Shown here piece by piece: positions 1 through 64,000 of a stretch of DNA of 64,000 bases. The position numbers and the translations under genes were made by a program. Every line of letters starts with the position of its first letter. Positions within the stretch are counted from its first letter, which is position 1. The DNA lies in NCBI GenBank assembly GCA_947471985.1, contig CANIZL010000015.1, positions 1 through 64,000 of the forward strand, read 5' to 3'. The DNA is from Verrucomicrobiota bacterium. Lineage in GTDB: Bacteria; Verrucomicrobiota; Verrucomicrobiia; Limisphaerales; UBA9464. Below the pieces are notes generated by a model that saw nothing but the letters and a program-made list of their open reading frames with translations, was not told the DNA's origin and made no database searches.

Positions 1-148
1 AAAGAAGCGGCCGGCCGATTTTTTATTCGATGATCTCAATTTAATCACCTCAGCGCGCATTTTTATCGAGTATCACTCGCGGTAGCCATCCTCGCGCTAT
101 TCCGCACAATCTTAATATTTAGTCTAGCTCACGCGCCAGACACCGTTG

Positions 149-178
149 GAAGTCGCGAAGCGTCGTGGAGTGCGGTTG
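149..178 (+). repeat. dispersed repeat, copy 1 (partial)
   Basis: The core AGCGTCGTGGAGTGCGGT, preceded by GAAGTCGCG, matches the copy at 370-411 with only a few changes. This copy lacks the hairpin half. Confidence 0.6.
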
Positions 179-204
179 GGCTGAAGAGTGGGCGTGGATG
201 GGGA

Positions 205-226
205 TTTTTTGCACGCGGAGGCGCGG
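205..226 (+). repeat. T6-GCACGCGGAGGC repeat, copy 1
   Basis: TTTTTTGCACGCGGAGGC followed by GCGG recurs at 330-351 with one change (GCGG to ACGG). The sequence after this copy continues in a short GGAGGCGC-type tandem. Confidence 0.55.
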
Positions 227-329
227 AGGCGCGGAGAGGGGAAGAGGGATCGCAGGCTGCGTTTTTCCCATTTTCCTCTGCGTCTCCGGGTCTCTGCGGG
301 AGCCTTCTGAAGTGCGGGGGGGGATGGCG

Positions 330-351
330 TTTTTTGCACGCGGAGGCACGG
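330..351 (+). repeat. T6-GCACGCGGAGGC repeat, copy 2
   Basis: Second copy of the motif at 205-226, preceded by a G-run and GATGGCG. It lies about 20 bp before repeat copy 2, so the two motifs travel as a unit here (149-226 and, in the other order, 330-411). Confidence 0.55.
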
Positions 352-369
352 AATTCACCCACCGCGTGA

Positions 370-411
370 GAAGTCGCGCCAGCGTCGTGGACTGCGGTAG
401 TCTTCTACCGC
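370..411 (+). repeat. dispersed palindromic repeat, copy 2
   Basis: GAAGTCGCG and AGCGTCGTGGACTGCGGT are followed by a perfect 7-bp hairpin: GCGGTAG (394-400), TCTT loop, CTACCGC (405-411). The structure resembles REP-like extragenic palindromes. I recall similar strings (translated as spurious 'LQSGRRLPQS' peptides) from verrucomicrobial genomes, but cannot check that here. Confidence 0.65.
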
Positions 412-510
412 TTTGGAGAGGAGCGGCGACGGCACCCGAGGCGTACGAAGATCTTACGATGCCCACCCGCTGGGTTATTCAGCGCCCATTCGGCTCGCGC
501 GTTTGATTTC

Positions 511-540
511 CCAAGCGGCAGAGGGCTTCCGCAGTCCGGG
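511..540 (-). repeat. dispersed palindromic repeat, copy 3 (inverted)
   Basis: Read on the minus strand, this stretch aligns with the 388-415 part of copy 2 (GGACTGCGG, AG, then CT, CCGCTT) and keeps an imperfect version of the same hairpin. Copies 2 and 3 therefore face each other across about 100 bp. Confidence 0.55.
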
Positions 541-690
541 ACCTTTCGGTGTTCCGTACCCGCGCTGCGAAACGGGGCCCACGCGGCGAAGTCCGGGGTT
601 CCGGGCGCGAAAAAACCGGCGGCCACTTTGAGATGGCTCGCCGGTGGGTGAAGGACCGCCGACCGGGATTCCGGTCGGCGGGATCCGGAG

Positions 691-3600
691 TTACTTCTTC
701 TCGGGATGTTCGTGGCCGGCGCCCGCCGCGCGGACTTCAGGATTCGCCGCCAGATAGGCGTCGACATCCTTGGTGACGATCAGCCAGCCCCACATGACCT
801 GGTGATGGCCCGGGAAGGTGCAGACGTATTCGTAGTCGCCTTCCTTGTTGATCGCGGCAACCTTGAGGGTTTCGCTTTGTCCGGCATTCAGGAGCTTGGT
901 GGCTTCGAGGATGCCGTCGGATTTCGGAATGTAGGAGCGGCCGCGGCGATCCAGCTCGCCGGGGGGCAGCAGGGCCGCTGCTGTGCCGATGCGCTCGCGC
1001 TGGCCGGGGGCGACCACGACGAGGTTGTGCGGCATGAAGTCGCCGTTCTCGACGATGATCTCAAACGCCTTGCCGGCTTCCACCACAATTCGGGCGGTGT
1101 CGTAGCGCATTTGCTCGCGCACCGTGTGGATGACGTAAACGGGCACCCGCAGGGAGCGGAGTTCTCGGCGCAGGGCGGTGGCCTCATCGGGCGGCAATTG
1201 GCCGGCGAGGTCGCTGGCCAATTGGACGGTCTCGACGTAGTCCCGGGAGGTCCGATTGCCTTCGGCAACGGTCTTGGCCCAGGTGACGAGGGACTTGGCG
1301 GTGTTGCCCGCGGTGGTCTTGGGCCAGCTGTCGGCCGGGAGGACCCGGATGCCGGCGGCGGCGGACGGCACCTGCTCACCCTTGGTGATCAATCCGCTCA
1401 AGGCGGCGAAGGTGGTGGCGGGATCGCGGGGCAGACTGACGGCCGCGCGGATGGCGGCCCGGCGGAGGTTGCCACCGGCATCGCTGCCGAGGGTCAACGA
1501 GGCGCTGGGGCTCGGAGCGGGGTTGCCCGCCTTGCGGAAGATTTCGCGGCGGCTGCCATCCAGCACGGCCAGCGTGTAGCCATTGAGGCGGCTGCCCAGA
1601 TCCGCATCCGTGCGGTTCCAGATGGTCACCGATTCCACCGAACGTTCGGAACCGAGGTCCACTTCCCACCAAGGATTGGCTTCGCCCTCGGAGGAGTGCG
1701 TCTGACTGCCCTTGCCGAATTCACCGTCGGTGCGGCCGTCGATCGCCCGGCTGGCGTCGCCGCTGTTCGAGGTGCTGGACTGCCGGGCTTTGCCCTGGGG
1801 GGCAATGTTGGCCCCGCCGCTGAAGACCTGGACTTCGGCCAGGGTGAGCGTGCCGGCGCGGGGCAGTTCGATGCGAACAAAGCGGCCGGAGGTGCCCTTC
1901 TGATTGCCGACGGCGGTGCGGATGTCAGCCGGCCAGTCGCCGAGCAGCGGTTGCACGCGGCTTTGGGCCTTGGCGCGCAGTTCGCTGTCGAGGATCAGCG
2001 GGACGCCTTCCAGCAGTTCCGCGAGGGTGGCGGGCGATTTGGACGCCTTACTATAGACGGCGTCGAAGCCGTCATCCGCCACGGCCAGACCGGCCCAGGC
2101 GGCGCGGCGGAGGCTGGGGAGGGCGCCGGTTTCGGCGAGGCTGGCGACGGCGCTGCGGACACCCTTCAGATCATCGCCGGACTGCCAGGGCAGCAGGCGG
2201 GAGAGATTGCCGGCGGCGCTGGCGTCGGAACCGGCCTTGGCCTGGATCATTTCCAACAACAGCGGCACGGGGCGGGTGTTGCGCAGTTTGGCGAGTTCGA
2301 TGAGGGCCGGGGAGCGGTCGATATCGGAAATGCCGTCGCGGGTGAGAATGGCTTCGAGCACGCCGCGGGTGCGGGGCATCTTGATCAGTTCCGCCGGGGC
2401 CAGACGGCCGACCAGACGTTGTTGTCCCGCGGGATTGTCAGCGGCGATGGGCTGACCGGCGGCGATGGCGGCGCGCCACACGGGCTCCAATTGGCGCAGC
2501 GTTTCCGTGAGGGTGTACTCGAGGTAGTAATCCATCGGCTGGCGCAGGATGGCCAGGGCCACGTCGGCGGCTTCGCCAGTGTTGAAGAAGCTCGCGGCAC
2601 GCACGGCTTCGAGGCGGACGCGGGGATGTTCATCGCTGGCGAGCACGCGGAACCAGGCGAGGGCGTCCGGTACGCGGTCGCGCCAGTAGCACAGGACGCG
2701 GGCGGCTGCGGCGCGGGCGCGGGGGTCGGACGAGCGCAGCAGGCGGTGGAGCAGGTCGGTATCGACCACGTTGTGCCACTGATGCACCCAGAGGGCTTCC
2801 ATCATATGGTGCTCATACCGGGGATCGTTCTTGTCGAGCGTGGCGGACCAGGCCTTCGCGGCGGCCGTCACTTCGGCGGGATTGCGCTTGCCGAGTTCGA
2901 TCTTGGCCAGTTCGCGGGTCTGGTTTTCCGGCTCCTTGAGCAGTTCGAGCAGTGCCGCAATCGGCTGTCCGTCGATCTTCACCGGCGTCATCAGCGGGCG
3001 ACCTTCGTAGGTCACGCGATAGATCCGGCCGTGCTCGTGGCCGCGGTTCGGATCACGCAGATGGTGCTGCATGTGTCCGATGATGTTCTGGTGCCAGTCG
3101 GCAAAATAGACCGCGCCGTCGGGGCCGGTGCTGATGGCGATCGGACGGAAATTCGGGTCCGATGAGCTGATGAAGTTCTCGAGGGTTTCGCCCTTCAAGC
3201 CCGAGCCTTCCTCGGAGACCTTGACGCGGTAGACGCCCTGGAAGCTGATGACGTTGAGGTTCAGGAAATTGCCCTGGAATTCCTCGGGGAAATGGCGGCT
3301 GGTCAGGATGCCGGTGCCCGGGCACGGCCGGGACGGGCGGTTCCAGAATTCCCGCATGCCGGGATGTTTCGCCGGATAATCGAGGTGACCGCTGAACGCA
3401 GCGCCGAAGTAGTTCGCATTGCCGGTGGCGTCGGTGATGATGTCGTTACCCCAGTAGTCGAACACGCGGCCGTGGGGATTGGCGAAGCCGTACGGGATGT
3501 ACCGTTCGAACCGGCCGGTGGCGGGTTCGAAACGATAAATCGCCGCGTCCTCGTTGCGGACGGGACCGATCGCGGTCTCGACCTGCGTGCGATGAAACAC

Positions 3601-5124
3601 GCCATCGCTCAGGTACATGGCACCACCCGGATCCATGCAGATCGCGTTGGCGGTATGGTGGGAGTCCGCGGAATCCAGACCCATCAGGAGCCGTTCCTTG
3701 GTGTCGGCCTTGCCGTCGCCATCGGTGTCGCGGACGAACCAGAAGTCCGGCGCCTGCATGACGACGATGCCGTCGCGGTAGAACTGGAAACCGGTGGGCG
3801 CGTTCAGATCATCCAGGAAGTGGGTGACCTTGTCGGCTTTGCCGTCGCCATTTGTGTCCTCGAAAATCAGGACGCTGTCACCGACGGTGCTCGAGGGAGT
3901 CCGCTCCGGATAATTACGCCAGACGGTGACCCAGAGGCGGCCCTTGGTATCCCAGGCCATCTGCAGGGGATTGATCAATTCCGGGAACTGTTCCTCGCTG
4001 GCGAACAGATTCACCTTCATGTGGGAATGGACGGTCATCTTGGCGATGGCGGCTTCGCCACCGAGGTAGACCGGTGATTTGTCCGGATTGGGACCGGGTT
4101 TGTTGGACTCGACCTTCTGGACCGGGGGCAGGTTGGAATCGTTCACCTTGTACTCGCCGCCCTGAGCCACGGCCCAGACGCGGGGATCGCGATTCGCGGT
4201 CATCACGTCGCGCTGTCCCATCTCCTGCTGCATGACCTTGTAGTTGGAGACGTACGGATCGGGCGCCTGGCGTTCGCTGATGAAGCCGCCCTTCTCGGGC
4301 TGGTAGGCGAGGGCGGAGCGGCCGCCGTACACGTTGTAGCCGTCGATTGTCCGATAGCGCTGATGCCACTGCCAGTTCTTCTCGTTCACGGCATCGCGCA
4401 GTTCATCCAGCGAGCCGGTGGGCAGGGGACCGCCGACCAAGGCTTCGAAGAGAACGGGTGCCAGGAGGCGGTCGCCTTCCTCGGTCAGGTGAATTCCGTT
4501 GAGGGTCAGGGAACGTTTCTGTTGCGCGGCGGCGGCGAACAGGCCTTGGGAGGGAGCGAAGAGGTCCACGAACTGAACGCCCTCCTGCTTGGCCACCGCG
4601 GCCATGGCGGCGGTATAGTCGGCCAGGTTCGCGTTATTGGCGGTGGGATCCGGCAGATTGGGATCCTGGTGCCGTTCGTTGGCGATCGGCGAAACCAGCA
4701 CGATGCGCGGGGCGGCCTTGCCGGAGTAATTCTTGGCCTTGGTCTCGCGGATGAATTTTTCGAGATCCGCTTTGAAGCCGGGGAGACCATCGGGGCCCTT
4801 GAACGACTCATTGAACCCGAAGAAGCCAACGATGATGTCGGCTTTGACCCGGTTCAGCCAGTCGTCGGGCGTGCCGAAATTCTCGGACCGATGCCGGATG
4901 ACGACTTCATCACCGGCGGCGGCGAGGTTGCGGACGACGAGCTTATGCTGCGGGAAGCGGGCATGCAGCAACGTCTCGAAATAACCCGAATGCTGCATCC
5001 GATCCGGCAACGCATTACCGAGGATGGCGATATGGTCGCCCGGTTTCAGTTCGAGGCGAGTGGGTGCCTGCGCCAACGCAAGGCTGGCGGCGACCACCCA
5101 ACTGAGACAGACACGTGAGAACAT
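691..5124 (-). CDS. secreted SGNH / PVC-type dehydrogenase / HEAT / discoidin / cupredoxin protein
   Basis: This is a 1477-residue exported multidomain protein. I start it at the ATG that opens a signal peptide (MFSRVCLSWVVAASLALAQA); an upstream in-frame start 60 bases earlier would put 20 residues in front of it. Domains in order: SGNH/GDSL-type hydrolase (about 25-230, with GFNES and a GIHLTEEGDR block); beta-propeller 'putative membrane-bound dehydrogenase' domain of planctomycetes and verrucomicrobia (about 360-715); HEAT-like repeats (about 720-1050); F5/8 type C carbohydrate-binding domain (about 1075-1210); C-terminal cupredoxin (about 1330-1460). The cupredoxin keeps type-1 copper ligands, a His in FMPHNL and Cys/His/Met in VCTFPGHHQVM. 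Family knowledge suggests periplasmic or surface sugar oxidation or binding. The substrate is unknown, and the electron path to the C-terminal copper domain is inference. It is divergent from the haem protein at 5359. Confidence 0.88.
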   Translation of the reverse strand: MFSRVCLSWVVAASLALAQAPTRLELKPGDHIAILGNALPDRMQHSGYFETLLHARFPQHKLVVRNLAAAGDEVVIRHRSENFGTPDDWLNRVKADIIVGFFGFNESFKGPDGLPGFKADLEKFIRETKAKNYSGKAAPRIVLVSPIANERHQDPNLPDPTANNANLADYTAAMAAVAKQEGVQFVDLFAPSQGLFAAAAQQKRSLTLNGIHLTEEGDRLLAPVLFEALVGGPLPTGSLDELRDAVNEKNWQWHQRYRTIDGYNVYGGRSALAYQPEKGGFISERQAPDPYVSNYKVMQQEMGQRDVMTANRDPRVWAVAQGGEYKVNDSNLPPVQKVESNKPGPNPDKSPVYLGGEAAIAKMTVHSHMKVNLFASEEQFPELINPLQMAWDTKGRLWVTVWRNYPERTPSSTVGDSVLIFEDTNGDGKADKVTHFLDDLNAPTGFQFYRDGIVVMQAPDFWFVRDTDGDGKADTKERLLMGLDSADSHHTANAICMDPGGAMYLSDGVFHRTQVETAIGPVRNEDAAIYRFEPATGRFERYIPYGFANPHGRVFDYWGNDIITDATGNANYFGAAFSGHLDYPAKHPGMREFWNRPSRPCPGTGILTSRHFPEEFQGNFLNLNVISFQGVYRVKVSEEGSGLKGETLENFISSSDPNFRPIAISTGPDGAVYFADWHQNIIGHMQHHLRDPNRGHEHGRIYRVTYEGRPLMTPVKIDGQPIAALLELLKEPENQTRELAKIELGKRNPAEVTAAAKAWSATLDKNDPRYEHHMMEALWVHQWHNVVDTDLLHRLLRSSDPRARAAAARVLCYWRDRVPDALAWFRVLASDEHPRVRLEAVRAASFFNTGEAADVALAILRQPMDYYLEYTLTETLRQLEPVWRAAIAAGQPIAADNPAGQQRLVGRLAPAELIKMPRTRGVLEAILTRDGISDIDRSPALIELAKLRNTRPVPLLLEMIQAKAGSDASAAGNLSRLLPWQSGDDLKGVRSAVASLAETGALPSLRRAAWAGLAVADDGFDAVYSKASKSPATLAELLEGVPLILDSELRAKAQSRVQPLLGDWPADIRTAVGNQKGTSGRFVRIELPRAGTLTLAEVQVFSGGANIAPQGKARQSSTSNSGDASRAIDGRTDGEFGKGSQTHSSEGEANPWWEVDLGSERSVESVTIWNRTDADLGSRLNGYTLAVLDGSRREIFRKAGNPAPSPSASLTLGSDAGGNLRRAAIRAAVSLPRDPATTFAALSGLITKGEQVPSAAAGIRVLPADSWPKTTAGNTAKSLVTWAKTVAEGNRTSRDYVETVQLASDLAGQLPPDEATALRRELRSLRVPVYVIHTVREQMRYDTARIVVEAGKAFEIIVENGDFMPHNLVVVAPGQRERIGTAAALLPPGELDRRGRSYIPKSDGILEATKLLNAGQSETLKVAAINKEGDYEYVCTFPGHHQVMWGWLIVTKDVDAYLAANPEVRAAGAGHEHPEKK

Positions 5125-5358
5125 CGAGGCGGAGCATAACGACTGCGTTCGCTCTGGAAACAGGCGAGTGTGCCTTCCAAACAAAAAGTATTAGAAACGG
5201 CGACTGTTTGAATTCCCGGCAGTGTGGGTGAGTCTGGCAGACTTCCCCGAGCACCCAGGCATTGGGGGATTTCCGTGGTCAGATTCCAAGGGGTGGTTAT
5301 CATCCGACACCGCCGGCACTTTTTGGGGATCCTCCTGAAGGGAGCTGGCTTATCGCGT

Positions 5359-7878
5359 TTGAATCGGAATCGCACTGAGGGAAGGGATCGCCGGAATCGC
5401 CGAAACAAGGCGTCCGGTGGCGTTATTCGCCTGTTTCTGGCGAGCCTGCTGGCGGGGACGGCCCAGGGCGCGGACCTGCCGAAGGAAGCGACATCGGCGG
5501 AGTCCGGCACCGCCTTGGTGACCAAGTATTGTCTGGAATGCCATGGCGATGGGGCGCACAAAGGCAATTTCGCCCTGGACGACCTGATGCAGGCGGATCG
5601 GGCGCAGGATCGATCCGCGGAATGGACGAAGGTCTGGAAGACGGTGCGGCATGAATTCATGCCCCCGGCCGGAGCGGCCCGCCCTACGCCGGCGGAGCGG
5701 CGGACGCTGAGCCGCTGGCTGGAAGAGACGCGCTTGGGAATCGACCTCACGCGGCCGGATCCGGGCCGGGTCACCGTGCGCCGGCTGAACCGGATGGAGT
5801 ACGAATATACGATCACCGACCTCTTTGGCGTCAATCTGAGCGCCGATCAGGACTTCATGAGTGATCGCTCGCTGGAGAGCCTGAAGTTGCGCGACCGCCT
5901 CCCGCCGGACGACACGGCCTTTGGGTTCGATAACAACGGGGATTTTCTCAGTCTATCGCCGGCCTTGTTGGACAAGTTCTTCAACCTGGCGGAGTACGTG
6001 GTGGATCACGTGATTTCGGTGAATGGTCCCCAGCACCCGCAAACGGATCTCGGGAAGGCCGGGTTCAAGGTGCAGCGCGAAGAGGCGACCCGTCGCGTGG
6101 AGCAGTTGCTGGAATTCGAAGTGGCCCGTCCGGGGAACTACCGCTTGGAGGTCCAGTTCACCGCGGGGAATTTTGCCGAAATCGCGGGCACCTTTGAATT
6201 TCAGTTTCAATCCGATGACCAGGTGTTGGCGCGGGATGAGGTGTTGATCGGCGGGCATCGGACCCACCGCTATGGGGGCGACGTGACGCTCGCCGCCGGG
6301 CGTCATCGCGTGCAGATCACGACGAAGCCGATCCACGCGGATGCCAAGGGGAAACTGAACTACCTGGAATTCCGTCCGCGCCTGCGCCTGGTCGGACCGG
6401 TGGGGCCTCCGGGGGTGGGAGTTTATGAATATCCGGAACCGCATCGGCAGATTTTCTTTCAGGGTGATGCTCCAGCGGAGGCACCGGCGCGGGCCAAGTA
6501 CGCCCGGGCAGTCGTGCAGCGGGTGGCAGATCGGGCCTTCCGTCGGCCGGCGGACTCGCGGACGTTGGATCGGCTGACCGAGATCGTGCTTCAAAACCCC
6601 TCCTTTGAGGCGGGCGTTGGCCAGGCACTGACAGCGATTCTGTCGTCGCCCAAATTTCTCTTTCGGGCCGAGCAGCAACCCACGCCGGACGATCCCCGGG
6701 CGATCCATCCGATCGATGAATACGCTTTGGCGTCGCGCCTTTCGTATCTGTTCTGGTTGAGCTTACCGGACGCCGAATTGACCCGTCTGGCGGAGCAGGG
6801 GTTGCTGCGCCAGAACCTGGCGGCACAGGTGCAACGCCTGCTGGCGGATCCACGGTCCGAACGATTCTTCGAGGATTTTCCGGGCCAATGGTTGCGCACG
6901 CGCAATGTGCTGATGACGGCGATCTCCGTGGGGGACGGTCCCTTGAATCCCGTGCGTTTCGCCATGAAACGGGAAACGGAACTGTTGTTCGAGCACATTG
7001 TCCGGGAGGATCGCGACCTGTTGGAATTGCTGACTGCCGACTACACGTATGTGGATCGGAAGCTGGCGGAGTTTTACGGGTTGAAGAATTTCGCCGGGGA
7101 AGGATTCCAGCGGATCGCACTGCCGCCGGAGAGCCATCGGGGCGGCGTTTTGACGCACGGCAGTTTTCTGGTCTCGACTTCCAATCCGAACCGGACCTCG
7201 CCGGTGAAACGCGGGCTCTTCGTTTTGGAAAACCTTCTGGGCATCGAGATTCCGCCGCCACCGGCGAACATTCCGCCGCTGGATGCGGCTCAGGGCGGCG
7301 GCACCGCGCTCGCCACGGTGCGGGAACAACTGGCGGCGCATCGGCAGAACAAATCGTGCGCGGCCTGCCACGCGCACTTTGATCCGATCGGCCTGGTGCT
7401 GGAGAATTTCGATCTGGTGGGACAATGGCGCGAACGGGAGAACGGTGCCGCGATTGAAACCCGCGAGACGTCCATCGGGGGCGAGCCCCTGACCGGCGTG
7501 CCGGACCTGCGGAATCTGCTGGGGGTGCGCAAAGCGGAGTTCTATCGGTGCGTCACCGAGAAGCTGCTGACATATGCCCTGGGTCGCGGATTGGAGCCCG
7601 CGGACGCGCGGTCGGTCGACGGCATTGCGGACCAGGTGATGGCCGGCAACGGCCGTTTTTCGACGCTGCTGCAGGCGGTGATTGCGAGTCCGGCCTTCCA
7701 ACTGCGTCGCGGCGATGCCGGTGAGGTGAAGTTGGCTCCACGGAGTTCCGTGCCGGTGGCACCGCCGCCGGAGCAACGCAAAGGCCGCCGACCCAAACCG
7801 CCGGTGACGTCGCAGTTGTCGGGTACCACCAATCGCACGCCGGAAAAAGCCGCCGCCCCACTTTCGGAAAAACCCTAA
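5359..7878 (+). CDS. DUF1587/DUF1595/DUF1592/DUF1588/DUF1585 c-type cytochrome protein
   Basis: Exported haem protein of the planctomycete/verrucomicrobial type. There is no upstream ATG in frame. I choose the TTG at 5359, which gives an Arg-rich n-region and hydrophobic stretch (RLFLASLLAGTAQGA); GTG codons at 5293 and 5224 are alternatives. An N-terminal haem site CLECH lies just after the signal peptide, followed by DUF1587 (LNRMEYEYTITDLFGV), DUF1595 (AFRRPAD), DUF1592 (ILSSPKFLFRAE), DUF1588 (NRTSPVKRGLFVLENLLG), a second haem site CAACH, and DUF1585 (LLTYALGRGLEP). The C-terminus is proline- and charge-rich. It is followed 6 bp later by its usual partner, a DUF1552 protein. The molecular function of the family is not established. 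A redox role in extracellular polymer breakdown is only inferred. Confidence 0.88.
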   Translation: MNRNRTEGRDRRNRRNKASGGVIRLFLASLLAGTAQGADLPKEATSAESGTALVTKYCLECHGDGAHKGNFALDDLMQADRAQDRSAEWTKVWKTVRHEFMPPAGAARPTPAERRTLSRWLEETRLGIDLTRPDPGRVTVRRLNRMEYEYTITDLFGVNLSADQDFMSDRSLESLKLRDRLPPDDTAFGFDNNGDFLSLSPALLDKFFNLAEYVVDHVISVNGPQHPQTDLGKAGFKVQREEATRRVEQLLEFEVARPGNYRLEVQFTAGNFAEIAGTFEFQFQSDDQVLARDEVLIGGHRTHRYGGDVTLAAGRHRVQITTKPIHADAKGKLNYLEFRPRLRLVGPVGPPGVGVYEYPEPHRQIFFQGDAPAEAPARAKYARAVVQRVADRAFRRPADSRTLDRLTEIVLQNPSFEAGVGQALTAILSSPKFLFRAEQQPTPDDPRAIHPIDEYALASRLSYLFWLSLPDAELTRLAEQGLLRQNLAAQVQRLLADPRSERFFEDFPGQWLRTRNVLMTAISVGDGPLNPVRFAMKRETELLFEHIVREDRDLLELLTADYTYVDRKLAEFYGLKNFAGEGFQRIALPPESHRGGVLTHGSFLVSTSNPNRTSPVKRGLFVLENLLGIEIPPPPANIPPLDAAQGGGTALATVREQLAAHRQNKSCAACHAHFDPIGLVLENFDLVGQWRERENGAAIETRETSIGGEPLTGVPDLRNLLGVRKAEFYRCVTEKLLTYALGRGLEPADARSVDGIADQVMAGNGRFSTLLQAVIASPAFQLRRGDAGEVKLAPRSSVPVAPPPEQRKGRRPKPPVTSQLSGTTNRTPEKAAAPLSEKP

Positions 7879-7884
7879 CCACTT

Positions 7885-9243
7885 ATGCGCCTACAACGTC
7901 GTTCCTTTCTGCGCGGACTCGGAGTCTGCGTCGCGCTGCCCACGCTGGAATCGATCCTGCCCGTGACGCGCGTGCTGGGTGCTGCGCCTGCGACGCCCGC
8001 CACCACGGCCAATGGCATGCCGCTCCGCATGGGGTTCGTGGCCTTCGCCAACGGCTCTCACTACGCCCAATGGGTGCCGAAGGGAGAAGGACGGGACTAC
8101 GAACTGAACGAAGGCTTCCTCGCCCTGCGGGGATTGAAGGACAAGTTTCAGATCATTACCAACCTGGCGCACGATGCCGCCAATAGCTGGGGTGATGGCC
8201 CCGGTGACCATGCGCGCTCCGGGGCGTCGTTTTTGACCGGCTGCCACGCGTGGAAAACGCTGGGATCGAAGTTGCAATTGGGCTTGTCGGTGGACCAGAT
8301 CGCGGCGCGTCAGGTGGGACAGCTGACGCGGTTGGACTCCCTGCAATTGGGCGTCGAAGGCGAACGGATGTACGGATCCTGCGACACCGGTTATCCGTGC
8401 GCCTACCAGTACAATATTTCCTGGGCCTCGGAGTCCCTGCCCCTGGCGCCCGAGCCCAATCCCCGGATCGTGTTTGAAAAACTTTTCGGCGGAAGTGGCG
8501 GGAAGGAACAGGAAGCCGCCCGGAAACAACGCATGGCCCGCCGGAAGAGCGTGCTGGACTTCGTGCTTGATGATGTTCGGACGCTGAATCGGTCCTTGGG
8601 CGCGAATGACCGACGGAAGGTGGACGAGTACCTGGCGGGCGTTCGGCAGCTCGAGCAGCAAATCGAAAAAGCGGAGCGGTTCAAGACGCCCGAGCCCGGC
8701 ACCGGAATGGCGCGGCCCGCGGGCGTTCCGGAGGACCATGAGCAGCACGTCGACTTGATGTATGACCTGATGGCACTCGCGTTTCAGACGGATGCCACCC
8801 GGGTGATCAGCTACTGTGTCGCCCCTGAGGGCAGCAATCGCCCCTTCCTCAATCTGGGCATTCCGGAAGGACACCATTTTTTGACGCACCACCAGGGCAA
8901 TATGGAAAAGATCCAAAAGGTTTCCCAAATTGAGCGGTGGTATATGGAACGGCTCGCCCGATTTCTGCGCACGCTCGACACGATGAAAGACGCGGATGGT
9001 ACCTCGGTCCTGCACAACTCAATGATCGTGTACGGCTGCGGGCTCGGCGACGGCAACCGACACAACCACGATGAACTTCCGGTGGTGCTGGCGGGTGGCG
9101 GTGGAGGCACGCTGCATCCCGGACAACACGTCAAACTCAAAACCTCCACGCCGATGACCAACCTCTATGTGTCGATGCTGCAGCGGATGGGCGTGACGGC
9201 GGACCGGGTGGGGGACAGCAGCGGTCGGCTGGAAGAAATTTGA
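7885..9243 (+). CDS. DUF1552 family exported protein
   Basis: A 452-residue protein with an N-terminal twin-arginine-like leader (RRSFLRGLG) followed by a hydrophobic stretch, so probably exported folded. The body is typical DUF1552: an FVAFANGSHYAQW block near the start, a HARSGASFLTG block, and a C-terminal YGCGLGDGNRHNHDELP block. That layout recalls the alkaline-phosphatase-like fold seen in the related DUF1501 family. The ATG lies 6 bp after the stop of the DUF1592 gene, so the two are almost certainly co-transcribed; this pairing is widespread in Planctomycetota and Verrucomicrobiota. No enzymatic activity is known to me. Confidence 0.9.
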   Translation: MRLQRRSFLRGLGVCVALPTLESILPVTRVLGAAPATPATTANGMPLRMGFVAFANGSHYAQWVPKGEGRDYELNEGFLALRGLKDKFQIITNLAHDAANSWGDGPGDHARSGASFLTGCHAWKTLGSKLQLGLSVDQIAARQVGQLTRLDSLQLGVEGERMYGSCDTGYPCAYQYNISWASESLPLAPEPNPRIVFEKLFGGSGGKEQEAARKQRMARRKSVLDFVLDDVRTLNRSLGANDRRKVDEYLAGVRQLEQQIEKAERFKTPEPGTGMARPAGVPEDHEQHVDLMYDLMALAFQTDATRVISYCVAPEGSNRPFLNLGIPEGHHFLTHHQGNMEKIQKVSQIERWYMERLARFLRTLDTMKDADGTSVLHNSMIVYGCGLGDGNRHNHDELPVVLAGGGGGTLHPGQHVKLKTSTPMTNLYVSMLQRMGVTADRVGDSSGRLEEI

Positions 9244-9346
9244 GCGGCTGAGCGGTTGGGGCGAGGGGCTGGGAGGCCTGTCCGCGACACCCCGGTGCGA
9301 CCCGACCCGTGGGATTGCGGCCGCCGGGGCGACGGCGACCGTCGAA

Positions 9347-10057
9347 TCAGGCCGGGGTAAGGCGGTTCTTCACGTGTTGCAACAACACGGCGAATGTCTC
9401 GTCCGGGGTCTGATGAGTGTTGTCGATACGGATCGCATCGAGGGCCGGCACCAGCGCACCCTTGCGGCGATTGACGTCCATCGCGTCGCGGGTCGCGCCG
9501 TCAGCCGTTACGTTGCCCCGATCGGACAGGCGTTTGGCCCGTTCCTTTTCGTCGGCTTCGAGGAAGAACTTAACGGGGGCCAGCGGGAAGACTTCGGTGC
9601 CGATATCGCGGCCTTCCATGACCAGGGGGCCGAACCGCACACAATCCCGCTGGGCATTCACCATGTAGTCCCGGACCTTCTCGATCTGTGCGACCACGGG
9701 CACGGCTTTCTCCACGCGATCCGTGCGGATTTCGGTGCCGGGGAAATAACCATTCACGTGCATCCAGGCCATGCCGTCGATGAGACGCATGTCGGCTTTC
9801 CATTTGCGCATGAGTTTGACCACGGCTTCCTCATCGGCGAGCGCCATCGGCTTTTCGCACCGCAGACCGTTTTCCAGGGCCCACCAGGCGAGGCTGCGGT
9901 ACATGGCCCCGGTGTCCACGTAGGTGTAGTGCAACTCCCGGGCGAGCCGCCGCGAGAGCGTGCCCTTGCCGGATGCGCTGGGCCCGTCGACGGCGATGAC
10001 GTGTGGCAGTTGCAGCGGGCTGGTGGCCGTACGGGGGGCGGAAGGATGGTTTTTCAA
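9347..10057 (-). CDS. cmk: cytidylate kinase
   Basis: Phosphorylates CMP and dCMP with ATP. The P-loop GPSASGKGT lies near the N-terminus, followed by YVDTGAMYR, the MEGRDIGTEVFP block and the RxxDR-like stretch RLSDRGN, all characteristic of Cmk. I start it at the TTG that overlaps the aroA stop (TTGA), giving 236 residues, close to the usual 225-230. The reading frame stays open further upstream inside aroA, but that part lacks conserved features. It is the last gene of tyrA-aroA-cmk; rpsA, which often follows cmk, is absent here because the next gene is convergent. Confidence 0.93.
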   Translation of the reverse strand: MKNHPSAPRTATSPLQLPHVIAVDGPSASGKGTLSRRLARELHYTYVDTGAMYRSLAWWALENGLRCEKPMALADEEAVVKLMRKWKADMRLIDGMAWMHVNGYFPGTEIRTDRVEKAVPVVAQIEKVRDYMVNAQRDCVRFGPLVMEGRDIGTEVFPLAPVKFFLEADEKERAKRLSDRGNVTADGATRDAMDVNRRKGALVPALDAIRIDNTHQTPDETFAVLLQHVKNRLTPA

Positions 10058-11325
10058 GCGGCAAAGAGATCGTTGGATTCCAAACGGAGGCCGGTCCGGG
10101 CGTCGCGGATCACGGCACCGAGTCCGTGGGGCGGTGGTTCGGCCAGTTTTTGGAAAAAATTGGGGAAGGTTTTCTTCACGCAGGCGGGATCGCGCAGGCG
10201 GATTCCGGGAACGCGCAGGCCGAGCGTCGCAAAGCACATGGCCATGCGGTGATCGTGATAGGTTTCAATCTCTGCGCCGTGCAGCGGACCGGGCGTGACC
10301 GTGAGGGTATCGCCCACTTCCTCGATGCGAGCGCCGCATTTGGTGAGTTCCGTGCGCAGCGCGGCCACGCGTTCGCATTCCTGCACCCGCAGGCGGCCGA
10401 GGTCGGTGAAGCGCACCGGGTGCGTCGCGAAGGGCGCGATGGTGATGCCGGTCATGATGGCATCGCCGAGATGGCGCTCCCGGGAAAGCTCCGCGGGCAG
10501 CGGCAGGAATCGCGGAAACTCCGCATCAATCTGCCAGCCGCTCACCGGCCAACCCCGGACCCGGACATCGCTCCCGGTCACGGTGCCGGCGGCCCAGAAA
10601 TAGCTTCCGCCCGAAGCGTCCGGCTCGATCTCCAAGGTACCGCCGCGGTTGGGAAAGGTCGCGGCCAGGCGGGACGTCATCGCCACGTACGGTGCCTCCT
10701 CGGTGTCACCGGTACCGGCAGTCTGGATTTCCCAACCGGCGGCGGCAGCACTCAGGAGCAGGGCCGACGCGAACTGCGAGCTTTCCTCCATGCTGACCGT
10801 GCAGCGTCCCGGATGCGGGCCGCCGCGGCCATGGATGACGGCGGGCAGGCGGTTCGTGGCGGAGTCGACTTGGTATCCCAGCGCGCGCAGGGCCACGAAC
10901 AATTCCGCCTGCGGCCGTTCGTGCATGCGGGGAACCCCGTGGAGCCGATAAACGCCCGGGCCGAGGCAGACGAAGGCCGAGAGGAAACGGGCGGCGGTTC
11001 CGGCATTGCCTACGAAGAGATCCAACGGCGCAGCCGCGGTGCCGGCCCGGGGAATCCGCCCGGCCAATCCTTCCACGGTGATCGTACGATTGGCGGATTC
11101 ATGGGCGTCGGGAACGACGTCGACGTTGAACCCGAGTTGTTGCAGGCACGCCACCATGACCTGGGTGTCTTCGCTCCACAAAGCGCCCCGGAGGATGGTT
11201 CGTCCCGCTGCCAGTGCGGCCAAGATCAGGGCGCGATTGGTGATGCTTTTGGAGCCGGGCACGGTCACGAGGGCCGCCACCGGTTGGGGCAGGGGCTCCA
11301 GTTCAATCAAGGAGGGCAGGGGCAT
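10054..11325 (-). CDS. aroA: 3-phosphoshikimate 1-carboxyvinyltransferase (EPSP synthase)
   Basis: Adds enolpyruvate from PEP to shikimate 3-phosphate in chorismate synthesis. The N-terminal GSKSITNRALILAALA motif and a later NAGTAARF block are the shikimate-phosphate and PEP binding signatures. RGWPVSGWQIDAEF, GDAIMTGI and TYHDHRMAM follow in the expected order. The chosen ATG gives 423 residues, matching the family; an upstream in-frame extension has no conserved residues. The start lies 14 bp after the tyrA stop, and the stop overlaps the cmk start. No Shine-Dalgarno sequence is visible. Confidence 0.95.
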   Translation of the reverse strand: MPLPSLIELEPLPQPVAALVTVPGSKSITNRALILAALAAGRTILRGALWSEDTQVMVACLQQLGFNVDVVPDAHESANRTITVEGLAGRIPRAGTAAAPLDLFVGNAGTAARFLSAFVCLGPGVYRLHGVPRMHERPQAELFVALRALGYQVDSATNRLPAVIHGRGGPHPGRCTVSMEESSQFASALLLSAAAAGWEIQTAGTGDTEEAPYVAMTSRLAATFPNRGGTLEIEPDASGGSYFWAAGTVTGSDVRVRGWPVSGWQIDAEFPRFLPLPAELSRERHLGDAIMTGITIAPFATHPVRFTDLGRLRVQECERVAALRTELTKCGARIEEVGDTLTVTPGPLHGAEIETYHDHRMAMCFATLGLRVPGIRLRDPACVKKTFPNFFQKLAEPPPHGLGAVIRDARTGLRLESNDLFAA

Positions 11326-11339
11326 GTACGGTGAACGTC

Positions 11340-12254
11340 TCAGGGACAGGCGGTGCGGGCGGTGCGGGGTTCGAGGTGGGCGAGGGCCTGCTTGGGCGGA
11401 CACCAGGCATCGCGCCTTTCCTTGGCCTGGCTGAAGTATTCCAACAGTCCCGGACCATCCCCCGCCGCCAGCAGATTTTCGAAGGTGAGCAGACCGTCGC
11501 GATGATCGCTGAGGGCGCGACGGACGGCGTCGCGATTCGCGAGGCAGATGTCCCGCCACATTTCAGGCGAGCCGCTGGCGATGCGCGTGGTGCTGCGGAA
11601 TCCCGTGGCGCAGAGGTCCCGCTGTTCCGCGGGCTGTCGGGGATCCAGAACGAAGCGGGCCAGTTCGGCCGCAACGATGTGGGGCAGGTGACTGGAGCGG
11701 CTGACGAGGGTGTCGTGAGCCTCCGGGGTCAGCAGGAGAACCCGGGCGCCCACACCTTCCCACAGGGAGCGCACCCGGGCCAGCGCCTCCGGGACGGTGT
11801 GGGCGGTGGGGGTGATCACGCAGGTGGCACCTTCAAAGAGATCGGAACGGGAAGCTAGGACACCGGATTTTTCGCCACCGGCCATCGGGTGAGATCCGAC
11901 AAAGGCGACGCCGCGCGCAGCCAGCAATGGTTCCAATTCGGACACGACGCTGGCCTTTACGGAGCCGACGTCGGTTACGATCGCGTTGGGCGGCACGGAC
12001 GGGAGGATGCGCCGGGCCATGGCGGCCATTTCGCCCAAGGGTGTGCCGAGGACCACGAGGTCCGCTCCCTGCACAGCATCGGCGAGATCCAGCGTGGTGC
12101 GATCGGTGGCTCCCGCGAGGTCGCACTCTTTGATCGTCTCGGCGCGCCGGGCGAAGCCGACAACTTCCCGGGCGTGTCCCCGCTGGCGGAGCGCCCGTCC
12201 CAGCGAGCCTCCCAGCAATCCGACACCCAACAGCGCTACTTTCCCCAGTTGCAC
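11340..12254 (-). CDS. tyrA: prephenate/arogenate dehydrogenase
   Basis: Oxidative decarboxylation step toward tyrosine. An N-terminal Rossmann fingerprint (LLGVGLLGGSLGRAL), the DVGSVK segment and the GSHPMAGGEKSG block (catalytic His region) identify the TyrA fold. At 304 residues it is a stand-alone dehydrogenase without a chorismate mutase or ACT domain. The start is GTG. It is first in an operon with aroA and cmk, so chorismate synthesis and its tyrosine branch are co-transcribed. Whether it prefers prephenate or arogenate cannot be told from the sequence. Confidence 0.92.
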   Translation of the reverse strand: MQLGKVALLGVGLLGGSLGRALRQRGHAREVVGFARRAETIKECDLAGATDRTTLDLADAVQGADLVVLGTPLGEMAAMARRILPSVPPNAIVTDVGSVKASVVSELEPLLAARGVAFVGSHPMAGGEKSGVLASRSDLFEGATCVITPTAHTVPEALARVRSLWEGVGARVLLLTPEAHDTLVSRSSHLPHIVAAELARFVLDPRQPAEQRDLCATGFRSTTRIASGSPEMWRDICLANRDAVRRALSDHRDGLLTFENLLAAGDGPGLLEYFSQAKERRDAWCPPKQALAHLEPRTARTACP

Positions 12255-12368
12255 GCGCGAATCCTAGAAGGTGAGGAGGCGGGCCGTCCAAGAACGTCCG
12301 CACGCCCCGCGGAAAAAGCGGGAGTGCGGCACCGATGGGAGCGGGAACCGGAGCGGTTTCATTAACGC

Positions 12369-12396
12369 AAAAGCGGCCCCTTTGCGGAGCCGCTTC
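12369..12396 (-). terminator. rho-independent terminator after pnp
   Basis: On the minus strand a GC-rich hairpin (AAGCGGC / GCCGCTT, 12371-12377 with 12389-12395, extended by inner C/G pairs) is followed by a short T-run. It lies about 30 bp past the pnp stop and before tyrA. Confidence 0.6.
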
Positions 12397-12422
12397 GGCA
12401 GAGTCAATGACTGGGTCCGGGC

Positions 12423-15400
12423 TTAGTCGCGCGGACTGTCATCGAACGAGCTGGATTCGCGGGGTTCGCGGGTGGAGTTGCCACCGAGAGCCCGATCCCG
12501 TTCTTCAATCGCCGCGCGGCGGCTCAGGCGAACACGACCCTTGTCGTCGACGCCGATGAGTTTGACCGAGATCTCATCGCCCACTTGGACGACATCCTCG
12601 ACCCGCTTCACCCGCGCATTGGCGAGTTCGCTGACGTGCACCAGACCCTCGCGTCCGGGCATGAATTCGACAAAGGCACCGAAGTCCTTGATCGTGACGA
12701 CCTTGGCGCGGTAGATGGTGCCGACTTCCAGGTCGCTGTTATCACCCCGGGAGCTGTCGCCACCGCTCTCGGAGCGACGCGGACCGCGGGAGGAGGAACT
12801 GCGATCACCGCGATCCGAACGTTCCGGACGCTCGCTGCGGACACTACGATCACCGTCGTCGGAACGGTCATCCCGTTCGAAACGATCCGCACGGACGGGT
12901 TCGACCACTTCGGCACGATCTCCGCGATCGGCGAAACGGCGGCTCGGTTCAACCCGATCCCCACGGTCATCGCGATCACCCCGATCGACGATGCGCTCGG
13001 TGCGTTCGCCACGTTCCGGCGCGCGTTCGCTGCGCAGGGGCGCGCGTTCGGAGCGGTCGCCACGGTCAACGGAGCGTTCGGGAGCCCGTTCGGGAGTCCG
13101 TTCGGGGGCCCGTTCGCCGCGGTCCGAACGTTCGGTACGCTCGGGGCGGTCGCCCCGGTCGGTACGTTCACTGCGCTCGGGGCGATCGCCCCGGTCAGGA
13201 GTCCGCTCAGGAGTCCGCTCGGGAGAGCGCTCGTAGCGATCGCCGCCGCGATCCGGAGTCCGTTCGGCCACCCGCTCACCCCGGTCGGGGCGTTCGGAAC
13301 GTTCCGGACGCTCGGGGCGGTCCACCGGACGATCCACGCGTTCGGGACGCTCGGTCCGTTCCACGCGTTCGGCACGTTCGGGGGCTTCGGAGCGCACCGG
13401 ACGTTCCACGCGTTCGACCCGTTCCACGGGACGCTCGCTGCGTTCGCGCACGGCGCGTTCCGGACGATCCGACCGTTCGGGCCGCTCGGGACGATCCGCA
13501 CTGCGGACGGGGCGTTCGCCCCGGTCGCTCCGTTCCGGACGCTCGCTGCGCTCGGGGCGTTCCGACCGTTCCGGACGGACTTCTTCGCGGGGGGCGGCGC
13601 CAACCTGATCCACACTGGCGGCGGCAGCTTCACCGCGGTCCGCGAGGGCGGCCTTGCGGCTGAGTTTCACGCGGCCCTTTTCATCGACGCCGATGCACTT
13701 GACCGTGATTTCGTCGCCCATCTTGACGACGTCCTCGACCCGCGCCACGCGCTTGTCGGAGAGTTCGGAGATGTGCACGAGACCGTCCTGGCCGGGGAAC
13801 ACTTCGACGAAGGCGCCGAATTCCTTGATGGTGACGACGCGGCCCTTGTAGATCTTGTTGATCTCGATCTCGGCGCTCATGCCTTCGATCTCGCGGCGGG
13901 CGATCTCCATGCCTTCGGGAGTGACGGAGAAGATCTTCACCGTGCCATCGTCCTCGATGTTGATTTCGCAACCGGACTCGTCGACGAGGCGCTTGATGTT
14001 CTTGCCGCCGGGGCCGATCAGCATGCCGATCTTTTCCGGGTTGATCTTCAGGGTGATGATCCGCGGAGCGTACTTGGAGATCTCGGTGCGCGGCGCGGGT
14101 AGCGTCGCGAACATGTGCCGGAGGATTTCCAGACGGGCGGTGAACGCCTGCTGAACGGTCTGCTCCATGATGGCCAGCGGGAGGCCCTTCAGCTTGAGAT
14201 CCAGCTGGAAGCCGGTGATGCCCTTCTCGGTGCCGGCGATCTTGCAATCCATGTCGCAGAAGGCGTCTTCCCAGCCGATGATGTCGGTGAGCAGCTTGTA
14301 GCGGCTGATCTGATCGTTGTCGTCGTAGTCGGTACAGATACCGATCGAGATACCGGCGACGGGGCGGATCAGGGGAACCCCGGCGTCCATAAGCGCCAGA
14401 GTGGCACCGCAGACGGAGGCCATGGAGGACGAGCCGTTGGACTCGAGGATTTCCGAGACGACGCGGACGGCGTACGGATATTCCTTCAGCGGAATGACTG
14501 GACGGACGGAACGTTCTGCGAGAGCGCCGTGGCCGATTTCGCGACGGCCCGGGCCGGTGATGCGGCCGGTTTCACCGACGGAGAAGTTCGGGAAATTGTA
14601 GTGCAGGATGAACTGCTTCTTGGTTTCGCCGCCGGTGTAGGAGTCGAACTCCTGGATATCATCACCCGTGCCGAGGGTCGCGAGACACACGGCCTGGGTT
14701 TCGCCGCGCTGGAAGAGCGAGGAACCGTGGGCGCGCGGGAGGATGCTGACCTCGCTGTGCAGCGGACGGATCTGCTCGTAGGTGCGGCCGTCGAGGCGCT
14801 TGCCCTGGTCGAGGATGAGGCTGCGAACGGCCTCTTTCTGGATGTAATACTGGGCGTCCTTGATGACGAAGTCGGAGACTTTGTCGGCGCCGTATTTCTC
14901 GGTGAGCTTGGTGCCGATTTCGGCAAACAACGTATTACAGGCGCCTTCGCGGGCCAGCTTGCCCGGGGTCAGGAGGGCGGTGACGATGCGGTCGCCGGCG
15001 ATCTTCTTGGCGTCCTTGAGGATTTCCTCGGGCACGACGTTGGTGGTGATCGTCCGCTTGGTCTTGCCGACTTTCTGGGCCAGTTCTTCCTGGGCGGTGA
15101 TGAGCGGTTGGATCGCTTCCTGGGCGAACCGCAGGGCCGCGATGAAATCGACATCGGTGATTTCGTTCGCCGAGCCTTCGTACATGACGACGTCATGCTT
15201 GTTGCCGACGTAGATGAGGTCGAGGTCGGATGCGGCCTGCTGCTCGTGGGTCGGATTGACGACAAATTTGCCTTCGACGCGGCCGATGCGGGCGGCGCCC
15301 AGCGGGCCGGCCCAGGGAATATCGGAAACCATCAAGGCAGCCGAGGCCGCGAGAATGGAGAGGATGTCCGAATCATTCTGTCCGTCGGCGGACATCAGGA

Positions 15401-15740
15401 TGGACTGCACCTGGACTTCGTTGTACCAGCCCTTGGGGAAGAGGGGGCGGATCGGGCGATCCGTGAGACGGCAGGTGAGGATTTCCTTTTCGGAAGGCCG
15501 GCCTTCGCGTTTGAAATAGCCACCCGGGAAACGGCCGGCGGCGGCGGCGCGCTCACGGTAATCCACGGTGAGCGGGAAGAATTCCTGGCCGGGTTTGGCC
15601 TTGGAAGCGGCAACGGCGGCCGTCAGGATGACGGTTTCACCGAGTTGTACGGTCACCGCGCCATCTGCCTGTTTGGCATAGTGGCCGGTTTCAATGATCA
15701 GATCTTGTCCCCCGATGGGAACGATTACTTTGTGCGACAT
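12423..15740 (-). CDS. pnp: polyribonucleotide nucleotidyltransferase with charged linker and second S1 domain
   Basis: Phosphorolytic 3'-5' exoribonuclease of RNA turnover. The start [12 protein letters not shown] gives 1105 residues against the usual ~700. Residues 1-550 hold the two RNase PH domains with the phosphate-binding ESNGSSS segment. A KH domain ([11 protein letters not shown]) lies at about 557-617 and a canonical S1 domain at about 627-697. Residues ~717-1000 are a low-complexity run of R, E, D, P and S in [12 protein letters not shown]-type repeats, and ~1002-1074 form a second S1 domain ([19 protein letters not shown]). The extension is in frame with no stop or shift, so it is part of the protein. 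The linker is surely disordered; a scaffold or RNA-condensing role is inference. It lies downstream of rpsO, as in many bacteria. Confidence 0.95.
12740..13580 (-). repeat. degenerate R/E/D/S codon repeat inside pnp
   Basis: About 840 bp of imperfect short tandem units (CGTTCGG/CGCTCGG-like on the plus strand) encode the charged linker. The same repetition opens long spurious reading frames on the other strand. It is a likely site of length variation between strains. Confidence 0.8.
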
Positions 15741-15940
15741 GTTAAGGAACGTCCGCCGGCCCCGAGGAACTTCAATCAACCTCCCCGACACGAGGATCGG
15801 GGGGAGTGAGTGAAATTTCCCGGGCTGACGGACTTACGACTACGTTTTTCGACACGCTTTTTTTCGAGTGGTTGCGGAGGGTGCGGGCGCATCGATGGCC
15901 ACTTCCCCGGTCTTCCCACGGGAAAACCGTCCCGAACCAA

Positions 15941-15970
15941 AAGCCGAAGCCGGGCATCGAGCCCGGCTTC
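15941..15970 (-). terminator. rho-independent terminator after rpsO
   Basis: A perfect 10-bp stem, GAAGCCGGGC (15946-15955) with GCCCGGCTTC (15961-15970), and a 5-base loop lie directly after the rpsO stop. On the minus strand a GGCTTTTGG tail follows. It separates rpsO from pnp while allowing some read-through. Confidence 0.75.
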
Positions 15971-15976
15971 CTTTAC

Positions 15977-16234
15977 CTACTTGCGGAGTTTCAGCTTCTT
16001 GGTGAGGCCCGTGTACCGGGCTTCATCCTTCTTCTTCAGGTAATCCAGCAAGCGGCGACGCTTGCTCACCTGCATCAGAAGGCCACGGCGACTGCTGTGG
16101 TCCTTGAGATTTTTTTGCAGGTGCTCCGTCAGGGAGTTGATACGGTCGGTGAGAAGCGCGACTTGAACTTCGGGAGATCCCGTGTCTTTGTCGTGCGTGC
16201 GGTTTTCCGCGATAAGTTTGCTTTTTTCTTGCAT
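15977..16234 (-). CDS. rpsO: 30S ribosomal protein S15
   Basis: An 85-residue S15 of normal length. It begins at ATG with [10 protein letters not shown] and contains the conserved [16 protein letters not shown] segment, [19 protein letters not shown] (the 16S rRNA-contacting helices) and the basic C-terminus [15 protein letters not shown]. It binds the central domain of 16S rRNA early in 30S assembly. No Shine-Dalgarno sequence is visible before the start. The 183 bp upstream, to the ABC transporter gene, must hold its promoter and any autoregulatory leader. Confidence 0.97.
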
Positions 16235-16417
16235 AAAGTTCCGGTGTCGGGCAGTCGTGACCGCCCGGTAATTCCGTTAACGAATAGCCACGCTAGAGGG
16301 AGAGGCGTGGTTGGCGCAAATGATGTTTTGATCTAAAACGCTGACGCCGAGCGGGTGATCCCGGTGATTGAATGAGCGATTCCTCCGTTGCCGCGTCCGT
16401 CCGGGCGGGATGGACCT

Positions 16418-17080
16418 TCAAATCTGTCGGCCGCCGCGCAGGCGGAGGATGCGACCGCAGCGCGAAGCGAGTTCCAGGTCATGGGTGACGAGCACGAGGG
16501 CGGTCCCGGCGGTGCGGTTCAAGTCGAACAGGAGATCTGCCACCATGGCGGCGGTATCGCCATCGAGATTTCCAGTGGGTTCGTCGGCGAAGAGTAATTT
16601 GGGGCGATTGATGAACGCCCGGGCGAGGGCGACCCGCTGTTGTTCGCCGCCGGAGAGTTGGGCGGGATAGTGGCCGGTACGCTCGCCCAAGCCCACCTGC
16701 ACCAATCCAGCCCGCGCGGCGGCAATTGGACTGGGGCCACCGCGCAGTTCGGCCGGTACCAGCACGTTTTCGAGGGCGGTCAGCGTGGGCAGGAGTTGGA
16801 AATTCTGGAAGACAAAGCCGACGTGCTCGTTGCGAACCCGCGCCCGGCCGTCCTCGTCCAAGCGGCCCAGATCATTGCCGGCGAGTTCGATGGTACCCGA
16901 AGTGGCCACATCGAGACCGGCGCACAGCCCCAGTAAAGTGGTTTTGCCACTGCCGCTGGGGCCGACGATGGCGCAGGTTTCGCCCGGGCCGACGGAGAAG
17001 CTGACCTCAGCCAGGACGGTGAGATCGTGCGGCGGATTGCGATACGTCTTGGAGAGGGCGCGGGCGACCAACAACGACAT
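16418..17080 (-). CDS. ABC transporter ATP-binding protein, LolD/MacB/YbbA type
   Basis: A 220-residue ATPase with Walker A GPSGSGKTT, Q-loop FVFQNFQLLPTLTALENV, signature LSGGEQQRVALARAF, Walker B LLFADEPTGNLD and H-loop VTHD. The QLLPTLTALENV and EPTGNLD forms are typical of the MacB/LolD/FtsE group that drives lipoprotein release, peptide export or similar work. I start it at ATG 17080 (MSLLVARALSKTY). No permease gene lies beside it: downstream is rpsO in the same direction and upstream is the divergent fusion gene. Its membrane partner must be elsewhere. Confidence 0.9.
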   Translation of the reverse strand: MSLLVARALSKTYRNPPHDLTVLAEVSFSVGPGETCAIVGPSGSGKTTLLGLCAGLDVATSGTIELAGNDLGRLDEDGRARVRNEHVGFVFQNFQLLPTLTALENVLVPAELRGGPSPIAAARAGLVQVGLGERTGHYPAQLSGGEQQRVALARAFINRPKLLFADEPTGNLDGDTAAMVADLLFDLNRTAGTALVLVTHDLELASRCGRILRLRGGRQI

Positions 17081-17188
17081 GGCCGGGACGGTGCCGCATG
17101 AGGGCGCTGGGCGCATGTGGAAATCCCTGGAAAACGCTAAAGGGGCGGGGAGGCAAAACCGGACTTTCCTGTTCCGCCTTCGCGGGCC

Positions 17189-20100
17189 ATGCTCCCCACC
17201 GTGACTTCACGCTTCGGTTCCCGACTCGATGCCCCGAGCGCCCGGACAGATTTGCGCGTCGTCGATCTGACGCGCGTTCAAGAGCTTTTCCGGCTGACCC
17301 TGACGGCCCGCTGGGTGGACCGCGTGGAAATGGAGTTGGTCAACCGGGGGGAGGGTTTCTTCCATGTCGGCGGCGCCGGCCATGAAGCCACCGCGACCCT
17401 GGCGGCTCATTTGTTGCCCGCCGATTGGCTGCATCTGCATTATCGGGATAAGGCGTTGATGCTGGCCCGGGGCGTGCCGGCGGCCCAATTTTTCCACAGC
17501 CTGTTGTGCACGGCGGCCTCCCATTCGGCGGGCCGCCAGATGAGTGCGCATTTGAGCGCTCCCGAACTGCACCTGCTCAGCCTCGTCGGGCCGGTGGGCA
17601 ACAATGCGCTGCAGGCCGTGGGGGTTGCCCACGAAATCGGGGCCCGGACCGATACGTCGACCTCCGCTCCACGGCCCTTGGTGGTGTGCGCGGTGGGGGA
17701 CGGCACCACCCAGCAGGGCGAGGTTTTGGAGGCCATTGCCGAAGCCGTTCGGGCGCGGCTCCCGGTGCTGTTTCTGGTGGCCGACAATGGGCTGGCCATC
17801 TCCACCCGGACCCGGGGGCAAACCTTCTTCGATCTCCCGTCCGGCCCGGCCGCGGAATTCTATGGCTGTCCGATTCACCGCCTGGAGGGCCGGGATCCCT
17901 TGGCCTGCGATGCGGCCTTTGCGGGAATTGTGGGGGGAATTCGTGCGGGCGGCGGGCCGGCGCTGGTGGTGATGCGAGTGGAGCGACTGACGCATCATAC
18001 CAACGCGGATGACGAACGTCTTTACCGTTCCGATCCGGAGCGGGCGACGGCGCGGGCCGCTGGGGATCCTTTGGAGGTCCTGCGGGAGGCGTTGGTATCG
18101 CGCGGGGTGCGACCTGCGGAGTTGGCGGAGCTGGAAGTCGAAATTGAAGCCACGCTCCGGGCGGCCGCGGCCGAAGCCTTGGTGGCGGCAAATCCCCGGG
18201 CTAATTTGGATGCCCGGCCGCCGTGGAAAGAACGCTTTGCCCGACCGGGAACTGCATCCACGCCGCCCCCGATGGGGCAGACGCACACGCTGTTGGAGTC
18301 GATGAAGGCGGTGCTGCGAAACCAGTTGGGCGCGGATGGCCGGGTCAGTTTGTTGGGGGAGGACATTGAGGATCCCAAAGGGGACGTTTTTGGGCTGACG
18401 CGGGGACTGAGTCAGGCCTTTCCGGGGCAGGTGCGGAACGCGGCGTTGTCGGAGTCCACCATCGTCGGCGTCGGTATCGGCCGGGCCCTCGCCGGCGGGC
18501 GGCCGGTGGCCTTCATCCAGTTCGCGGATTTTCTGCCCCTGGCGTACAATCAGATCGCCTCGGAGCTGGGGTCGCTGTGGTGGCGCAGCTCGGGCGCCTG
18601 GAGTGCGCCGGTGATTCTCCTCGCCCCCTGTGGCGGCTATCGACCCGGCTTGGGACCGTTCCATGCCCAAACGTTTGAGAGCGTTTATGCCCACGTGCCC
18701 GGACTGGATGTTTGCATGCCCAGCACGGCGGAGGATGCCGCGGGATTGCTGAACGCGGCGTTTGCCGGCGGACGGCCCACCCTCTTCCTGTACCCGAAAC
18801 TGCTGCTCAATGATGCGGCGGTGGCCATGAAACAGGCGCCGTCGGAAGCCTTCCTGGAACCGGGTCGCGCCCGACGGGTGACGACGGGCGCGGATCTGAC
18901 GGTGGTTTCCTGGGGCGCGACGGTGCCGCTGTGTTTGCGCGTGGTGCGCTTTTTGGAGACGGCGGGGTTATCTGTGGAATTGCTCGACCTGCGCACGCTT
19001 TCCCCTTGGGATGCCGATGCGGTGGTGGCCAGTGCCGAGCGCACGGGAAAACTGCTCGTGGTGCATGAGGACAATCTCACCTGTGGTTTCGGCGCGGAGG
19101 TCCTCGCCACGGTGGCGGAGCGATCGGCCGTCGCGGTGCGGGCGCGGCGGGTCACGCGGCCCGACACGTATGTGCCGTGCAACTACGTGAACCAGCTCGA
19201 GGTGCTCCCAAGTTTTCCGCGAATTTTGACGGTGGCAGCGGAATTGTGCGGTCTGGAGCTGAATTGGATCCATGGGAACGAAGCGGCGGAGGCGGTGTAT
19301 GTCCTGGAAGCGGTCGGCTCGAGTCCGGCGGATCAAAACGTAAAGGTGCTGGCCTGGCGGGTGCCGCAGGGAGCGAACATCGTGGCAGGCGATCTGCTGG
19401 CGGATTGTGAGGCGGACAAGGCGACGTTTGAACTGCGGGCGCCGGAGACCGGACGGATTTTTGATCTGATGACGCCCGGGGAAAGTGTCCCGATCGGCAC
19501 GCCAATCGCCCGAATCCAGCGGCTGGCCGCGCATGTCGCGCTGCCGAAGCGGGTGCCGGTGGAGCCCCGACCCGAAGTGCGGGGACGCCGGGCGGGAGCG
19601 GTGGTGGTGGCGGAACCGGTGATGTCGGTTCCGAAGCCCTCGGCCACGGTGATCATTTCCGGGATTGCCTCGGCTTCCGGCGGGCGGCGGGTGAGTTCGG
19701 CCGAAATTGCCGCGCGGTTTCCCGGGCGCACGGAAGCGGACGTCATTCAGCGCACGGGGATCCAGTCGCGTCCGCAGTTGGCGGCCGACGAATCGGTTTT
19801 GTCGCTGGCCACCCGGGCGGCGCGGGACGTGCTGCGGGCGGAAGGGCTGACGTTGGCCGACGTTTCGTCGCTGATCGTCAGTACCAGCTCGCCGTTGAGC
19901 ATCAGTCCCAGTCTGGCCTGTCGCCTGCAGCATGCCTTGGCCGTCGATGGTCCGGTCAAGGACCTCCCGGCCTACGACATTCTCGCCGCCTGCAGCGGTT
20001 ACCTCTATGCGCTGCAGCAGGCATTTGATGCCTGTCAGAGCCGACCCGACTCGACGATTCTCGTGGTTACGGCGGAGGCAATGAGCCGCTTCGTGGACCC

Positions 20101-20644
20101 GGGGGATTTCGATACGGCCATCGTTTTTGCGGACGCGGCCACCGCGACCCTGGTGCATGGATCGTCGGCCAAATTGCCCGGGCGGGCGCGGCTGCAGCTG
20201 CATCGGCCGGTGCTAAGTGCCCGCGGAGAAGACGGTTCCGTGCTCAATCACGGCCGCTTGGAATGCCCGGGCAGCGACGGTGGACGCGGCGCGTGTTCGC
20301 CGGTTTACATGGATGGGATCAAAGTGTTTCCGCTGGCGGTCCGGCAGATGTTGGCGGTCTTGGAGCAGGCCTGTGCGGAGAGCCGGCTGAGCGTGCGCGA
20401 TCTGGATGTGATCATCCCGCACCAGGCGAATGGACGGATTATTGAAGCCGCGCGGCATCGATTGAAGGACCGGCCGGAGCGGGTGTTGAATCGGGTGACC
20501 CACGCCGGCAACAGCAGTAGCAGCACGATTCCGCTGGTGTTGGCCGAACTGCTCCGGGACGGGCATCCGGGCGGCAAGGCGGGACTCTGTGCGTTCGGCG
20601 CCGGGTTTACGTTTGGTGCGGCGGTGGCGGAACTGCTGCCGTAA
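17189..20644 (+). CDS. fusion: 2-oxoacid dehydrogenase E1alpha + E1beta + lipoyl domain + ketoacyl-ACP synthase III
   Basis: One 1151-residue chain. Residues ~30-340 are E1alpha: LHYRDKALMLARGVP and the thiamine-diphosphate motif GDG (170-172) to N200. Residues ~365-690 are E1beta, with the cofactor-activating Glu in LSE (E422) and the His of VVHEDNL (H626). Residues ~705-780 are a biotinyl/lipoyl domain with EADKA, so K744 is the probable lipoylation site. Residues ~818-1151 are a FabH-like KAS III with a complete triad: C935 (ILAACSGYLYAL), H1078 (IPHQAN), N1108 (HAGNS). All active-site residues I can check are present and there is no frameshift. No E2 acyltransferase domain (HxxxDG) or E3 is present. 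The parts suggest oxidative or non-oxidative production of an acyl primer for fatty-acid or polyketide-like chain initiation; branched-chain primers are the analogy. Direct acyl-lipoyl to KAS transfer is inference. Confidence 0.93.
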   Translation: MLPTVTSRFGSRLDAPSARTDLRVVDLTRVQELFRLTLTARWVDRVEMELVNRGEGFFHVGGAGHEATATLAAHLLPADWLHLHYRDKALMLARGVPAAQFFHSLLCTAASHSAGRQMSAHLSAPELHLLSLVGPVGNNALQAVGVAHEIGARTDTSTSAPRPLVVCAVGDGTTQQGEVLEAIAEAVRARLPVLFLVADNGLAISTRTRGQTFFDLPSGPAAEFYGCPIHRLEGRDPLACDAAFAGIVGGIRAGGGPALVVMRVERLTHHTNADDERLYRSDPERATARAAGDPLEVLREALVSRGVRPAELAELEVEIEATLRAAAAEALVAANPRANLDARPPWKERFARPGTASTPPPMGQTHTLLESMKAVLRNQLGADGRVSLLGEDIEDPKGDVFGLTRGLSQAFPGQVRNAALSESTIVGVGIGRALAGGRPVAFIQFADFLPLAYNQIASELGSLWWRSSGAWSAPVILLAPCGGYRPGLGPFHAQTFESVYAHVPGLDVCMPSTAEDAAGLLNAAFAGGRPTLFLYPKLLLNDAAVAMKQAPSEAFLEPGRARRVTTGADLTVVSWGATVPLCLRVVRFLETAGLSVELLDLRTLSPWDADAVVASAERTGKLLVVHEDNLTCGFGAEVLATVAERSAVAVRARRVTRPDTYVPCNYVNQLEVLPSFPRILTVAAELCGLELNWIHGNEAAEAVYVLEAVGSSPADQNVKVLAWRVPQGANIVAGDLLADCEADKATFELRAPETGRIFDLMTPGESVPIGTPIARIQRLAAHVALPKRVPVEPRPEVRGRRAGAVVVAEPVMSVPKPSATVIISGIASASGGRRVSSAEIAARFPGRTEADVIQRTGIQSRPQLAADESVLSLATRAARDVLRAEGLTLADVSSLIVSTSSPLSISPSLACRLQHALAVDGPVKDLPAYDILAACSGYLYALQQAFDACQSRPDSTILVVTAEAMSRFVDPGDFDTAIVFADAATATLVHGSSAKLPGRARLQLHRPVLSARGEDGSVLNHGRLECPGSDGGRGACSPVYMDGIKVFPLAVRQMLAVLEQACAESRLSVRDLDVIIPHQANGRIIEAARHRLKDRPERVLNRVTHAGNSSSSTIPLVLAELLRDGHPGGKAGLCAFGAGFTFGAAVAELLP

Positions 20645-20705
20645 GGCCGCGGGTGGAAGTCGCCCCGAAAGCGGTCATCCGATGGGCGGAATTCCCGCTC
20701 GCCGG

Positions 20706-22130
20706 CTAACTGATCAACTCCCGGCGCACCTGTCCGTGGATATCCGTGAGTCGGAAATAGCGACCTTGGTATTTAAAGGTGAGATCTTCGTGATTGAGCC
20801 CGAGTTGATGGAGCAGGGTGGCTTGAATGTCGTGCACGTGGACGCCGTTTTCCGCGATATTGTAGCCGAAGTCATCGGTCTGACCGAAAATCGTGCCGGC
20901 CTTCACGCCACCGCCCGCCATCCACAAGGTGAAGCAGCGCGGATGGTGGTCCCGCCCGTAGTCGGTGGCGGTGAGTTTACCCTGGGAATAGTTGGTGCGA
21001 CCAAACTCGCCGCCCCAGACCACCAACGTGTCGTCCAGCAGGCCCCGTTGTTTCAAATCCTGGACCAGCGCGTAGCCGGCGCGATCGACGTCGGCCGCCT
21101 GGCGGCGAATACCTGAGGGCAGTCCGCCGTGGTGATCCCAGCCCGGATGGTAGAGTTGAATGAACCGGACGTTCCGTTCGGCGAGCCGGCGGGCGAGCAA
21201 ACAGTTGGCGGCAAAAGTGCCGGGTTTGCGCGCTTCGGGTCCGTAGAGTTCGTAGACACTTTCGGGCTCGCCGCGGGTGTCCATGACCTCGGGAACGCTG
21301 GTCTGCATACGGTAGGCCATCTCGTATTGGGCGATGCGGGAGTTGATCTCCGGATCCCCCACGTCCTCGAATTGCAGCGTCTGCAGTTCCGCCAATCGAT
21401 CCAGCATTTGTCGGCGGCTGGCCCCGGAAATGCCCTCGGGATTTTTGAGAAACAGCACCGGATCCACTCCGGAACGAAAGAGCACGCCCTGGTGCAGGCT
21501 GGGTAGGAATCCATTGCCCCACAGCCGCGAATACAGGGGTTGATCGATGCGATCCTTGGAAACCAGTACCACAAAGGTGGGCAGATTTTCATTCGCACTG
21601 CCCAGTCCATAACTGAGCCACGCGCCGAAACTCGGTCGACCGGCGATCTGCGAGCCCGTCTGGAAAAAGGTGATGGCCGGATCGTGATTGATGGCCTCGG
21701 TGTTGACCGACCGGATGAAGCAGAGGTCATCGGTCATGCGGGCGGTCCACGGCAGGATTTCGCTGACGGTCATGCCGGACTGGCCGTGGCGCGCAAATTT
21801 GAAGATCGAACCCGCCATGGGCAGGGCCGCCTGATTCGCCGACATGCCGGTCAGGCGTTGCCCCCGCCGAACGCTGTCGGGCAGGTCCTCGCCGTTGCGT
21901 TGATTCAGGACGGGTTTGTAGTCGAACAAATCGAGCTGCGACGGACCGCCGCTCATGAAGAGATAGATGATCCGTTTGGCCCGGGGAGCGAGGTGCGTGG
22001 CGGGCAGGATGCCGGCGAAGGGATTGGGGACGGCACCCGGAGTGGCGGCGCGTCCCTGGTTCAACAAGCCCATCAAGGCGGTGCCACCGAGGCCCAGTCC
22101 GAAGCGACTGAAGAACTGGCGGCGATCCAT
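20706..22130 (-). CDS. DUF1501 family exported protein
   Basis: A 474-residue protein beginning MDRRQFFSRFGLGLGG, a twin-arginine-like leader; a start 27 bases upstream would add nine residues. DUF1501 features: RIIYLFMSGGPSQLDLFDYKP near the N-terminus, FGAWLSYGLGS, a VRFIQLYHPGWDHH block and WGGEFGRTNYSQGK before a DHHPRCFTLWMAGGG stretch, giving the metal-rich alkaline-phosphatase-superfamily look. It follows the DUF1553 gene by 48 bp on the same strand, the standard PVC pairing. Convergent with the fusion gene. Biochemical role not established. Confidence 0.92.
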   Translation of the reverse strand: MDRRQFFSRFGLGLGGTALMGLLNQGRAATPGAVPNPFAGILPATHLAPRAKRIIYLFMSGGPSQLDLFDYKPVLNQRNGEDLPDSVRRGQRLTGMSANQAALPMAGSIFKFARHGQSGMTVSEILPWTARMTDDLCFIRSVNTEAINHDPAITFFQTGSQIAGRPSFGAWLSYGLGSANENLPTFVVLVSKDRIDQPLYSRLWGNGFLPSLHQGVLFRSGVDPVLFLKNPEGISGASRRQMLDRLAELQTLQFEDVGDPEINSRIAQYEMAYRMQTSVPEVMDTRGEPESVYELYGPEARKPGTFAANCLLARRLAERNVRFIQLYHPGWDHHGGLPSGIRRQAADVDRAGYALVQDLKQRGLLDDTLVVWGGEFGRTNYSQGKLTATDYGRDHHPRCFTLWMAGGGVKAGTIFGQTDDFGYNIAENGVHVHDIQATLLHQLGLNHEDLTFKYQGRYFRLTDIHGQVRRELIS

Positions 22131-22178
22131 GGCGAAATTGACGTGATGACAAAACATGGCGGGTGATGGTTGGTGGGT

Positions 22179-25100
22179 TCAACGGCGCACGAGACTCTCG
22201 TCGAGGTTCAGCAGGGCCTGGGCCACCACGGTGGCGGCGGCGAGTTGCGGCACGGGCAGGGTGGGATCATTGCGGGATTCGCCCGTTTTCAGCAGGGCCT
22301 CCGCGGCCGCGGCGTCCTTTTCAAAAGCAGCCAACTGTTCCGTCCACAGCCGCTCCAGGACGGCAGCCTCGCGGGCCGAAGGCAACCGGCCGGTGGCGAG
22401 ACGGAATCCGTAGCGGAGTCGGGTGGGCATTTCCGTGCCGCCTTCGCGCCACAGGCGCTGTCCCAGGAAGCGGGCCGCTTCGAGGAACTGTACATCGTTC
22501 AAGAGCACGAGCGCCTGCAACGGGGTGCTGGTACTCTGGCGTTTGGCCACGCAGACATTGCGCTCCGCAGCGTCGAACGTGGTCATGGCCGGCGGCGGAA
22601 CCGTGCGTTTCCAATACGTGTACAGACTTCGCCGATAAAGATCCTCGCCCTTTCCGGTATTGTATTTTCCGCCACCGGTGGCGGTCTCCCACAGTCCGTC
22701 CGGCTGATAGGGTTTGACGCTCGCGCCGCCCAGTTTCTCGACGAGCAGTCCACTGACAGCCAGTGCCTGATCGCGGAGCATTTCGGCGCCGAGCCGTCGG
22801 GCGGGGGCGTGGCTGAGCAGACGGTTCTCGGGATCAGCGGCGGCGGCCTCCGGTGTGGCGCGGGAGGACTGCTGATACGTTTCGCTCAGCACGAGCAATC
22901 GGCACAACGCCTTCACGTCCCAGGCCGCGACTCCCGGGCCGCCGCGAGTGAAGGTCCGGGCCAGCCAGTCCATCAGTTCGGGGTGCGAGGGTTGTTCGCC
23001 CTGCACCCCGAAATTATCGGCGGTTGCGACCAGACCGCGGCCGAAGAATTGCTGCCAGATGCGATTCACGGTCACGCGGGCGAAGAGGGGATTTCCCGGA
23101 TCCAGCAGCCACCGGGCGAGGCCCAATCGGTTGCGGGGTTGATCGGCGGGCAACCGGGGCAAGGAACCGGGGACGTCGGCGGTCACCTCGTCACCGGGGG
23201 CATCGTAGGCTCCGCGTTTGAGGACAAAGGCGCGTTTGGGCTGGGGCAATTCCATCATGCCCATGGCTTCGGGAATGGGATTGATGAAGGCCGATTGCTC
23301 GCGCCGCACTTGTTGCAGTGCGTCACGCCGGGCGACGACGCCCGCTTCCTCATGGACATAGTGTCGAGCGGCGGCGGGATCGCTGGCGGGGATCGGGGTG
23401 GACTGCGCGAGGGCGGCGATTTCCCAGCCGGTCAGTTCGCGGGCGAAGCCGAGGAGTTCGGCCACCCGTCCGGCCTTGAACCCATTGTCCCGCATCCGGA
23501 AACCCAAGGTTAGCGGGGGCTCGTCGCCGCCGTAACGGATGTCCTTCCAAAGTCCGTCCCGCAGGATTTCCAATTCCTGCGGCGCGCCGTCGAAGTAGAT
23601 GTGCACGCCGTCGGCGCGACTGCTGCCGTCGTAGGTGAACGCCAGCTGGTGCCAGGTATTTGTCGGCAGGGTGGCGCGGGTGCGCACTTTGAGGGCATTG
23701 CCCGGCCACATATGGTGCAAACCGACGGCGGCGTGGCCGTCCTCAAGGACCAGCTCGTAGCCACGGCTGGCGGCGTCCATCCAGGCCTTTGCTTTGTGCA
23801 GGACGGTGGCCCGCGGTGCGTGGGTGGCGAGTTGCAATTGGAGAACGAAGCTGAAGGGATCTGCCCGGCCGAAGGCCACGGCCGGCTCCTTGAGCGTCAC
23901 TCCATTTTCACCGGAGAGTTCGATCGCGCTGGCCGGCGTGCCATCGGGTCCCGTCACGGCGATCGGGCCTTCCACCAGGTTCGCGGGCGCGTTGGTGGGT
24001 TGGGCGAGGTTGACGAATTGATTGGTGACGGGGTTTTGAAACCGCAGGTGCACCACCGCACCGGTGACGCTGGCGGCGTTCAGGGCGGGGGGATTGCGGC
24101 CCAGCCACGCGGCCAGCCCCATCCGGGCTTGGTTTTCCGCGGCCGCAAGCTTCTCCGCTCCGTCCGCCAGGGCCGTCCGCAAATCGACCAACTTTTGATC
24201 CTGCTCGGGCGTGGTCAGCAGCACCGTGGGTACCGGCATCGAGTCCGTGAAATACGAGGTTTGACCGGATTCATCGATGTTCTGAAAAAAGGCGAACAAC
24301 CGATAGAAATCCTTCTGGGTAATTGGGTCGTACTTGTGATCGTGGCAGCGCGAACACTCCAGGGTCAGCCCGAGAAACGTGGTGCCGAAGGTATTGACGC
24401 GATCCACAATATAGGCCACGCGAAATTCCTCCTCGACGATGCCGCCCTCTTCGTTCTGTAAATGCAAACGGTTGAAAGCGGTCGCCAAACGCTGCTCCTG
24501 GGTGGCGTTCGGCAACAGGTCGCCGGCGAGTTGCCAGGTGACAAACTGGTCAAAGGGGAGATTGCGGTTGAACGCCCGGATGACCCAATCGCGGTACGCC
24601 CACATGGGTCGGTAGCGATCCGCTTGAAAACCGTGAGTGTCGGCGTAGCGGGCCAGATCCAACCAATCCACGGCCATGCGTTCCCCAAAACGAGGTGAGG
24701 CCAGGAGCCGATCCACGATGCCTTGGTACGCCGCGGGAGAGGGATCGGCGGCGAAGGCGTCGACCTCCGCCGGTGTTGGGGGCAGACCGGTGAGGTCGAG
24801 GGTCACCCGTCGCAGGAGACGGGCGGGATCGGAGTGGGAGGCGAGGCCCAGATTCTGTTGCTCGAGACGGTGCTGAATGAAGGCGTCGATGCCCGGGAGC
24901 GTGGGGCGCCGGGTGATGGGTGGGGTAATCGGCCGGGGGGCTTCAAAGGCCCAATGTTGTCCCCACTTCGCGCCTTCATTCACCCAGAGTTCGAATCGGG
25001 AAATCTGCTCCGGGGTCAGGGACCGACGTGAGTCGGGCGGCGGCATTAACTCTTCCGGGTCGTGGCTTCGCAGGCGGCGGATCAATTCGGATTCGGCGGC

Positions 25101-25334
25101 CTTGCCGGGGACGATGGCGGTGTGGCCGTCCTTGACGCGAAAGGCACCTTCCTTGGTATCGAGGCGCAGCTTTCCCTTGCGGGCCGGTTCGTCCGGGCCG
25201 TGGCAATGGTAGCATTTGTCGGACAGCAGCGGTTGGATCTCCCGGGCGAAATCCACCGGTGCCGCCGCGACTTTGACGCCCAGGGAACAGACCCACAGGC
25301 AAACCAGCCACCATCGTTGTTGGCGTACGCTCAT
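22179..25334 (-). CDS. DUF1549/DUF1553 c-type cytochrome with LamG-like domain
   Basis: A 1051-residue exported protein starting [19 protein letters not shown], a signal peptide. A haem site CYHCH with the PSCyt1 surroundings lies at about residue 40. Then come DUF1549 ([23 protein letters not shown] and [21 protein letters not shown]), a concanavalin/LamG-like insertion at about 470-620 suited to carbohydrate binding, and a C-terminal DUF1553 domain ([28 protein letters not shown]). It forms an operon with the DUF1501 gene downstream. The haem plus sugar-binding module combination hints at polysaccharide work at the cell surface, but no activity has been shown for the family as far as I know. 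Confidence 0.92.
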
Positions 25335-25470
25335 AACCAAAAGGTACTCAATAATCTGGAGTGGACGTCCGGGCAGGCCAAAAATTTGGTCTATCCAAGG
25401 CTCATTTTTGCTCGCGCCTGGTTGCCTGGGAGCGGGCAAGAATTGGGGCCCCGGGGGGATGTTTCTCGCC

Positions 25471-26421
25471 TTACGGAATCACCCAGAAACTGCGGAATTG
25501 CAAATGGGTGCGCTTGTCATCGTCGCTGAGCACGAGCAGGCGGGGAGCCTCCGGCGGTCCGAAAACCGTCAGGGCTTCGGGATTGGACTGCTTGAAACCG
25601 GTGTGATCGATGCGCACCGCCCGGGATTCCCCGGGCTGCCAATGGTACAAGCGGGCCGTGCCGCCGCTGCCGGGACGACCGGCGATGCAGAACCATTCGC
25701 GACCCGACCACGCCAGGTCGCGGATGCCCAGGCGGTCCAGATCCAGAAGGACGGGGTCTCCGAGTCGCGCCGTCTGGCCGGCGATTACTTCCCGCGGATT
25801 TTTCAAAGGCACTAGAAGCGCGAGCCCCTCGGGAACGGGGCTGCGGAAGCCAATCAGCAACTCACCACCAGGAGCCGCCGCGAGGCCTTCGAGATTGATG
25901 CCGCCGTCATCCGGGGCATGGGTACTGGCTTCCGTCAGGTGAAAGCGCTTCAATTGCGGTGCGGCTTCAAGATCGATCAACAATCGCCGATAGGGCCGCC
26001 CCACCAGGCGCAGCTGGGGTCGACTGTCGTTGGTCACCAACTGGGTGGCGAATAGACGTTCCCGATCCGGGTGGGACCGGCCGTCCTTGCCCCGGCCATG
26101 GGACCCCAGCCAGAACGTGAGTTCACCCACCGTGGCCGCGCCCTCGAGATCCACTTCGCCATGCCGGCTGGCGAGGCGCAGCCAGGGACTGGCATCCAAT
26201 TCCGTGACGCTCGGCCCCCCGGAGAGGGGATACAGCCGCAGTCGATTATCCTCGTCACTGGCGGCCAGGAAATAATCGGGACCGACGGACACAACCGCCG
26301 ACGCGCTGGCCATGCCGGTGTGGCGGGTGAATTCGGGCGGCGCGCCCAGCGTGACGAGCGGCCGGGCAAACGGTCCGAGCAGACATATGATCACCCACCG
26401 CCAGCAAGTCGCCCAGAGCAT
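25471..26421 (-). CDS. DUF3616-like exported beta-propeller protein
   Basis: A 316-residue protein with an N-terminal signal-like hydrophobic segment (WVIICLLGPFARPLVTLGAP). The body shows DUF3616 hallmarks: FLAASDEDNRLRLY, DLEGAATVGELTFWLGSHGR near the middle and NLEGLAAAPGGELLIGFRSP, implying a propeller whose blades read out paired values. No catalytic residues are recognisable. It is on the same strand as the DUF1553-DUF1501 pair and 136 bp upstream of it, so it may have its own promoter. The 5' end is divergent from the TPR gene at 26507. Confidence 0.75.
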   Translation of the reverse strand: MLWATCWRWVIICLLGPFARPLVTLGAPPEFTRHTGMASASAVVSVGPDYFLAASDEDNRLRLYPLSGGPSVTELDASPWLRLASRHGEVDLEGAATVGELTFWLGSHGRGKDGRSHPDRERLFATQLVTNDSRPQLRLVGRPYRRLLIDLEAAPQLKRFHLTEASTHAPDDGGINLEGLAAAPGGELLIGFRSPVPEGLALLVPLKNPREVIAGQTARLGDPVLLDLDRLGIRDLAWSGREWFCIAGRPGSGGTARLYHWQPGESRAVRIDHTGFKQSNPEALTVFGPPEAPRLLVLSDDDKRTHLQFRSFWVIP

Positions 26422-26506
26422 GTCACAACCTGCGGACCCGCCGAGCCGTGGTCAAAGCCGGGACCGCGGATTGGCGATAAGCCGGCCCAGCACCTACGGT
26501 CGGGGG

Positions 26507-27898
26507 ATGCCGGAGAAACTGTTGGACGAGATTCCTGTCACGACCCGCGAGCTGTTCACAAAGGGCGTGAGCGCATTGAAGAAGGACAATTTGGATTACG
26601 CGGTCACACTGCTCCTGCAGTGTGTGAAGCTCGAGCCCGGATTCTTCGAGGCCCGATCGGCGCTGCGGGCGGCGCAGCACAAGCGCACCGGCAATCGCAG
26701 CGGCGGATTCTTCCGCCGGTGGATAGGCTCAGCCAGTTCCCTCACCAAGGGCCAGCTCGCCCTGCGTTCGAATCCCTTCGACGCCCTGATGATCGCCGAG
26801 GAGGCGTTGAATGACGATCCCACCAACGAATCGGCGCATCTGCTGCTGGCCGACGCGGCCCTGGCGGCGGATTTGCCCAAGACGGCAATTCTTTCGCTGG
26901 AGATTGCCTTCAAGAACAAGCCCAAGGATCGGGTCCTGGCCGGTCAATTGGCCGATGCCCTGGGGGCGGTGGGGGATCGTGCCCGGGCGGAGAGGATTCT
27001 GCGCGACCTGCTTGCCGACGATCCGCATGACCCGACGCTTAACGAGAAGTTGAAGAACTTGCTGGCCACCCGGACCCTGGCCGAAGGCGGCTACGAGCAA
27101 CTCGCGGATGGGAGCGGATCGTATCGGGATATTCTGCGCAATCCGGAGGAGGCCGTGGTGTTGGAGCAGGAGAAGCGGACGGTCAAGGATGCCGATGTAG
27201 CCGGCGGATTGATCGCCTCCTACATGGCGCGGCTGGAGAAGGAACCGCGGGACTTGAAGCTGCGCCGGGACATTGCCGATCTGCACCTCCAGCGGGGCGA
27301 ACACGATCTCGCGGTGAAATGGCTGGAGAGTATCATTGAAGTGGGTGGCGTGCCGGATCCGGTGATCGCCAAGGCAATCTACGACGCGCGCCTGGCCCAG
27401 TTTGAGCAGCGACGGGTCGATTTGGATGCGGCCGCCCCGGAGTACGCCGAGAACACCGCTGCCCTGGAACGCGAGCGGATGCAATTCATGCTTGCCGATG
27501 CCCGTCGGCGAACCGATGCGAATCCTTCCGATTTGCATCTGCGCCACGAATTGGGGGAACTTTATTTACGGGCCGGCCGCCTTACCGAAGCCATCGCGGA
27601 ATTGCAGAAGGCGCAGAACAATCCGAATCGCCGGATTCCCGCGATGAGTTTGTTGGGCCAGGCGTTTGCCCAGCGCGGCATGAACGACCTCGCGGCGCGG
27701 AAGTTTCAGGATGCACTGAAGGAGAAGCCCGTTTTTGACGAGGAAGCCAAGGACCTGCACTACCATTTGGGTTTGGTTTTGGATAAGCAGGGCAAGCGCG
27801 CCGAGGCGGTTGAGCACTTCAAAACCATCTATGAACAGGACATCGGTTACCGCGATGTCGCCGAACGGGTGGACTCGTACTACGCGAATCCGCAGTAA
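26507..27898 (+). CDS. tetratricopeptide repeat protein
   Basis: 463 residues made almost wholly of TPR helices, for example ESAHLLLADAALAADLPKTA, DALGAVGDRARAERILRDLL, LRHELGELYLRAGRLTEAI and YHLGLVLDKQGKRAEAVEHF. There is no signal peptide or membrane segment from the chosen ATG (MPEKLLDEIP), so it is probably cytoplasmic; a longer frame upstream overlaps the divergent DUF3616 gene. A basic patch (KRTGNRSGGFFRRW) at about 65-78 interrupts the repeats. It is likely a protein-protein interaction scaffold; partners unknown. It ends at a clear terminator. Confidence 0.85.
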   Translation: MPEKLLDEIPVTTRELFTKGVSALKKDNLDYAVTLLLQCVKLEPGFFEARSALRAAQHKRTGNRSGGFFRRWIGSASSLTKGQLALRSNPFDALMIAEEALNDDPTNESAHLLLADAALAADLPKTAILSLEIAFKNKPKDRVLAGQLADALGAVGDRARAERILRDLLADDPHDPTLNEKLKNLLATRTLAEGGYEQLADGSGSYRDILRNPEEAVVLEQEKRTVKDADVAGGLIASYMARLEKEPRDLKLRRDIADLHLQRGEHDLAVKWLESIIEVGGVPDPVIAKAIYDARLAQFEQRRVDLDAAAPEYAENTAALERERMQFMLADARRRTDANPSDLHLRHELGELYLRAGRLTEAIAELQKAQNNPNRRIPAMSLLGQAFAQRGMNDLAARKFQDALKEKPVFDEEAKDLHYHLGLVLDKQGKRAEAVEHFKTIYEQDIGYRDVAERVDSYYANPQ

Positions 27899-27915
27899 AT
27901 CGCCGGGACCCGGCG

Positions 27916-27951
27916 GGCGGCGCTTTGGGCAGCGGAGCGCCGCCGCGTTTT
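27916..27951 (+). terminator. rho-independent terminator after the TPR gene
   Basis: A 9-bp perfect stem, GGCGGCGCT (27916-27924) with AGCGCCGCC (27936-27944), and an 11-base loop, then GCGTTTT. It sits between convergent genes and could act on both, though the T-run favours the plus strand. Confidence 0.75.
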
Positions 27952-27954
27952 CGC

Positions 27955-28461
27955 TCAATAGTCGTACAAGCCCGCATCCTTGGTGTAACCGCCACCGCCA
28001 CCGCCGGATTTGTCGCCACCCATGAAACCGTCAAAGACGTCGCCCATGTCTTCTTCGATCTTCTCCGGATCCTCGCCGGCTTCGAGTCGTTTGATGGCGG
28101 TCTCCATTTCCTTGGGCATGGCGTCGGCGGGGAGCATGGCTTTCATCTTCCGCAGCATGTGAGCCATGTGCCGGGGATTATTCTCGTCGAGATGATCCAT
28201 ATCCCGCTCCAGCTCCCCCATGGCCTGCGCCACCCGGGGATCATCGAAGTCCGGCATCCCCTCCGCCGCCGGATCGCCGCCCTCTCCGCCGGCTGCCGCC
28301 GGCTCCGGGGCACCCTTCAATAGGGCAAAACGACTGAGTTCCTTGGTCAGCTTCCGGGAACCGCACTGGGGACAGGCGGGCGTGCCCTCCGGCTGGATCC
28401 GGCGCGCGAGGAAACTGTAGATTCGACGGCACTTCGGACAGGCGAACTCGAAAATTGGCAT
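27955..28461 (-). CDS. FmdB-type zinc-ribbon protein
   Basis: A 168-residue protein that opens with the FmdB/regulatory-protein zinc ribbon: MPIFEFACPKCRRIYSFL and later ACPQCGSRKLTKE, i.e. two CxxC pairs for one zinc. Unlike the minimal ~70-100-residue family members it has an acidic, Met-rich tail (RHMAHMLRKMKAMLPADAMPK) and ends in a Gly run before YTKDAGLYDY. I chose the ATG directly before the ribbon. Function unknown; family members are tied loosely to regulation or cofactor assembly. It is convergent with the TPR gene and divergent from panC. Confidence 0.82.
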   Translation of the reverse strand: MPIFEFACPKCRRIYSFLARRIQPEGTPACPQCGSRKLTKELSRFALLKGAPEPAAAGGEGGDPAAEGMPDFDDPRVAQAMGELERDMDHLDENNPRHMAHMLRKMKAMLPADAMPKEMETAIKRLEAGEDPEKIEEDMGDVFDGFMGGDKSGGGGGGYTKDAGLYDY

Positions 28462-28571
28462 GGTCCAAGTTGTCCGCTTACCGCCCTCGCGCAAATGCCC
28501 CGGCGGCGGATCGGCAGCGGCCCCGGAGGGTTGACTGGCGCAGACTTGGATGGGCCGCCTAGGTTGGGGAA

Positions 28572-29435
28572 ATGCGAGTTGTGAAATCACCGAAGGCGCT
28601 GCAGCGCCTGGCGACCCAAGCGCGTCAGGCGGGTCGCCGAATCGGTCTGGTACCCACCATGGGATATTTGCACGCCGGGCATCTCAGCCTGGTCCACGAA
28701 GCCCGTCGCCGCGTCGGGGCCGATGGCCTGGTGGTGGTGAGCATTTATGTGAATCCGACGCAGTTTGCGCCCACCGAGGATCTGGCCCGTTACCCCCGCG
28801 ATTTTCGTCGGGATTCGGCCCTGTGTCGGGAGGCGGGCGTGGATGTAATTTTCGCTCCCACCGATTTGTACGGCGGCCGGGCGACCGGGAGGTACAGCAC
28901 CTACGTGGTGGAAGAGCAGCTAACTGCGGGGATGGAAGGGGCCAGTCGGCCGACGCATTTTCGGGGGGTCACCACGGTCGTCGCCAAGCTCTTCAATTGC
29001 GCCCTGCCGGATATCGCGGTTTTTGGTGCGAAGGATTGGCAACAAGCGGCGGTGGTGCAGCGCATGGTGGAGAATTTGGATTTCCCGCTGAAGTTGATCA
29101 TTGCCCCGACCCATCGGGAGTCGGACGGGCTCGCCTTGAGTTCGCGCAATAAGTTTTTGGATCCCCAGCAACGGGCGCAGGCGACCGTGCTCTGGCGGGC
29201 TCAGAAGCTGGCGCAGGCAAGAGTTCGTCAGGCGGGGCGGGGCGGTGTGCCGGTCGCGGAATTGAAGGCGTTCATCGCGGCACTCGTGGCCGCCGAATCC
29301 GCGGCCCGACTGGACTACGCGGAATTCTTCGACCCGAAGTCCCTCGTTCCGGTGGAGACTGTGGTGAAAGGCGTACATTTCGCCCTGGCCGTCTTCTTTG
29401 GATCCACCCGCCTCATCGACAACGGACGGATGTAA
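28572..29435 (+). CDS. panC: pantoate--beta-alanine ligase
   Basis: ATP-dependent condensation of pantoate and beta-alanine to pantothenate, the precursor of CoA and of the ACP phosphopantetheine. Nucleotidyl-transferase fold with the HIGH-type motif HAGH (34-37) after LVPTMGYL. Then VSIYVNPTQFAP, FRGVTTVVAKLFN, FGAKDWQQ and the KMSKS-equivalent LSSRNKFL follow, all at expected spacing in 287 residues. It is a single gene: panB and panD are not adjacent. A short stem-loop lies in the 42 bp before the convergent S4 gene. Confidence 0.95.
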   Translation: MRVVKSPKALQRLATQARQAGRRIGLVPTMGYLHAGHLSLVHEARRRVGADGLVVVSIYVNPTQFAPTEDLARYPRDFRRDSALCREAGVDVIFAPTDLYGGRATGRYSTYVVEEQLTAGMEGASRPTHFRGVTTVVAKLFNCALPDIAVFGAKDWQQAAVVQRMVENLDFPLKLIIAPTHRESDGLALSSRNKFLDPQQRAQATVLWRAQKLAQARVRQAGRGGVPVAELKAFIAALVAAESAARLDYAEFFDPKSLVPVETVVKGVHFALAVFFGSTRLIDNGRM

Positions 29436-29437
29436 TC

Positions 29438-29469
29438 GGCGACGCGACGTGGGTTCGTTGATCGTCGCC
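29438..29469. terminator. possible bidirectional hairpin between panC and the S4 gene
   Basis: GGCGACG (29438-29444) pairs with CGTCGCC (29463-29469) across an 18-base loop between two convergent stops. There is no T-run on either side, so it may simply be a structured spacer. Confidence 0.3.
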
Positions 29470-29477
29470 AACGGGAC

Positions 29478-29846
29478 TCAGACTTCGTCCCGAAAACGTT
29501 CCAGGGCCCGGCGATCCCGTTTGGTCGGCCGGCCGGCGCCCCGCAGTCGGACCGCCACTCCGGTGAGTTCGGCAGTGCGCGGCCGGACGAGTGCCTCCGG
29601 GGGTGTCAGGTCCTCGGCGAACTCGGGGACCCGCGCAGCCGGGACGCGGGCGGTGGGATGCCCCCGCACTCGGTACGTGCGCGTGATATCTCCCGTGCGG
29701 GCTTGAATCTGCTGACCAGGTTGCACTTCCCGGGCGGGTTTGGTCACGACTCCGTCGACCGTCACCCAGCCGTGTTTGATGGCGTCGGTGGCCAGTGTGC
29801 GCGTGCGGTACAAGCGCACGCTCCAAAGCCATTGATCCAATCTCAT
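29478..29846 (-). CDS. S4-domain RNA-binding protein, Hsp15 (HslR) type
   Basis: 122 residues with an N-terminal S4 domain: MRLDQWLWSVRLYRTRTLATDAI, then GWVTVDGVVTKPAREVQPGQ. The tail is basic (GRPTKRDRRALERF), as in heat-shock protein 15, which in E. coli recycles free 50S subunits carrying a nascent chain. The ATG overlaps the zur stop by four bases (ATGA), so it is translated as the last gene of the zinc operon. Frames extending farther upstream lie inside zur and are not conserved. The link between ribosome rescue and zinc control is suggestive but unproven. Confidence 0.85.
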   Translation of the reverse strand: MRLDQWLWSVRLYRTRTLATDAIKHGWVTVDGVVTKPAREVQPGQQIQARTGDITRTYRVRGHPTARVPAARVPEFAEDLTPPEALVRPRTAELTGVAVRLRGAGRPTKRDRRALERFRDEV

Positions 29847-30349
29847 GCGCGTTCGGGTTCCGTCGCTGCAGCTCCGGTAGCTTGCGCCTGGCACTTGGGG
29901 CAGAGACCGAAGAATTCCAGCCGATGGGTCACTTGGGAAAATCCATGGCGCCGCGTCAACTGCTGTTCGAAATCGACCGGAAAGCAACCTTCCACCTCCA
30001 CGATCGCCTGACAGCCCGTGCAGACCAGATGGTGGTGATGATGGTCGGCAGCGTCCGCCATCAGTTCCCAGCGGGCGGTGCCGTCGCCGATGTCCACCCG
30101 GTTTACCAGCCCCATTTTCAGCAGCGTATGGATGTTGCGGTAGACCGTGGCCAGATCGCATTCGTCCGCCAGCAGGGTGTGAATTTCGCGATTCGTCAGC
30201 GGCGAGGCATGTTGCCGCAGGACATTCAGAATGGATTGCCTTGGACCGGTGATTTTGCGGTCGCCGGCCCGGAGCTTTTCGGTCAGGTCCGTCAACGCCG
30301 GCTGGATCAGCCGATGCACATGGCCATGCTCGGTGCAGGGACGGTTCAT
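29843..30349 (-). CDS. zur: Fur-family transcriptional regulator, probable Zur
   Basis: A 168-residue metal-dependent repressor. The winged-helix half has TGPRQSILNVLRQHASPLTNREIH and the DNA-reading DLATVYRNIHTLLKMGLV. The C-terminal half has a His cluster HHHHH (103-107) and two CxxC pairs, C110/C113 and C150/C153, for structural zinc. Extra His and Cys residues lie at the N-terminus (CTEHGHVH). Position decides the specificity: it overlaps znuB by four bases (ATGA) and sits in a znuA-znuC-znuB operon preceded by a Fur-type inverted repeat. Zur is therefore much more likely than Fur or PerR. It presumably shuts the operon down when zinc is plentiful. Confidence 0.88.
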   Translation of the reverse strand: MNRPCTEHGHVHRLIQPALTDLTEKLRAGDRKITGPRQSILNVLRQHASPLTNREIHTLLADECDLATVYRNIHTLLKMGLVNRVDIGDGTARWELMADAADHHHHHLVCTGCQAIVEVEGCFPVDFEQQLTRRHGFSQVTHRLEFFGLCPKCQAQATGAAATEPERA

Positions 30350-31200
30350 CGAAGAGGTATAGCGGGTTGCCGATTGGGAGGTGTCGAGGCGGGTTCCCGG
30401 CGCCAGCGTCCCACCAGAAAAGAGAGCACGAAAAGCGCCGCCATGGTCAATGTGACGGTCGGACCGGACGGGAGCGACAATGGATACGACAACGCCACTC
30501 CTCCGACCGCGCCGATCCAACCCAAGGCCAGGCTGAGGAGGATCTGCTGGCGGAGATTGCGGGCCACGTTGCGGGCGGTCGCGGGGGGGATGACCAGCAA
30601 CGAGGTCACCAGCACGATTCCCAGGAGTCGAATGGTCAGCGCCACGGTGACGGTTAAAACCAGTACAAAAATATAGTTCATCCACCGTACCGGAACGCCG
30701 GCGACATGGGCCAGATCTTCACTGGCGGTGAGCAAGGCCAGGCGGGTGAGATTGACGAACAAGAACGTCCCCACCACCACCGTCACCACGGCGGCCCAGC
30801 TCACGTCATTCCAGCCGACGCTCAAAATGTCGCCGAAGAGGTATTTATCGAGGTCCTGCCAGCGACTGCGCTGGAGACTCAGCATGACGATTCCCGCGGC
30901 GACGGACGTGCTCAGCAGCACGGCCATGATGGTGTCGTTGAGCAGGTCGGTCCGTTCCTTCAGCCATAGAATGAGCAACGCCACGCTGGAACAGACCACC
31001 AGCACGGGCAGCGTCGGATCCTGGAATCCGAGCAGGAAACCGCCGGCCACGCCGGCCATGGCGGAGTGGGCGACGGTATCGCTGAAGAACGACATACGGC
31101 GGGCGGTAACGAACACCCCCAGCAGCCCGCAGAGCGGGCCGAGCAGCCAGGCGACCAGCAGGGCGCGTTGCATGAAGGCGTCTTGAAGAAAATCGGGCAT
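30346..31200 (-). CDS. znuB: zinc ABC transporter permease
   Basis: 284-residue integral membrane protein of the ABC-3 (ZnuB/MntB) family with about eight hydrophobic segments. Family marks are RRMSFFSDTVAHSAMAGVAGG near the N-terminus and LGIVLVTSLLVIPPATAR in the second half. The C-terminus is basic. It moves Zn2+ (possibly Mn2+) delivered by ZnuA across the inner membrane, powered by ZnuC. It starts 66 bp after znuC ends and its last bases overlap the zur start. Zinc rather than manganese specificity rests on the Zur neighbour. Confidence 0.9.
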   Translation of the reverse strand: MPDFLQDAFMQRALLVAWLLGPLCGLLGVFVTARRMSFFSDTVAHSAMAGVAGGFLLGFQDPTLPVLVVCSSVALLILWLKERTDLLNDTIMAVLLSTSVAAGIVMLSLQRSRWQDLDKYLFGDILSVGWNDVSWAAVVTVVVGTFLFVNLTRLALLTASEDLAHVAGVPVRWMNYIFVLVLTVTVALTIRLLGIVLVTSLLVIPPATARNVARNLRQQILLSLALGWIGAVGGVALSYPLSLPSGPTVTLTMAALFVLSFLVGRWRREPASTPPNRQPAIPLR

Positions 31201-31266
31201 TGAAGTGTGGTCCCGGGGGCTCGGGGGTCAGGAATGGGGTGTCGCAGGAGTCATCCGGTTCCTGAT

Positions 31267-32073
31267 TCAACGCGCCCGAAACTTGATGGGCGCTTCCTTG
31301 GGGGTGTGATGATGATGGTACGACGTCACGTGCAGACCGTAGGCTTGCTTCAGGGAGTCGGAGTCCATGACGTCGTCCGGGCGCCCTTCGCAGCAGATGA
31401 CCCCGTTCAGGGCGAAGACCCAGGAGGCGTGTTTGTAGACCATGCCGAGATCGTGCGAGACCAGGATCATGGTCAGGTGTCGACGCCGGTGAATTTCCGC
31501 GATCAACTCGTAGAAGCTGGCTTCGCCCGGGGTGTCGACTCCAGCCGTGGGTTCGTCCAGCAGCAGCAACTCCGGATCATTCAGCAGGCTGGAGGTGATG
31601 AGCAGGCGTTGGAGCTGGCCGCCGCTCAAACCCGCGACGGGACGATCAAGGAGATCGCCGATGCCAAATTCGCCGATCGCAGCGAGGAGGGCTTCGTCCG
31701 TCCGGCGCCGACTCTGCCAGAACCAACCGCGGGTCGCGCGCAGCCGCAAGGCCAGAAATTCGCGGACGCTGAGGATGAAGCTCCGATCCAATTGGAGTCG
31801 TTGCGGCACATAGCCGATGCGGCGCAAGACGGCCGGCCCGGGCGGTTGACCCAGGAGCAATACCTCCCCGGCATCGATCCGTTGCAGTCCGAGCAGGCAG
31901 CGCAGGAGCGTGGTTTTTCCGCAGCCATTGGGACCGATCAAGGCCACCAGTTCACCGCGGCGTACGTGCATGTCGATGCCCCGGAGAACCTCGGTATCGC
32001 CGAGGCGGATGCGCAGTCCGCGGATATGCACGGCGCAATCCGTCGGATGGGGGCGCGAGAGCGGAGCCGCCAT
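31267..32073 (-). CDS. znuC: zinc ABC transporter ATP-binding protein
   Basis: 268 residues with Walker A GPNGCGKTT, signature LSGGQLQRLL, Walker B LLLLDEPTAGVD and H-loop VSHDLGMVYKHA. The last two features and the extended KQAYG C-terminal region fit the ZnuC/MntA branch. A His run (SYHHHH) near the C-terminus may sense or buffer metal. The ATG follows the znuA stop after two bases, so translation is coupled. It energises uptake through ZnuB. Confidence 0.92.
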   Translation of the reverse strand: MAAPLSRPHPTDCAVHIRGLRIRLGDTEVLRGIDMHVRRGELVALIGPNGCGKTTLLRCLLGLQRIDAGEVLLLGQPPGPAVLRRIGYVPQRLQLDRSFILSVREFLALRLRATRGWFWQSRRRTDEALLAAIGEFGIGDLLDRPVAGLSGGQLQRLLITSSLLNDPELLLLDEPTAGVDTPGEASFYELIAEIHRRRHLTMILVSHDLGMVYKHASWVFALNGVICCEGRPDDVMDSDSLKQAYGLHVTSYHHHHTPKEAPIKFRAR

Positions 32074-32075
32074 GA

Positions 32076-33023
32076 TTATTTCAAGGCCTCCGCAAGGGTG
32101 GCCAGGTTGCGCCGCATGCCTTGGAGGTAGAAATCGGGTTGGAGCGGACCGGTTTCGAGGACGTCGAGTTCGGTGAAGCGGATATTCAGGTCCTGGGACA
32201 GTTGTTTGACGAGCCGCGGTTCGAATTGTGGCTCGGTAAAAATGATCCGGATATTCCGGCTTTTGATCACCCGGCTGAGAGTGCTGAGGTACTTGGGCGA
32301 AGGCGAGACCGACGGGATTTCCTCGACCACCCCAACGAGTTCAAACCCGTACCGCCGGATGAAGTACGGAAAGGCGTCATGAAAGGTGACGATCGCCTTT
32401 TGCGAAAGGCGCGCGCTTACTTGGCGGAAGTCGCGATCCAATTCGTCGAGCTGGAGGAGGTACGTCGCGGCGTTCTTGCGGTAAACGGCCGCATTCACGG
32501 GATCGCGGGTGCAGAGAGCCGCCAGAATACTCGAAACGCCGTGGCGGGCGTAGACGGGATCCAGCCACAAATGCGGATTGGGTGACTCGTGGGCGGCTTC
32601 GTGATCGTGTCCAGCGTGCTCCCCCGCCCGGGCGGATGACGGGTCCAAGGACAATTCGGGCAGATGGTAAATGAATTCCGACTTGAGCCCGTCCGTGGTC
32701 CGGATGATCCGGTTGGTGCTGCCTTTGGCCGTGTTCTTGAAGGCCCGCTCGAGCCACGATTCGATGCCCAGGCCGTTGATGATGATCAGATCGGCGTTCT
32801 GGACCTTCTTGAGGTCAGGCGGACGGAACTGGAAATCGTGCGGTCCCACGTTGGCGGGCAACAGGTTCTCGACCGTGGCGCGGTCGCCGATGATGGAGGC
32901 CGTCCAGCTGTAGAGCGGCGCGAGACTGGTGAGAATTCGCAGTCGGGCCGGCTCCGCGCCGGAAGCGTCGGATGGAGCGATCCATCCGCACAGTAAAAAG
33001 CACCATCCCCACCAACGAAGCAT
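32076..33023 (-). CDS. znuA: zinc-binding periplasmic protein of ABC transporter
   Basis: A 315-residue cluster A-I solute-binding protein. The chosen ATG opens a signal peptide (MLRWWGWCFLLCGWIAPSDA). Metal-site residues appear in order: His in NVGPHDFQFRP, His in SPNPHLWLDP, His in VTFHDAFPYF, and an acidic ligand in IFTEPQFEP. A His- and acid-rich loop (EHAGHDHEAAHE) before NPHLW is typical of zinc-specific members. It is first gene of the operon; a 15-bp Fur-type operator lies 29 bp ahead of the start. A longer in-frame start further upstream would cross that operator and is rejected. Confidence 0.93.
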   Translation of the reverse strand: MLRWWGWCFLLCGWIAPSDASGAEPARLRILTSLAPLYSWTASIIGDRATVENLLPANVGPHDFQFRPPDLKKVQNADLIIINGLGIESWLERAFKNTAKGSTNRIIRTTDGLKSEFIYHLPELSLDPSSARAGEHAGHDHEAAHESPNPHLWLDPVYARHGVSSILAALCTRDPVNAAVYRKNAATYLLQLDELDRDFRQVSARLSQKAIVTFHDAFPYFIRRYGFELVGVVEEIPSVSPSPKYLSTLSRVIKSRNIRIIFTEPQFEPRLVKQLSQDLNIRFTELDVLETGPLQPDFYLQGMRRNLATLAEALK

Positions 33024-33051
33024 GGTGCACGCTACCCAACCACCCTCTAGC

Positions 33052-33066
33052 TGCAAATGAATTGCA
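33052..33066. promoter_or_regulatory. probable Zur operator (7-1-7 inverted repeat)
   Basis: TGCAAAT-G-AATTGCA: two 7-base arms around one base, the spacing of Fur-family boxes, with six of seven positions complementary. It lies between divergent znuA (start 33023) and the DUF2064 gene (start 33158), in an AT-rich island of an otherwise GC-rich intergenic region. The AAGAAT beside it on the minus strand could be a -10 element, so binding would block znuA transcription. The regulator is encoded in the same operon. Confidence 0.65.
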
Positions 33067-33157
33067 TTCTTAAGGCGGGATGGGGGTGGATCGACGGGTG
33101 CCAGGGTGCGGGTATGCGGGTTCGTGACGCGGCCGTGCCTTTCGTTCAAGGTGGGGC

Positions 33158-33769
33158 ATGGCGTTCGTTGATCAGGTGGTGGTGATGCTCAAGGCTCCAC
33201 GCCCGGGCTGGGTGAAAACCCGGCTGGCGCAGCGGATCGGAGTCCTGGCTGCGACCGAGGCCTATCGGAGCCTGGCGATGCAGGTATTGGCGAATCTGCC
33301 GGACCTGCCGGCGGTGGAGTTGCGTCATGCGCCGGACGATGCCTCCGCGGAAGTGGCACCATGGTTGCGGTCGGGGTGGACCCTTGCTCCGCAGGGCGAC
33401 GGGGACCTCGGGTCGCGCATCGTTCGGGCGTTTGCGGAGCACTTTGCGGCGGGGGCGCGGCGGGTGGTTGTTTTGGGAGCCGATTGTCCGTATGTGACGG
33501 CGGAGGATATTTCGGAAGCCTTCAACGCTCTGACGAAGGTGGATTTGGTGCTCGGTCCCGCGGTGGACGGGGGCTATTGGAGCGTGGGTTTGACGGTTCC
33601 GCGTCCCGAGTTGTTTTCCGGGGTGGCGTGGAGTACGGCTTTGGTTCTGGCCCAAACCGAGCAGCGGGCGGCAGCTCTCGGGATCTCGGTGGCGCGACTT
33701 CGGACGCTTTCTGACGTGGACACCGAGGATGACTGGCAACAGTGGCGGGAATCCCGGAGCTGCCCGTGA
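33158..33769 (+). CDS. TIGR04282-type DUF2064 (glycosyltransferase-like) protein
   Basis: 203 residues with a nucleotide-diphosphosugar transferase-like fold. Features seen are VMLKAPRPGWVKTRLAQ at the N-terminus (KAPxxGxVKTRL is the family signature), GDGDLGSRI, VVVLGADCPYVT and the GPAVDGGYWSVGL block that resembles the active site of molybdenum-cofactor and CofC-like nucleotidyltransferases. A reasonable AAGGTGGGG lies before the ATG. Substrate unknown. It is divergent from the zinc operon and shares the intergenic space with the operator, so it could be co-regulated, though nothing in the protein suggests zinc. Confidence 0.85.
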   Translation: MAFVDQVVVMLKAPRPGWVKTRLAQRIGVLAATEAYRSLAMQVLANLPDLPAVELRHAPDDASAEVAPWLRSGWTLAPQGDGDLGSRIVRAFAEHFAAGARRVVVLGADCPYVTAEDISEAFNALTKVDLVLGPAVDGGYWSVGLTVPRPELFSGVAWSTALVLAQTEQRAAALGISVARLRTLSDVDTEDDWQQWRESRSCP

Positions 33770-33895
33770 GGTCGTTGGCCTGACCTCCTGGAGTCCATTT
33801 CCTACGGGGATGCCCGATCGGGGCTGACGGAGACCGCACATTTCCCCCGCACTTCCGCTGTCGTCCGGGATTCTGTCTTACACCGTTGGGGGGAG

Positions 33896-34390
33896 ATGGC
33901 GGAACAGTTTTGGATTGTTAAACAGGAGCCGGAGAAGTACGCGTGGTCCCAATTTGTCGCGGACGGCTCCACGGCGTGGACCGGCGTGCGCAATTTTCTC
34001 GCGCGAAACCATCTTAGGGCCATGCGGGTCGGCGACTCGGTGTTGTACTATCACAGTGTCACCGGCAAGGCCGTGATGGGTATCGCCCGCGTCCGGCGGA
34101 CGGCCTACCCGGATCCCACGGCCACCGAGGGTGATTGGTCCTGTGTGGAGCTGGAACCGTTCAAGCCCCTGACGGAACCCGTGCCGCTGGCCAGCCTCAA
34201 AGCGGATCCCCTCACCGCGGGCATGGCGATGTTGCGCCAGTCGCGCCTGAGTGTTTCGCCGCTGACTCCCGCGGAATTTCACCGGATTGTGCAAATGAGC
34301 GAGTCCGGGGCGACACCGAATACCGGTGCCTCGCGCGGGCGGGCCACCGCGACGGTGGGTGCGTCGCTGAAGCGGAAAGGATCAAAATGA
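33896..34390 (+). CDS. EVE domain protein
   Basis: A 164-residue EVE (PUA-like) protein: FWIVKQEPEKYAW at the start, WTGVRNFLARNHLRAMRVGDSVLYYHS and the later GIARVRRTAYPDPTA block match the THYN1/EVE family. EVE folds bind modified bases in DNA or RNA and are often associated with restriction or RNA modification. The C-terminal ~25 residues are basic and low in complexity. The stop overlaps the start of the next gene by four bases (ATGA), so the two are coupled, although an SDR is an unexpected partner. Confidence 0.88.
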   Translation: MAEQFWIVKQEPEKYAWSQFVADGSTAWTGVRNFLARNHLRAMRVGDSVLYYHSVTGKAVMGIARVRRTAYPDPTATEGDWSCVELEPFKPLTEPVPLASLKADPLTAGMAMLRQSRLSVSPLTPAEFHRIVQMSESGATPNTGASRGRATATVGASLKRKGSK

Positions 34391-35166
34391 ATCTCGAATT
34401 ATCCGGCAAGGTGGTGCTGATCACGGGGGCGGCCCGGGGCATCGGGGCGGCGACGGCGCGGGCGTTTCAGGCGGAAGGTGCGCGGGTGATCGTCGTGGAT
34501 CGCGACGGCCCCCGGGCGGAAGCGCTGGCGGCAGAGTTGGGTGGGCGGGCGCTGATAGCGGATCTCACGGACGATGCAGCCTGCGGGCGGATCGTGGAGG
34601 CCACGGTGGCGGCCGAAGGTCGGCTGGATGTTCTGGTGAACAATGCCGGTGTGAATGACGGGGTGCCGCTGACGGCCCCGCCGTCGGAGTTTCTCGCCTC
34701 GCTGCGGCGCAATCTGCTGCCGGCCTATGCCCTCACGCATTTTGCCCGGCCCCACCTGGTGGCGGCGCGCGGTGCGATTGTGAACCTGGGCTCCAAAGTC
34801 GCGGAAACGGGGCAGGGCGGCACCAGTGGGTATGCCGCCGCCAAGGGGGCGATGTTGGCCTTGACCCGTGAATGGGCGCTGGCTTTGGCGGACGATGGCG
34901 TCCGGGTGAATGCGGTCATTCCGGCCGAGTGTGATACCGATCAATATCAGACGTGGTTCGCGGCGCAGCCGGATCCGGCCGCCGCGCGGGCCAAGATTGC
35001 GGCCCTGGTTCCGCTGGGCCGGCGTCTGACGACCCCCTTGGAGATCGCCTCCGCCATTGTTTGGCTATCGTCCCCGCGGGCCGGGCATATCACCGGACAG
35101 TTCTGGCACGTGGACGGTGGCTACACGCACCTCGATCGGGCGGCGACGGTCGGGCACAAGTGGTGA
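34387..35166 (+). CDS. short-chain dehydrogenase, L-fucose dehydrogenase-like
   Basis: A 259-residue classical SDR with the nucleotide-binding GAARGIGAATA, NNAGV, the catalytic Ser of VNLGSK followed 13 residues later by YAAAK, and a C-terminal GQFWHVDGGYTHLDRA. That last string closely resembles the end of bacterial L-fucose dehydrogenases, so sugar (fucose) oxidation is my best guess; assignment by one motif from memory is not secure. It starts at ATG 34387 inside the EVE stop codon. No other fucose genes lie nearby. Confidence 0.82.
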   Translation: MNLELSGKVVLITGAARGIGAATARAFQAEGARVIVVDRDGPRAEALAAELGGRALIADLTDDAACGRIVEATVAAEGRLDVLVNNAGVNDGVPLTAPPSEFLASLRRNLLPAYALTHFARPHLVAARGAIVNLGSKVAETGQGGTSGYAAAKGAMLALTREWALALADDGVRVNAVIPAECDTDQYQTWFAAQPDPAAARAKIAALVPLGRRLTTPLEIASAIVWLSSPRAGHITGQFWHVDGGYTHLDRAATVGHKW

Positions 35167-35182
35167 GGTGGGAAAGAACTGC

Positions 35183-36103
35183 ATGCGTGACTTGGTGGAA
35201 GGATTTCTCGATCATCTCCGGCTGGAGCGGGGCCGGAGTGAGCACACGCTGAAAACGTACGCGCTCGCGCTCTACCGGTTTGTGGATTGGGCCGCCGCTG
35301 CTTCGGTGGGAGTGGTACGAGTGCAGGCGGTGACGCCGGATCACCTGCTGCGGTTTCTGGAGTTCGAGCGTGCCCGGCCGTTGTCGGAGAAGGCGCGGGG
35401 GCAGCGATTGAGTTCGGCCAGCCTCTACTTGCAGGTCGCGGCACTGCGGGCCTTTTTCAAGTTTGCCGAGGATGAAGGGGCCCTGAAATCCAACCCGGCG
35501 GAAAACCTTTCGTTGCCGCGCCGCGATCGCACGCTGCCCAAGTCCCTCACCCCGGCGGAGATTGAGAAGGTGCTCCAACCACCGCCGGTGGTGACACCCG
35601 AGTCCCTGGCGACCCACGCCATTCTGGAACTGGCGTATGCGAGTGGATTGCGCCTGGCGGAATTGCGGGGCCTGCGGCTGGAACAGTTGAATCTCGAGGC
35701 CGGCTTTTTGACGGTGCTGGGCAAAGGCAACAAGGAGCGCCTCGTCCCGGTGGGCCGCCGGGCCGTGACCGCGCTTCAGCAGTATCTGAGCAGCGGGCGG
35801 CCGGAGTTGGTGACGGCCCGCTCACCCTCGCAGGTTTTCCTGACCCGCCGCGGCACGTCGTTTGCCCATGTGACGATGTGGCTGCGCTTGAAACAGTGGT
35901 TTGTCCGGCTGGGGCTTAACCGAAACATCACCCCGCACATGCTGCGTCACAGTTTCGCCACGCACTTGATGGAACATGGGGCGGACCTGCGGTCCATCCA
36001 GGAATTGCTCGGCCACGTGAGTCTGGCCACCACGGAAAAATACACCCACGTCGCCGGTCAACGCTTGCGCGAAGTGCATGACCGGTTTCATCCCCGGGCC
36101 TGA
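35183..36103 (+). CDS. tyrosine recombinase, XerC/XerD type
   Basis: 306 residues, the normal Xer length, with an N-terminal core-binding SAM-like domain (1-110) and the catalytic domain after it. Catalytic residues are R157 (ASGLRLAEL), K181 (GKGNKER), H252 and R255 (PHMLRHSFAT), H278 (LLGHVSL) and Y287 (TEKYTHV). All are present, so it should be active in dimer resolution at dif. No attachment site, integron attC or cassette is visible, so I read it as the housekeeping enzyme. XerC versus XerD cannot be settled. It starts 16 bp after the SDR stop. Confidence 0.9.
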   Translation: MRDLVEGFLDHLRLERGRSEHTLKTYALALYRFVDWAAAASVGVVRVQAVTPDHLLRFLEFERARPLSEKARGQRLSSASLYLQVAALRAFFKFAEDEGALKSNPAENLSLPRRDRTLPKSLTPAEIEKVLQPPPVVTPESLATHAILELAYASGLRLAELRGLRLEQLNLEAGFLTVLGKGNKERLVPVGRRAVTALQQYLSSGRPELVTARSPSQVFLTRRGTSFAHVTMWLRLKQWFVRLGLNRNITPHMLRHSFATHLMEHGADLRSIQELLGHVSLATTEKYTHVAGQRLREVHDRFHPRA

Positions 36104-36110
36104 CTGCACA

Positions 36111-36983
36111 TTACCGGAGCGTGCGTTGGAGCCACTCGGAGGTGCGATCGGGCCAGGTGGTGACATTGTTCGCCGTGCGTCGCAGGCCGTAGCCATGGCC
36201 CCCTTCGGGGTAGAGATGAAGTTCAACAGGTAGCTTGGCCTGGTGCATCGCCAGATAATAATACACGACGTTTTCCGGACGAACCGGATCGTCACCGGCC
36301 ATCACCAGAAACGTCGGTGGCGTGTTGCTGGAAAGCGTGACGGCCGGCGTCAGTTTTCCGGGATTGTCCTTTTCGGTCAGGTAGGCGGGGTAAATGAGGA
36401 TGTTAAAATTGAGGCGCGTGGCCGCGTTGGTGCCGGTGGCGGCGAGGGCGGCGCAGAGGTGGCCCCCGGCGGAGAAGCCCAGGGCGCCGATGCGGTCCGG
36501 AGCGTAACCCCACTCCTGCGCGTGCTCGCGCATCCTTCCCAGCGCCTGCTGGGCGTCCGCCAGCGCGGCGGTGTGGGCCGGTTGGCCCGGACGTTGGGGG
36601 ACCCGGTATTTCACCAGCCCGGCGGTAATGCCCTGCGCATTCAACCACTCGCAGACTTCGGTACCCTCGAGATCCCAAGCGAGAATGTGATAGCCGCCCC
36701 CGGGAAAGACGAGCACGGCAGTATCCTTAACGAGAGCCGGTACGCCGGGGCGCGGCCGGTAGACACTCAGTGTGGGTCGGGTGATGTTGCCCAGCCGGAT
36801 GACCCGGCGACCCGCGACGAGGTCGCCGTTGGCGGGAGTGGTGTCGCGTTCCTCACCCCAAGGCTGGGGTGAAGGATCGCCGGGGGCCACTTCAACGGGC
36901 CAAAGGGGAACGACAACATCGGGTTCGGCGGCCACGGTGAGGCCGCCGGCCAAAAGGAGGACGAGAAGGCGAGTCAGGGACAC
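36111..36983 (-). CDS. secreted alpha/beta hydrolase (acetyl esterase-like)
   Basis: 290 residues beginning at GTG with a signal peptide (LLVLLLAGGLTVAAEP). Alpha/beta fold with the oxyanion segment VFPGGGYHILAWDLEG, the nucleophile elbow GFSAGGHL, a later Asp in GDDPV and His in EGGHGYGL: complete Ser-Asp-His triad. The HGGG-like loop and sequence style match bacterial BD-FAE / acetylxylan-esterase-like lipases, so a deacetylase of plant polysaccharide decorations is likely. Its stop is 7 bp from the convergent xer stop. Confidence 0.85.
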   Translation of the reverse strand: MSLTRLLVLLLAGGLTVAAEPDVVVPLWPVEVAPGDPSPQPWGEERDTTPANGDLVAGRRVIRLGNITRPTLSVYRPRPGVPALVKDTAVLVFPGGGYHILAWDLEGTEVCEWLNAQGITAGLVKYRVPQRPGQPAHTAALADAQQALGRMREHAQEWGYAPDRIGALGFSAGGHLCAALAATGTNAATRLNFNILIYPAYLTEKDNPGKLTPAVTLSSNTPPTFLVMAGDDPVRPENVVYYYLAMHQAKLPVELHLYPEGGHGYGLRRTANNVTTWPDRTSEWLQRTLR

Positions 36984-37111
36984 AGAGGAAAAGCTGTCGT
37001 AGATCTGCGGCGGGGGAAGCTAAATCACGGGCGGTTTGGGGAGGGCCATGCGGCTCGATCTTCCCAACCCTCCGGCGAAACCTCCACTTCGGAGTGGTGT
37101 TGATACGCCCT

Positions 37112-38005
37112 ATGCGACATGGTTGGGGCATGAATTGGTTGGGGCGACGGCGGTGCGGAACAGTGCGCGGGGTGGCACTGGGCGCGCTGGTTTGGCCGTT
37201 GGTGGCGCAGGATGTGCTGGTAATTCCGCCAGCGGGGCAGCCAACAGTGACGGAATCGGCCGGTGAGGCGCCGTCCGACACTCCCCCGGCGGTTCCAGTG
37301 AAACCGCCTGCCGGTAAATCGGAATACGCCCGGAAGATTTCGGTCCGGAACGCGTTCGCCTTGCAGGATCCGGTTCCGGTGACGCCCCCCACGCCCCCGC
37401 CGGCGCCGCCGCCGCCGCCCGTTCCTAAGAGTGCGGTCCAATTGACGGGTTTTTCCCGCTGGGGCGGTGAACGCAAAGTTTATCTGGTGGTGACCAAACC
37501 CGGTGCCAAGGGTCCGGATTATTTCGATCTTCGCGAAGGGGACGAGCGGGCGGACATCAAGGTGCTGCAGATTGACGAGCGCAATGAGACTGTGCAGATC
37601 GTTAACACCGGGGTGGAGGAAACCCTTAATTTCAAGGACAACGGCGCCAAGGCGGCGGCCGGTTCCGTCCCGGTTCCCAACGTCGCCGGAGTGCAGCCCG
37701 GGGCCATCGTGGGGCAGGGTGTGCCGCCTCCCCCGAACATGAATGCCAATAATCGATTTGGCGGGAGTGGCCCCACGGTTGTGGGCCGCGGCGGCGTGGT
37801 GGAATCCAATCCGGGAAATCCGGGGGGCAACGCGGGTGCCCAACAAGTTTTCCCCAATAACACGGTGCCCCACATCCAGGTGGGCGGAGGATCGGAGATT
37901 CCGGCAACGCTGCCGGTCATCAGCGGTCAGAACGGTCAGAATCCTACCCTCAATCGTTCCCGTATTTTCAATATTCCACCGCCGCCGTTGCCTCCGGTTC
38001 AGTAA
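37112..38005 (+). CDS. secreted GspC/PilP-like protein
   Basis: A 297-residue protein with an N-terminal hydrophobic segment after basic residues (RRRCGTVRGVALGALVWPL). There is a poly-Pro stretch at about 90-110, then a segment resembling the GspC/PilP homology region (AVQLTGFSRW ... YFDLREGDERADIKVLQID), followed by a Gly/Asn/Pro-rich tail. In verrucomicrobia such proteins occur near type II secretion or type IV pilus genes, but none is adjacent here, so the assignment is tentative. An earlier GTG at 37094 is an alternative start. Divergent from the esterase. Confidence 0.55.
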   Translation: MRHGWGMNWLGRRRCGTVRGVALGALVWPLVAQDVLVIPPAGQPTVTESAGEAPSDTPPAVPVKPPAGKSEYARKISVRNAFALQDPVPVTPPTPPPAPPPPPVPKSAVQLTGFSRWGGERKVYLVVTKPGAKGPDYFDLREGDERADIKVLQIDERNETVQIVNTGVEETLNFKDNGAKAAAGSVPVPNVAGVQPGAIVGQGVPPPPNMNANNRFGGSGPTVVGRGGVVESNPGNPGGNAGAQQVFPNNTVPHIQVGGGSEIPATLPVISGQNGQNPTLNRSRIFNIPPPPLPPVQ

Positions 38006-38051
38006 GGGCGGCAGCGTCGGGGAGGCGTTGCCTGCCAAACCTGCGGTCCGA

Positions 38052-38795
38052 CTAGGTTTTGCGCATTGCCTGGGGACGACGTCGCGGCGCGGTGGGAGCG
38101 GGAGCAGGGTTGGCTGTGCCGGCCAGTGCGTTAATTTGGGCCGCGGCAAAGGCGCCACCAAAGCCGTTGTCGATATTCACCACCGTGACGCCGGAACCGC
38201 AGGAATTCAGCATGCCCAGCAGGGCGGCCAATCCGCCAAAATTTGCGCCGTAGCCCACGCTGGTCGGAACGGCGATGACGGGTCGGGAGACCAGGCCGGC
38301 CACCACACTAGGCAGGGCGCCTTCCATCCCGGCCACGACGATCGAAACATTGGCTGCCCGCAGGAGGTCGATGCGCCGCAGGAGTCGATGCAGTCCGGCA
38401 ACGCCGACGTCCGTAATACGTTCCACGCGGTGCCCCAAGAAGGTTGCTGTGACGGCGGCTTCTTCCGCGACCGGCAGATCGCTGGTGCCGGCGCAGACCA
38501 CGGCCACGTACCCGGCGTGTTCCGGGGCCGGTTGACGGACGATGGTGACGCAGCGAGCGGTGCGATGGATCTGCGCACTGGGGAAGCGGCGCTTCAGGGC
38601 GCGGCTGTGCTCGGGGCGCACGCGTGTGATCAGCACCCGTCCATTGGCGGAGAGGATTTGTTCAGCAATGGCGACAACCTGGGCGGGAGTCTTACCTTCA
38701 CCATAGACCACCTCGGGCGCGCCGGTTCGGCGCAGGCGGTCCAGATCCACCGTGGCAAAACCCAACTCGGCCTCGTCCCCAAGCGTATTCGACAT
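38052..38795 (-). CDS. larB: LarB, pyridinium-3,5-biscarboxylic acid mononucleotide synthase
   Basis: 247 residues. LarB carboxylates and hydrolyses nicotinic acid adenine dinucleotide, the first step of the nickel-pincer cofactor of lactate racemase-like enzymes. The C-terminal AIR-carboxylase (PurE)-like core is clear: [48 protein letters not shown] and [17 protein letters not shown], where C199 corresponds to the residue that attacks the pyridine ring in studied LarB. LarC and LarE are not in the window. The extreme C-terminus is proline- and arginine-rich. Confidence 0.92.
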
Positions 38796-38942
38796 GTCGG
38801 ATACTGTTCGCTAAGGCCGGAGCGGGGCTAGCGAAAGGCGACGGATTTGGTCGACCGATTGATCCGGCCTCCACGGGGGGCAAGCCCCAGCGGTTCATCG
38901 TCGCGGCTCACCGGCGCTGACGCTGGCAGGTCCGCTCAGATC

Positions 38943-40730
38943 CTACCGTTTGACGAGTCGAAGGCGCGCCTCCCGGAATAACGCTTCCTCTTCGGGACTG
39001 CGCGGAAAGTTGGCGCCGAGCGCAAGATAGCGGCTGGCCTTCGCGACGTCACCGGCGGCTGACAGAACGGTCCCATAGAACCAAGCCAAGGACGGATCTT
39101 CGCGGGTGGGGATCGGCAGCGACTCGAACAACGGCACCGCTTCGCGGACGCGTTCCTGTCGCCAGAGACTTAGAGCACACGCTCTTACAGCCTCGGTGGC
39201 CAAGGGCGGCTGCCGGCGCAGAATCTCCACCAGTTGGGCGGGGTCCGGTTCGGTAACTTCCAGGAGCAGCCCCAAATAGGCTACTTCGGCCAAGGCCAGT
39301 CGATCCATGGGATGAAATTCCAAGCGGCGTCGGGCAACACGAAAGCGGCCGTGGGCGTCGGTGCGCTGACGGTAGAGCACCGACAATTGATCGAGAGCCC
39401 GCCCGGGGTCGTCCGCCGCATTCGCCAACGCCCACCAGGAAGATTCGGCGAATTGGGGGAGATTCCATTCCGCGGTCCAGTTGGCCAATCGCTCCAGCCG
39501 CGCCGGGTCGCTGCTGGCGGATTTCAAGGCTTGTGCCCAGAGCGATTCCGGCGCGCCCGGAGGGCGCAGCTCGGAAGGTCCCCTCACAAGGGCCAGCGCG
39601 TGATACCCCATTCGGAGTGGCTCATCATTGGCCCAAGTCGGATCTTTGGTCCAAGCGCGCAGGGCGAGCCAGTCACTGCCCTGCGTTTCCAATTGAGCGA
39701 TAGCCAATGCCGTCGGGCGCACCTTGCCGATTTCCGGTGGCAGGGCGGTGGCCCAAAGCAAGGCCTCGCCGCCCAGCTTTTGCCGCCCCATCCATTCCAC
39801 TAAATGGCCGGCATTCAGGTCCGCGGGGGAACTCGGCCCGGGGCTGGCGACGGCTGCTTGCAAGCTGCGCAGGTAGGCGGGGAAATCTGCGGAATTCGCC
39901 AATTTCAAGGCCTCGGCCCGCAGCAGCTGCTCCTCCCGGCCCAGGTAACCCCAGGCCAGCAATTCGTGAGTCGCCTCCAGCGCCTCGGGAGCACGTCCGC
40001 CGGTCACCGCCTCGCGCGCCAAGGCCAACAGGGCATCCTGTCGCCAGCGGGGCTCCGATTTTAATTGATCGAGCGTGGCCCGGCCCTCGCTGCGAACCAA
40101 TTCGGAATGCGCCCGGAGTTGCATCGCGGCCAAGTGGAGCCGGGTTTCCGGCGTTCCGGGCGCCAGTGCCAACGCGGCGTCCAGGTGACGGGCCGCGAGA
40201 TCGGCGTTGCCCTGGGCCTCGGCAATCTCCGCCGCCACATTCGCGTAGGCGACTGTCTGACGGGCGGATTCCGGCATGCGCCCCAAGGCGATGACGGCCG
40301 TGGCCAGCTCGTTGAATTCCCGCGCGATCTTGGCCCACTCCAGCAGATTGGCAGGTTCGTCCGGGTCCAGTTCGACCACGCGGGACTGCCAGTAAATCGC
40401 GTCGCGGGTTCCCTGTTGACGGGCTGTTTTGGCGAGCAGTCGAACCGCTCGGAGGTTGGTGGGGTCACGCTCCAGAACTCGACGGGCCGTCCAGCTGGTG
40501 GTGGGCAGATCCCCGCGATCGAAGGCACTCTGCGCCGCGCGCAACCAGCGATAATGGCGGATCGAGTAATACCACTTTTGTCCCGGGCCACCGAACACGA
40601 TGGCCGAGCCCAGGGCCAGCACGCCCAGCACCACCCAGAACCGGCCCGAACGCCGCGAGCGACGACCACGGGATGCGAGTCGGGTGGAATCCGATCCCAG
40701 TTTTCTTGGAAGGGAAGCGGTGCGTGGCAC
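38943..40730 (-). CDS. membrane-anchored TPR protein
   Basis: 595 residues starting at GTG. A basic N-terminus (RLASRGRRSRRSGR) precedes one transmembrane helix (FWVVLGVLALGSAIVFG, about 31-47). The rest is helical TPR-like repeats (FDRGDLPTTSWTARRVLERDP; NADLAARHLDAALALAP; SRYLALGANFPRS) predicted outside the cytoplasm. No enzymatic motif. Many verrucomicrobia have such TPR proteins beside exosortase or polysaccharide loci, but none of those genes is here. Function unknown. Confidence 0.75.
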   Translation of the reverse strand: MPRTASLPRKLGSDSTRLASRGRRSRRSGRFWVVLGVLALGSAIVFGGPGQKWYYSIRHYRWLRAAQSAFDRGDLPTTSWTARRVLERDPTNLRAVRLLAKTARQQGTRDAIYWQSRVVELDPDEPANLLEWAKIAREFNELATAVIALGRMPESARQTVAYANVAAEIAEAQGNADLAARHLDAALALAPGTPETRLHLAAMQLRAHSELVRSEGRATLDQLKSEPRWRQDALLALAREAVTGGRAPEALEATHELLAWGYLGREEQLLRAEALKLANSADFPAYLRSLQAAVASPGPSSPADLNAGHLVEWMGRQKLGGEALLWATALPPEIGKVRPTALAIAQLETQGSDWLALRAWTKDPTWANDEPLRMGYHALALVRGPSELRPPGAPESLWAQALKSASSDPARLERLANWTAEWNLPQFAESSWWALANAADDPGRALDQLSVLYRQRTDAHGRFRVARRRLEFHPMDRLALAEVAYLGLLLEVTEPDPAQLVEILRRQPPLATEAVRACALSLWRQERVREAVPLFESLPIPTREDPSLAWFYGTVLSAAGDVAKASRYLALGANFPRSPEEEALFREARLRLVKR

Positions 40731-40869
40731 GGGCTTAATTTGGTCCTAACCTCCGGGGTTATTCAACCGTAAAGGGATTGATATCGCTGAACTCCGCTGG
40801 GTGGATCGGGACGTGAAACCCTGGGCATGGGATCTTGCGCATTCCCGACCGGCCGCCGTTGTTGGCCCT

Positions 40870-41640
40870 ATGGATGTGGAACGACGGACCTCGGTCGGTT
40901 GGGATTTGAATTGTGATCTGGGGGAAGGGGAGTCGCCGGACCGGACGGAGTCGCTTTTTGCGGTTATCCATTCGGCCAACGTGGCCTGCGGCGGTCACGC
41001 AGGCGATGCAGCCACGATGCTTCAGTGTGCCGGGTGGGCGGTGCAATATGGGGTTCGTTTGGGCGCTCACCCGGGTGTGCCAGGTCAATTTGGCCGGGGT
41101 GCGGCGCTGCTCACTCCAAGCGCGTTGGCGAACTTGGTTGGGGAACAAGTGCGGGAATTTCTTCGGTGCGTCGGCGGGGAGGTCCATCACGTAAAGTTGC
41201 ATGGATCCCTTTATCACTTGAGTGATTCGACGGTGGAGCACGCACGGGCCTACTTGCAGGCTGTCCAGGCCGTGGATCCCACCCTGCGAGTATACGCCCG
41301 AGCTGGGGGAAGGGTGGCCGGCCTTGGGGCGGCCGTCGGTTTGGAAGTTTGGCCGGAGGTCTTCCTGGATCGTGCTTATCGTCCGGATGGGCAACTCGTT
41401 GACCGGGATCAGCCCGGCGCGCTTTTGCAAGCTTCTGCGGTGAAGGGTCGATTCAACGAGCTTCGTTCCACCGGGCGTTGGCGGGCGGAGGATGGAACTT
41501 GGCTTTCGCAACCGTGGCGGACGCTCTGCCTCCATGGGGATGGGGCGGGCGTGGCGGTGCTAGCTGCTCGCATTTTTGACGAGATGGCGACCGCCGGGAC
41601 ACCGCCGCACGCGCCGGCTGGCAGCGCTGGTGTGGCCTGA
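40870..41640 (+). CDS. pxpA: LamB/YcsF family, 5-oxoprolinase subunit A
   Basis: 256 residues. The family hallmark DLNCDLGEGESPD is at the N-terminus, then SANVACGGHAGDAATM, VRLGAHPGVPGQFGRG, VHHVKLHGSLYH and EVFLDRAYRPDGQLV, all in the usual order. PxpA works with PxpB and PxpC to cleave 5-oxoproline with ATP; here the partner genes are absent from the neighbourhood. Starting at ATG 40870 gives the usual length, while a GTG at 40801 would add 23 unconserved residues. Some family positions vary, e.g. KLHGSLYH for KPHGALYN. Confidence 0.85.
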   Translation: MDVERRTSVGWDLNCDLGEGESPDRTESLFAVIHSANVACGGHAGDAATMLQCAGWAVQYGVRLGAHPGVPGQFGRGAALLTPSALANLVGEQVREFLRCVGGEVHHVKLHGSLYHLSDSTVEHARAYLQAVQAVDPTLRVYARAGGRVAGLGAAVGLEVWPEVFLDRAYRPDGQLVDRDQPGALLQASAVKGRFNELRSTGRWRAEDGTWLSQPWRTLCLHGDGAGVAVLAARIFDEMATAGTPPHAPAGSAGVA

Positions 41641-41674
41641 GGGTTAAGAATTTAGCTCAGGGGCGGGTGTAAAT

Positions 41675-41690
41675 ACATTCATGCGAATGT
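41675..41690. promoter_or_regulatory. inverted repeat in the AT-rich leader of the LytTR gene
   Basis: ACATTC-ATGC-GAATGT lies 77 bp before the LytTR start, in a 126-bp gap that is distinctly AT-richer than its surroundings. It could be an operator or a small hairpin. It does not look like the direct-repeat sites usual for LytTR proteins. Confidence 0.35.
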
Positions 41691-41766
41691 GCCGAAAAAT
41701 GGGCTGTTTTATTGCATTTTACGTCGACAAAATCGGGTTCTGTGTTGTTATTGAGGCGTGATCGGA

Positions 41767-42528
41767 ATGCGTGCATTGATTGTGGATGACGAGCCGCTGG
41801 CGAGGGATCGAATCCGGTTGCTTTTGGAACGTGATACTTCCGTGACGGCAGTGGCCGAGGCACGCAGCGGAGTGGAGGCTTTGGAAGTGATACCGCGGGA
41901 ACGTCCCGACGTGATCTTTCTGGATGTCCAGATGCCCGGTTTGAGCGGATTTGAAATGCTCGAAAAGCTGACCACCAAGCCGGTACCCGCCGTCGTTTTC
42001 GTGACCGCGCACGATCAGTACGCGGTTCAGGCGTTCACCTTTCATGCCGTCGATTACCTCTTGAAACCGGTCGAACGTGAGCGCTTGAAACTGGCGCTGG
42101 AGCGGGCGGCGACCCGCGTGCAGACCCATCAGCCGGATGACCTTTCCGCCAAAAATGCGGCGATGCTGGCGGACATTCGTGCCGGCGCCCGGGTGCCTGA
42201 GCGGATACCGATCAAAAACAACGGGAGGATTTCGTTCGTCAATCTACAGGAAATCGACTGGATCGGCAGCGCGGACAATTATGCTGAGCTGCACGTGGGC
42301 AGTCATAGTCATTTGATCCGGGAGACGCTCTCGAAGCTGTCGGATCGTCTGCCGGTGGAAACGTTTTGCCGGGTGAGCCGGACGGCCATCATCAATGTCA
42401 AGCGGCTGCGGGAGCTTCAACCTCTGCCGCATGGGGAGTATGTGCTAACTCTCACCACTGGTGCGAAAGTGACCCTGTCGCGGACGTATCGCGATCAATT
42501 GCCGCGGCTGAAACAGGGAGCCGTGTAA
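41767..42528 (+). CDS. LytTR-type response regulator
   Basis: A 253-residue two-component regulator. The receiver domain (1-120) has the acidic pair D7/D8, phospho-acceptor D53 (VIFLDVQMPG), T80 and K100 (DYLLKPVE). A LytTR DNA-binding domain (about 145-250) follows, with IPIKNNGRISFVNLQEI and FCRVSRTAIINVKRL. Family members usually pair with a LytS-type sensor kinase, but no kinase gene is adjacent, so it is an orphan in this window. ATG 41767 is preferred over the GTG nine bases earlier because it starts directly with the receiver strand. Confidence 0.92.
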   Translation: MRALIVDDEPLARDRIRLLLERDTSVTAVAEARSGVEALEVIPRERPDVIFLDVQMPGLSGFEMLEKLTTKPVPAVVFVTAHDQYAVQAFTFHAVDYLLKPVERERLKLALERAATRVQTHQPDDLSAKNAAMLADIRAGARVPERIPIKNNGRISFVNLQEIDWIGSADNYAELHVGSHSHLIRETLSKLSDRLPVETFCRVSRTAIINVKRLRELQPLPHGEYVLTLTTGAKVTLSRTYRDQLPRLKQGAV

Positions 42529-42561
42529 AGGACGGGTCGCCGGACGGCGGGGGATTTGAGG

Positions 42562-43113
42562 TCAAACGCCGAGCAGATGGGCCACCAGGCACTCGGTTTC
42601 CGCCAGCTGAATCTGCCGCAGGAACCAAACATCAGGGTCCTTGGTGGTCCGCCGGTGGACCTCTTCGATCGCTTCCACGAAGGCATGGGGATCCACGGAC
42701 CCGGACAAGGTCAAACGTTCGACGAGCGGTTGTTGCTGGCGGCTTGATTCCAGCGCATTAACTCGCGCGGTAAGGCGTTGAAAGACCGGGTGATTTTCGG
42801 CCTGGCGGAACCAGTAATTCGCGTTCCAAAAATCCGGCTCCCGACGGTGCAAAATGCCATGAATCAGGGCGCTGTCCGCATCGGACAAATCCTGCACGAT
42901 ATCATGAGCCGGGTCGGCATGGTCGTGATGAAGATAGGCGGTGGCCCGCAGCCGCTGCGCAATCTCCGGGGCCAGTCCGGCGCCCCCGAGCCAGGCATCG
43001 AACCGGCCGGCGAGTACGGGAAACGGCAGCACGCCCGAACGCGGACCGGGCCCAAGATCGGGTGGTTCCACTGTTCGAACAAGATTCCAAAAGCCTTCGG
43101 CCCGCGTACTCAT
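42562..43113 (-). CDS. conserved hypothetical protein
   Basis: 183 residues, soluble, no signal peptide. The most distinctive stretches are DIVQDLSDADSALIHGILHRREPDFWNANYWFRQA, whose middle reads GILHRREPDFWNANYW, and a helical C-terminus. I recall similar 'HRREpDxxNAkYWfR' proteins as hypotheticals in Verrucomicrobiota and Planctomycetota, but know no function. Start: ATG 43113; a TTG 15 bases upstream is possible. It is convergent with the LytTR gene and lies after the korB terminator, so it has its own promoter. Confidence 0.65.
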   Translation of the reverse strand: MSTRAEGFWNLVRTVEPPDLGPGPRSGVLPFPVLAGRFDAWLGGAGLAPEIAQRLRATAYLHHDHADPAHDIVQDLSDADSALIHGILHRREPDFWNANYWFRQAENHPVFQRLTARVNALESSRQQQPLVERLTLSGSVDPHAFVEAIEEVHRRTTKDPDVWFLRQIQLAETECLVAHLLGV

Positions 43114-43246
43114 CGGAGGAACTCCCAATCTGGTGGGCGATGGGGAACTCCGTCAAAGATCTTGAATCGGCGCGGCATCGGTTCGGCAACCGGACCTTTG
43201 CTCCAGGGGACCCTCATCGGGCGTCGGCGTTTTTAGGCGAGTCCAC

Positions 43247-43276
43247 ATAAAAAATCCCCGGCTCGCGCCGGGGATG
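43247..43276 (-). terminator. rho-independent terminator after korB
   Basis: A perfect 9-bp stem, ATCCCCGGC (43254-43262) with GCCGGGGAT (43267-43275), a 4-base loop and a T6 run on the minus strand. It is the cleanest terminator in the window and ends the korAB operon. Confidence 0.88.
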
Positions 43277-43302
43277 GACTTCTAAAGGGATCGGAAGCGG
43301 GC

Positions 43303-44259
43303 TTATTTCAAGCGGTCAAAGCTCTTTTGGAGGATTTGCCAATCCGCCTGCCCCGCCGTCTTGGCGCGATAATCCGAGATAATCTTCGCCTCGTTGGCGT
43401 TCTTGGTCGGACGCTGAGTCTTGTAGAACACGCCGAACTGTCCCGGCCACGGCTCGTCAGCGAGGCGGTAGGCGGCGTATTCATCGGTGACGTCATGCTC
43501 CTTGGAGATTTCGGCAAAAACGCCGCCTTTGCGGGGCGTTGCCGCGTCGAAAGCCCCGGGATGGAACTCCACGCACTCACTGAGGCATTGGATGAAGCTG
43601 AATCCATCGTGATCCATGGCCTGATCCATCATGGCCAGCACGTGGTTGGGATTGGTGGCCGAGGTGCGCGCCACGAAGGTCGCCCCGGCACTGATGGCCT
43701 GCTTGATCGGGTTGATCGGACGGTCATTGGAACCCCAGATGTCCGTCTTGGACTTGTAGCCGACGGGCGACGTGGGCGAAGTCTGGTTCTTGGTCAGGCC
43801 GTACACCTGATTGTCCATCACCACGTAGGAAAGTTTAACGTTCTTTCGTGCGGTATGGCTGAAGTGGTTGCCCCCGATCGAGAACGCGTCGCCGTCGCCA
43901 CCGAACACGCACACATGCAAATCCGGCCGACTGAGGGCGACGCCGCTGGCGAAGGGCAGGGCGCGACCGTGGATGAAGTGCGCGCCGTGGGCTTGGACGA
44001 AATACGGAAAGCGACTGGAGCATCCGATGCCGGCGACGGTGGTGATCTTCTCGTGATGGAGCTTGCGCTTTTCGATCAGTTTGAAGTAGAGGGCGAGAAC
44101 TGAGAAGTCGCCGCAGCCCGGGCACCATGTCGGGTGGTCAGCGGCAACGTCTTTCTTGGTCAGCGGCTTGCGGTCGACTTCCAGCAGCGGGGGCAGTGGG
44201 GTCGCATTGGTATTGGCTCCCCGCGTAAGCGGAGAGAAGGGGATGGCCATTTCACTCAT
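43303..44259 (-). CDS. korB: 2-oxoacid:ferredoxin oxidoreductase, beta subunit
   Basis: 318 residues. Thiamine-diphosphate-binding subunit of the ferredoxin-linked 2-oxoacid (probably 2-oxoglutarate) oxidoreductase. The TPP motif FGGDGDAFSIGGNHF runs to the Asn of VVMDNQVYGLTKNQTSPTS. The N-terminal HPTWCPGCGDFSVL carries a CxxC, and another Cys occurs in GIGCSSRFPYF, providing cluster ligands. It follows korA by 50 bp. The C-terminus is extended relative to minimal beta subunits. Pyruvate or 2-oxoisovalerate as substrate cannot be excluded from the sequence. Confidence 0.9.
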   Translation of the reverse strand: MSEMAIPFSPLTRGANTNATPLPPLLEVDRKPLTKKDVAADHPTWCPGCGDFSVLALYFKLIEKRKLHHEKITTVAGIGCSSRFPYFVQAHGAHFIHGRALPFASGVALSRPDLHVCVFGGDGDAFSIGGNHFSHTARKNVKLSYVVMDNQVYGLTKNQTSPTSPVGYKSKTDIWGSNDRPINPIKQAISAGATFVARTSATNPNHVLAMMDQAMDHDGFSFIQCLSECVEFHPGAFDAATPRKGGVFAEISKEHDVTDEYAAYRLADEPWPGQFGVFYKTQRPTKNANEAKIISDYRAKTAGQADWQILQKSFDRLK

Positions 44260-44309
44260 GGACTGATGCTTTCGAAAAAAGTCAAATTTTGGGGAACGCC
44301 GGAGCCGGT

Positions 44310-46118
44310 TTAGCGGGTCAACTGCGACACCCGATCAAGGATTTCCTTCACCTTCCAGGTGAGGCCGTCGGTCTTGGTGATGCCACGGATCCTCGGATCC
44401 GCATAGCGGCCGCGCAGCAAGGCGCCCAATTGACCGATGCCGTAGAGACCTTCGTCATTCAGTTCCACCACGAAAACGTGCTGGAATCCGGCAAAGACGT
44501 TTTCGAGTCCGTTGGGCAGCGGGTTGAGGTACTTGATGTGCACGGCGGAGATGGCCTGTCCGTTGGCCCGGGCCAGCTTGACGGCCTCCTGGGTCGGCCC
44601 CTGGGTGGAGCCCCAACTGACCAACAGCACCTGCCCCTCGCTGGGGCCATAAACCTTGGGCGTCGGCAACTCGGTCGCGAGCTTCTTCAGTTTGTTCCGC
44701 CGCTTGGCCACCATGGCGACGTGCAGCTTCGGCGAGCCCGTGGGGTGGCCGAGTTCATCGTGCTCCAAACCCGTGACGACCGGGTACTTGCCATTGCCAA
44801 TCCGGGTGCCGGGGGCGAGATGCCGGGTAACACCGTCGGGAGCGGACAAATCGTAGGGCTTGTGTTCGGTCACCGGCGACAGATCCGGGGAGATGTCCTG
44901 GACCAGGGATTTGAGATCGGGCTCGGGGAACGCCTCAATCCGGGTGGCGATGCCCTGATCGCTGACCAGCATGACGGGGGTACTGTACTTGCGGGCGATG
45001 TTGACGGCCTCGATCGCACTGTAGAAGCAGTCCTCGACCGTGCTCGGAGCGATGACAACCCGGGGGCTGTCGCCGTGACCGCCGAAGCACGAGATGTTCA
45101 GATCCGACTGCTCAATGCTGGTGGGCATGCCCGTGGACGGTCCGCCGCGCTGAATATTGACGACAATCAGGGGCATTTCCGCCATGGAAGCCCAACCGAT
45201 GGCTTCGGTCTTGAGCGAGATACCGGGGCCGGAGGAGCCGGTGACCGCGACCCCCCCGCCCCAGCTGGCGCCGATGGCCATAGAGACCGAGGCGATTTCG
45301 TCTTCGCATTGCTGAAATTGGCCGCCGTACTTGGGGAGTTCCCGTCGAAGCAATTCCATGATGTCCGACCAGGGCGTAATCGGGTATCCGGCGCCAAAAC
45401 GTACGCCCGCGGCGATCAAGCCCCAAGCGATGGCCTCGTTGCCGTTCATGACAACTTGGGATTTGCCAACGTTCTGTCCAACCGTGAATTGGAAGAGTTC
45501 CGTGGCGGTGGCGAGCTGGTGGTTGTAGCCAAAATTAAAGGCATTCAACGCGGTCTCAGCAATCTTGGGATCCTTGCCGGCGAAACGTTCGGTCAACAGC
45601 CGATGGAGCTTCGGAACGTTGAGATCGAACATCTTGGCGATCAGGCCGAGAGCGAACACGTTCTTGCCCTTATCGCGGCCGGTGCCGCCGATGGCTTCCA
45701 CGGTCAAGGACGAAATCGGCACGCCGACATGCCGATATTTCGTCAGGTTTTCGGCCGGAATATTCTCGGGCTTGAGGTGGTCGGAATCGTACAGCACGAT
45801 GCCACCCGGCTTGAGCGAGCCCAGGTGGGCCAGGTAGCTGTGATCATAGAAAGCCAACAGCATGTCCGCATCGTCACCGGCGGAGAGGACTTCCCCGGAG
45901 CCGATCCGAACTTGGAAAATGGAGGGGCCGCCCGAAATGGTGGACGGAATGGTCATGAACGTCATGACCTCCTGCTCACTCCGACCGGCGAGCCGGGCGA
46001 GGAAGCCGCCGATGGCTTGGATACCATCCTGCGAGTTACCCGCGATGCGGATGACGGCCTCGGAAATCTGATGTACAGCCGGCTGACTTGCGGTACCGGC
46101 GGATGCGACAGCGCTCAT
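44310..46118 (-). CDS. korA: 2-oxoacid:ferredoxin oxidoreductase, fused gamma-alpha subunit
   Basis: 602 residues. The N-terminal third (about 18-200) is the gamma-type domain (VIRIAGNSQDGIQAIGGFLA), followed by the alpha subunit pyrimidine-binding domain (GYPITPWSDIMELL; a variant of YPITPSS) and a C-terminal transketolase-like domain with LLVSWGSTQGPTQEAV. This gamma-alpha fusion with a separate beta gene is the standard two-gene form. It decarboxylates a 2-oxoacid to acyl-CoA, passing electrons to ferredoxin, in central carbon metabolism. First gene of the korA-korB operon. Confidence 0.92.
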   Translation of the reverse strand: MSAVASAGTASQPAVHQISEAVIRIAGNSQDGIQAIGGFLARLAGRSEQEVMTFMTIPSTISGGPSIFQVRIGSGEVLSAGDDADMLLAFYDHSYLAHLGSLKPGGIVLYDSDHLKPENIPAENLTKYRHVGVPISSLTVEAIGGTGRDKGKNVFALGLIAKMFDLNVPKLHRLLTERFAGKDPKIAETALNAFNFGYNHQLATATELFQFTVGQNVGKSQVVMNGNEAIAWGLIAAGVRFGAGYPITPWSDIMELLRRELPKYGGQFQQCEDEIASVSMAIGASWGGGVAVTGSSGPGISLKTEAIGWASMAEMPLIVVNIQRGGPSTGMPTSIEQSDLNISCFGGHGDSPRVVIAPSTVEDCFYSAIEAVNIARKYSTPVMLVSDQGIATRIEAFPEPDLKSLVQDISPDLSPVTEHKPYDLSAPDGVTRHLAPGTRIGNGKYPVVTGLEHDELGHPTGSPKLHVAMVAKRRNKLKKLATELPTPKVYGPSEGQVLLVSWGSTQGPTQEAVKLARANGQAISAVHIKYLNPLPNGLENVFAGFQHVFVVELNDEGLYGIGQLGALLRGRYADPRIRGITKTDGLTWKVKEILDRVSQLTR

Positions 46119-46411
46119 GCAAAATTCTAATCGTTACCGAGCGCCACAATCCTCACAGCGGACTACCTGGTCCTCTGCGCGGCTCGCGATGCGCCCGTTT
46201 CGTACCTTATGGGTCCGCCGGTTTCGGTCAAGATGCCTGAACATGAATTTGGCTTATTTGAAATGCAGATGGCATAAGCGCGTCTGATTTTAAGTAACCC
46301 AATGACGCTGGGGCGATCCAGGTTGGGCGTGGGTGGCCGGTTCGCCGGGGACTTCACCAAGTTTGCGGAGTCGGTTGGCGTCGCGCCGACCGACCGACTA
46401 GCCTCGGTCGA

Positions 46412-48676
46412 ATGAAGTTTACGCGCCTCGGGGCGAGGGTGCTGGTTACGGCAGCCAGCATGATCTCACGGACCATCGCCGATGACCGACCGACCGTGCC
46501 GGTGCCGGCGGTCGACGCGGAGGAGGTCGTCGTCAAGTCGGTGGACGCGGACGGTCGCGGGGAATTGGATCTGGGCACCGGGCGCGCGGGGGTTACGGGG
46601 GGGATCATCGCTCAGGGCCGGGGCGTCACCGTGACTGCCCGTGCAGCCACATATGACCGGGTCACCCAGGTCATTAGTGCCGAAGGTCAGGTGGTTATCC
46701 GCTTCGCCAGCCAGGGCGAGGCGCGCGTCTGGCGGGGCGAGAAGGCGAGGTTTAATTTTCTGACGCGACAGGTTGAGGCGGAGGATTTTCGCCTGGAGCA
46801 GCCACCGTTTTTTGCCGCGGGCAAAATGCTGGAGGCGACCCTGCCCACCCATTCGAGTGATACCAATGCCGGGCCGCCCATGCGGGTCGCTTTGACCGGA
46901 GCGACGGTGACAACGGACGATGTCGCAGATCCCAGCTACCATTTGTCGGCCGCCAAATTGACGCTCGAACCGGGGAAGGCGCTGACGGCCTCAGACGCCA
47001 CCTTTTATGGCGGTCACTACCCGATCCTCCATCTGTCGGGTTACACGCGCAGTCTCGAGGGGCACGATAACTTCTGGACGTTTCAGCCGGGCTATCGCAA
47101 TCGCTTCGGCCCGTTTCTGGAATCCGAATATCATTGGGCTGTGCGGACCAACGTGGAGGCAATTGCCGCCTTGGATTGGCGGCAGCGCCGCGGTTTTGCG
47201 GGTGGTCCGGGATTGAATTACGAGCTCGGCTCCCTCGGCGAGGGCAGCGGACGCTTCTACTATGCGCACGATGACCTGCCGGATTTATACTCGGCGGGCA
47301 TCCCGACGAGCACGGATCGCAATTTCTATTCCTGGCAACATTCACTGACCAACCGTTCGGGACTCACCATCCACGGATTGATCAATGGCCAGAATGATCC
47401 CCTGGTAATCCGGGATTTCTATGAGAATAGATTCCGCGGCGATCCGCAGCCCAAAAGCTTCTTCGAAGTAAATCAGGCCTGGCCGAACTGGACGCTGGAT
47501 CTGCTCGTGCAGCCGCAGGTGATTGATTTTTACCAGACGGTGGAACGGCTTCCCGATCTGAAGCTGACGGGACTGCGCCAGGAGGTGGGATCGACACCGG
47601 TCTACTACGATAGCGAAAGTTCGGTGGCCTATCTGCGGCTGCAACCCGGGCTGCTGGGGGGTACCAATTTTGCGGCGATGCGGGCGGATACCTATCACCA
47701 GTTGGTCCTGCCCCAGACCTATTTTGGCTGGCTGAATTTCATTCCCCGGGTCGGCGGTCGCTTCACTTATTACGGGGATCCGGAAGGTCCCGGGACCCGG
47801 CCTGGGGATAACAGTCGGGGTGTTTTCAATACCGGCGCGGAGGTCAACTACAAGGCGTCTCGAGTGTGGACTGAGCCTCGTCTGGACTGGCTCGACGTTC
47901 GTGAGCTCCGGCATATTGTGGTCCCCTCGATCAACTACGTTTATGTGCCGGCGCCCTCAGCGCGTCCGTCACAGTTGCCGCAGTTTGATACGGAACTGCC
48001 CAGCCCGCGGCTTTTGCCCATCGAGTTTCCGGATTACACGGCGGTGGATTCTGTGGATTCTCAAAGCACCCTCCGGTTTGGACTTTTCAACAAGCTGCAG
48101 ACCAAGCGGCAGGATCAGGTGGCGGATCTGCTGGTCTGGAATCTGTTTACCGATTGGCGGCTGCGGCCGCGGGACAACCAGGATACGTTTCCTGACGTTT
48201 TTTCCGATTTCGAATTGATGCCTCGGTCGTGGCTCGTGCTGGGGTCGGAAACCCGCTATGACGTGGGTAAGCGCGAATGGTCGGAAGCCAACCACCGCAT
48301 CACGATTCAGCCGAACGACGTCTGGCACTGGACCATCGGACACCGCTATCTGCGCGATGATCTTTTGTCGTACGGGCCGGGAAATAACCTGCTGTACTCC
48401 TCGGTGTACTGGCGATTCAGTCAGAATTGGGGTGTGCGGGCAGTGCAGTATTTCGAGGCGCGCGACGGCCGAATGGAAGAGCAGGCCTACAGTGTGTATC
48501 GGGATTTCCGGGCGTGGACGGGGGCGCTGACCTTGCGCCTGCGCGATCAGCGGGTGGGTGGGGATGACTGGTCCATTTCCATCAGTTTCTCTCTGAAAGC
48601 CTTCCCCCGCTTTGGCTTGAAAGACGATCGCGATCCGGTTCGCCGGGTCTTTGGTGGATCGACGGAATTGTTCTGA
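46412..48676 (+). CDS. LptD/OstA-like outer membrane protein
   Basis: 754 residues with a signal-like N-terminus (VLVTAASMISRTIADD). Residues ~60-240 form an OstA-type jellyroll (GIIAQGRGVTVTARAATYDR; VISAEGQVVIRF). The rest alternates aromatic and polar residues as in a large beta-barrel (FWTFQPGYRNRFGPFLESEYHW; WHWTIGHRYLRDDL). The order matches LptD, which inserts LPS in the outer membrane, although LptD is usually followed by other Lpt or surA genes and none is here. The alternative is an LptD-like paralogue. It supports a Gram-negative envelope. Confidence 0.82.
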   Translation: MKFTRLGARVLVTAASMISRTIADDRPTVPVPAVDAEEVVVKSVDADGRGELDLGTGRAGVTGGIIAQGRGVTVTARAATYDRVTQVISAEGQVVIRFASQGEARVWRGEKARFNFLTRQVEAEDFRLEQPPFFAAGKMLEATLPTHSSDTNAGPPMRVALTGATVTTDDVADPSYHLSAAKLTLEPGKALTASDATFYGGHYPILHLSGYTRSLEGHDNFWTFQPGYRNRFGPFLESEYHWAVRTNVEAIAALDWRQRRGFAGGPGLNYELGSLGEGSGRFYYAHDDLPDLYSAGIPTSTDRNFYSWQHSLTNRSGLTIHGLINGQNDPLVIRDFYENRFRGDPQPKSFFEVNQAWPNWTLDLLVQPQVIDFYQTVERLPDLKLTGLRQEVGSTPVYYDSESSVAYLRLQPGLLGGTNFAAMRADTYHQLVLPQTYFGWLNFIPRVGGRFTYYGDPEGPGTRPGDNSRGVFNTGAEVNYKASRVWTEPRLDWLDVRELRHIVVPSINYVYVPAPSARPSQLPQFDTELPSPRLLPIEFPDYTAVDSVDSQSTLRFGLFNKLQTKRQDQVADLLVWNLFTDWRLRPRDNQDTFPDVFSDFELMPRSWLVLGSETRYDVGKREWSEANHRITIQPNDVWHWTIGHRYLRDDLLSYGPGNNLLYSSVYWRFSQNWGVRAVQYFEARDGRMEEQAYSVYRDFRAWTGALTLRLRDQRVGGDDWSISISFSLKAFPRFGLKDDRDPVRRVFGGSTELF

Positions 48677-48703
48677 CGAGCGAACGGCCGGTTTTCGCGC
48701 GAT

Positions 48704-50662
48704 TTACCCGCGACGACCGGCATTCAGCTGCGTGATGATGGCTTCCACATCATAGACACAGCCTCCCCAGGTGCCGCCCCCGGCTGCCTGCAGGGCAGCC
48801 CACAATCGGGTGTCGGCCGGCAGCTTTTCGTGAGCTGACAGCCCCGGATGGGGGGGGCGACCGGCGAGCAATTCCGCACCGGCTGCGCGATCCAGGGCAA
48901 CGGTCGTGCCGGCCGCCCGGACGAGATCGACGCTCCCTTCCAGGCGCACTCGGTCTACGACCAGTCGGAGGATATCGTCCTCCTGCACGCGGCCCAGTGG
49001 TCCACCCGCCAAAGCTTCAGGTCCGACGTGCCCGATGCAGGCGCCGGTGGAGACACCGCTGAACCGGGCGTCGGTCAGCAATGCCACGTGGCGCCCAAAT
49101 GGGAGGTGTTTCAAAGCACTCGTCAGTTGATAGGTTTCCTCCATGCCTGTACCCATGGGGCCGGCGCCCATCAGGACGATGACGTCGCCCGCGCGAATCT
49201 GCCCAGCCTTGATGGCCGCCATGGCGTGGCTTTCCCGGGTGAAGACCCGGGCTGGTCCTTCGTGGCGATAGACGCCGTCCGCATCCACCACGGACGGATC
49301 GAGGGCCGTGCTTTTGATGACGCTACCTTCCGGGGCCAAGTTGCCGCGCGGGAAGGCGACGGTGCTGGTAAGTCCGCGTTCCCGGGCCCGCTCCGGGGGC
49401 AGAATGACATCGTCGGGCTCCACTCCATCCTGTTCGCGGAGCAGGTCGCGGAAACGCGTTCGTCGCTCGGATGTTTCCCAGGCGGACAGGACATCCCCGA
49501 GGGTTTCACCGGCGACCGTCCGCACGGTGAGATCCAGCAACCCCAGGGTGCGCAAATGCAGCATGACTTCGGGGACCCCGCCGGCGAGAAAGGCGCGCAC
49601 GGTGGGATGGTGCACGGGACCATTGGGCAGGACGCTCACCAGGCGGGGGGTGCGGCGGTTGATCTCGATCCAGTCATCCACCACGGGACGACGCAAGCCC
49701 GCGGCATGAGCGATGGCGGGGATGTGCAGCAGGAGATTGGTGGAACCACCGAACGCGGCGTGCACCACCATCGCGTTGCGGATGGCGGCGTCCGTCAGGA
49801 TGTCCCGCAAGCGGAGATTCCGCTCTTCCAAGTTGACCAGCGCGTTCGCGGAATCGACGGCCAATTGCGTCCACACCGCTTCACCGCTGGGGGCCAGGGC
49901 CGAGTGGGGCAGGGAAAGTCCCAAGGCCTCGCCGACGACCTGTGCCGTCGCAGCGGTTCCGAGGAACTGGCAACCGCCGCCCGGCGTCCCGCAGGCGCGG
50001 CAACCCAGTTCGGCGGCTTCGTCCAGCGACAACAAGCCGTGGGCGTAGCGGGCGCCGATGGTTTGCACTTTGCCCGCGTCCTCCCCCACGGTCGGAGGCA
50101 GCGTGACGCCACCCGGCACAACGATTCCGGGCAATTCACCCGTGCCCGCCAGTGCCAGCAACATGGCGGGCAAACCCTTGTCACAGGTGGCGATCCCCAT
50201 CACACCACGACGCGTGGGCAGGGAACGGATAAGTCGTCGGAAGACGATGGCCGCGTCATTGCGGTAGGGCAGGCTGTCAAACATGCCCGTGGTGCCCTGG
50301 GTGCGTCCGTCGCAGGGATCCGAAACATACCCGGCAAATGGTAGCACGCCGCGCGCCTTGAAGGTTTCTGCCGCTGCCTGCGCCAAGAGGCCGATTTCCC
50401 AGTGTCCGGTATGGTATCCCAAGGCGATGGGCACGCCATCGGGCGCGCGGAGCCCGCCCTGGGTGCTGAGAATGAGAAACTGTTTGCGACCCACTTCCGC
50501 GGGATTCCAACCCATCCCGACATTTTGGGTGAGGCCGAAGAGATCGCCGCTGGGCGCGTGCCGCAGGAGGTCGTCGGTCAGCGGCAGCTTGCCGGCGGGA
50601 CCCGGTGCCCGGGTGCGGAGTTGGTAAATTCTTTCGGGGGAGTCGAAGAGCGGGGAGGGCAT
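48704..50662 (-). CDS. YjhG/YagF-type sugar-acid dehydratase (D-xylonate dehydratase-like)
   Basis: 652 residues of the IlvD/Edd family. Long blocks match what I know of E. coli Yjh[66 protein letters not shown] and [20 protein letters not shown]. Cys residues in DPCDG and CDKG are the iron-sulphur ligands. It dehydrates an aldonic acid such as D-xylonate to the 2-keto-3-deoxy acid. It is third in an operon with a sugar isomerase/epimerase-like gene and a membrane protein, which fits pentose or hexonate catabolism; the true substrate is not fixed. Confidence 0.92.
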
Positions 50663-50696
50663 TGGGGAAAGTCGCGGGGGCGAGATTGGAAAGACG

Positions 50697-51818
50697 TCAG
50701 GGCTCTGTGCTCGCCGATTCCACTGCGGCGGAGAGGCGCTCGGGCAGAAAGAGGTACACCAGCCCGCCCACGGCCGACCACGCGAGGTGGACCGTGTAGC
50801 TGATCAACGAAAGCGAGAGGGCTTCGGAATACTTCACCAGCGGAAAAGCGGGGGCGGTCAGGAGGACGACAAACAGATGTTCACGCACACCCAATCCCGA
50901 CGGCGTGATGGGCAGGGCGGCCACACACGTGACGGCCGGCACCACAAACCACAGCACCGCGGCGGGCACGGGCAAGTGCAGTCCGTGGGCAAGGGCCAGA
51001 AAGGCCCCCACAATGGCGGCGTTCACGATCAGCGAGTACCCGATCGCCACTGGCAAAAATCCCCGGGCGTGACCAAAGGCTCGACAGGCGGCGAGGCCGC
51101 GCAGGATGGTTTCGCCTTTGGGCAGTCGACTGGCGATCCGGCTCAAGAACGAGCCCGGTGCGAGGGCGTTCGAGTAAAATCCGACGCCAATGGCCGTGAG
51201 CGCCACCAGCAGCATGCCAATGATCAAAACGGCGACGCCTTGATAGCGTTGGTAGCGCAGGAAAAGCTCCACGCCGGGCGCAGGCTCGCCCGCCCGCCAG
51301 CACCACGGGATCATGGCCACGGTGAACATCAGCAATCCAGCCGTCCCCAAAAGCCGATCCACAAAGACCGTGGTGGCGGCCTCCGCCCGCTTGTGGTGGG
51401 TCAGTTTGGCGGCGTACCAGGCCTTAATGACGTCGCCACCGGTCGAACCCAGCAGGAAGGCGTTAAAGAAATGGGCGACCAGCGAGATGCGACAGACCTC
51501 TCGTTTGCTGACTTCCAAGCCTTGCACCTGCAGGGCCCGATGCCAGCGCATGGCCCCAGCTAGAATCGTCACCCCGCACAAGGCGAAGGCACCGAGTAGG
51601 CTGACGGCGTCCAGCTGGCGGGCCGTATCCCACAGTCCGATCGGCCCCACTTGCCACGCCAGCCGGCGTTGAGCCCACGGACTAAGTGCGTCCCACGCTC
51701 CCGCCTTGTCTGCCAGTTGCAGCTGCGCCTCGTTGCAAAAGATGATGTGAAAAATCGCCCCCAAAAGGAGCGTGGCCAGGGCGAAGCGAACCAATTGGCC
51801 GAGTCGGGCCCTACTCAT
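50697..51818 (-). CDS. UPF0104 / lysylphosphatidylglycerol-synthase transmembrane family protein
   Basis: A 373-residue integral membrane protein with about eight hydrophobic helices. Family features: [25 protein letters not shown] after helix 3 and [18 protein letters not shown] near the C-terminus, as in the UPF0104 / MprF-flippase-like group (related to glycosyltransferase-associated flippases). There is no catalytic LPG synthase domain. Start ATG 51818 overlaps the stop of the isomerase gene (ATGA). Its role is likely transport or flipping of a lipid-linked substrate. Why it sits between two sugar-metabolism genes is unclear. Confidence 0.8.
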
Positions 51819-52729
51819 TCCGCACCCCACACGGAGCGAATGTGCTCATACCCCTTTTTGACGTCCTCCACCGGCACATTGGGATTTAGTTCGAGCACCT
51901 TGATGTGCTCCGGCTTCACCCAAGGGGCCAAAGCGGAAAAGTCGATCATGCCCGAGCCGGGCGGGCAATGGTCGATACCGGGCGGAATGACATCGTGGAT
52001 GTGGCAACCCCCGAGGCGCGGCGCGAGGGACTCAAAATGCATCCGGTGCTGGGCGATGAATCCGAGGTTTTCCTTGATCTGGGCGTGACCGCAGTCGTGC
52101 CAATAGCGGACATTGTCGGGCAATTCGCCCAGAAAGAACGAAAGGTCGTCATCGAAGGGGATCTCCTCCACTGCCTCCCGGTTTTCGATGCCGAGCAGGA
52201 TGCCCTTTTCCCCGGCCTGTTGGGCCAGCGCCCGGATCATTTCGATGGCCAGCTGTCTCGGACCCTCGATACGACGCAACCGTTTCTCCTCCACTTCCTG
52301 CACCAGTCGCTGGTATTTTGGCGTGTCTTTCAGACCCTGCTCGACGTACGATTCCAGCTTTTCGTTGTAATCCTTCAAGTCCACCGCGCCGGAGTGCAGA
52401 ACGATCAATCGCGCGCCGACGCGTTCGGCGAACTCAATGGTCTTGAGGGAGTATTTCCAGGCGTTCTCGCGTTCGCGGCGCTCGGCGCTGGTAAATTTGA
52501 AAATGTTGGGCGCTGCATAATTGATGCCCATCGGCAGGGGGCAGAAGTTGTGCAACGTGGAGATTTTAATCTCCCCGGCCTGCACGGCTTCCAGGATGCC
52601 GGGGACGAGGCTGATGCGGATGCCGTGGCTCAACTCGGCGTATTCAAAACCGAGTTCGCGAATTTCCTTCAGCATCGCCCGGCCGTCGGTGTGGCGATGG
52701 GAGTTCCAGCAGGTAGAGAGCGAATACAT
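51815..52729 (-). CDS. sugar phosphate isomerase/epimerase (xylose isomerase-like TIM barrel)
   Basis: 304 residues. AP-endonuclease-2/xylose-isomerase-like barrel: ELGFEYAELSHGIR, VGARLIVLHSGAVDLKDY, KGILLGIENREAVEEIP (Glu metal ligand), DCGHAQIKENLGFI (Asp/His), GCHIHDVIPPGIDHCPPGSGMIDF (His) and ELNPN near the end (Glu). The divalent-metal site is therefore intact. The precise sugar or inositol substrate is unknown. First gene of the operon with the flippase-like and YjhG-like genes. Confidence 0.88.
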   Translation of the reverse strand: MYSLSTCWNSHRHTDGRAMLKEIRELGFEYAELSHGIRISLVPGILEAVQAGEIKISTLHNFCPLPMGINYAAPNIFKFTSAERRERENAWKYSLKTIEFAERVGARLIVLHSGAVDLKDYNEKLESYVEQGLKDTPKYQRLVQEVEEKRLRRIEGPRQLAIEMIRALAQQAGEKGILLGIENREAVEEIPFDDDLSFFLGELPDNVRYWHDCGHAQIKENLGFIAQHRMHFESLAPRLGGCHIHDVIPPGIDHCPPGSGMIDFSALAPWVKPEHIKVLELNPNVPVEDVKKGYEHIRSVWGAE

Positions 52730-52999
52730 GGGTGGTAAAAAAGCGGAGGCGTCGGAGGAGTCCGGTGAGGCGGATTAGACGGATCGCAAAGGGGTTGGGA
52801 CCGGACCAGCCGTCGCACCCGCGGTCCGGCCCACCTGAAAGCTTGGCCAGGTGGCTGCGGTGCGGCTGGAGTGCCGCCGACGGATGGAGCCCGGAAGTGT
52901 TTGCATGGGGGTAGAATGAGGGATTTCGGGCAAAAGACAAAAGAGGACGTGGAATTGCGTGGCCGGGGTCGGGATGTGCATTCGGGGGGGGGCCGGCGG

Positions 53000-53914
53000 T
53001 CAGGCGAGCAGATTTTGCAGAATCGTCTGGGCGGTCCGTCGCACTTGTTCCGACTGGGCTTCCAGCAAGCGGTACTTTGGGGCCCAATCCGCTTCAGCCT
53101 GATGGAGTTCCCGCCAGCAGGACTTCAGGACGCGCTCCGTCCGTTCCACCTGCTGCAGGGCGGAGGCGAAGGACTCGCGGCCGGCTGGCAGATCCGAGAT
53201 TTCGCCCACGTAGAATCGACTAATCCGCCGTTTGCCGGCGACCGCCTGGAGCAGCATGACCACGGTCTGTTCGTACGCGTACCAGCGTCGGCAAAGCACC
53301 TCCCGCAAAAAGTCGTGGCGCACCGCCAGAAACTCCGAGCGGGGACGCTCGGTCAGATCCCGGATCTGGGTGGCCTCCGCGGGAAACCAGTTGTAAAGCA
53401 GCGCAAAGGTCCCGTAGGTATCGATCAACTGCTTGGAATCGCTGTGGTCGGTCGCGATTTCACCAATGCATAGATCCTGCTTCAATTCCGCGCAGATCTC
53501 CGGGAGGTCGTGGAGCCGCCCCAGGACGCGCTGACCCGCCGCGCTTCCGTAGTTGAAATCCCCGGGGATCAGCCAGTAGACATCCTCCGGCCCGCCCCGC
53601 TCGAAGGCTTGACCCAGGCCCGAATACCAAAGCTGGCAGGTGTCGACGCCCCAGATGTCCAGCAGATCGGAGTGCCGGGAGACGACTTGTTCCCGGAATT
53701 TGAGGTAGGCTGGATTGCCAGCCTGGGCGTAGTGGGTCTTGCGATCCAGCACCGTGATCGGGCGGGCGAACTGTTCGCGATCCGCGTCCAGGCGGGCGAC
53801 CAGGCGATATAATTCGTGGAGATCGGCGGCGTCACCGGTCGGTCGGAAGGGAAAGATGATGACGGGATGAATCCTGCCCTGACTGGGTTCCGTGGCTTTG
53901 GCCCGGGCGGGCAC
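53000..53914 (-). CDS. conserved protein of unknown function, possible GT-A-like
   Basis: 304 residues if started at GTG 53914; the frame is open farther upstream (a GTG at 53953, and more) but that part overlaps the regulatory region of the divergent MFS gene and is unconserved in style. Homology-like features begin at HPVIIFPFRPTG, and VYWLIPGDFNYG and DLCIGEIATDHSDSKQLID recall nucleotide-sugar transferase strands with an acidic metal-binding motif; that comparison is weak. No membrane segment. The C-terminal 80 residues are helical and probably coiled. I do not recognise the family. Confidence 0.6.
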   Translation of the reverse strand: MPARAKATEPSQGRIHPVIIFPFRPTGDAADLHELYRLVARLDADREQFARPITVLDRKTHYAQAGNPAYLKFREQVVSRHSDLLDIWGVDTCQLWYSGLGQAFERGGPEDVYWLIPGDFNYGSAAGQRVLGRLHDLPEICAELKQDLCIGEIATDHSDSKQLIDTYGTFALLYNWFPAEATQIRDLTERPRSEFLAVRHDFLREVLCRRWYAYEQTVVMLLQAVAGKRRISRFYVGEISDLPAGRESFASALQQVERTERVLKSCWRELHQAEADWAPKYRLLEAQSEQVRRTAQTILQNLLA

Positions 53915-54089
53915 GGGGGAGCGTCGTCGCTGGCCGGAGGCGGGGGATTTCACGAACCCACGTGTCGGGCAGTACCGGGGCGGGTTCAAGGGTTTTGCCG
54001 CGGGGCGCCGGGCGAAGAAGTTGGGGCGCGGGCGCACCGAAATTGAATTCACAGTTGAATCCGGCTCCCCACTCCCCAGACTCCGCGCA

Positions 54090-55589
54090 GTGAATACTCC
54101 CGCCTCAGTGCCCAAGAAGCTTTCCCTGGTGGAATATCTGGTGGTGATCATCGCCAGCATTGGCTTTCTGTTCGACACCTATGAGTTGCTAATGACCCCG
54201 CTGGTGGCGCCTTACGCATTGGCTGAGCTGTTGAAAGTGCCCTTGAACAATCCGCTGGTGACGGATTGGGTGGGCCGGCTGCTTTGGATCTCGGCCCTGT
54301 GCGGCGGTGTGTTTGGCTTGTTCGGTGGGTGGCTGGTGGACCAGCTGGGACGGAAGACCGTGATGGGTCTCAGCATCTTCATCTATTCCTTTTCCCCGTT
54401 CGCGGCGGCGTATTCCACGACACTGCCAATGTTTGTCCTGTTCCGCAGTCTGACTTTCATCGGCGTCTGTGTGGAATTTGTCGCTGCGATCACCTGGCTG
54501 GCGGAGATCTTTTCAGATCCGCGCCGGCGGGAACGCTGGTTGGGACTCACCCAGGCTTTTGCGTCGCTGGGCGGCGTGCTGGTCACCGCCGTCAGTTTTT
54601 GGATCAGCAGCCACGGCAAGGACCTGCCGCATCTCGGTCTGCCCACGGCGTTGGGGGCCGCTGATCCGTCGGCCTGGCGGTACCTTTTGATGACGGGAAT
54701 TCTGCCGGCGCTTCCCGTGGCGTTGTTGTTGCCCTTTGTGCCCGAAAGCCAGATCTGGCGGCAACGCCGTGCCGCGAGGACTTTGAAGCGCCCGAGTTTC
54801 ACCGCCCTTTTCGCGCCGGAGTTGCGCCGGGTGACGCTCGTGACCGCTGCGCTGTCGGCTTGCGCCTATGGCATCGCCTTCGGAGCTCTTCAGGTGACGG
54901 TCGCCCGCGTCACTCCGGGGCTTCCTGAGTTGAAGGAGCAGGCCAAGGCGCTGGCGCCACTCCGTAAGGAAGCCGTGGCGCTCAACCTGCAATTGAACGC
55001 GCTGGCGGCAACCGATCCGACCCGCAAGGAAGTCGTCGGCAAGATCAAGGAGAACTTCGGCAAACAGAAGCCCATCAATGACGAGGTGAAAAAGATGAGC
55101 GATACGGTGCAATTCCATCAGGAAATGGGTGGGTTGATCGGACGCATCCTGCTGGCCGCCTTGCTGTTTTACGGAATCCGCCGCGTGGTTCTTCTGAAGA
55201 TTTTCCAGGTGCCTGCGCTGATCGTGTTGCCCTTGACGTATTTTGTGTTTTTTCCGCAGGGCGGGCAGGTGTTTCTGTTGGCGTATGGCGTCTGTGGTCT
55301 GTTGACGGTGGCTCAGTTTAGTTACTTCGGAGAGTACCTGCCCAAGGTGTTCCCCCTGCACCTGCGGGGCACCGGCGGCAGTTTCGCCACCAATGTGGGC
55401 GGACGCATGATTGGCACCAGCATGGCCTTTGTTACGACCAACCTGGTCGCGCCGTGGCTGTCGGGCAGTGGCCCGGTGATGCCGATGCATGTCGCCCAAG
55501 CCGCGGGAGGCGTGGCGGCGGCCATCGCCATTCTCAGTTTCGCCCTGGGATTCCTGCTTCCCGAGCCGAAAGTCAGTGGAGCCGAATGA
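54090..55589 (+). CDS. MFS transporter with a coiled-coil cytoplasmic insertion
   Basis: 499 residues. The start is GTG 54090 (then NTPASVPKKLSLVEYLVV); upstream frame continues but overlaps the divergent gene. The MFS signature GGWLVDQLGRKTVMGLS lies after TM2, with an acidic-aromatic pair FDTYELLM in TM1 as in sugar/acid symporters. The protein has about 12 helices. Between helices 7 and 8 a charged insertion of ~70 residues (about 275-347; ELKEQAKALAPLRKEAVAL ... KEVVGKIKENFGKQKP) is predicted to form coiled coil. The insertion is unusual for the family and may regulate or dock a partner. Substrate unknown. Confidence 0.85.
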   Translation: MNTPASVPKKLSLVEYLVVIIASIGFLFDTYELLMTPLVAPYALAELLKVPLNNPLVTDWVGRLLWISALCGGVFGLFGGWLVDQLGRKTVMGLSIFIYSFSPFAAAYSTTLPMFVLFRSLTFIGVCVEFVAAITWLAEIFSDPRRRERWLGLTQAFASLGGVLVTAVSFWISSHGKDLPHLGLPTALGAADPSAWRYLLMTGILPALPVALLLPFVPESQIWRQRRAARTLKRPSFTALFAPELRRVTLVTAALSACAYGIAFGALQVTVARVTPGLPELKEQAKALAPLRKEAVALNLQLNALAATDPTRKEVVGKIKENFGKQKPINDEVKKMSDTVQFHQEMGGLIGRILLAALLFYGIRRVVLLKIFQVPALIVLPLTYFVFFPQGGQVFLLAYGVCGLLTVAQFSYFGEYLPKVFPLHLRGTGGSFATNVGGRMIGTSMAFVTTNLVAPWLSGSGPVMPMHVAQAAGGVAAAIAILSFALGFLLPEPKVSGAE

Positions 55590-55817
55590 CCGATGGAAGG
55601 CCGCCCGGGGGTGAATCCACCTAACTGCTTAGGCTGGATGTGGTAATGCGGCCTACCTCTGGGGAGTGTGCTTATTGGTTTGATAAATGAAAATTGCAGG
55701 TTGCATGGATTAGCGTGTTTGACGCTTGACCACGCGGGCGGATTTGCCTTATCAGGCAGGAAGAAAAACGTCCCCTCCCCGGGGATTTCCGTCTACGGCA
55801 TCAACATTTTAATAGCC

Positions 55818-56117
55818 ATGACAAAGCGCGATATTGTAACACGTATCAGTCAGGACAGCGGCTATGTTCAGGACCAGGTCTTCGACATTGTCCAACGCAC
55901 TCTGGATGTCATTGCCGAATCGTTGCGCAATGGAGAAACCATTGAGTTGCGCAATTTCGGCGTTTTTGAAGTCAAAGTCCGCAAGGCCCGGGTCGGGCGG
56001 AATCCGAACCAGCCGGAGAAGGATGTCCCGATTCCTGCCCGGGCGGTCGTGAAGTTCAAGCCCGGCAAGGAGATGCGAGCCGCTGTGCTCAAACTGACGG
56101 CGAAATTCAAGAAGTGA
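55818..56117 (+). CDS. HU/IHF family DNA-binding protein
   Basis: 99 residues, starting MTKRDIVTRISQDSG. IHF/HU core with VFDIVQRTLDVIAESLRNGETIELRNFGVFEV and the DNA-minor-groove arm GRNPNQPEKDVPIPARAVVKF, including the conserved RNPN-P loop. The C-terminus is lysine-rich (KFKK). It is chromosomal architecture protein; whether a homodimer HU or an IHF-like subunit cannot be told. Its stop overlaps the convergent gluQ stop by 11 bp. The 228-bp leader is AT-rich and must carry the promoter. Confidence 0.93.
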   Translation: MTKRDIVTRISQDSGYVQDQVFDIVQRTLDVIAESLRNGETIELRNFGVFEVKVRKARVGRNPNQPEKDVPIPARAVVKFKPGKEMRAAVLKLTAKFKK

Positions 56118-56946
56118 GCCGCCACTTCGCCTGAAGGTCTTCCGGACGGACTCCTTGCTCCCGCAGCCGCTGGAGGCTCGCTGAGTCCGTTCTCTTGGCG
56201 AGCCGTACCCCGTGTTCGTCAGTGACCAGCGGGCAATGGAAGAAGTCCGGCGGTGTCCAACCGAGCGCGCGGTACAGCAGGATCTGTCGGGCGGTGCTGA
56301 CCAGCAGATCCGCTCCCCGAACTACTTCGGTGATCCCCATCGCGGCATCGTCCGCCACACACGCCAGCTGATAGCTCGGCACATTGTCCGGTCGCCAAAC
56401 TACAAAGTCGCCGAAATCTCGGCCGGCGACCAGTGTCTGTGCTCCCAACTGGCCGTCACAAAACCGGATGGTTTCGCCGTCCGGGACACGGAATCTCCAG
56501 GCAGTTCGGGTGGTGAGCGTGGCTTTTCCTTGGGATCGACAGGTTCCAGGATAGAGCGGTTCATCGTCGGCGGCGTGCGGAGCGCCGGCGGATTGTTGAA
56601 TGTCCCGGCGGGAACAGGTACAGGCAAAAAGCAGGCCCGTTCGCTGGAGCCGCTCGAAGACGTCAGCGTAATATTCCGAGCGTTCGCTCTGCGAGTACGG
56701 ACCGAATGGCCCACCGACATCCGGGCCCTCGTCCCAACGAATTCCCAGCCAGTGGAGGTCTTCCAGGAAGCCCGTGACGAATTCCGGGCGGGCCCGATCC
56801 CGATCGAGATCGTCATTGCGGAGGATCAGCGTACCTTTCGCCGCACGGGCCCGCTGGGATGCGGTCCAGAAGGTTCGGGCGTGGCCCAGATGCAGCCGCC
56901 CTGTCGGTGAAGGCGCCAGACGGCCACGGTAGGGAGAAGAGGCCAC
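56107..56946 (-). CDS. gluQ: glutamyl-Q tRNA(Asp) synthetase
   Basis: 279 residues. Truncated GluRS-like enzyme that adds glutamate to queuosine 34 of tRNA-Asp. It has the N-terminal GRLAPSPTGRLHLGHARTF (HIGH-type HLGH), the paralogue-specific zinc site CTCSRRDIQ with YPGTC downstream, DFGDFVVWRPDNVPSYQLA, and a KMSKS-equivalent RLAKRTDS, and it ends without the anticodon-binding domain, as GluQ should. I start it at GTG 56946, 34 bp after the PIG-L stop; longer frames overlap PIG-L. tgt and queA are not in the window. Confidence 0.92.
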   Translation of the reverse strand: MASSPYRGRLAPSPTGRLHLGHARTFWTASQRARAAKGTLILRNDDLDRDRARPEFVTGFLEDLHWLGIRWDEGPDVGGPFGPYSQSERSEYYADVFERLQRTGLLFACTCSRRDIQQSAGAPHAADDEPLYPGTCRSQGKATLTTRTAWRFRVPDGETIRFCDGQLGAQTLVAGRDFGDFVVWRPDNVPSYQLACVADDAAMGITEVVRGADLLVSTARQILLYRALGWTPPDFFHCPLVTDEHGVRLAKRTDSASLQRLREQGVRPEDLQAKWRLTS

Positions 56947-56980
56947 AGGTTGGCGGGGAGCGGGGAGCGCGGCCCGCGGA

Positions 56981-57742
56981 TTATCGATGGCAGCGTGGGC
57001 CCAGCGTGGCGCCGAGTGGGTCGTCCTGGGCCCCACCGAAACCCAGGTGCAGATGGCGCGTAAAGCCCTCCGCGTGGGCGAAGCGTTTGGAGCGACGCCC
57101 CAGTTCGTGGGAATCCTGCGTGGCCGCGGCGAGGTAGCTGTCCATGCCCTGCGAGGCATCCAGCCACTCCTTCTGACTGCGGTGACATCCGAGGGCCGCC
57201 AGTTTCCGTTCGTGCACGGTCGCCGTGTCGACGTAGAATTCCGGCTGCCACTTTTCCCGCAACGGGCCGCACAGGCCATGCGGTGCCGAATGATACAGGG
57301 TCAAGGGCGCCAGGGTGGGGCGCCGTCGCGGGCGGCTGACGTAGTTGGGAATTCCCCGCGCAAAGGCGGCGGTCACGGTCAGCCGGCAGGTGATCATGTG
57401 GTCTTCCATGTAATCCACCGGCGGATGCGTGAGAATCACGGAAGGTTCGATTTCCCGGATCAGCGCGCAGAGCCGACGCAGCAGCGCGTCCGTGTAAAAA
57501 ATTTCCAGATCGTCGGCGATGGGCGGGTGCCACGTTGCGCCCAGTTCCCGGGCGGCGGCCCGGGCTTCACGGGCCCGGGTGGTGGCGGTCTTGGCCGAGG
57601 ACATCACCGTCGAGCCAAGGTTTCCGCTGGAGACGTTGCAGTAATGCAGATCCCAGCCGGCCGCGCCCAGGAGCAGCAACGTCCCCGCGGCGCGGAATTC
57701 GATGTCATCCGGATGGGCGAACAGGGCGAGGGCGGCGGGCAT
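56981..57742 (-). CDS. PIG-L (LmbE-like) deacetylase
   Basis: 253 residues. The metal-binding HPDDIEF motif lies at about residue 10, followed by the later His of THPPVDYMEDH and a C-terminal half with HRSQKEWLDASQGMDSY. LmbE/PIG-L enzymes remove N-acetyl groups from GlcNAc-containing compounds with zinc; candidates include glycolipid or thiol precursors such as in bacillithiol or mycothiol synthesis. No BshA/BshC partner is adjacent, so the substrate is open. Upstream of gluQ in the same direction. Confidence 0.87.
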   Translation of the reverse strand: MPAALALFAHPDDIEFRAAGTLLLLGAAGWDLHYCNVSSGNLGSTVMSSAKTATTRAREARAAARELGATWHPPIADDLEIFYTDALLRRLCALIREIEPSVILTHPPVDYMEDHMITCRLTVTAAFARGIPNYVSRPRRRPTLAPLTLYHSAPHGLCGPLREKWQPEFYVDTATVHERKLAALGCHRSQKEWLDASQGMDSYLAAATQDSHELGRRSKRFAHAEGFTRHLHLGFGGAQDDPLGATLGPRCHR

Positions 57743-57786
57743 CGTCGGTAGGAATCAGGTCGGTGGTTAGCTGTTGTCTGCTTCTA

Positions 57787-57825
57787 CCGCCGGCGGGCGG
57801 CGCCAAGGGCGCCCTCCACCGGCGG
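57787..57825. repeat. inverted repeat between the oxidoreductase and PIG-L genes
   Basis: Two nested arms: CCGCCGG (57787-57793) with CCGGCGG (57819-57825), and GGCGCC (57799-57804) with GGCGCC (57808-57813). It lies just after the Gfo/Idh/MocA stop on the minus strand. A hairpin is likely, but without a T-run I would not call it a terminator. Confidence 0.45.
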
Positions 57826-57845
57826 CGGGTGCAATCATCCCCCGA

Positions 57846-58877
57846 CTACAGGCGCACGGGCCGACCGGTGGCGGCACTCTTGTCGGCGGCAAACAGCAGT
57901 TGGTGCGATTTATACGCGTCCCAGAACGACGTGAGCGGCATCTCCTGACCGGCGGCGATGGCATCGAAATAGGCGTGGAACTGGCTTTCGTAAGGGTGGT
58001 CTTTGACGTCACCCGAATCCACGGAGCCGCAGGACAGGTGGCTCCATTTCGCCTTGTTGAGTCCGCCCAGCTTGGTGCTGTGGAAGCGGTCATCCAGCAG
58101 CGCGCCATGGGAGCCCACCAGATGCGTGTGGAAGTAGTAGGGCTGAAGGCAGTCGAGGCAGGACGTGGTCTTGCCGACGCGTCCGTCCTTGAACTTAACC
58201 AGATTGATTTGGGTAGTGGGGAAATCGTAGGCCGCGAAGTGCTCGCTCTTGGACGAGGTGCTGTAGGCGGTGACCTCCACCGGCACGGCGCCCTCCAGGA
58301 ACATCAAGAGCGCGTCCAACGCATGGCAGCCGGCGCTGAGGAGGCTCGAGCCGCCCTCGGCCTTCTTGGAGGACCAGCGGAATTGGCCGTACCACGGACC
58401 CACCCCGTGGAAATAGTCCACCTCCGCGTAGTGCACGTCACCGAGAAGACCGGCGTCCAATACAGACTTAATCGTCTTAGCCTGGCTGGACCAGCGAACC
58501 TCAAAATTGACGCAGGTCTTCAACTTCGGGGATTTCCGGAGGGCGGCGGCCATTGCTTCAAGGTCCTTGGCGGCGAGAGCCAGAGGCTTTTCGCAGATCA
58601 CATGCTTGCCGGCGGCCAGGGCGGCGATGAACTGGCGCGGATGGTCTTTGGGAAACGAGCAGATGTCGATCACATCCAGGGTGGGATCGCTCATCATCGC
58701 TTTGACGTCGGTATAGGCCTTGATGGGGGAGCCGTATTGCTTGGAGAGGGCCGCCTCATCCAACGGTCGCGAGCTGCAGATCGCCGTGACCTGCGCTTTC
58801 CCCGTCGCGTTGATGGCCGGGATGTGGGCGGTGGCCACCCATCCGTGACCGATGACTCCGACATTGAGCTTTTTCAT
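57846..58877 (-). CDS. Gfo/Idh/MocA family oxidoreductase
   Basis: 343 residues. N-terminal Rossmann domain begins right after the chosen ATG (KKLNVGVIGHGWVATAHIPA), with DVIDICSFPKDH and the EKPLALAAKDLEAMAAAL stretch carrying the catalytic-region EKP. The C-terminal alpha/beta domain is present with VDYFHGVGPWYGQFRW and GGSSLLSAGCHALDAL, the latter giving the conserved His. NAD(P)-dependent redox of a sugar or inositol derivative; substrate unknown. Single gene between PIG-L and gpsA with its own ~130-bp upstream gap. Confidence 0.9.
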   Translation of the reverse strand: MKKLNVGVIGHGWVATAHIPAINATGKAQVTAICSSRPLDEAALSKQYGSPIKAYTDVKAMMSDPTLDVIDICSFPKDHPRQFIAALAAGKHVICEKPLALAAKDLEAMAAALRKSPKLKTCVNFEVRWSSQAKTIKSVLDAGLLGDVHYAEVDYFHGVGPWYGQFRWSSKKAEGGSSLLSAGCHALDALLMFLEGAVPVEVTAYSTSSKSEHFAAYDFPTTQINLVKFKDGRVGKTTSCLDCLQPYYFHTHLVGSHGALLDDRFHSTKLGGLNKAKWSHLSCGSVDSGDVKDHPYESQFHAYFDAIAAGQEMPLTSFWDAYKSHQLLFAADKSAATGRPVRL

Positions 58878-59010
58878 GCGAGTGGGAATTGAGGCGCAAA
58901 TCCCGTCGGGTCTCAATGTTCAAATCAGCAAAATTTACCGACAACTTGCGCGGCCTGTGGGACGGGCCGGAATCGGTGACCGTCGACGCCCACCGGCGCT
59001 GTCGGGTTCG

Positions 59011-59997
59011 CTATTCGTGGCGGTACTCCCGATTGAGCAGATCCCGAACGACGGCCCGCGGAGCTTTGCCGGCATAGAGGAGGGCGTAGATTTCGTCGAT
59101 GACCGGGGCCGAAACTGCCAAGCGGCGGGCCAGTTCATGAGCACTGCGGGTGGTGGGATACCCTTCCACCACGGAGGTGCGGTGCGCGAGCAACTCGGCA
59201 ATGGGTTCACCTCGGCCGATACGTTCGCCAAAAGTGCGATTGCGACTCAGCCGCGAGAAACAGGTGACGGTCATATCTCCCAGTCCGCTCAGGCCGGCAA
59301 AGGTTTCGGCGCGGGCACCGCAGGCCACTCCGAGACGGGTGATTTCGGCCAACGCCCGGGTGAGCAGTGCGGCCTTGGCGTTGTCGCCAAATTCCAAGCC
59401 ATCACAGACGCCGGCCGCGATCGCCACCACATTTTTCAGCGCCCCACCCAGCTCCACCCCGATCAGATCGGTGCTCGCGTAAACGCGAAACGTGGGACGG
59501 TGGAAGAGAGTTTGGATCCGGGCGGCGAGCGCGGGATTGGCGCTGGCCGCCACCACGGCGGTGGGGATGCCGCGCGCCACCTCCAGCGCCAACGAGGGAC
59601 CCGACAATCCGGCGGTTTGGGCGCGGGGCGCGAGTTGTTCGATCAACCCGCACATGGTCAGGCCCGTCTCGGCCTCGATTCCCTTGGTGACGCTGATGAC
59701 CGGCCCGGAGTAATTCGCCAAGGCCGCTCCGACGGTGCGGACGGCTCGCGAAGGCACGGCGAGGACGACCAGTTCGGCATCGGCGATGGCGTGGTGCAGC
59801 TCCGGTTCACCGCGCCAATCCCGCGGCAGGACCACCGTGGGGAGGTATTTTTCGTTGGTGCCGGTGCGGAGAACCTCCCCAAGATGGGCTGAATCGTGTC
59901 CCCACAAGGTCACGTGATGCCCATTCTGGTGCAGAACCACGGCGAGGGCCGTACCCCAGGCGCCGATGCCAAGAACAGTAATTCTTCGGGCACTCAT
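59011..59997 (-). CDS. gpsA: NAD(P)-dependent glycerol-3-phosphate dehydrogenase
   Basis: 328 residues. Reduces dihydroxyacetone phosphate to sn-glycerol 3-phosphate for lipid synthesis. Rossmann fingerprint VLGIGAWGTALA, the SVTKGIEAETG block, AGLSGPSLALEVARG, and the catalytic Lys of GGALKNVVAIAAGVCDGL are all present, as is SGLGDMTVTCFS. It starts 12 bp after the plsY stop, so plsY-gpsA form an operon linking substrate and first acylation steps of phospholipid synthesis. Confidence 0.95.
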   Translation of the reverse strand: MSARRITVLGIGAWGTALAVVLHQNGHHVTLWGHDSAHLGEVLRTGTNEKYLPTVVLPRDWRGEPELHHAIADAELVVLAVPSRAVRTVGAALANYSGPVISVTKGIEAETGLTMCGLIEQLAPRAQTAGLSGPSLALEVARGIPTAVVAASANPALAARIQTLFHRPTFRVYASTDLIGVELGGALKNVVAIAAGVCDGLEFGDNAKAALLTRALAEITRLGVACGARAETFAGLSGLGDMTVTCFSRLSRNRTFGERIGRGEPIAELLAHRTSVVEGYPTTRSAHELARRLAVSAPVIDEIYALLYAGKAPRAVVRDLLNREYRHE

Positions 59998-60009
59998 GGA
60001 TGGGGCAAA

Positions 60010-60642
60010 TTAGGCGGTAGTGCTCGTCCGATTGGAGCCGAGCCGATGCTCGGTCCCCGCGAGCAGGCGACGGATGTTGGGGCGATGTTTCCAAATCGCC
60101 AACACGGAGAGGAGGGAGGTCAAACCCAGGACCGGAAGCGGTGCCAGGGTGATCCACGTTGCGGCCGGCAAGGCTGCGGCCGCCAGGATACTGGCGAGGG
60201 AGACGTACCGGCTGGCGGCCAGAATCGTGAGAAATACGGCCAACGTGATGAGAAACGCATACGGCACCAGCGCGGCCAGCACGCCGGCGGACGTGGCGAT
60301 GCCCTTGCCACCCTTGAAGCGCAGCCAGCAGGTGTAATTGTGGCCCAGCACCGCGCCCAGGGCCGCGATCAGCCGCAGGGTGACCGGATCGGCCTCCGGC
60401 CACCAGAGGGCGGCCAGAGCGGGAAGGAGGAGCACGGCCAGCGCCCCTTTGCAGGCATCCGTCAGGAGCACGAGAATTCCCGCCGGTTTTCCCAGCAGAC
60501 GAAAAGCATTGGTGGCTCCGATGTTACCGGAGCCATGGGCCCGGATGTCCAGACCCTTGGCCCGCCCGACCAGATATCCCGTGGGAAACGATCCCAGCAG
60601 ATACGCACCCAGGGCGACCAAGAGAAATGCGCCGACGAACAT
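60010..60642 (-). CDS. plsY: glycerol-3-phosphate acyltransferase PlsY
   Basis: A 210-residue polytopic membrane enzyme that uses acyl-phosphate to acylate glycerol 3-phosphate. Family loops are seen in order: YLLGSFPTGYLVGRAKGLDIR, SGNIGATNAFRLLG, GHNYTCWLRFKGGKGIATSAGV. About five hydrophobic helices are present. The ATG directly before FVGAFLLVALGA is preferred; an in-frame upstream start would add unconserved residues. Partner PlsX is not in the window. Operon with gpsA. Confidence 0.95.
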   Translation of the reverse strand: MFVGAFLLVALGAYLLGSFPTGYLVGRAKGLDIRAHGSGNIGATNAFRLLGKPAGILVLLTDACKGALAVLLLPALAALWWPEADPVTLRLIAALGAVLGHNYTCWLRFKGGKGIATSAGVLAALVPYAFLITLAVFLTILAASRYVSLASILAAAALPAATWITLAPLPVLGLTSLLSVLAIWKHRPNIRRLLAGTEHRLGSNRTSTTA

Positions 60643-60733
60643 GGGTTGTTTCTTAGTTGCCGCCGCCCGGGTAAACAATGAAAGAGCGACTTCGCCAGAC
60701 CCTGGTGAAAACGGCCGACTCACCCGAACCCAA

Positions 60734-61567
60734 TCAGCGGGCGGCGGGCAGGCTTTCGTCGCGCAGTTCGATATCGCCCGGCAGCAGCACCCGGAGGAGT
60801 TCCCCGCCGCGGCCGATCCAGGCATCGGCCTGATACCGATCCAACACCCGGCCCGTAACTTGGAACGTTCGGACCCTTTGCTGACTCACACGGAGTTCGG
60901 TCGTCCGGGCTTCCCAGCGAAACAAGTGGGTGGACCAGGATCCGGCGGCTCCATTGGTGGGATTCCCCGCCGCCAGGAGACCCAGGCCGGAAAGGAGGCC
61001 CGGTGTCAGCAATCCGAAACCGCCGAGGCCGCCATCCAGCGAACGCAATAGCTTCGCGGGATCATTGAGGGGCAGTGTTTGGTTGAAGAGGACGTCGCTT
61101 CCCTGGAGGACGCGCAGGCTCAGCTGCGAGTTGGTGGCCGCGGCAAAAAACTCGTAGGTGATCGGCTTCTGAAGGAACCGCATCTCCACCGAGCGCCACG
61201 TGCGATCGACATTGAATTCGCAGCGGCCGGTACCACGACCGTGCAGGTCCGTCCCAGGGGCCACCAGATTGAGGTCAAAATCCAACGCGTATCCCGTGCG
61301 GCGGGTCACCATTCCCTCGTCGGCCAGCTGATTGGTCGCCGAAGCCTCGTCGTGCAGGACCGAGGGGCTCCAGCGAAGCTGACCGATGGATTGCTTGCCC
61401 TGTCGGATGAAAAGCGTGGAGCTATCCGCCGCTTCCAGCAGGCGCTGGGCAACGGTGGCGAACGGGACCTCTGAGTTGCCGCCCCCGCGGGATTCCATGC
61501 GCCACAGAAGCCCGTTCATCACGAGCCAAAAAAGCGTGATGCCAAGGAAGATCCACCGTGTTTTCAC
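60734..61567 (-). CDS. membrane-anchored hypothetical protein
   Basis: 277 residues if started at GTG 61567, which places one transmembrane segment at the very N-terminus (WIFLGITLFWLVMNGLLW). The rest is mixed alpha/beta without cysteines or recognised motifs, apart from a Gly-Leu-rich run (GLGGFGLLTPGLLSGLGLLAAG). Likely periplasmic with an N-terminal anchor. I do not recognise a family. It is co-directional with the LysM lipoprotein gene upstream, across an 82-bp gap. Confidence 0.6.
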   Translation of the reverse strand: MKTRWIFLGITLFWLVMNGLLWRMESRGGGNSEVPFATVAQRLLEAADSSTLFIRQGKQSIGQLRWSPSVLHDEASATNQLADEGMVTRRTGYALDFDLNLVAPGTDLHGRGTGRCEFNVDRTWRSVEMRFLQKPITYEFFAAATNSQLSLRVLQGSDVLFNQTLPLNDPAKLLRSLDGGLGGFGLLTPGLLSGLGLLAAGNPTNGAAGSWSTHLFRWEARTTELRVSQQRVRTFQVTGRVLDRYQADAWIGRGGELLRVLLPGDIELRDESLPAAR

Positions 61568-61649
61568 AGAGCTTGAACCCGATGGATGGCTGCCGGTTGC
61601 GCCGCTCCGGCAGGAAATTACCGCCAATCCGGGCCTTCGGTCGCGTCGA

Positions 61650-62498
61650 TCATTTCGGCGGCAGTTGCAGGGTCTGGCCCACTTTGAGGCGCCGTGCATC
61701 CAATCCGGGATTCGCGGCCAGCAGCGCGGGCAGGCCGATGCCGTTGGCGCGGGCGATGGTCATCGGGGTGTCGCCGGATTTGACCTTGTACGTCCGCGGG
61801 GCTGGGGCGGGTGGGGGAGTCGGCGTTGAAGGAGGGGTGTGAACCCGGGGGGGCTCCGGTTGGACGAGGCCCGTTGGGCGCGTGGGCGGCCGGTTGGTGG
61901 TCGGGTTGTTGACCGGCGGAGGCGGTGTCGTTCCACTACCGGACGGCGTCCGTACCGCGTCCGATCCGGCACCCGTGCCGACGGCATTGCGGGCTTCCAG
62001 GGCCCGGATTTGCAATTGGCGCTGCGCTTCGGTCAGCTGTTGCCGGAGGGCGTCGTTTTCCCGCTTGAGTTGATCCAATTCCACGGTCGAGCGCTCGCGG
62101 GCAAGCCGTGCCACCACGCGTTCGGCAAGTTTGAATTCGCTGCCCTGGATGCAGGTTTCCGTCGTGGGGTCCGTGAAGGTCCGTCCGTTCACCCGTTGGC
62201 CGATTTCGAGGTACCGACGATAGTGGTAGAGAGCTGTTCCTGGATCATTGAAGTATTGGTAGTACAGGTCGCCCAATTCCTGATGGGCAAAGTAGTTCGC
62301 CGGATTGATCTCGATCGCCTTCTGGAAGGCTTCGCGGGCCGGGACATACATGGAGCTGCGCCGCAGGTTTTCCCCCTGCATGTAATGCGCCTCCTGCTTG
62401 GGATCGCCCGCGGCACGTTCCAACCAGCCGCAACCGGAAACCAGCAGCGACAATCCCAAGACCACCGAACCACCAACCCGCAGACCCCAACGCACCAT
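61650..62498 (-). CDS. LysM/TPR lipoprotein
   Basis: 282 residues. Lipoprotein signal with lipobox LVSGC (MVRWGLRVGGSVVLGLSLLVSGC), then a TPR pair (FQKAIEINPANYFAHQELGDLYY), a coiled-coil stretch (VELDQLKRENDALRQQLTEA), a Pro/Thr-rich spacer, and a C-terminal LysM domain (YKVKSGDTPMTIARANGIGLPALLAANP). It should be tethered to a membrane and bind peptidoglycan through LysM, so a cell-envelope structural or assembly role is likely. Upstream in-frame residues from 62558 lack conservation. Confidence 0.88.
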   Translation of the reverse strand: MVRWGLRVGGSVVLGLSLLVSGCGWLERAAGDPKQEAHYMQGENLRRSSMYVPAREAFQKAIEINPANYFAHQELGDLYYQYFNDPGTALYHYRRYLEIGQRVNGRTFTDPTTETCIQGSEFKLAERVVARLARERSTVELDQLKRENDALRQQLTEAQRQLQIRALEARNAVGTGAGSDAVRTPSGSGTTPPPPVNNPTTNRPPTRPTGLVQPEPPRVHTPPSTPTPPPAPAPRTYKVKSGDTPMTIARANGIGLPALLAANPGLDARRLKVGQTLQLPPK

Positions 62499-62645
62499 GC
62501 CCCGAAGGCTGGCCGGGCGCTGCGCCCTTGGCAATGAAAGCGATGGCTCCGTCAGCATGAAGGCTTTCGGGAATCAACGGGATTCCGGAGGGCGGGGCCA
62601 CGTCCCGGCCCCGGTTGGTAGGGAGAAGTAAGGCGGCGCATGGGA

Positions 62646-64000
62646 CTAGAGAATCTTGTCCCAAGAGGCCGGATCCCGCAGGAGGATCTCGCGAAGGATT
62701 CGGACCGGCGGGGCGCCGTGGGCGAGCACGGCGTCGTGAAATTTTTTCGGCGTGTAGGCGGCGCCTTCTTGCAGCTGGTAGTCCCGGCGGAGTTTGAGCA
62801 ACTGCAGCTTGCCGAGCGTGTAGAAGCAATAGCCAGGGTCATGGGTGCCGCGTCGCGCCTCCGCCCGGGCGGGCTTCGGTTCGTAGTAGCTGTTCATGAC
62901 GAAGAACTGGGTGGCCTGATCAACGGTCATGCCGTGACAGTGCATTCGCACCGAGGCGCAGAGGCGGCACAGGCGAAGAAGTGCTTCGCTGGACTGGGCC
63001 AGGCGGTACTTGGCGGCGCGGACCTCGGCATCGCGGGCGCTCTCCCCGGGACGGACCTCGGCACCAAACCCCTCGTCGAGCAGCATCTGCTCGCAGTAGT
63101 GCGCCCAGCCCTCGGTAAAAGCGTAACTGGTACACACCTTGGCTACGGGACTCACCGCCGACGCGTTCAGGGCCAGAAACTGCACATAATGCCCCGGATA
63201 GGCTTCGTGGATGCTCACGACGTCCGTGGTGTAGGTGTTGAAAGCGGTCAGCCATTCATTCTTTTGGGCCGTCGGCCAGTCCGGCTCCACGGGCGTCACG
63301 TAGTAATACGCTTCGGTCGCCTTGGTCTCGAAGGGCCCCGGCGTGTCCATGGAGGCAAAACTCGTGCTGCGGAAGGGCGGCAGCGTGGGTTCAACCCGCG
63401 CCCGAACCTCGCTGGGAATCGTCACCAGACCGCGCTTCACGATGAAGGCCCGGATTGACTCCAGATTACGGGCCGTGTCGGGGATCAGCGATTGTTCCGT
63501 GGGATGATCCTGTTGAATGGAGCGAAACACTTCCGGGGCCGGGCGCGACGGATCGATGACCCGGGCGGCGGCGAGGAATCGGAGCTGTTCCACCTTCAAT
63601 TCGCGTTCACCCAATTCCAGGACTTGGGCCGGCGTCAGGCCGATCAATTCCTGCGAAAGCATTTCAGCATAGGCCTTCATGCCGATCGCAAAGGGGGCGG
63701 CGGCGTTGGGCAGTCGCTCGCGGCGGAGCCATTCGGCGAAGGCGCGGAACTCGCTCACCGCCTTCTGATTCGCCGCATTGAAGGCACCGGTAATGGCCGG
63801 ATCCGTTACCTTGGTGGCTTCGGTGGCGACATCCTTGGCCAGGAAGTCCGCGGCCCCGTCGGCGATTTCGATCGCGGTTTCGACGAACGGGCGGGCCAAG
63901 ACCGGCTCCAGTTGCTGCCGTGCCGCCATGAAGTGGGCGGGCACCTTTTCGAGAACGCGGGTGATGTGCCGGACGCGATCCGGCAGCGGCGCGAAATCCC
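62646..64000 (-). CDS. DUF885 family metallopeptidase-like protein, 5' end beyond the window
   Basis: The C-terminal ~450 residues of a DUF885 protein; the frame is open to the last base, so the start lies outside. It carries the HEAYPGH motif (HExxxxH-like) and the downstream EGWAHYCEQMLLDEG that together look like a zinc site, typical of this family of secreted or periplasmic dipeptidase-like enzymes. The C-terminus, ending DPASWDKIL, follows a helical domain with YYEPKPARAEARRGTHDPGYCFYTLGKLQL. Substrate not known; about 20-25 percent of the protein may be missing. Confidence 0.87.
   Translation of the reverse strand, partial: DFAPLPDRVRHITRVLEKVPAHFMAARQQLEPVLARPFVETAIEIADGAADFLAKDVATEATKVTDPAITGAFNAANQKAVSEFRAFAEWLRRERLPNAAAPFAIGMKAYAEMLSQELIGLTPAQVLELGERELKVEQLRFLAAARVIDPSRPAPEVFRSIQQDHPTEQSLIPDTARNLESIRAFIVKRGLVTIPSEVRARVEPTLPPFRSTSFASMDTPGPFETKATEAYYYVTPVEPDWPTAQKNEWLTAFNTYTTDVVSIHEAYPGHYVQFLALNASAVSPVAKVCTSYAFTEGWAHYCEQMLLDEGFGAEVRPGESARDAEVRAAKYRLAQSSEALLRLCRLCASVRMHCHGMTVDQATQFFVMNSYYEPKPARAEARRGTHDPGYCFYTLGKLQLLKLRRDYQLQEGAAYTPKKFHDAVLAHGAPPVRILREILLRDPASWDKIL

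Follow-up and report, generated by a model that had tools for sequence, protein, structure and literature searches.

Why should a 2-oxoacid dehydrogenase E1, a lipoyl domain and a FabH-like condensing enzyme be joined in a single polypeptide, and where would the lipoyl arm of such a protein deliver its acyl group? In textbook branched fatty-acid synthesis E1, E2 and E3 convert a 2-oxoacid to acyl-CoA, and the acyl-CoA is then used by FabH. The ORF at positions 17189..20644 of the window (the whole stretch of 64,000 nucleotides that was analysed; this and all features below lie on the + strand) encodes 1151 aa with the order E1alpha-E1beta-lipoyl-KAS III (FabH-type). Judging from its sequence and those of its relatives, we consider it probable (about 0.62) that the fusion primes type II fatty-acid (or fatty-acid-like) synthesis in a single chain and independently of CoA, most likely from a branched 2-oxoacid.

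Results

The ORF starts with ATG and its translation in the window contains zero internal stops. The preliminary description had read four parts in one uninterrupted frame, with neither an E2 acyltransferase nor an E3 in the chain, and a Pfam search of the product agrees on both counts: every domain family that it had expected (E1_dh, Transket_pyr, Transketolase_C, Biotin_lipoyl and ACP_syn_III, here with ACP_syn_III_C) was matched above the curated cut-offs, and no E2 (PF00198) or E3 domain was found in the 1151-aa protein. The AF2 model has a mean pLDDT of 85. The exact start codon is uncertain because residues 1-23 are predicted to be disordered and the alignment of most homologues begins at about residue 25-33. 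An assembly accident or a broken frame is ruled out by full-length single frames at 80 loci, some of them in single-contig assemblies (G119 and G422).

A search for the same architecture in other Verrucomicrobiota, as had been suggested, yielded at least 80 full-length, single-frame homologues with 46-64% identity, both in this phylum and in Planctomycetota, Spirochaetota, Lentisphaerae/Kiritimatiellia and Thermoleophilia. The genome-wide tests were done as family searches, and the census counts of E1-lipoyl-KAS and E1-lipoyl-E2 forms are lower bounds. The fusion is widespread but patchy, since only 2 of the 149 sampled Planctomycetota genomes carry it. Two apparent split or partial forms (in G153 and G091) are fragments at contig ends, and in a third (G555) the fusion is complete, its linkers being longer. 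No description of the E1-lipoyl-KAS architecture was found in the literature searched, nor is it mentioned in passages of the Coxiella and verrucomicrobial-symbiont papers. The conservation counts given below refer to 81 sequences, with L037 cut by a contig end.

The E1alpha domain (17294..18181; residues 36-331, PF00676 E1_dh, 1.8e-33) contains the TPP/Mg motif GDG(170-172)...N200 (17696..17788; G170 in 81/81, D171 in 76/81 and N200 in 81/81), GRQM and HHTNADD..YR motifs, and the invariant H270 (17996..17998; 81/81), which in an alignment to human BCKDH is the equivalent of H291alpha. In E1beta (18308..19198; Transket_pyr 374-541, 8e-20; Transketolase_C 559-670, 4e-27), E422 and H492 are each present in 81/81 fusion sequences, and H492 aligns with the reductive-acylation histidine H146beta' of human BCKDH. 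With these three domains, the TPP motif, the activating Glu and the His pair, the protein belongs to the alpha2beta2-type 2-oxoacid dehydrogenase E1 enzymes. The active-site residues named beforehand lie where they had been placed, with G170, N200, E422, K744, C935, H1078 and N1108 essentially invariant in the 81 sequences, except that H626 (His in 76/81, Gln in 5) is not one of the reductive-acylation histidines, which are H270 and H492.

The lipoyl domain (19304..19516, approximately residues 706-776; PF00364 Biotin_lipoyl 718-776, 1e-9) carries an EADKA motif with the predicted lipoylation site K744 (19418..19420), a Lys in 81/81 sequences. Its flanks across the homologues are mostly D/T/S and A/S and not the biotin-type M, and by its fold, modifiable Lys and non-biotin motif the domain is a lipoyl domain. 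It is connected to the KAS by a flexible and poorly conserved linker (19517..19648, residues 777-820; conservation 0.33) with pLDDT values below 50 at residues 783-787 and 801-817 of the AF2 model.

The KAS III (FabH-like) domain (19649..20635, residues 821-1149; PF08545/PF08541) is matched by ACP_syn_III at residues 929-992 (6e-17) and ACP_syn_III_C at residues 1062-1148 (5e-22), and it superimposes on FabH 6x7r with a Foldseek TM of 0.92 (by target length). The nucleophilic C935 (19991..19993) is found in 80/80 sequences and the catalytic N1108 (20510..20512) in 79/79, and the same invariance (80/80) holds for the catalytic His, the pantetheine-contact Asn (N1081) and the equivalent of the ACP-docking R249 within H1078-Q-A-N-G-R1083 (20420..20437). 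The pantetheine-contact R36 and N247 and the ACP-docking R249 of FabH are retained. It is known that W32 and R151 of E. coli FabH sandwich the CoA adenine (PMC4606726). In the fusion these positions are occupied by D851 (19739..19741) and F974 (20108..20110), with Trp in 0/81 and Arg in 0/80 fusions as opposed to 35/41 and 33/41, respectively, among 41 stand-alone FabH-like proteins from the fusion-carrier genomes, 28 of which keep both residues, 40 at least one and a single one neither. The fold, the Cys-His-Asn triad and the docking Arg are thus present and the W32/R151 sandwich is absent. The acyl-pocket gate F87 is replaced by S906 (19904..19906; Thr/Ser in 79/80). The domain scores 208 bits with the curated FabH model TIGR00747 (cut-off 292) and 237 bits with PRK09352 (cut-off 249), and the fusion KAS domains form a single clade (support 0.97). 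A minority of stand-alone KAS III proteins also lack W32 or R151 singly, which counts against the starter-module reading.

A bypass of CoA is favoured because the FabH CoA-adenine residues are missing from every fusion KAS domain and largely kept in the stand-alone proteins; with this part of the coenzyme A pocket lost, chains would probably be begun directly from 2-oxo acids without acyl-CoA. A relative at the order level, L139 (genome G610, a single MAG contig), bears on the same point. It has a PF00198 E2 acyltransferase (1.5e-29) at the KAS position of the same E1-lipoyl chassis, is 53% identical to the window protein over residues 22-777 (E1-lipoyl), and in a tree of the E1-lipoyl part branches within the fusion family; among the matches listed it is the only one with an E2 on this chassis. 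Since E2 stands here instead of KAS, the KAS sits at the point in the chain at which E2 would normally accept the acyl group of lipoate.

The chain could conceivably still follow the ordinary pathway, with a housekeeping E2 moving the acyl group from its E1-lipoyl part to CoA and its KAS using the acyl-CoA, so that fusion would provide co-expression or proximity only. E2 genes are indeed present in 20/20 carriers in one search and 17/19 in another, but apart from the lost adenine contacts and the E2-for-KAS swap in L139, no E2 was detected in the carrier MAGs G036 and G574 (possibly incomplete genomes), and the single E2 of G422 adjoins an ORF that by inspection resembles AceE. We therefore regard this pathway as very improbable. 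In G422 and G073, of which the E2 locus was examined in the former, the fusion is the sole E1_dh protein detected. Of the 20 carriers searched, all have lipA and 19 have an E3 above cut-off. Another KAS III is encoded in 37/38 carriers, which rules out the fusion as sole FabH or sole initiation enzyme.

In the window, the neighbours of the fusion gene are an ABC transporter, PNPase and DUF1501, and a scan of neighbours revealed no PF00198 E2; those recurring in relatives resemble, by inspection, seryl-tRNA synthetase, aconitase, sialic-acid synthase and response regulators. A surrounding biosynthetic gene cluster is ruled out, none being seen in the window or recurring among relatives. In one Pirellulales clade a BMC shell-like gene adjoins the fusion, the only recurring neighbour that is possibly related.

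These surroundings bear on whether the fused KAS III might rather make a specialised product, by using another acceptor or by acyl transfer only, as had been considered in the preliminary description. The KAS III relatives DarB, PqsD and CerJ have such roles, the carriers possess other cellular FabH proteins, the BMC-like gene could be read in this sense, and clusters on Streptomyces plasmids have an E1 gene directly upstream of a megasynthase that starts with lipoyl-E2-ACP-KS. The idea nevertheless seems unlikely, because the neighbours resemble housekeeping genes, the docking Arg and condensation triad are invariant, and the distribution tracks phylum-level clades, as core metabolism does.

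As to the 2-oxoacid, the E1alpha motifs resemble those of branched-chain enzymes, a signature that rests on homology and makes a branched substrate most likely. The best PDB match of E1alpha is the branched-chain E1alpha 1um9_A (123 bits), with 79 bits for human BCKDH and at most 66 bits for PDH; that of E1beta is 1um9_B (189 bits). The same CoA-free chemistry could instead start from an unbranched or unusual 2-oxoacid such as pyruvate (acetyl starter), giving ordinary straight chains or an odd starter. In line with this, the top NCBIfam model for E1alpha is of the PDH type, although far under its cut-off (143.8 versus 411), and E1beta scores equally with Geobacillus-type PDH and human BCKDH. 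The known Pirellulales fatty acids are mostly straight-chain, and iso fatty acids are not known as a feature of the Pirellulales carriers; a branched product is not obvious there, which counts against a branched starter. The E1alpha scores with the GRQM and HH..DD..YR motifs, the small KAS gate, the additional KAS III in nearly all carriers and the AceE-like ORF next to E2 in G422 make an unbranched or unusual substrate unlikely, if slightly less so than a specialised product. Pontiellaceae MAGs carry the fusion, iso-even fatty acids have been reported from Pontiellaceae, and Kiritimatiellae isolates produce i-C12/14/16/18 fatty acids (PMC7356697).

Discussion

On balance, we favour the view that KAS III has replaced the E2 acyltransferase and that lipoyl-lysine is its direct acyl donor, which would make the fusion a previously undescribed class of enzyme, present in several phyla, for CoA-free one-enzyme initiation of (branched) fatty acids. 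E1alpha and E1beta with TPP would decarboxylate a 2-oxoacid, most likely a branched one (2-oxoisovalerate or related), and reductively acylate the lipoyl group on K744. The arm would then swing on its flexible linkers to the KAS III, where Cys935 would receive the acyl group that E2 otherwise passes to CoA. Condensation with malonyl-ACP, the most likely acceptor, by Cys-His-Asn chemistry would give 3-oxoacyl-ACP for the FAS II cycle, presumably towards membrane lipid, and a separate housekeeping E3 would reoxidise the dihydrolipoyl group. The self-contained, CoA-skipping module that had been suggested at the outset gains in plausibility from the W32/R151 loss in every fusion KAS, the L139 variant, the carriers with no other detected E1_dh, and the lipoyl synthase and E3 genes.

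If this is true, there would be a second, CoA-free route for starting fatty-acid chains, and the ketosynthase cysteine would be a new kind of acyl acceptor for lipoate. It would help account for iso fatty acids in Kiritimatiellota and other such bacteria, and engineering would gain a compact starter module.

With the branched-chain 2-oxoacid dehydrogenase E1 (Thermus thermophilus 1um9, human BCKDH) the fusion shares the E1alpha/E1beta folds, the TPP motif, the reductive-acylation histidines and the GRQM/HH..DD motifs. It differs from the corresponding complex in having alpha and beta in a single chain, a lipoyl domain joined to E1 and not to E2, and a KAS III attached in place of any E2 or E3. 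From FabH (beta-ketoacyl-ACP synthase III), with which it has the fold, triad, HQAN and docking Arg in common, the KAS is set apart by its missing adenine contacts, small gate, sub-threshold scores and position C-terminal to an E1-lipoyl unit. L139 has the same E1alpha-E1beta-lipoyl chassis but ends in an acyltransferase, which normally yields acyl-CoA. The Streptomyces plasmid megasynthase (NZ_CP061282, NZ_CP109590) likewise has E1, encoded by an adjacent E1alpha/beta gene, near a lipoyl domain and a condensing enzyme that are linked in one chain, and the arrangement apparently supplies an assembly line. In contrast to the fusion, however, its E1 is a separate chain, it uses E2, ACP and a PKS-type KS, and the system is a modular NRPS/PKS that presumably makes a secondary metabolite.

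Domain architecture and distribution of the fusion

The gene at 17189-20644 (+) is one open frame encoding 1151 aa, in which Pfam finds, in this order and all above the curated cut-offs, E1_dh, Transket_pyr, Transketolase_C, Biotin_lipoyl, ACP_syn_III and ACP_syn_III_C. This confirms the uninterrupted frame with all four parts (E1alpha, E1beta, lipoyl domain and FabH-type condensing domain, KAS III) and every family predicted by a preliminary description; the E2 and E3 domains said there to be absent were indeed not found by a Pfam search of the whole protein. An AlphaFold2 model built from 70 aligned sequences shows high confidence in every domain (mean pLDDT 85), with a disordered N-terminus and linkers, and Foldseek matches its parts to branched-chain/pyruvate E1 and FabH (TM ~0.9 by target length).

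A protein-based scan of genome contigs yielded 368 related stretches. Nearly all of the best 80 match the query over its full length (L037 is cut by a contig end), and the MAGs or genomes of these 80 are mainly labelled Verrucomicrobia, Planctomycetes (mostly Pirellulales), Spirochaetes, Lentisphaerae/Kiritimatiellia/Pontiellaceae and Thermoleophilia, with one cyanobacterium and one betaproteobacterium. Each of the 80 is one open frame and the fusion also occurs in the single-contig assemblies G119 and G422, which argues against a frame broken in the genome. The search elsewhere in Verrucomicrobiota that the preliminary description had proposed was positive in 37 of 388 sampled genomes of the phylum; the figures are 10/116 for the window's order (one of the ten being an E2 variant, L139), 6/149 for Spirochaetota and 2/149 for Planctomycetota. 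Clades in the fusion tree are phylum-like. One record titled Bifidobacterium breve (L032) groups with Thermoleophilia MAGs and is probably misnamed.

Catalytic residues and loss of CoA contacts

Across an alignment of 81 sequences there is next to no variation at G170 and N200 of the TPP motif, E422, K744, C935, H1078, Q1079, A1080, N1081 and N1108. The active-site set originally proposed thus holds for the TPP motif, E422, K744 and C935/H1078/N1108. H626 is His in 76/81 but is not among the histidines that correspond to human BCKDH H291alpha and H146beta'; these are H270 and H492, both 81/81.

FabH stacks the CoA adenine between Trp32 and Arg151 and contacts the pantetheine arm through Arg36, Asn210 and Asn247 (E. 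coli numbering; PMC4606726). In the fusions, position 32 is D, E, A, G or K (Trp 0/81) and position 151 is F, P, L, Q or others (Arg 0/80). Stand-alone FabH-like proteins, 40 from carrier genomes plus that of the window genome, 41 in all, have Trp32 in 35 cases and Arg151 in 33; 28 keep both, 12 lack one and a single protein lacks both. Since Trp32 and Arg151 are absent from the fusions, the CoA-specific contacts are gone, while Arg36 (74/81), Asn247 (80/80) and the ACP-docking residue Arg249 (80/80) are retained, and with them the contacts to ACP and to an arm of the pantetheine or lipoyl type. Residue 87, the Phe gate of E. coli FabH, is Thr/Ser in 79/80 fusions, which suggests space for a bulky acyl group.

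An E2 in the place of the condensing domain

The single-chain E1alpha-E1beta-lipoyl-E2 protein of L139 (G610:C43:1-5000, one MAG contig from the window's order) is 53% identical to window-protein residues 22-777, and an E2 catalytic domain (2-oxoacid dehydrogenase acyltransferase, PF00198, 1.5e-29) replaces KAS III at its C-terminus. In the E1-lipoyl tree it lies inside the fusion family (clade of 53 tips, support 0.99), its exact neighbours being poorly resolved (support 0.21). In the fusions, then, KAS III stands at the position of the enzyme to which lipoate normally passes its acyl group. The E2 motif of L139 reads DHRVVNG, with Asn in place of the Asp of canonical E2s (DHRxxDG).

Substrate and cellular context

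The fusion E1alpha scores 123 bits with the Thermus branched-chain enzyme, 79 with human BCKDH and at most 66 with PDHs, and shares GRQM and HH-x-x-(S/A)DD-YR motifs with branched-chain enzymes; E1beta does not discriminate between E1 types. Cultured Kiritimatiellae make the iso-even acids i-C12, i-C14, i-C16 and i-C18 (PMC7356697), products that require a starter of the isobutyryl type, and the fusion is present in Pontiellaceae MAGs. On these grounds our best guess is that the substrate would be 2-oxoisovalerate or a related branched acid.

Carriers could both synthesise and recycle the lipoyl arm, because they possess lipoyl synthase (20/20 genomes searched) and lipoamide dehydrogenase (above the model cut-off in 19/20). 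A further KAS III is present in 37/38 carriers, the exception being a MAG. G073 and G422 (one contig) have one E2 each, and no E1_dh protein other than the fusion was detected in either; by sequence inspection, the ORF upstream of the G422 E2 resembles AceE. Three E2s were found in the window's genome, and its only other alpha/beta-type E1 (L002/L135) carries on inspection not GRQM but GGSMHLF, a motif like that of PDH/acetoin enzymes.

The fusion's neighbours in the window are an ABC transporter, PNPase and DUF1501, and no biosynthetic cluster surrounds it there or at the relatives' loci. The separate DUF1501 protein (20706-22157) and a pair of PSD/PSCyt cytochrome-domain and HXXSHH (DUF1552) proteins (5224-9243) are typical of Planctomycetes/Verrucomicrobia. 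In a Pirellulales clade (L048, L059, L065, L067, L071, L073, L076) a gene for ~209 aa lies only a few bases downstream of the fusion gene and in the same orientation; two BMC microcompartment-shell domains were identified in the L073 protein, the one representative scanned, with which the others group in sequence comparison. This layout suggests an operon.

Proposed mechanism and comparison with known systems

With parts and conservation as observed, the best reading is that the E1 part would decarboxylate a branched 2-oxoacid and acylate lipoyl-K744, whose arm would pass the acyl group on to C935, where it would condense with malonyl-ACP, free E3 reoxidising the lipoate; transfer, acceptor and product are what we infer. 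The components belong to known families; as far as we have checked, it is their combination that is new, together with the CoA-free initiation it implies, the architecture being undescribed in the openly licensed literature searched, though possibly described elsewhere. A loose parallel may be seen in two Streptomyces plasmid clusters (L148, NZ_CP061282.1; L149, NZ_CP109590.1), where an E1alpha/beta gene lies directly upstream of an NRPS/PKS megasynthase with the N-terminal order lipoyl-E2-ACP-KS, an arrangement that looks like a 2-oxoacid-fed loading module.
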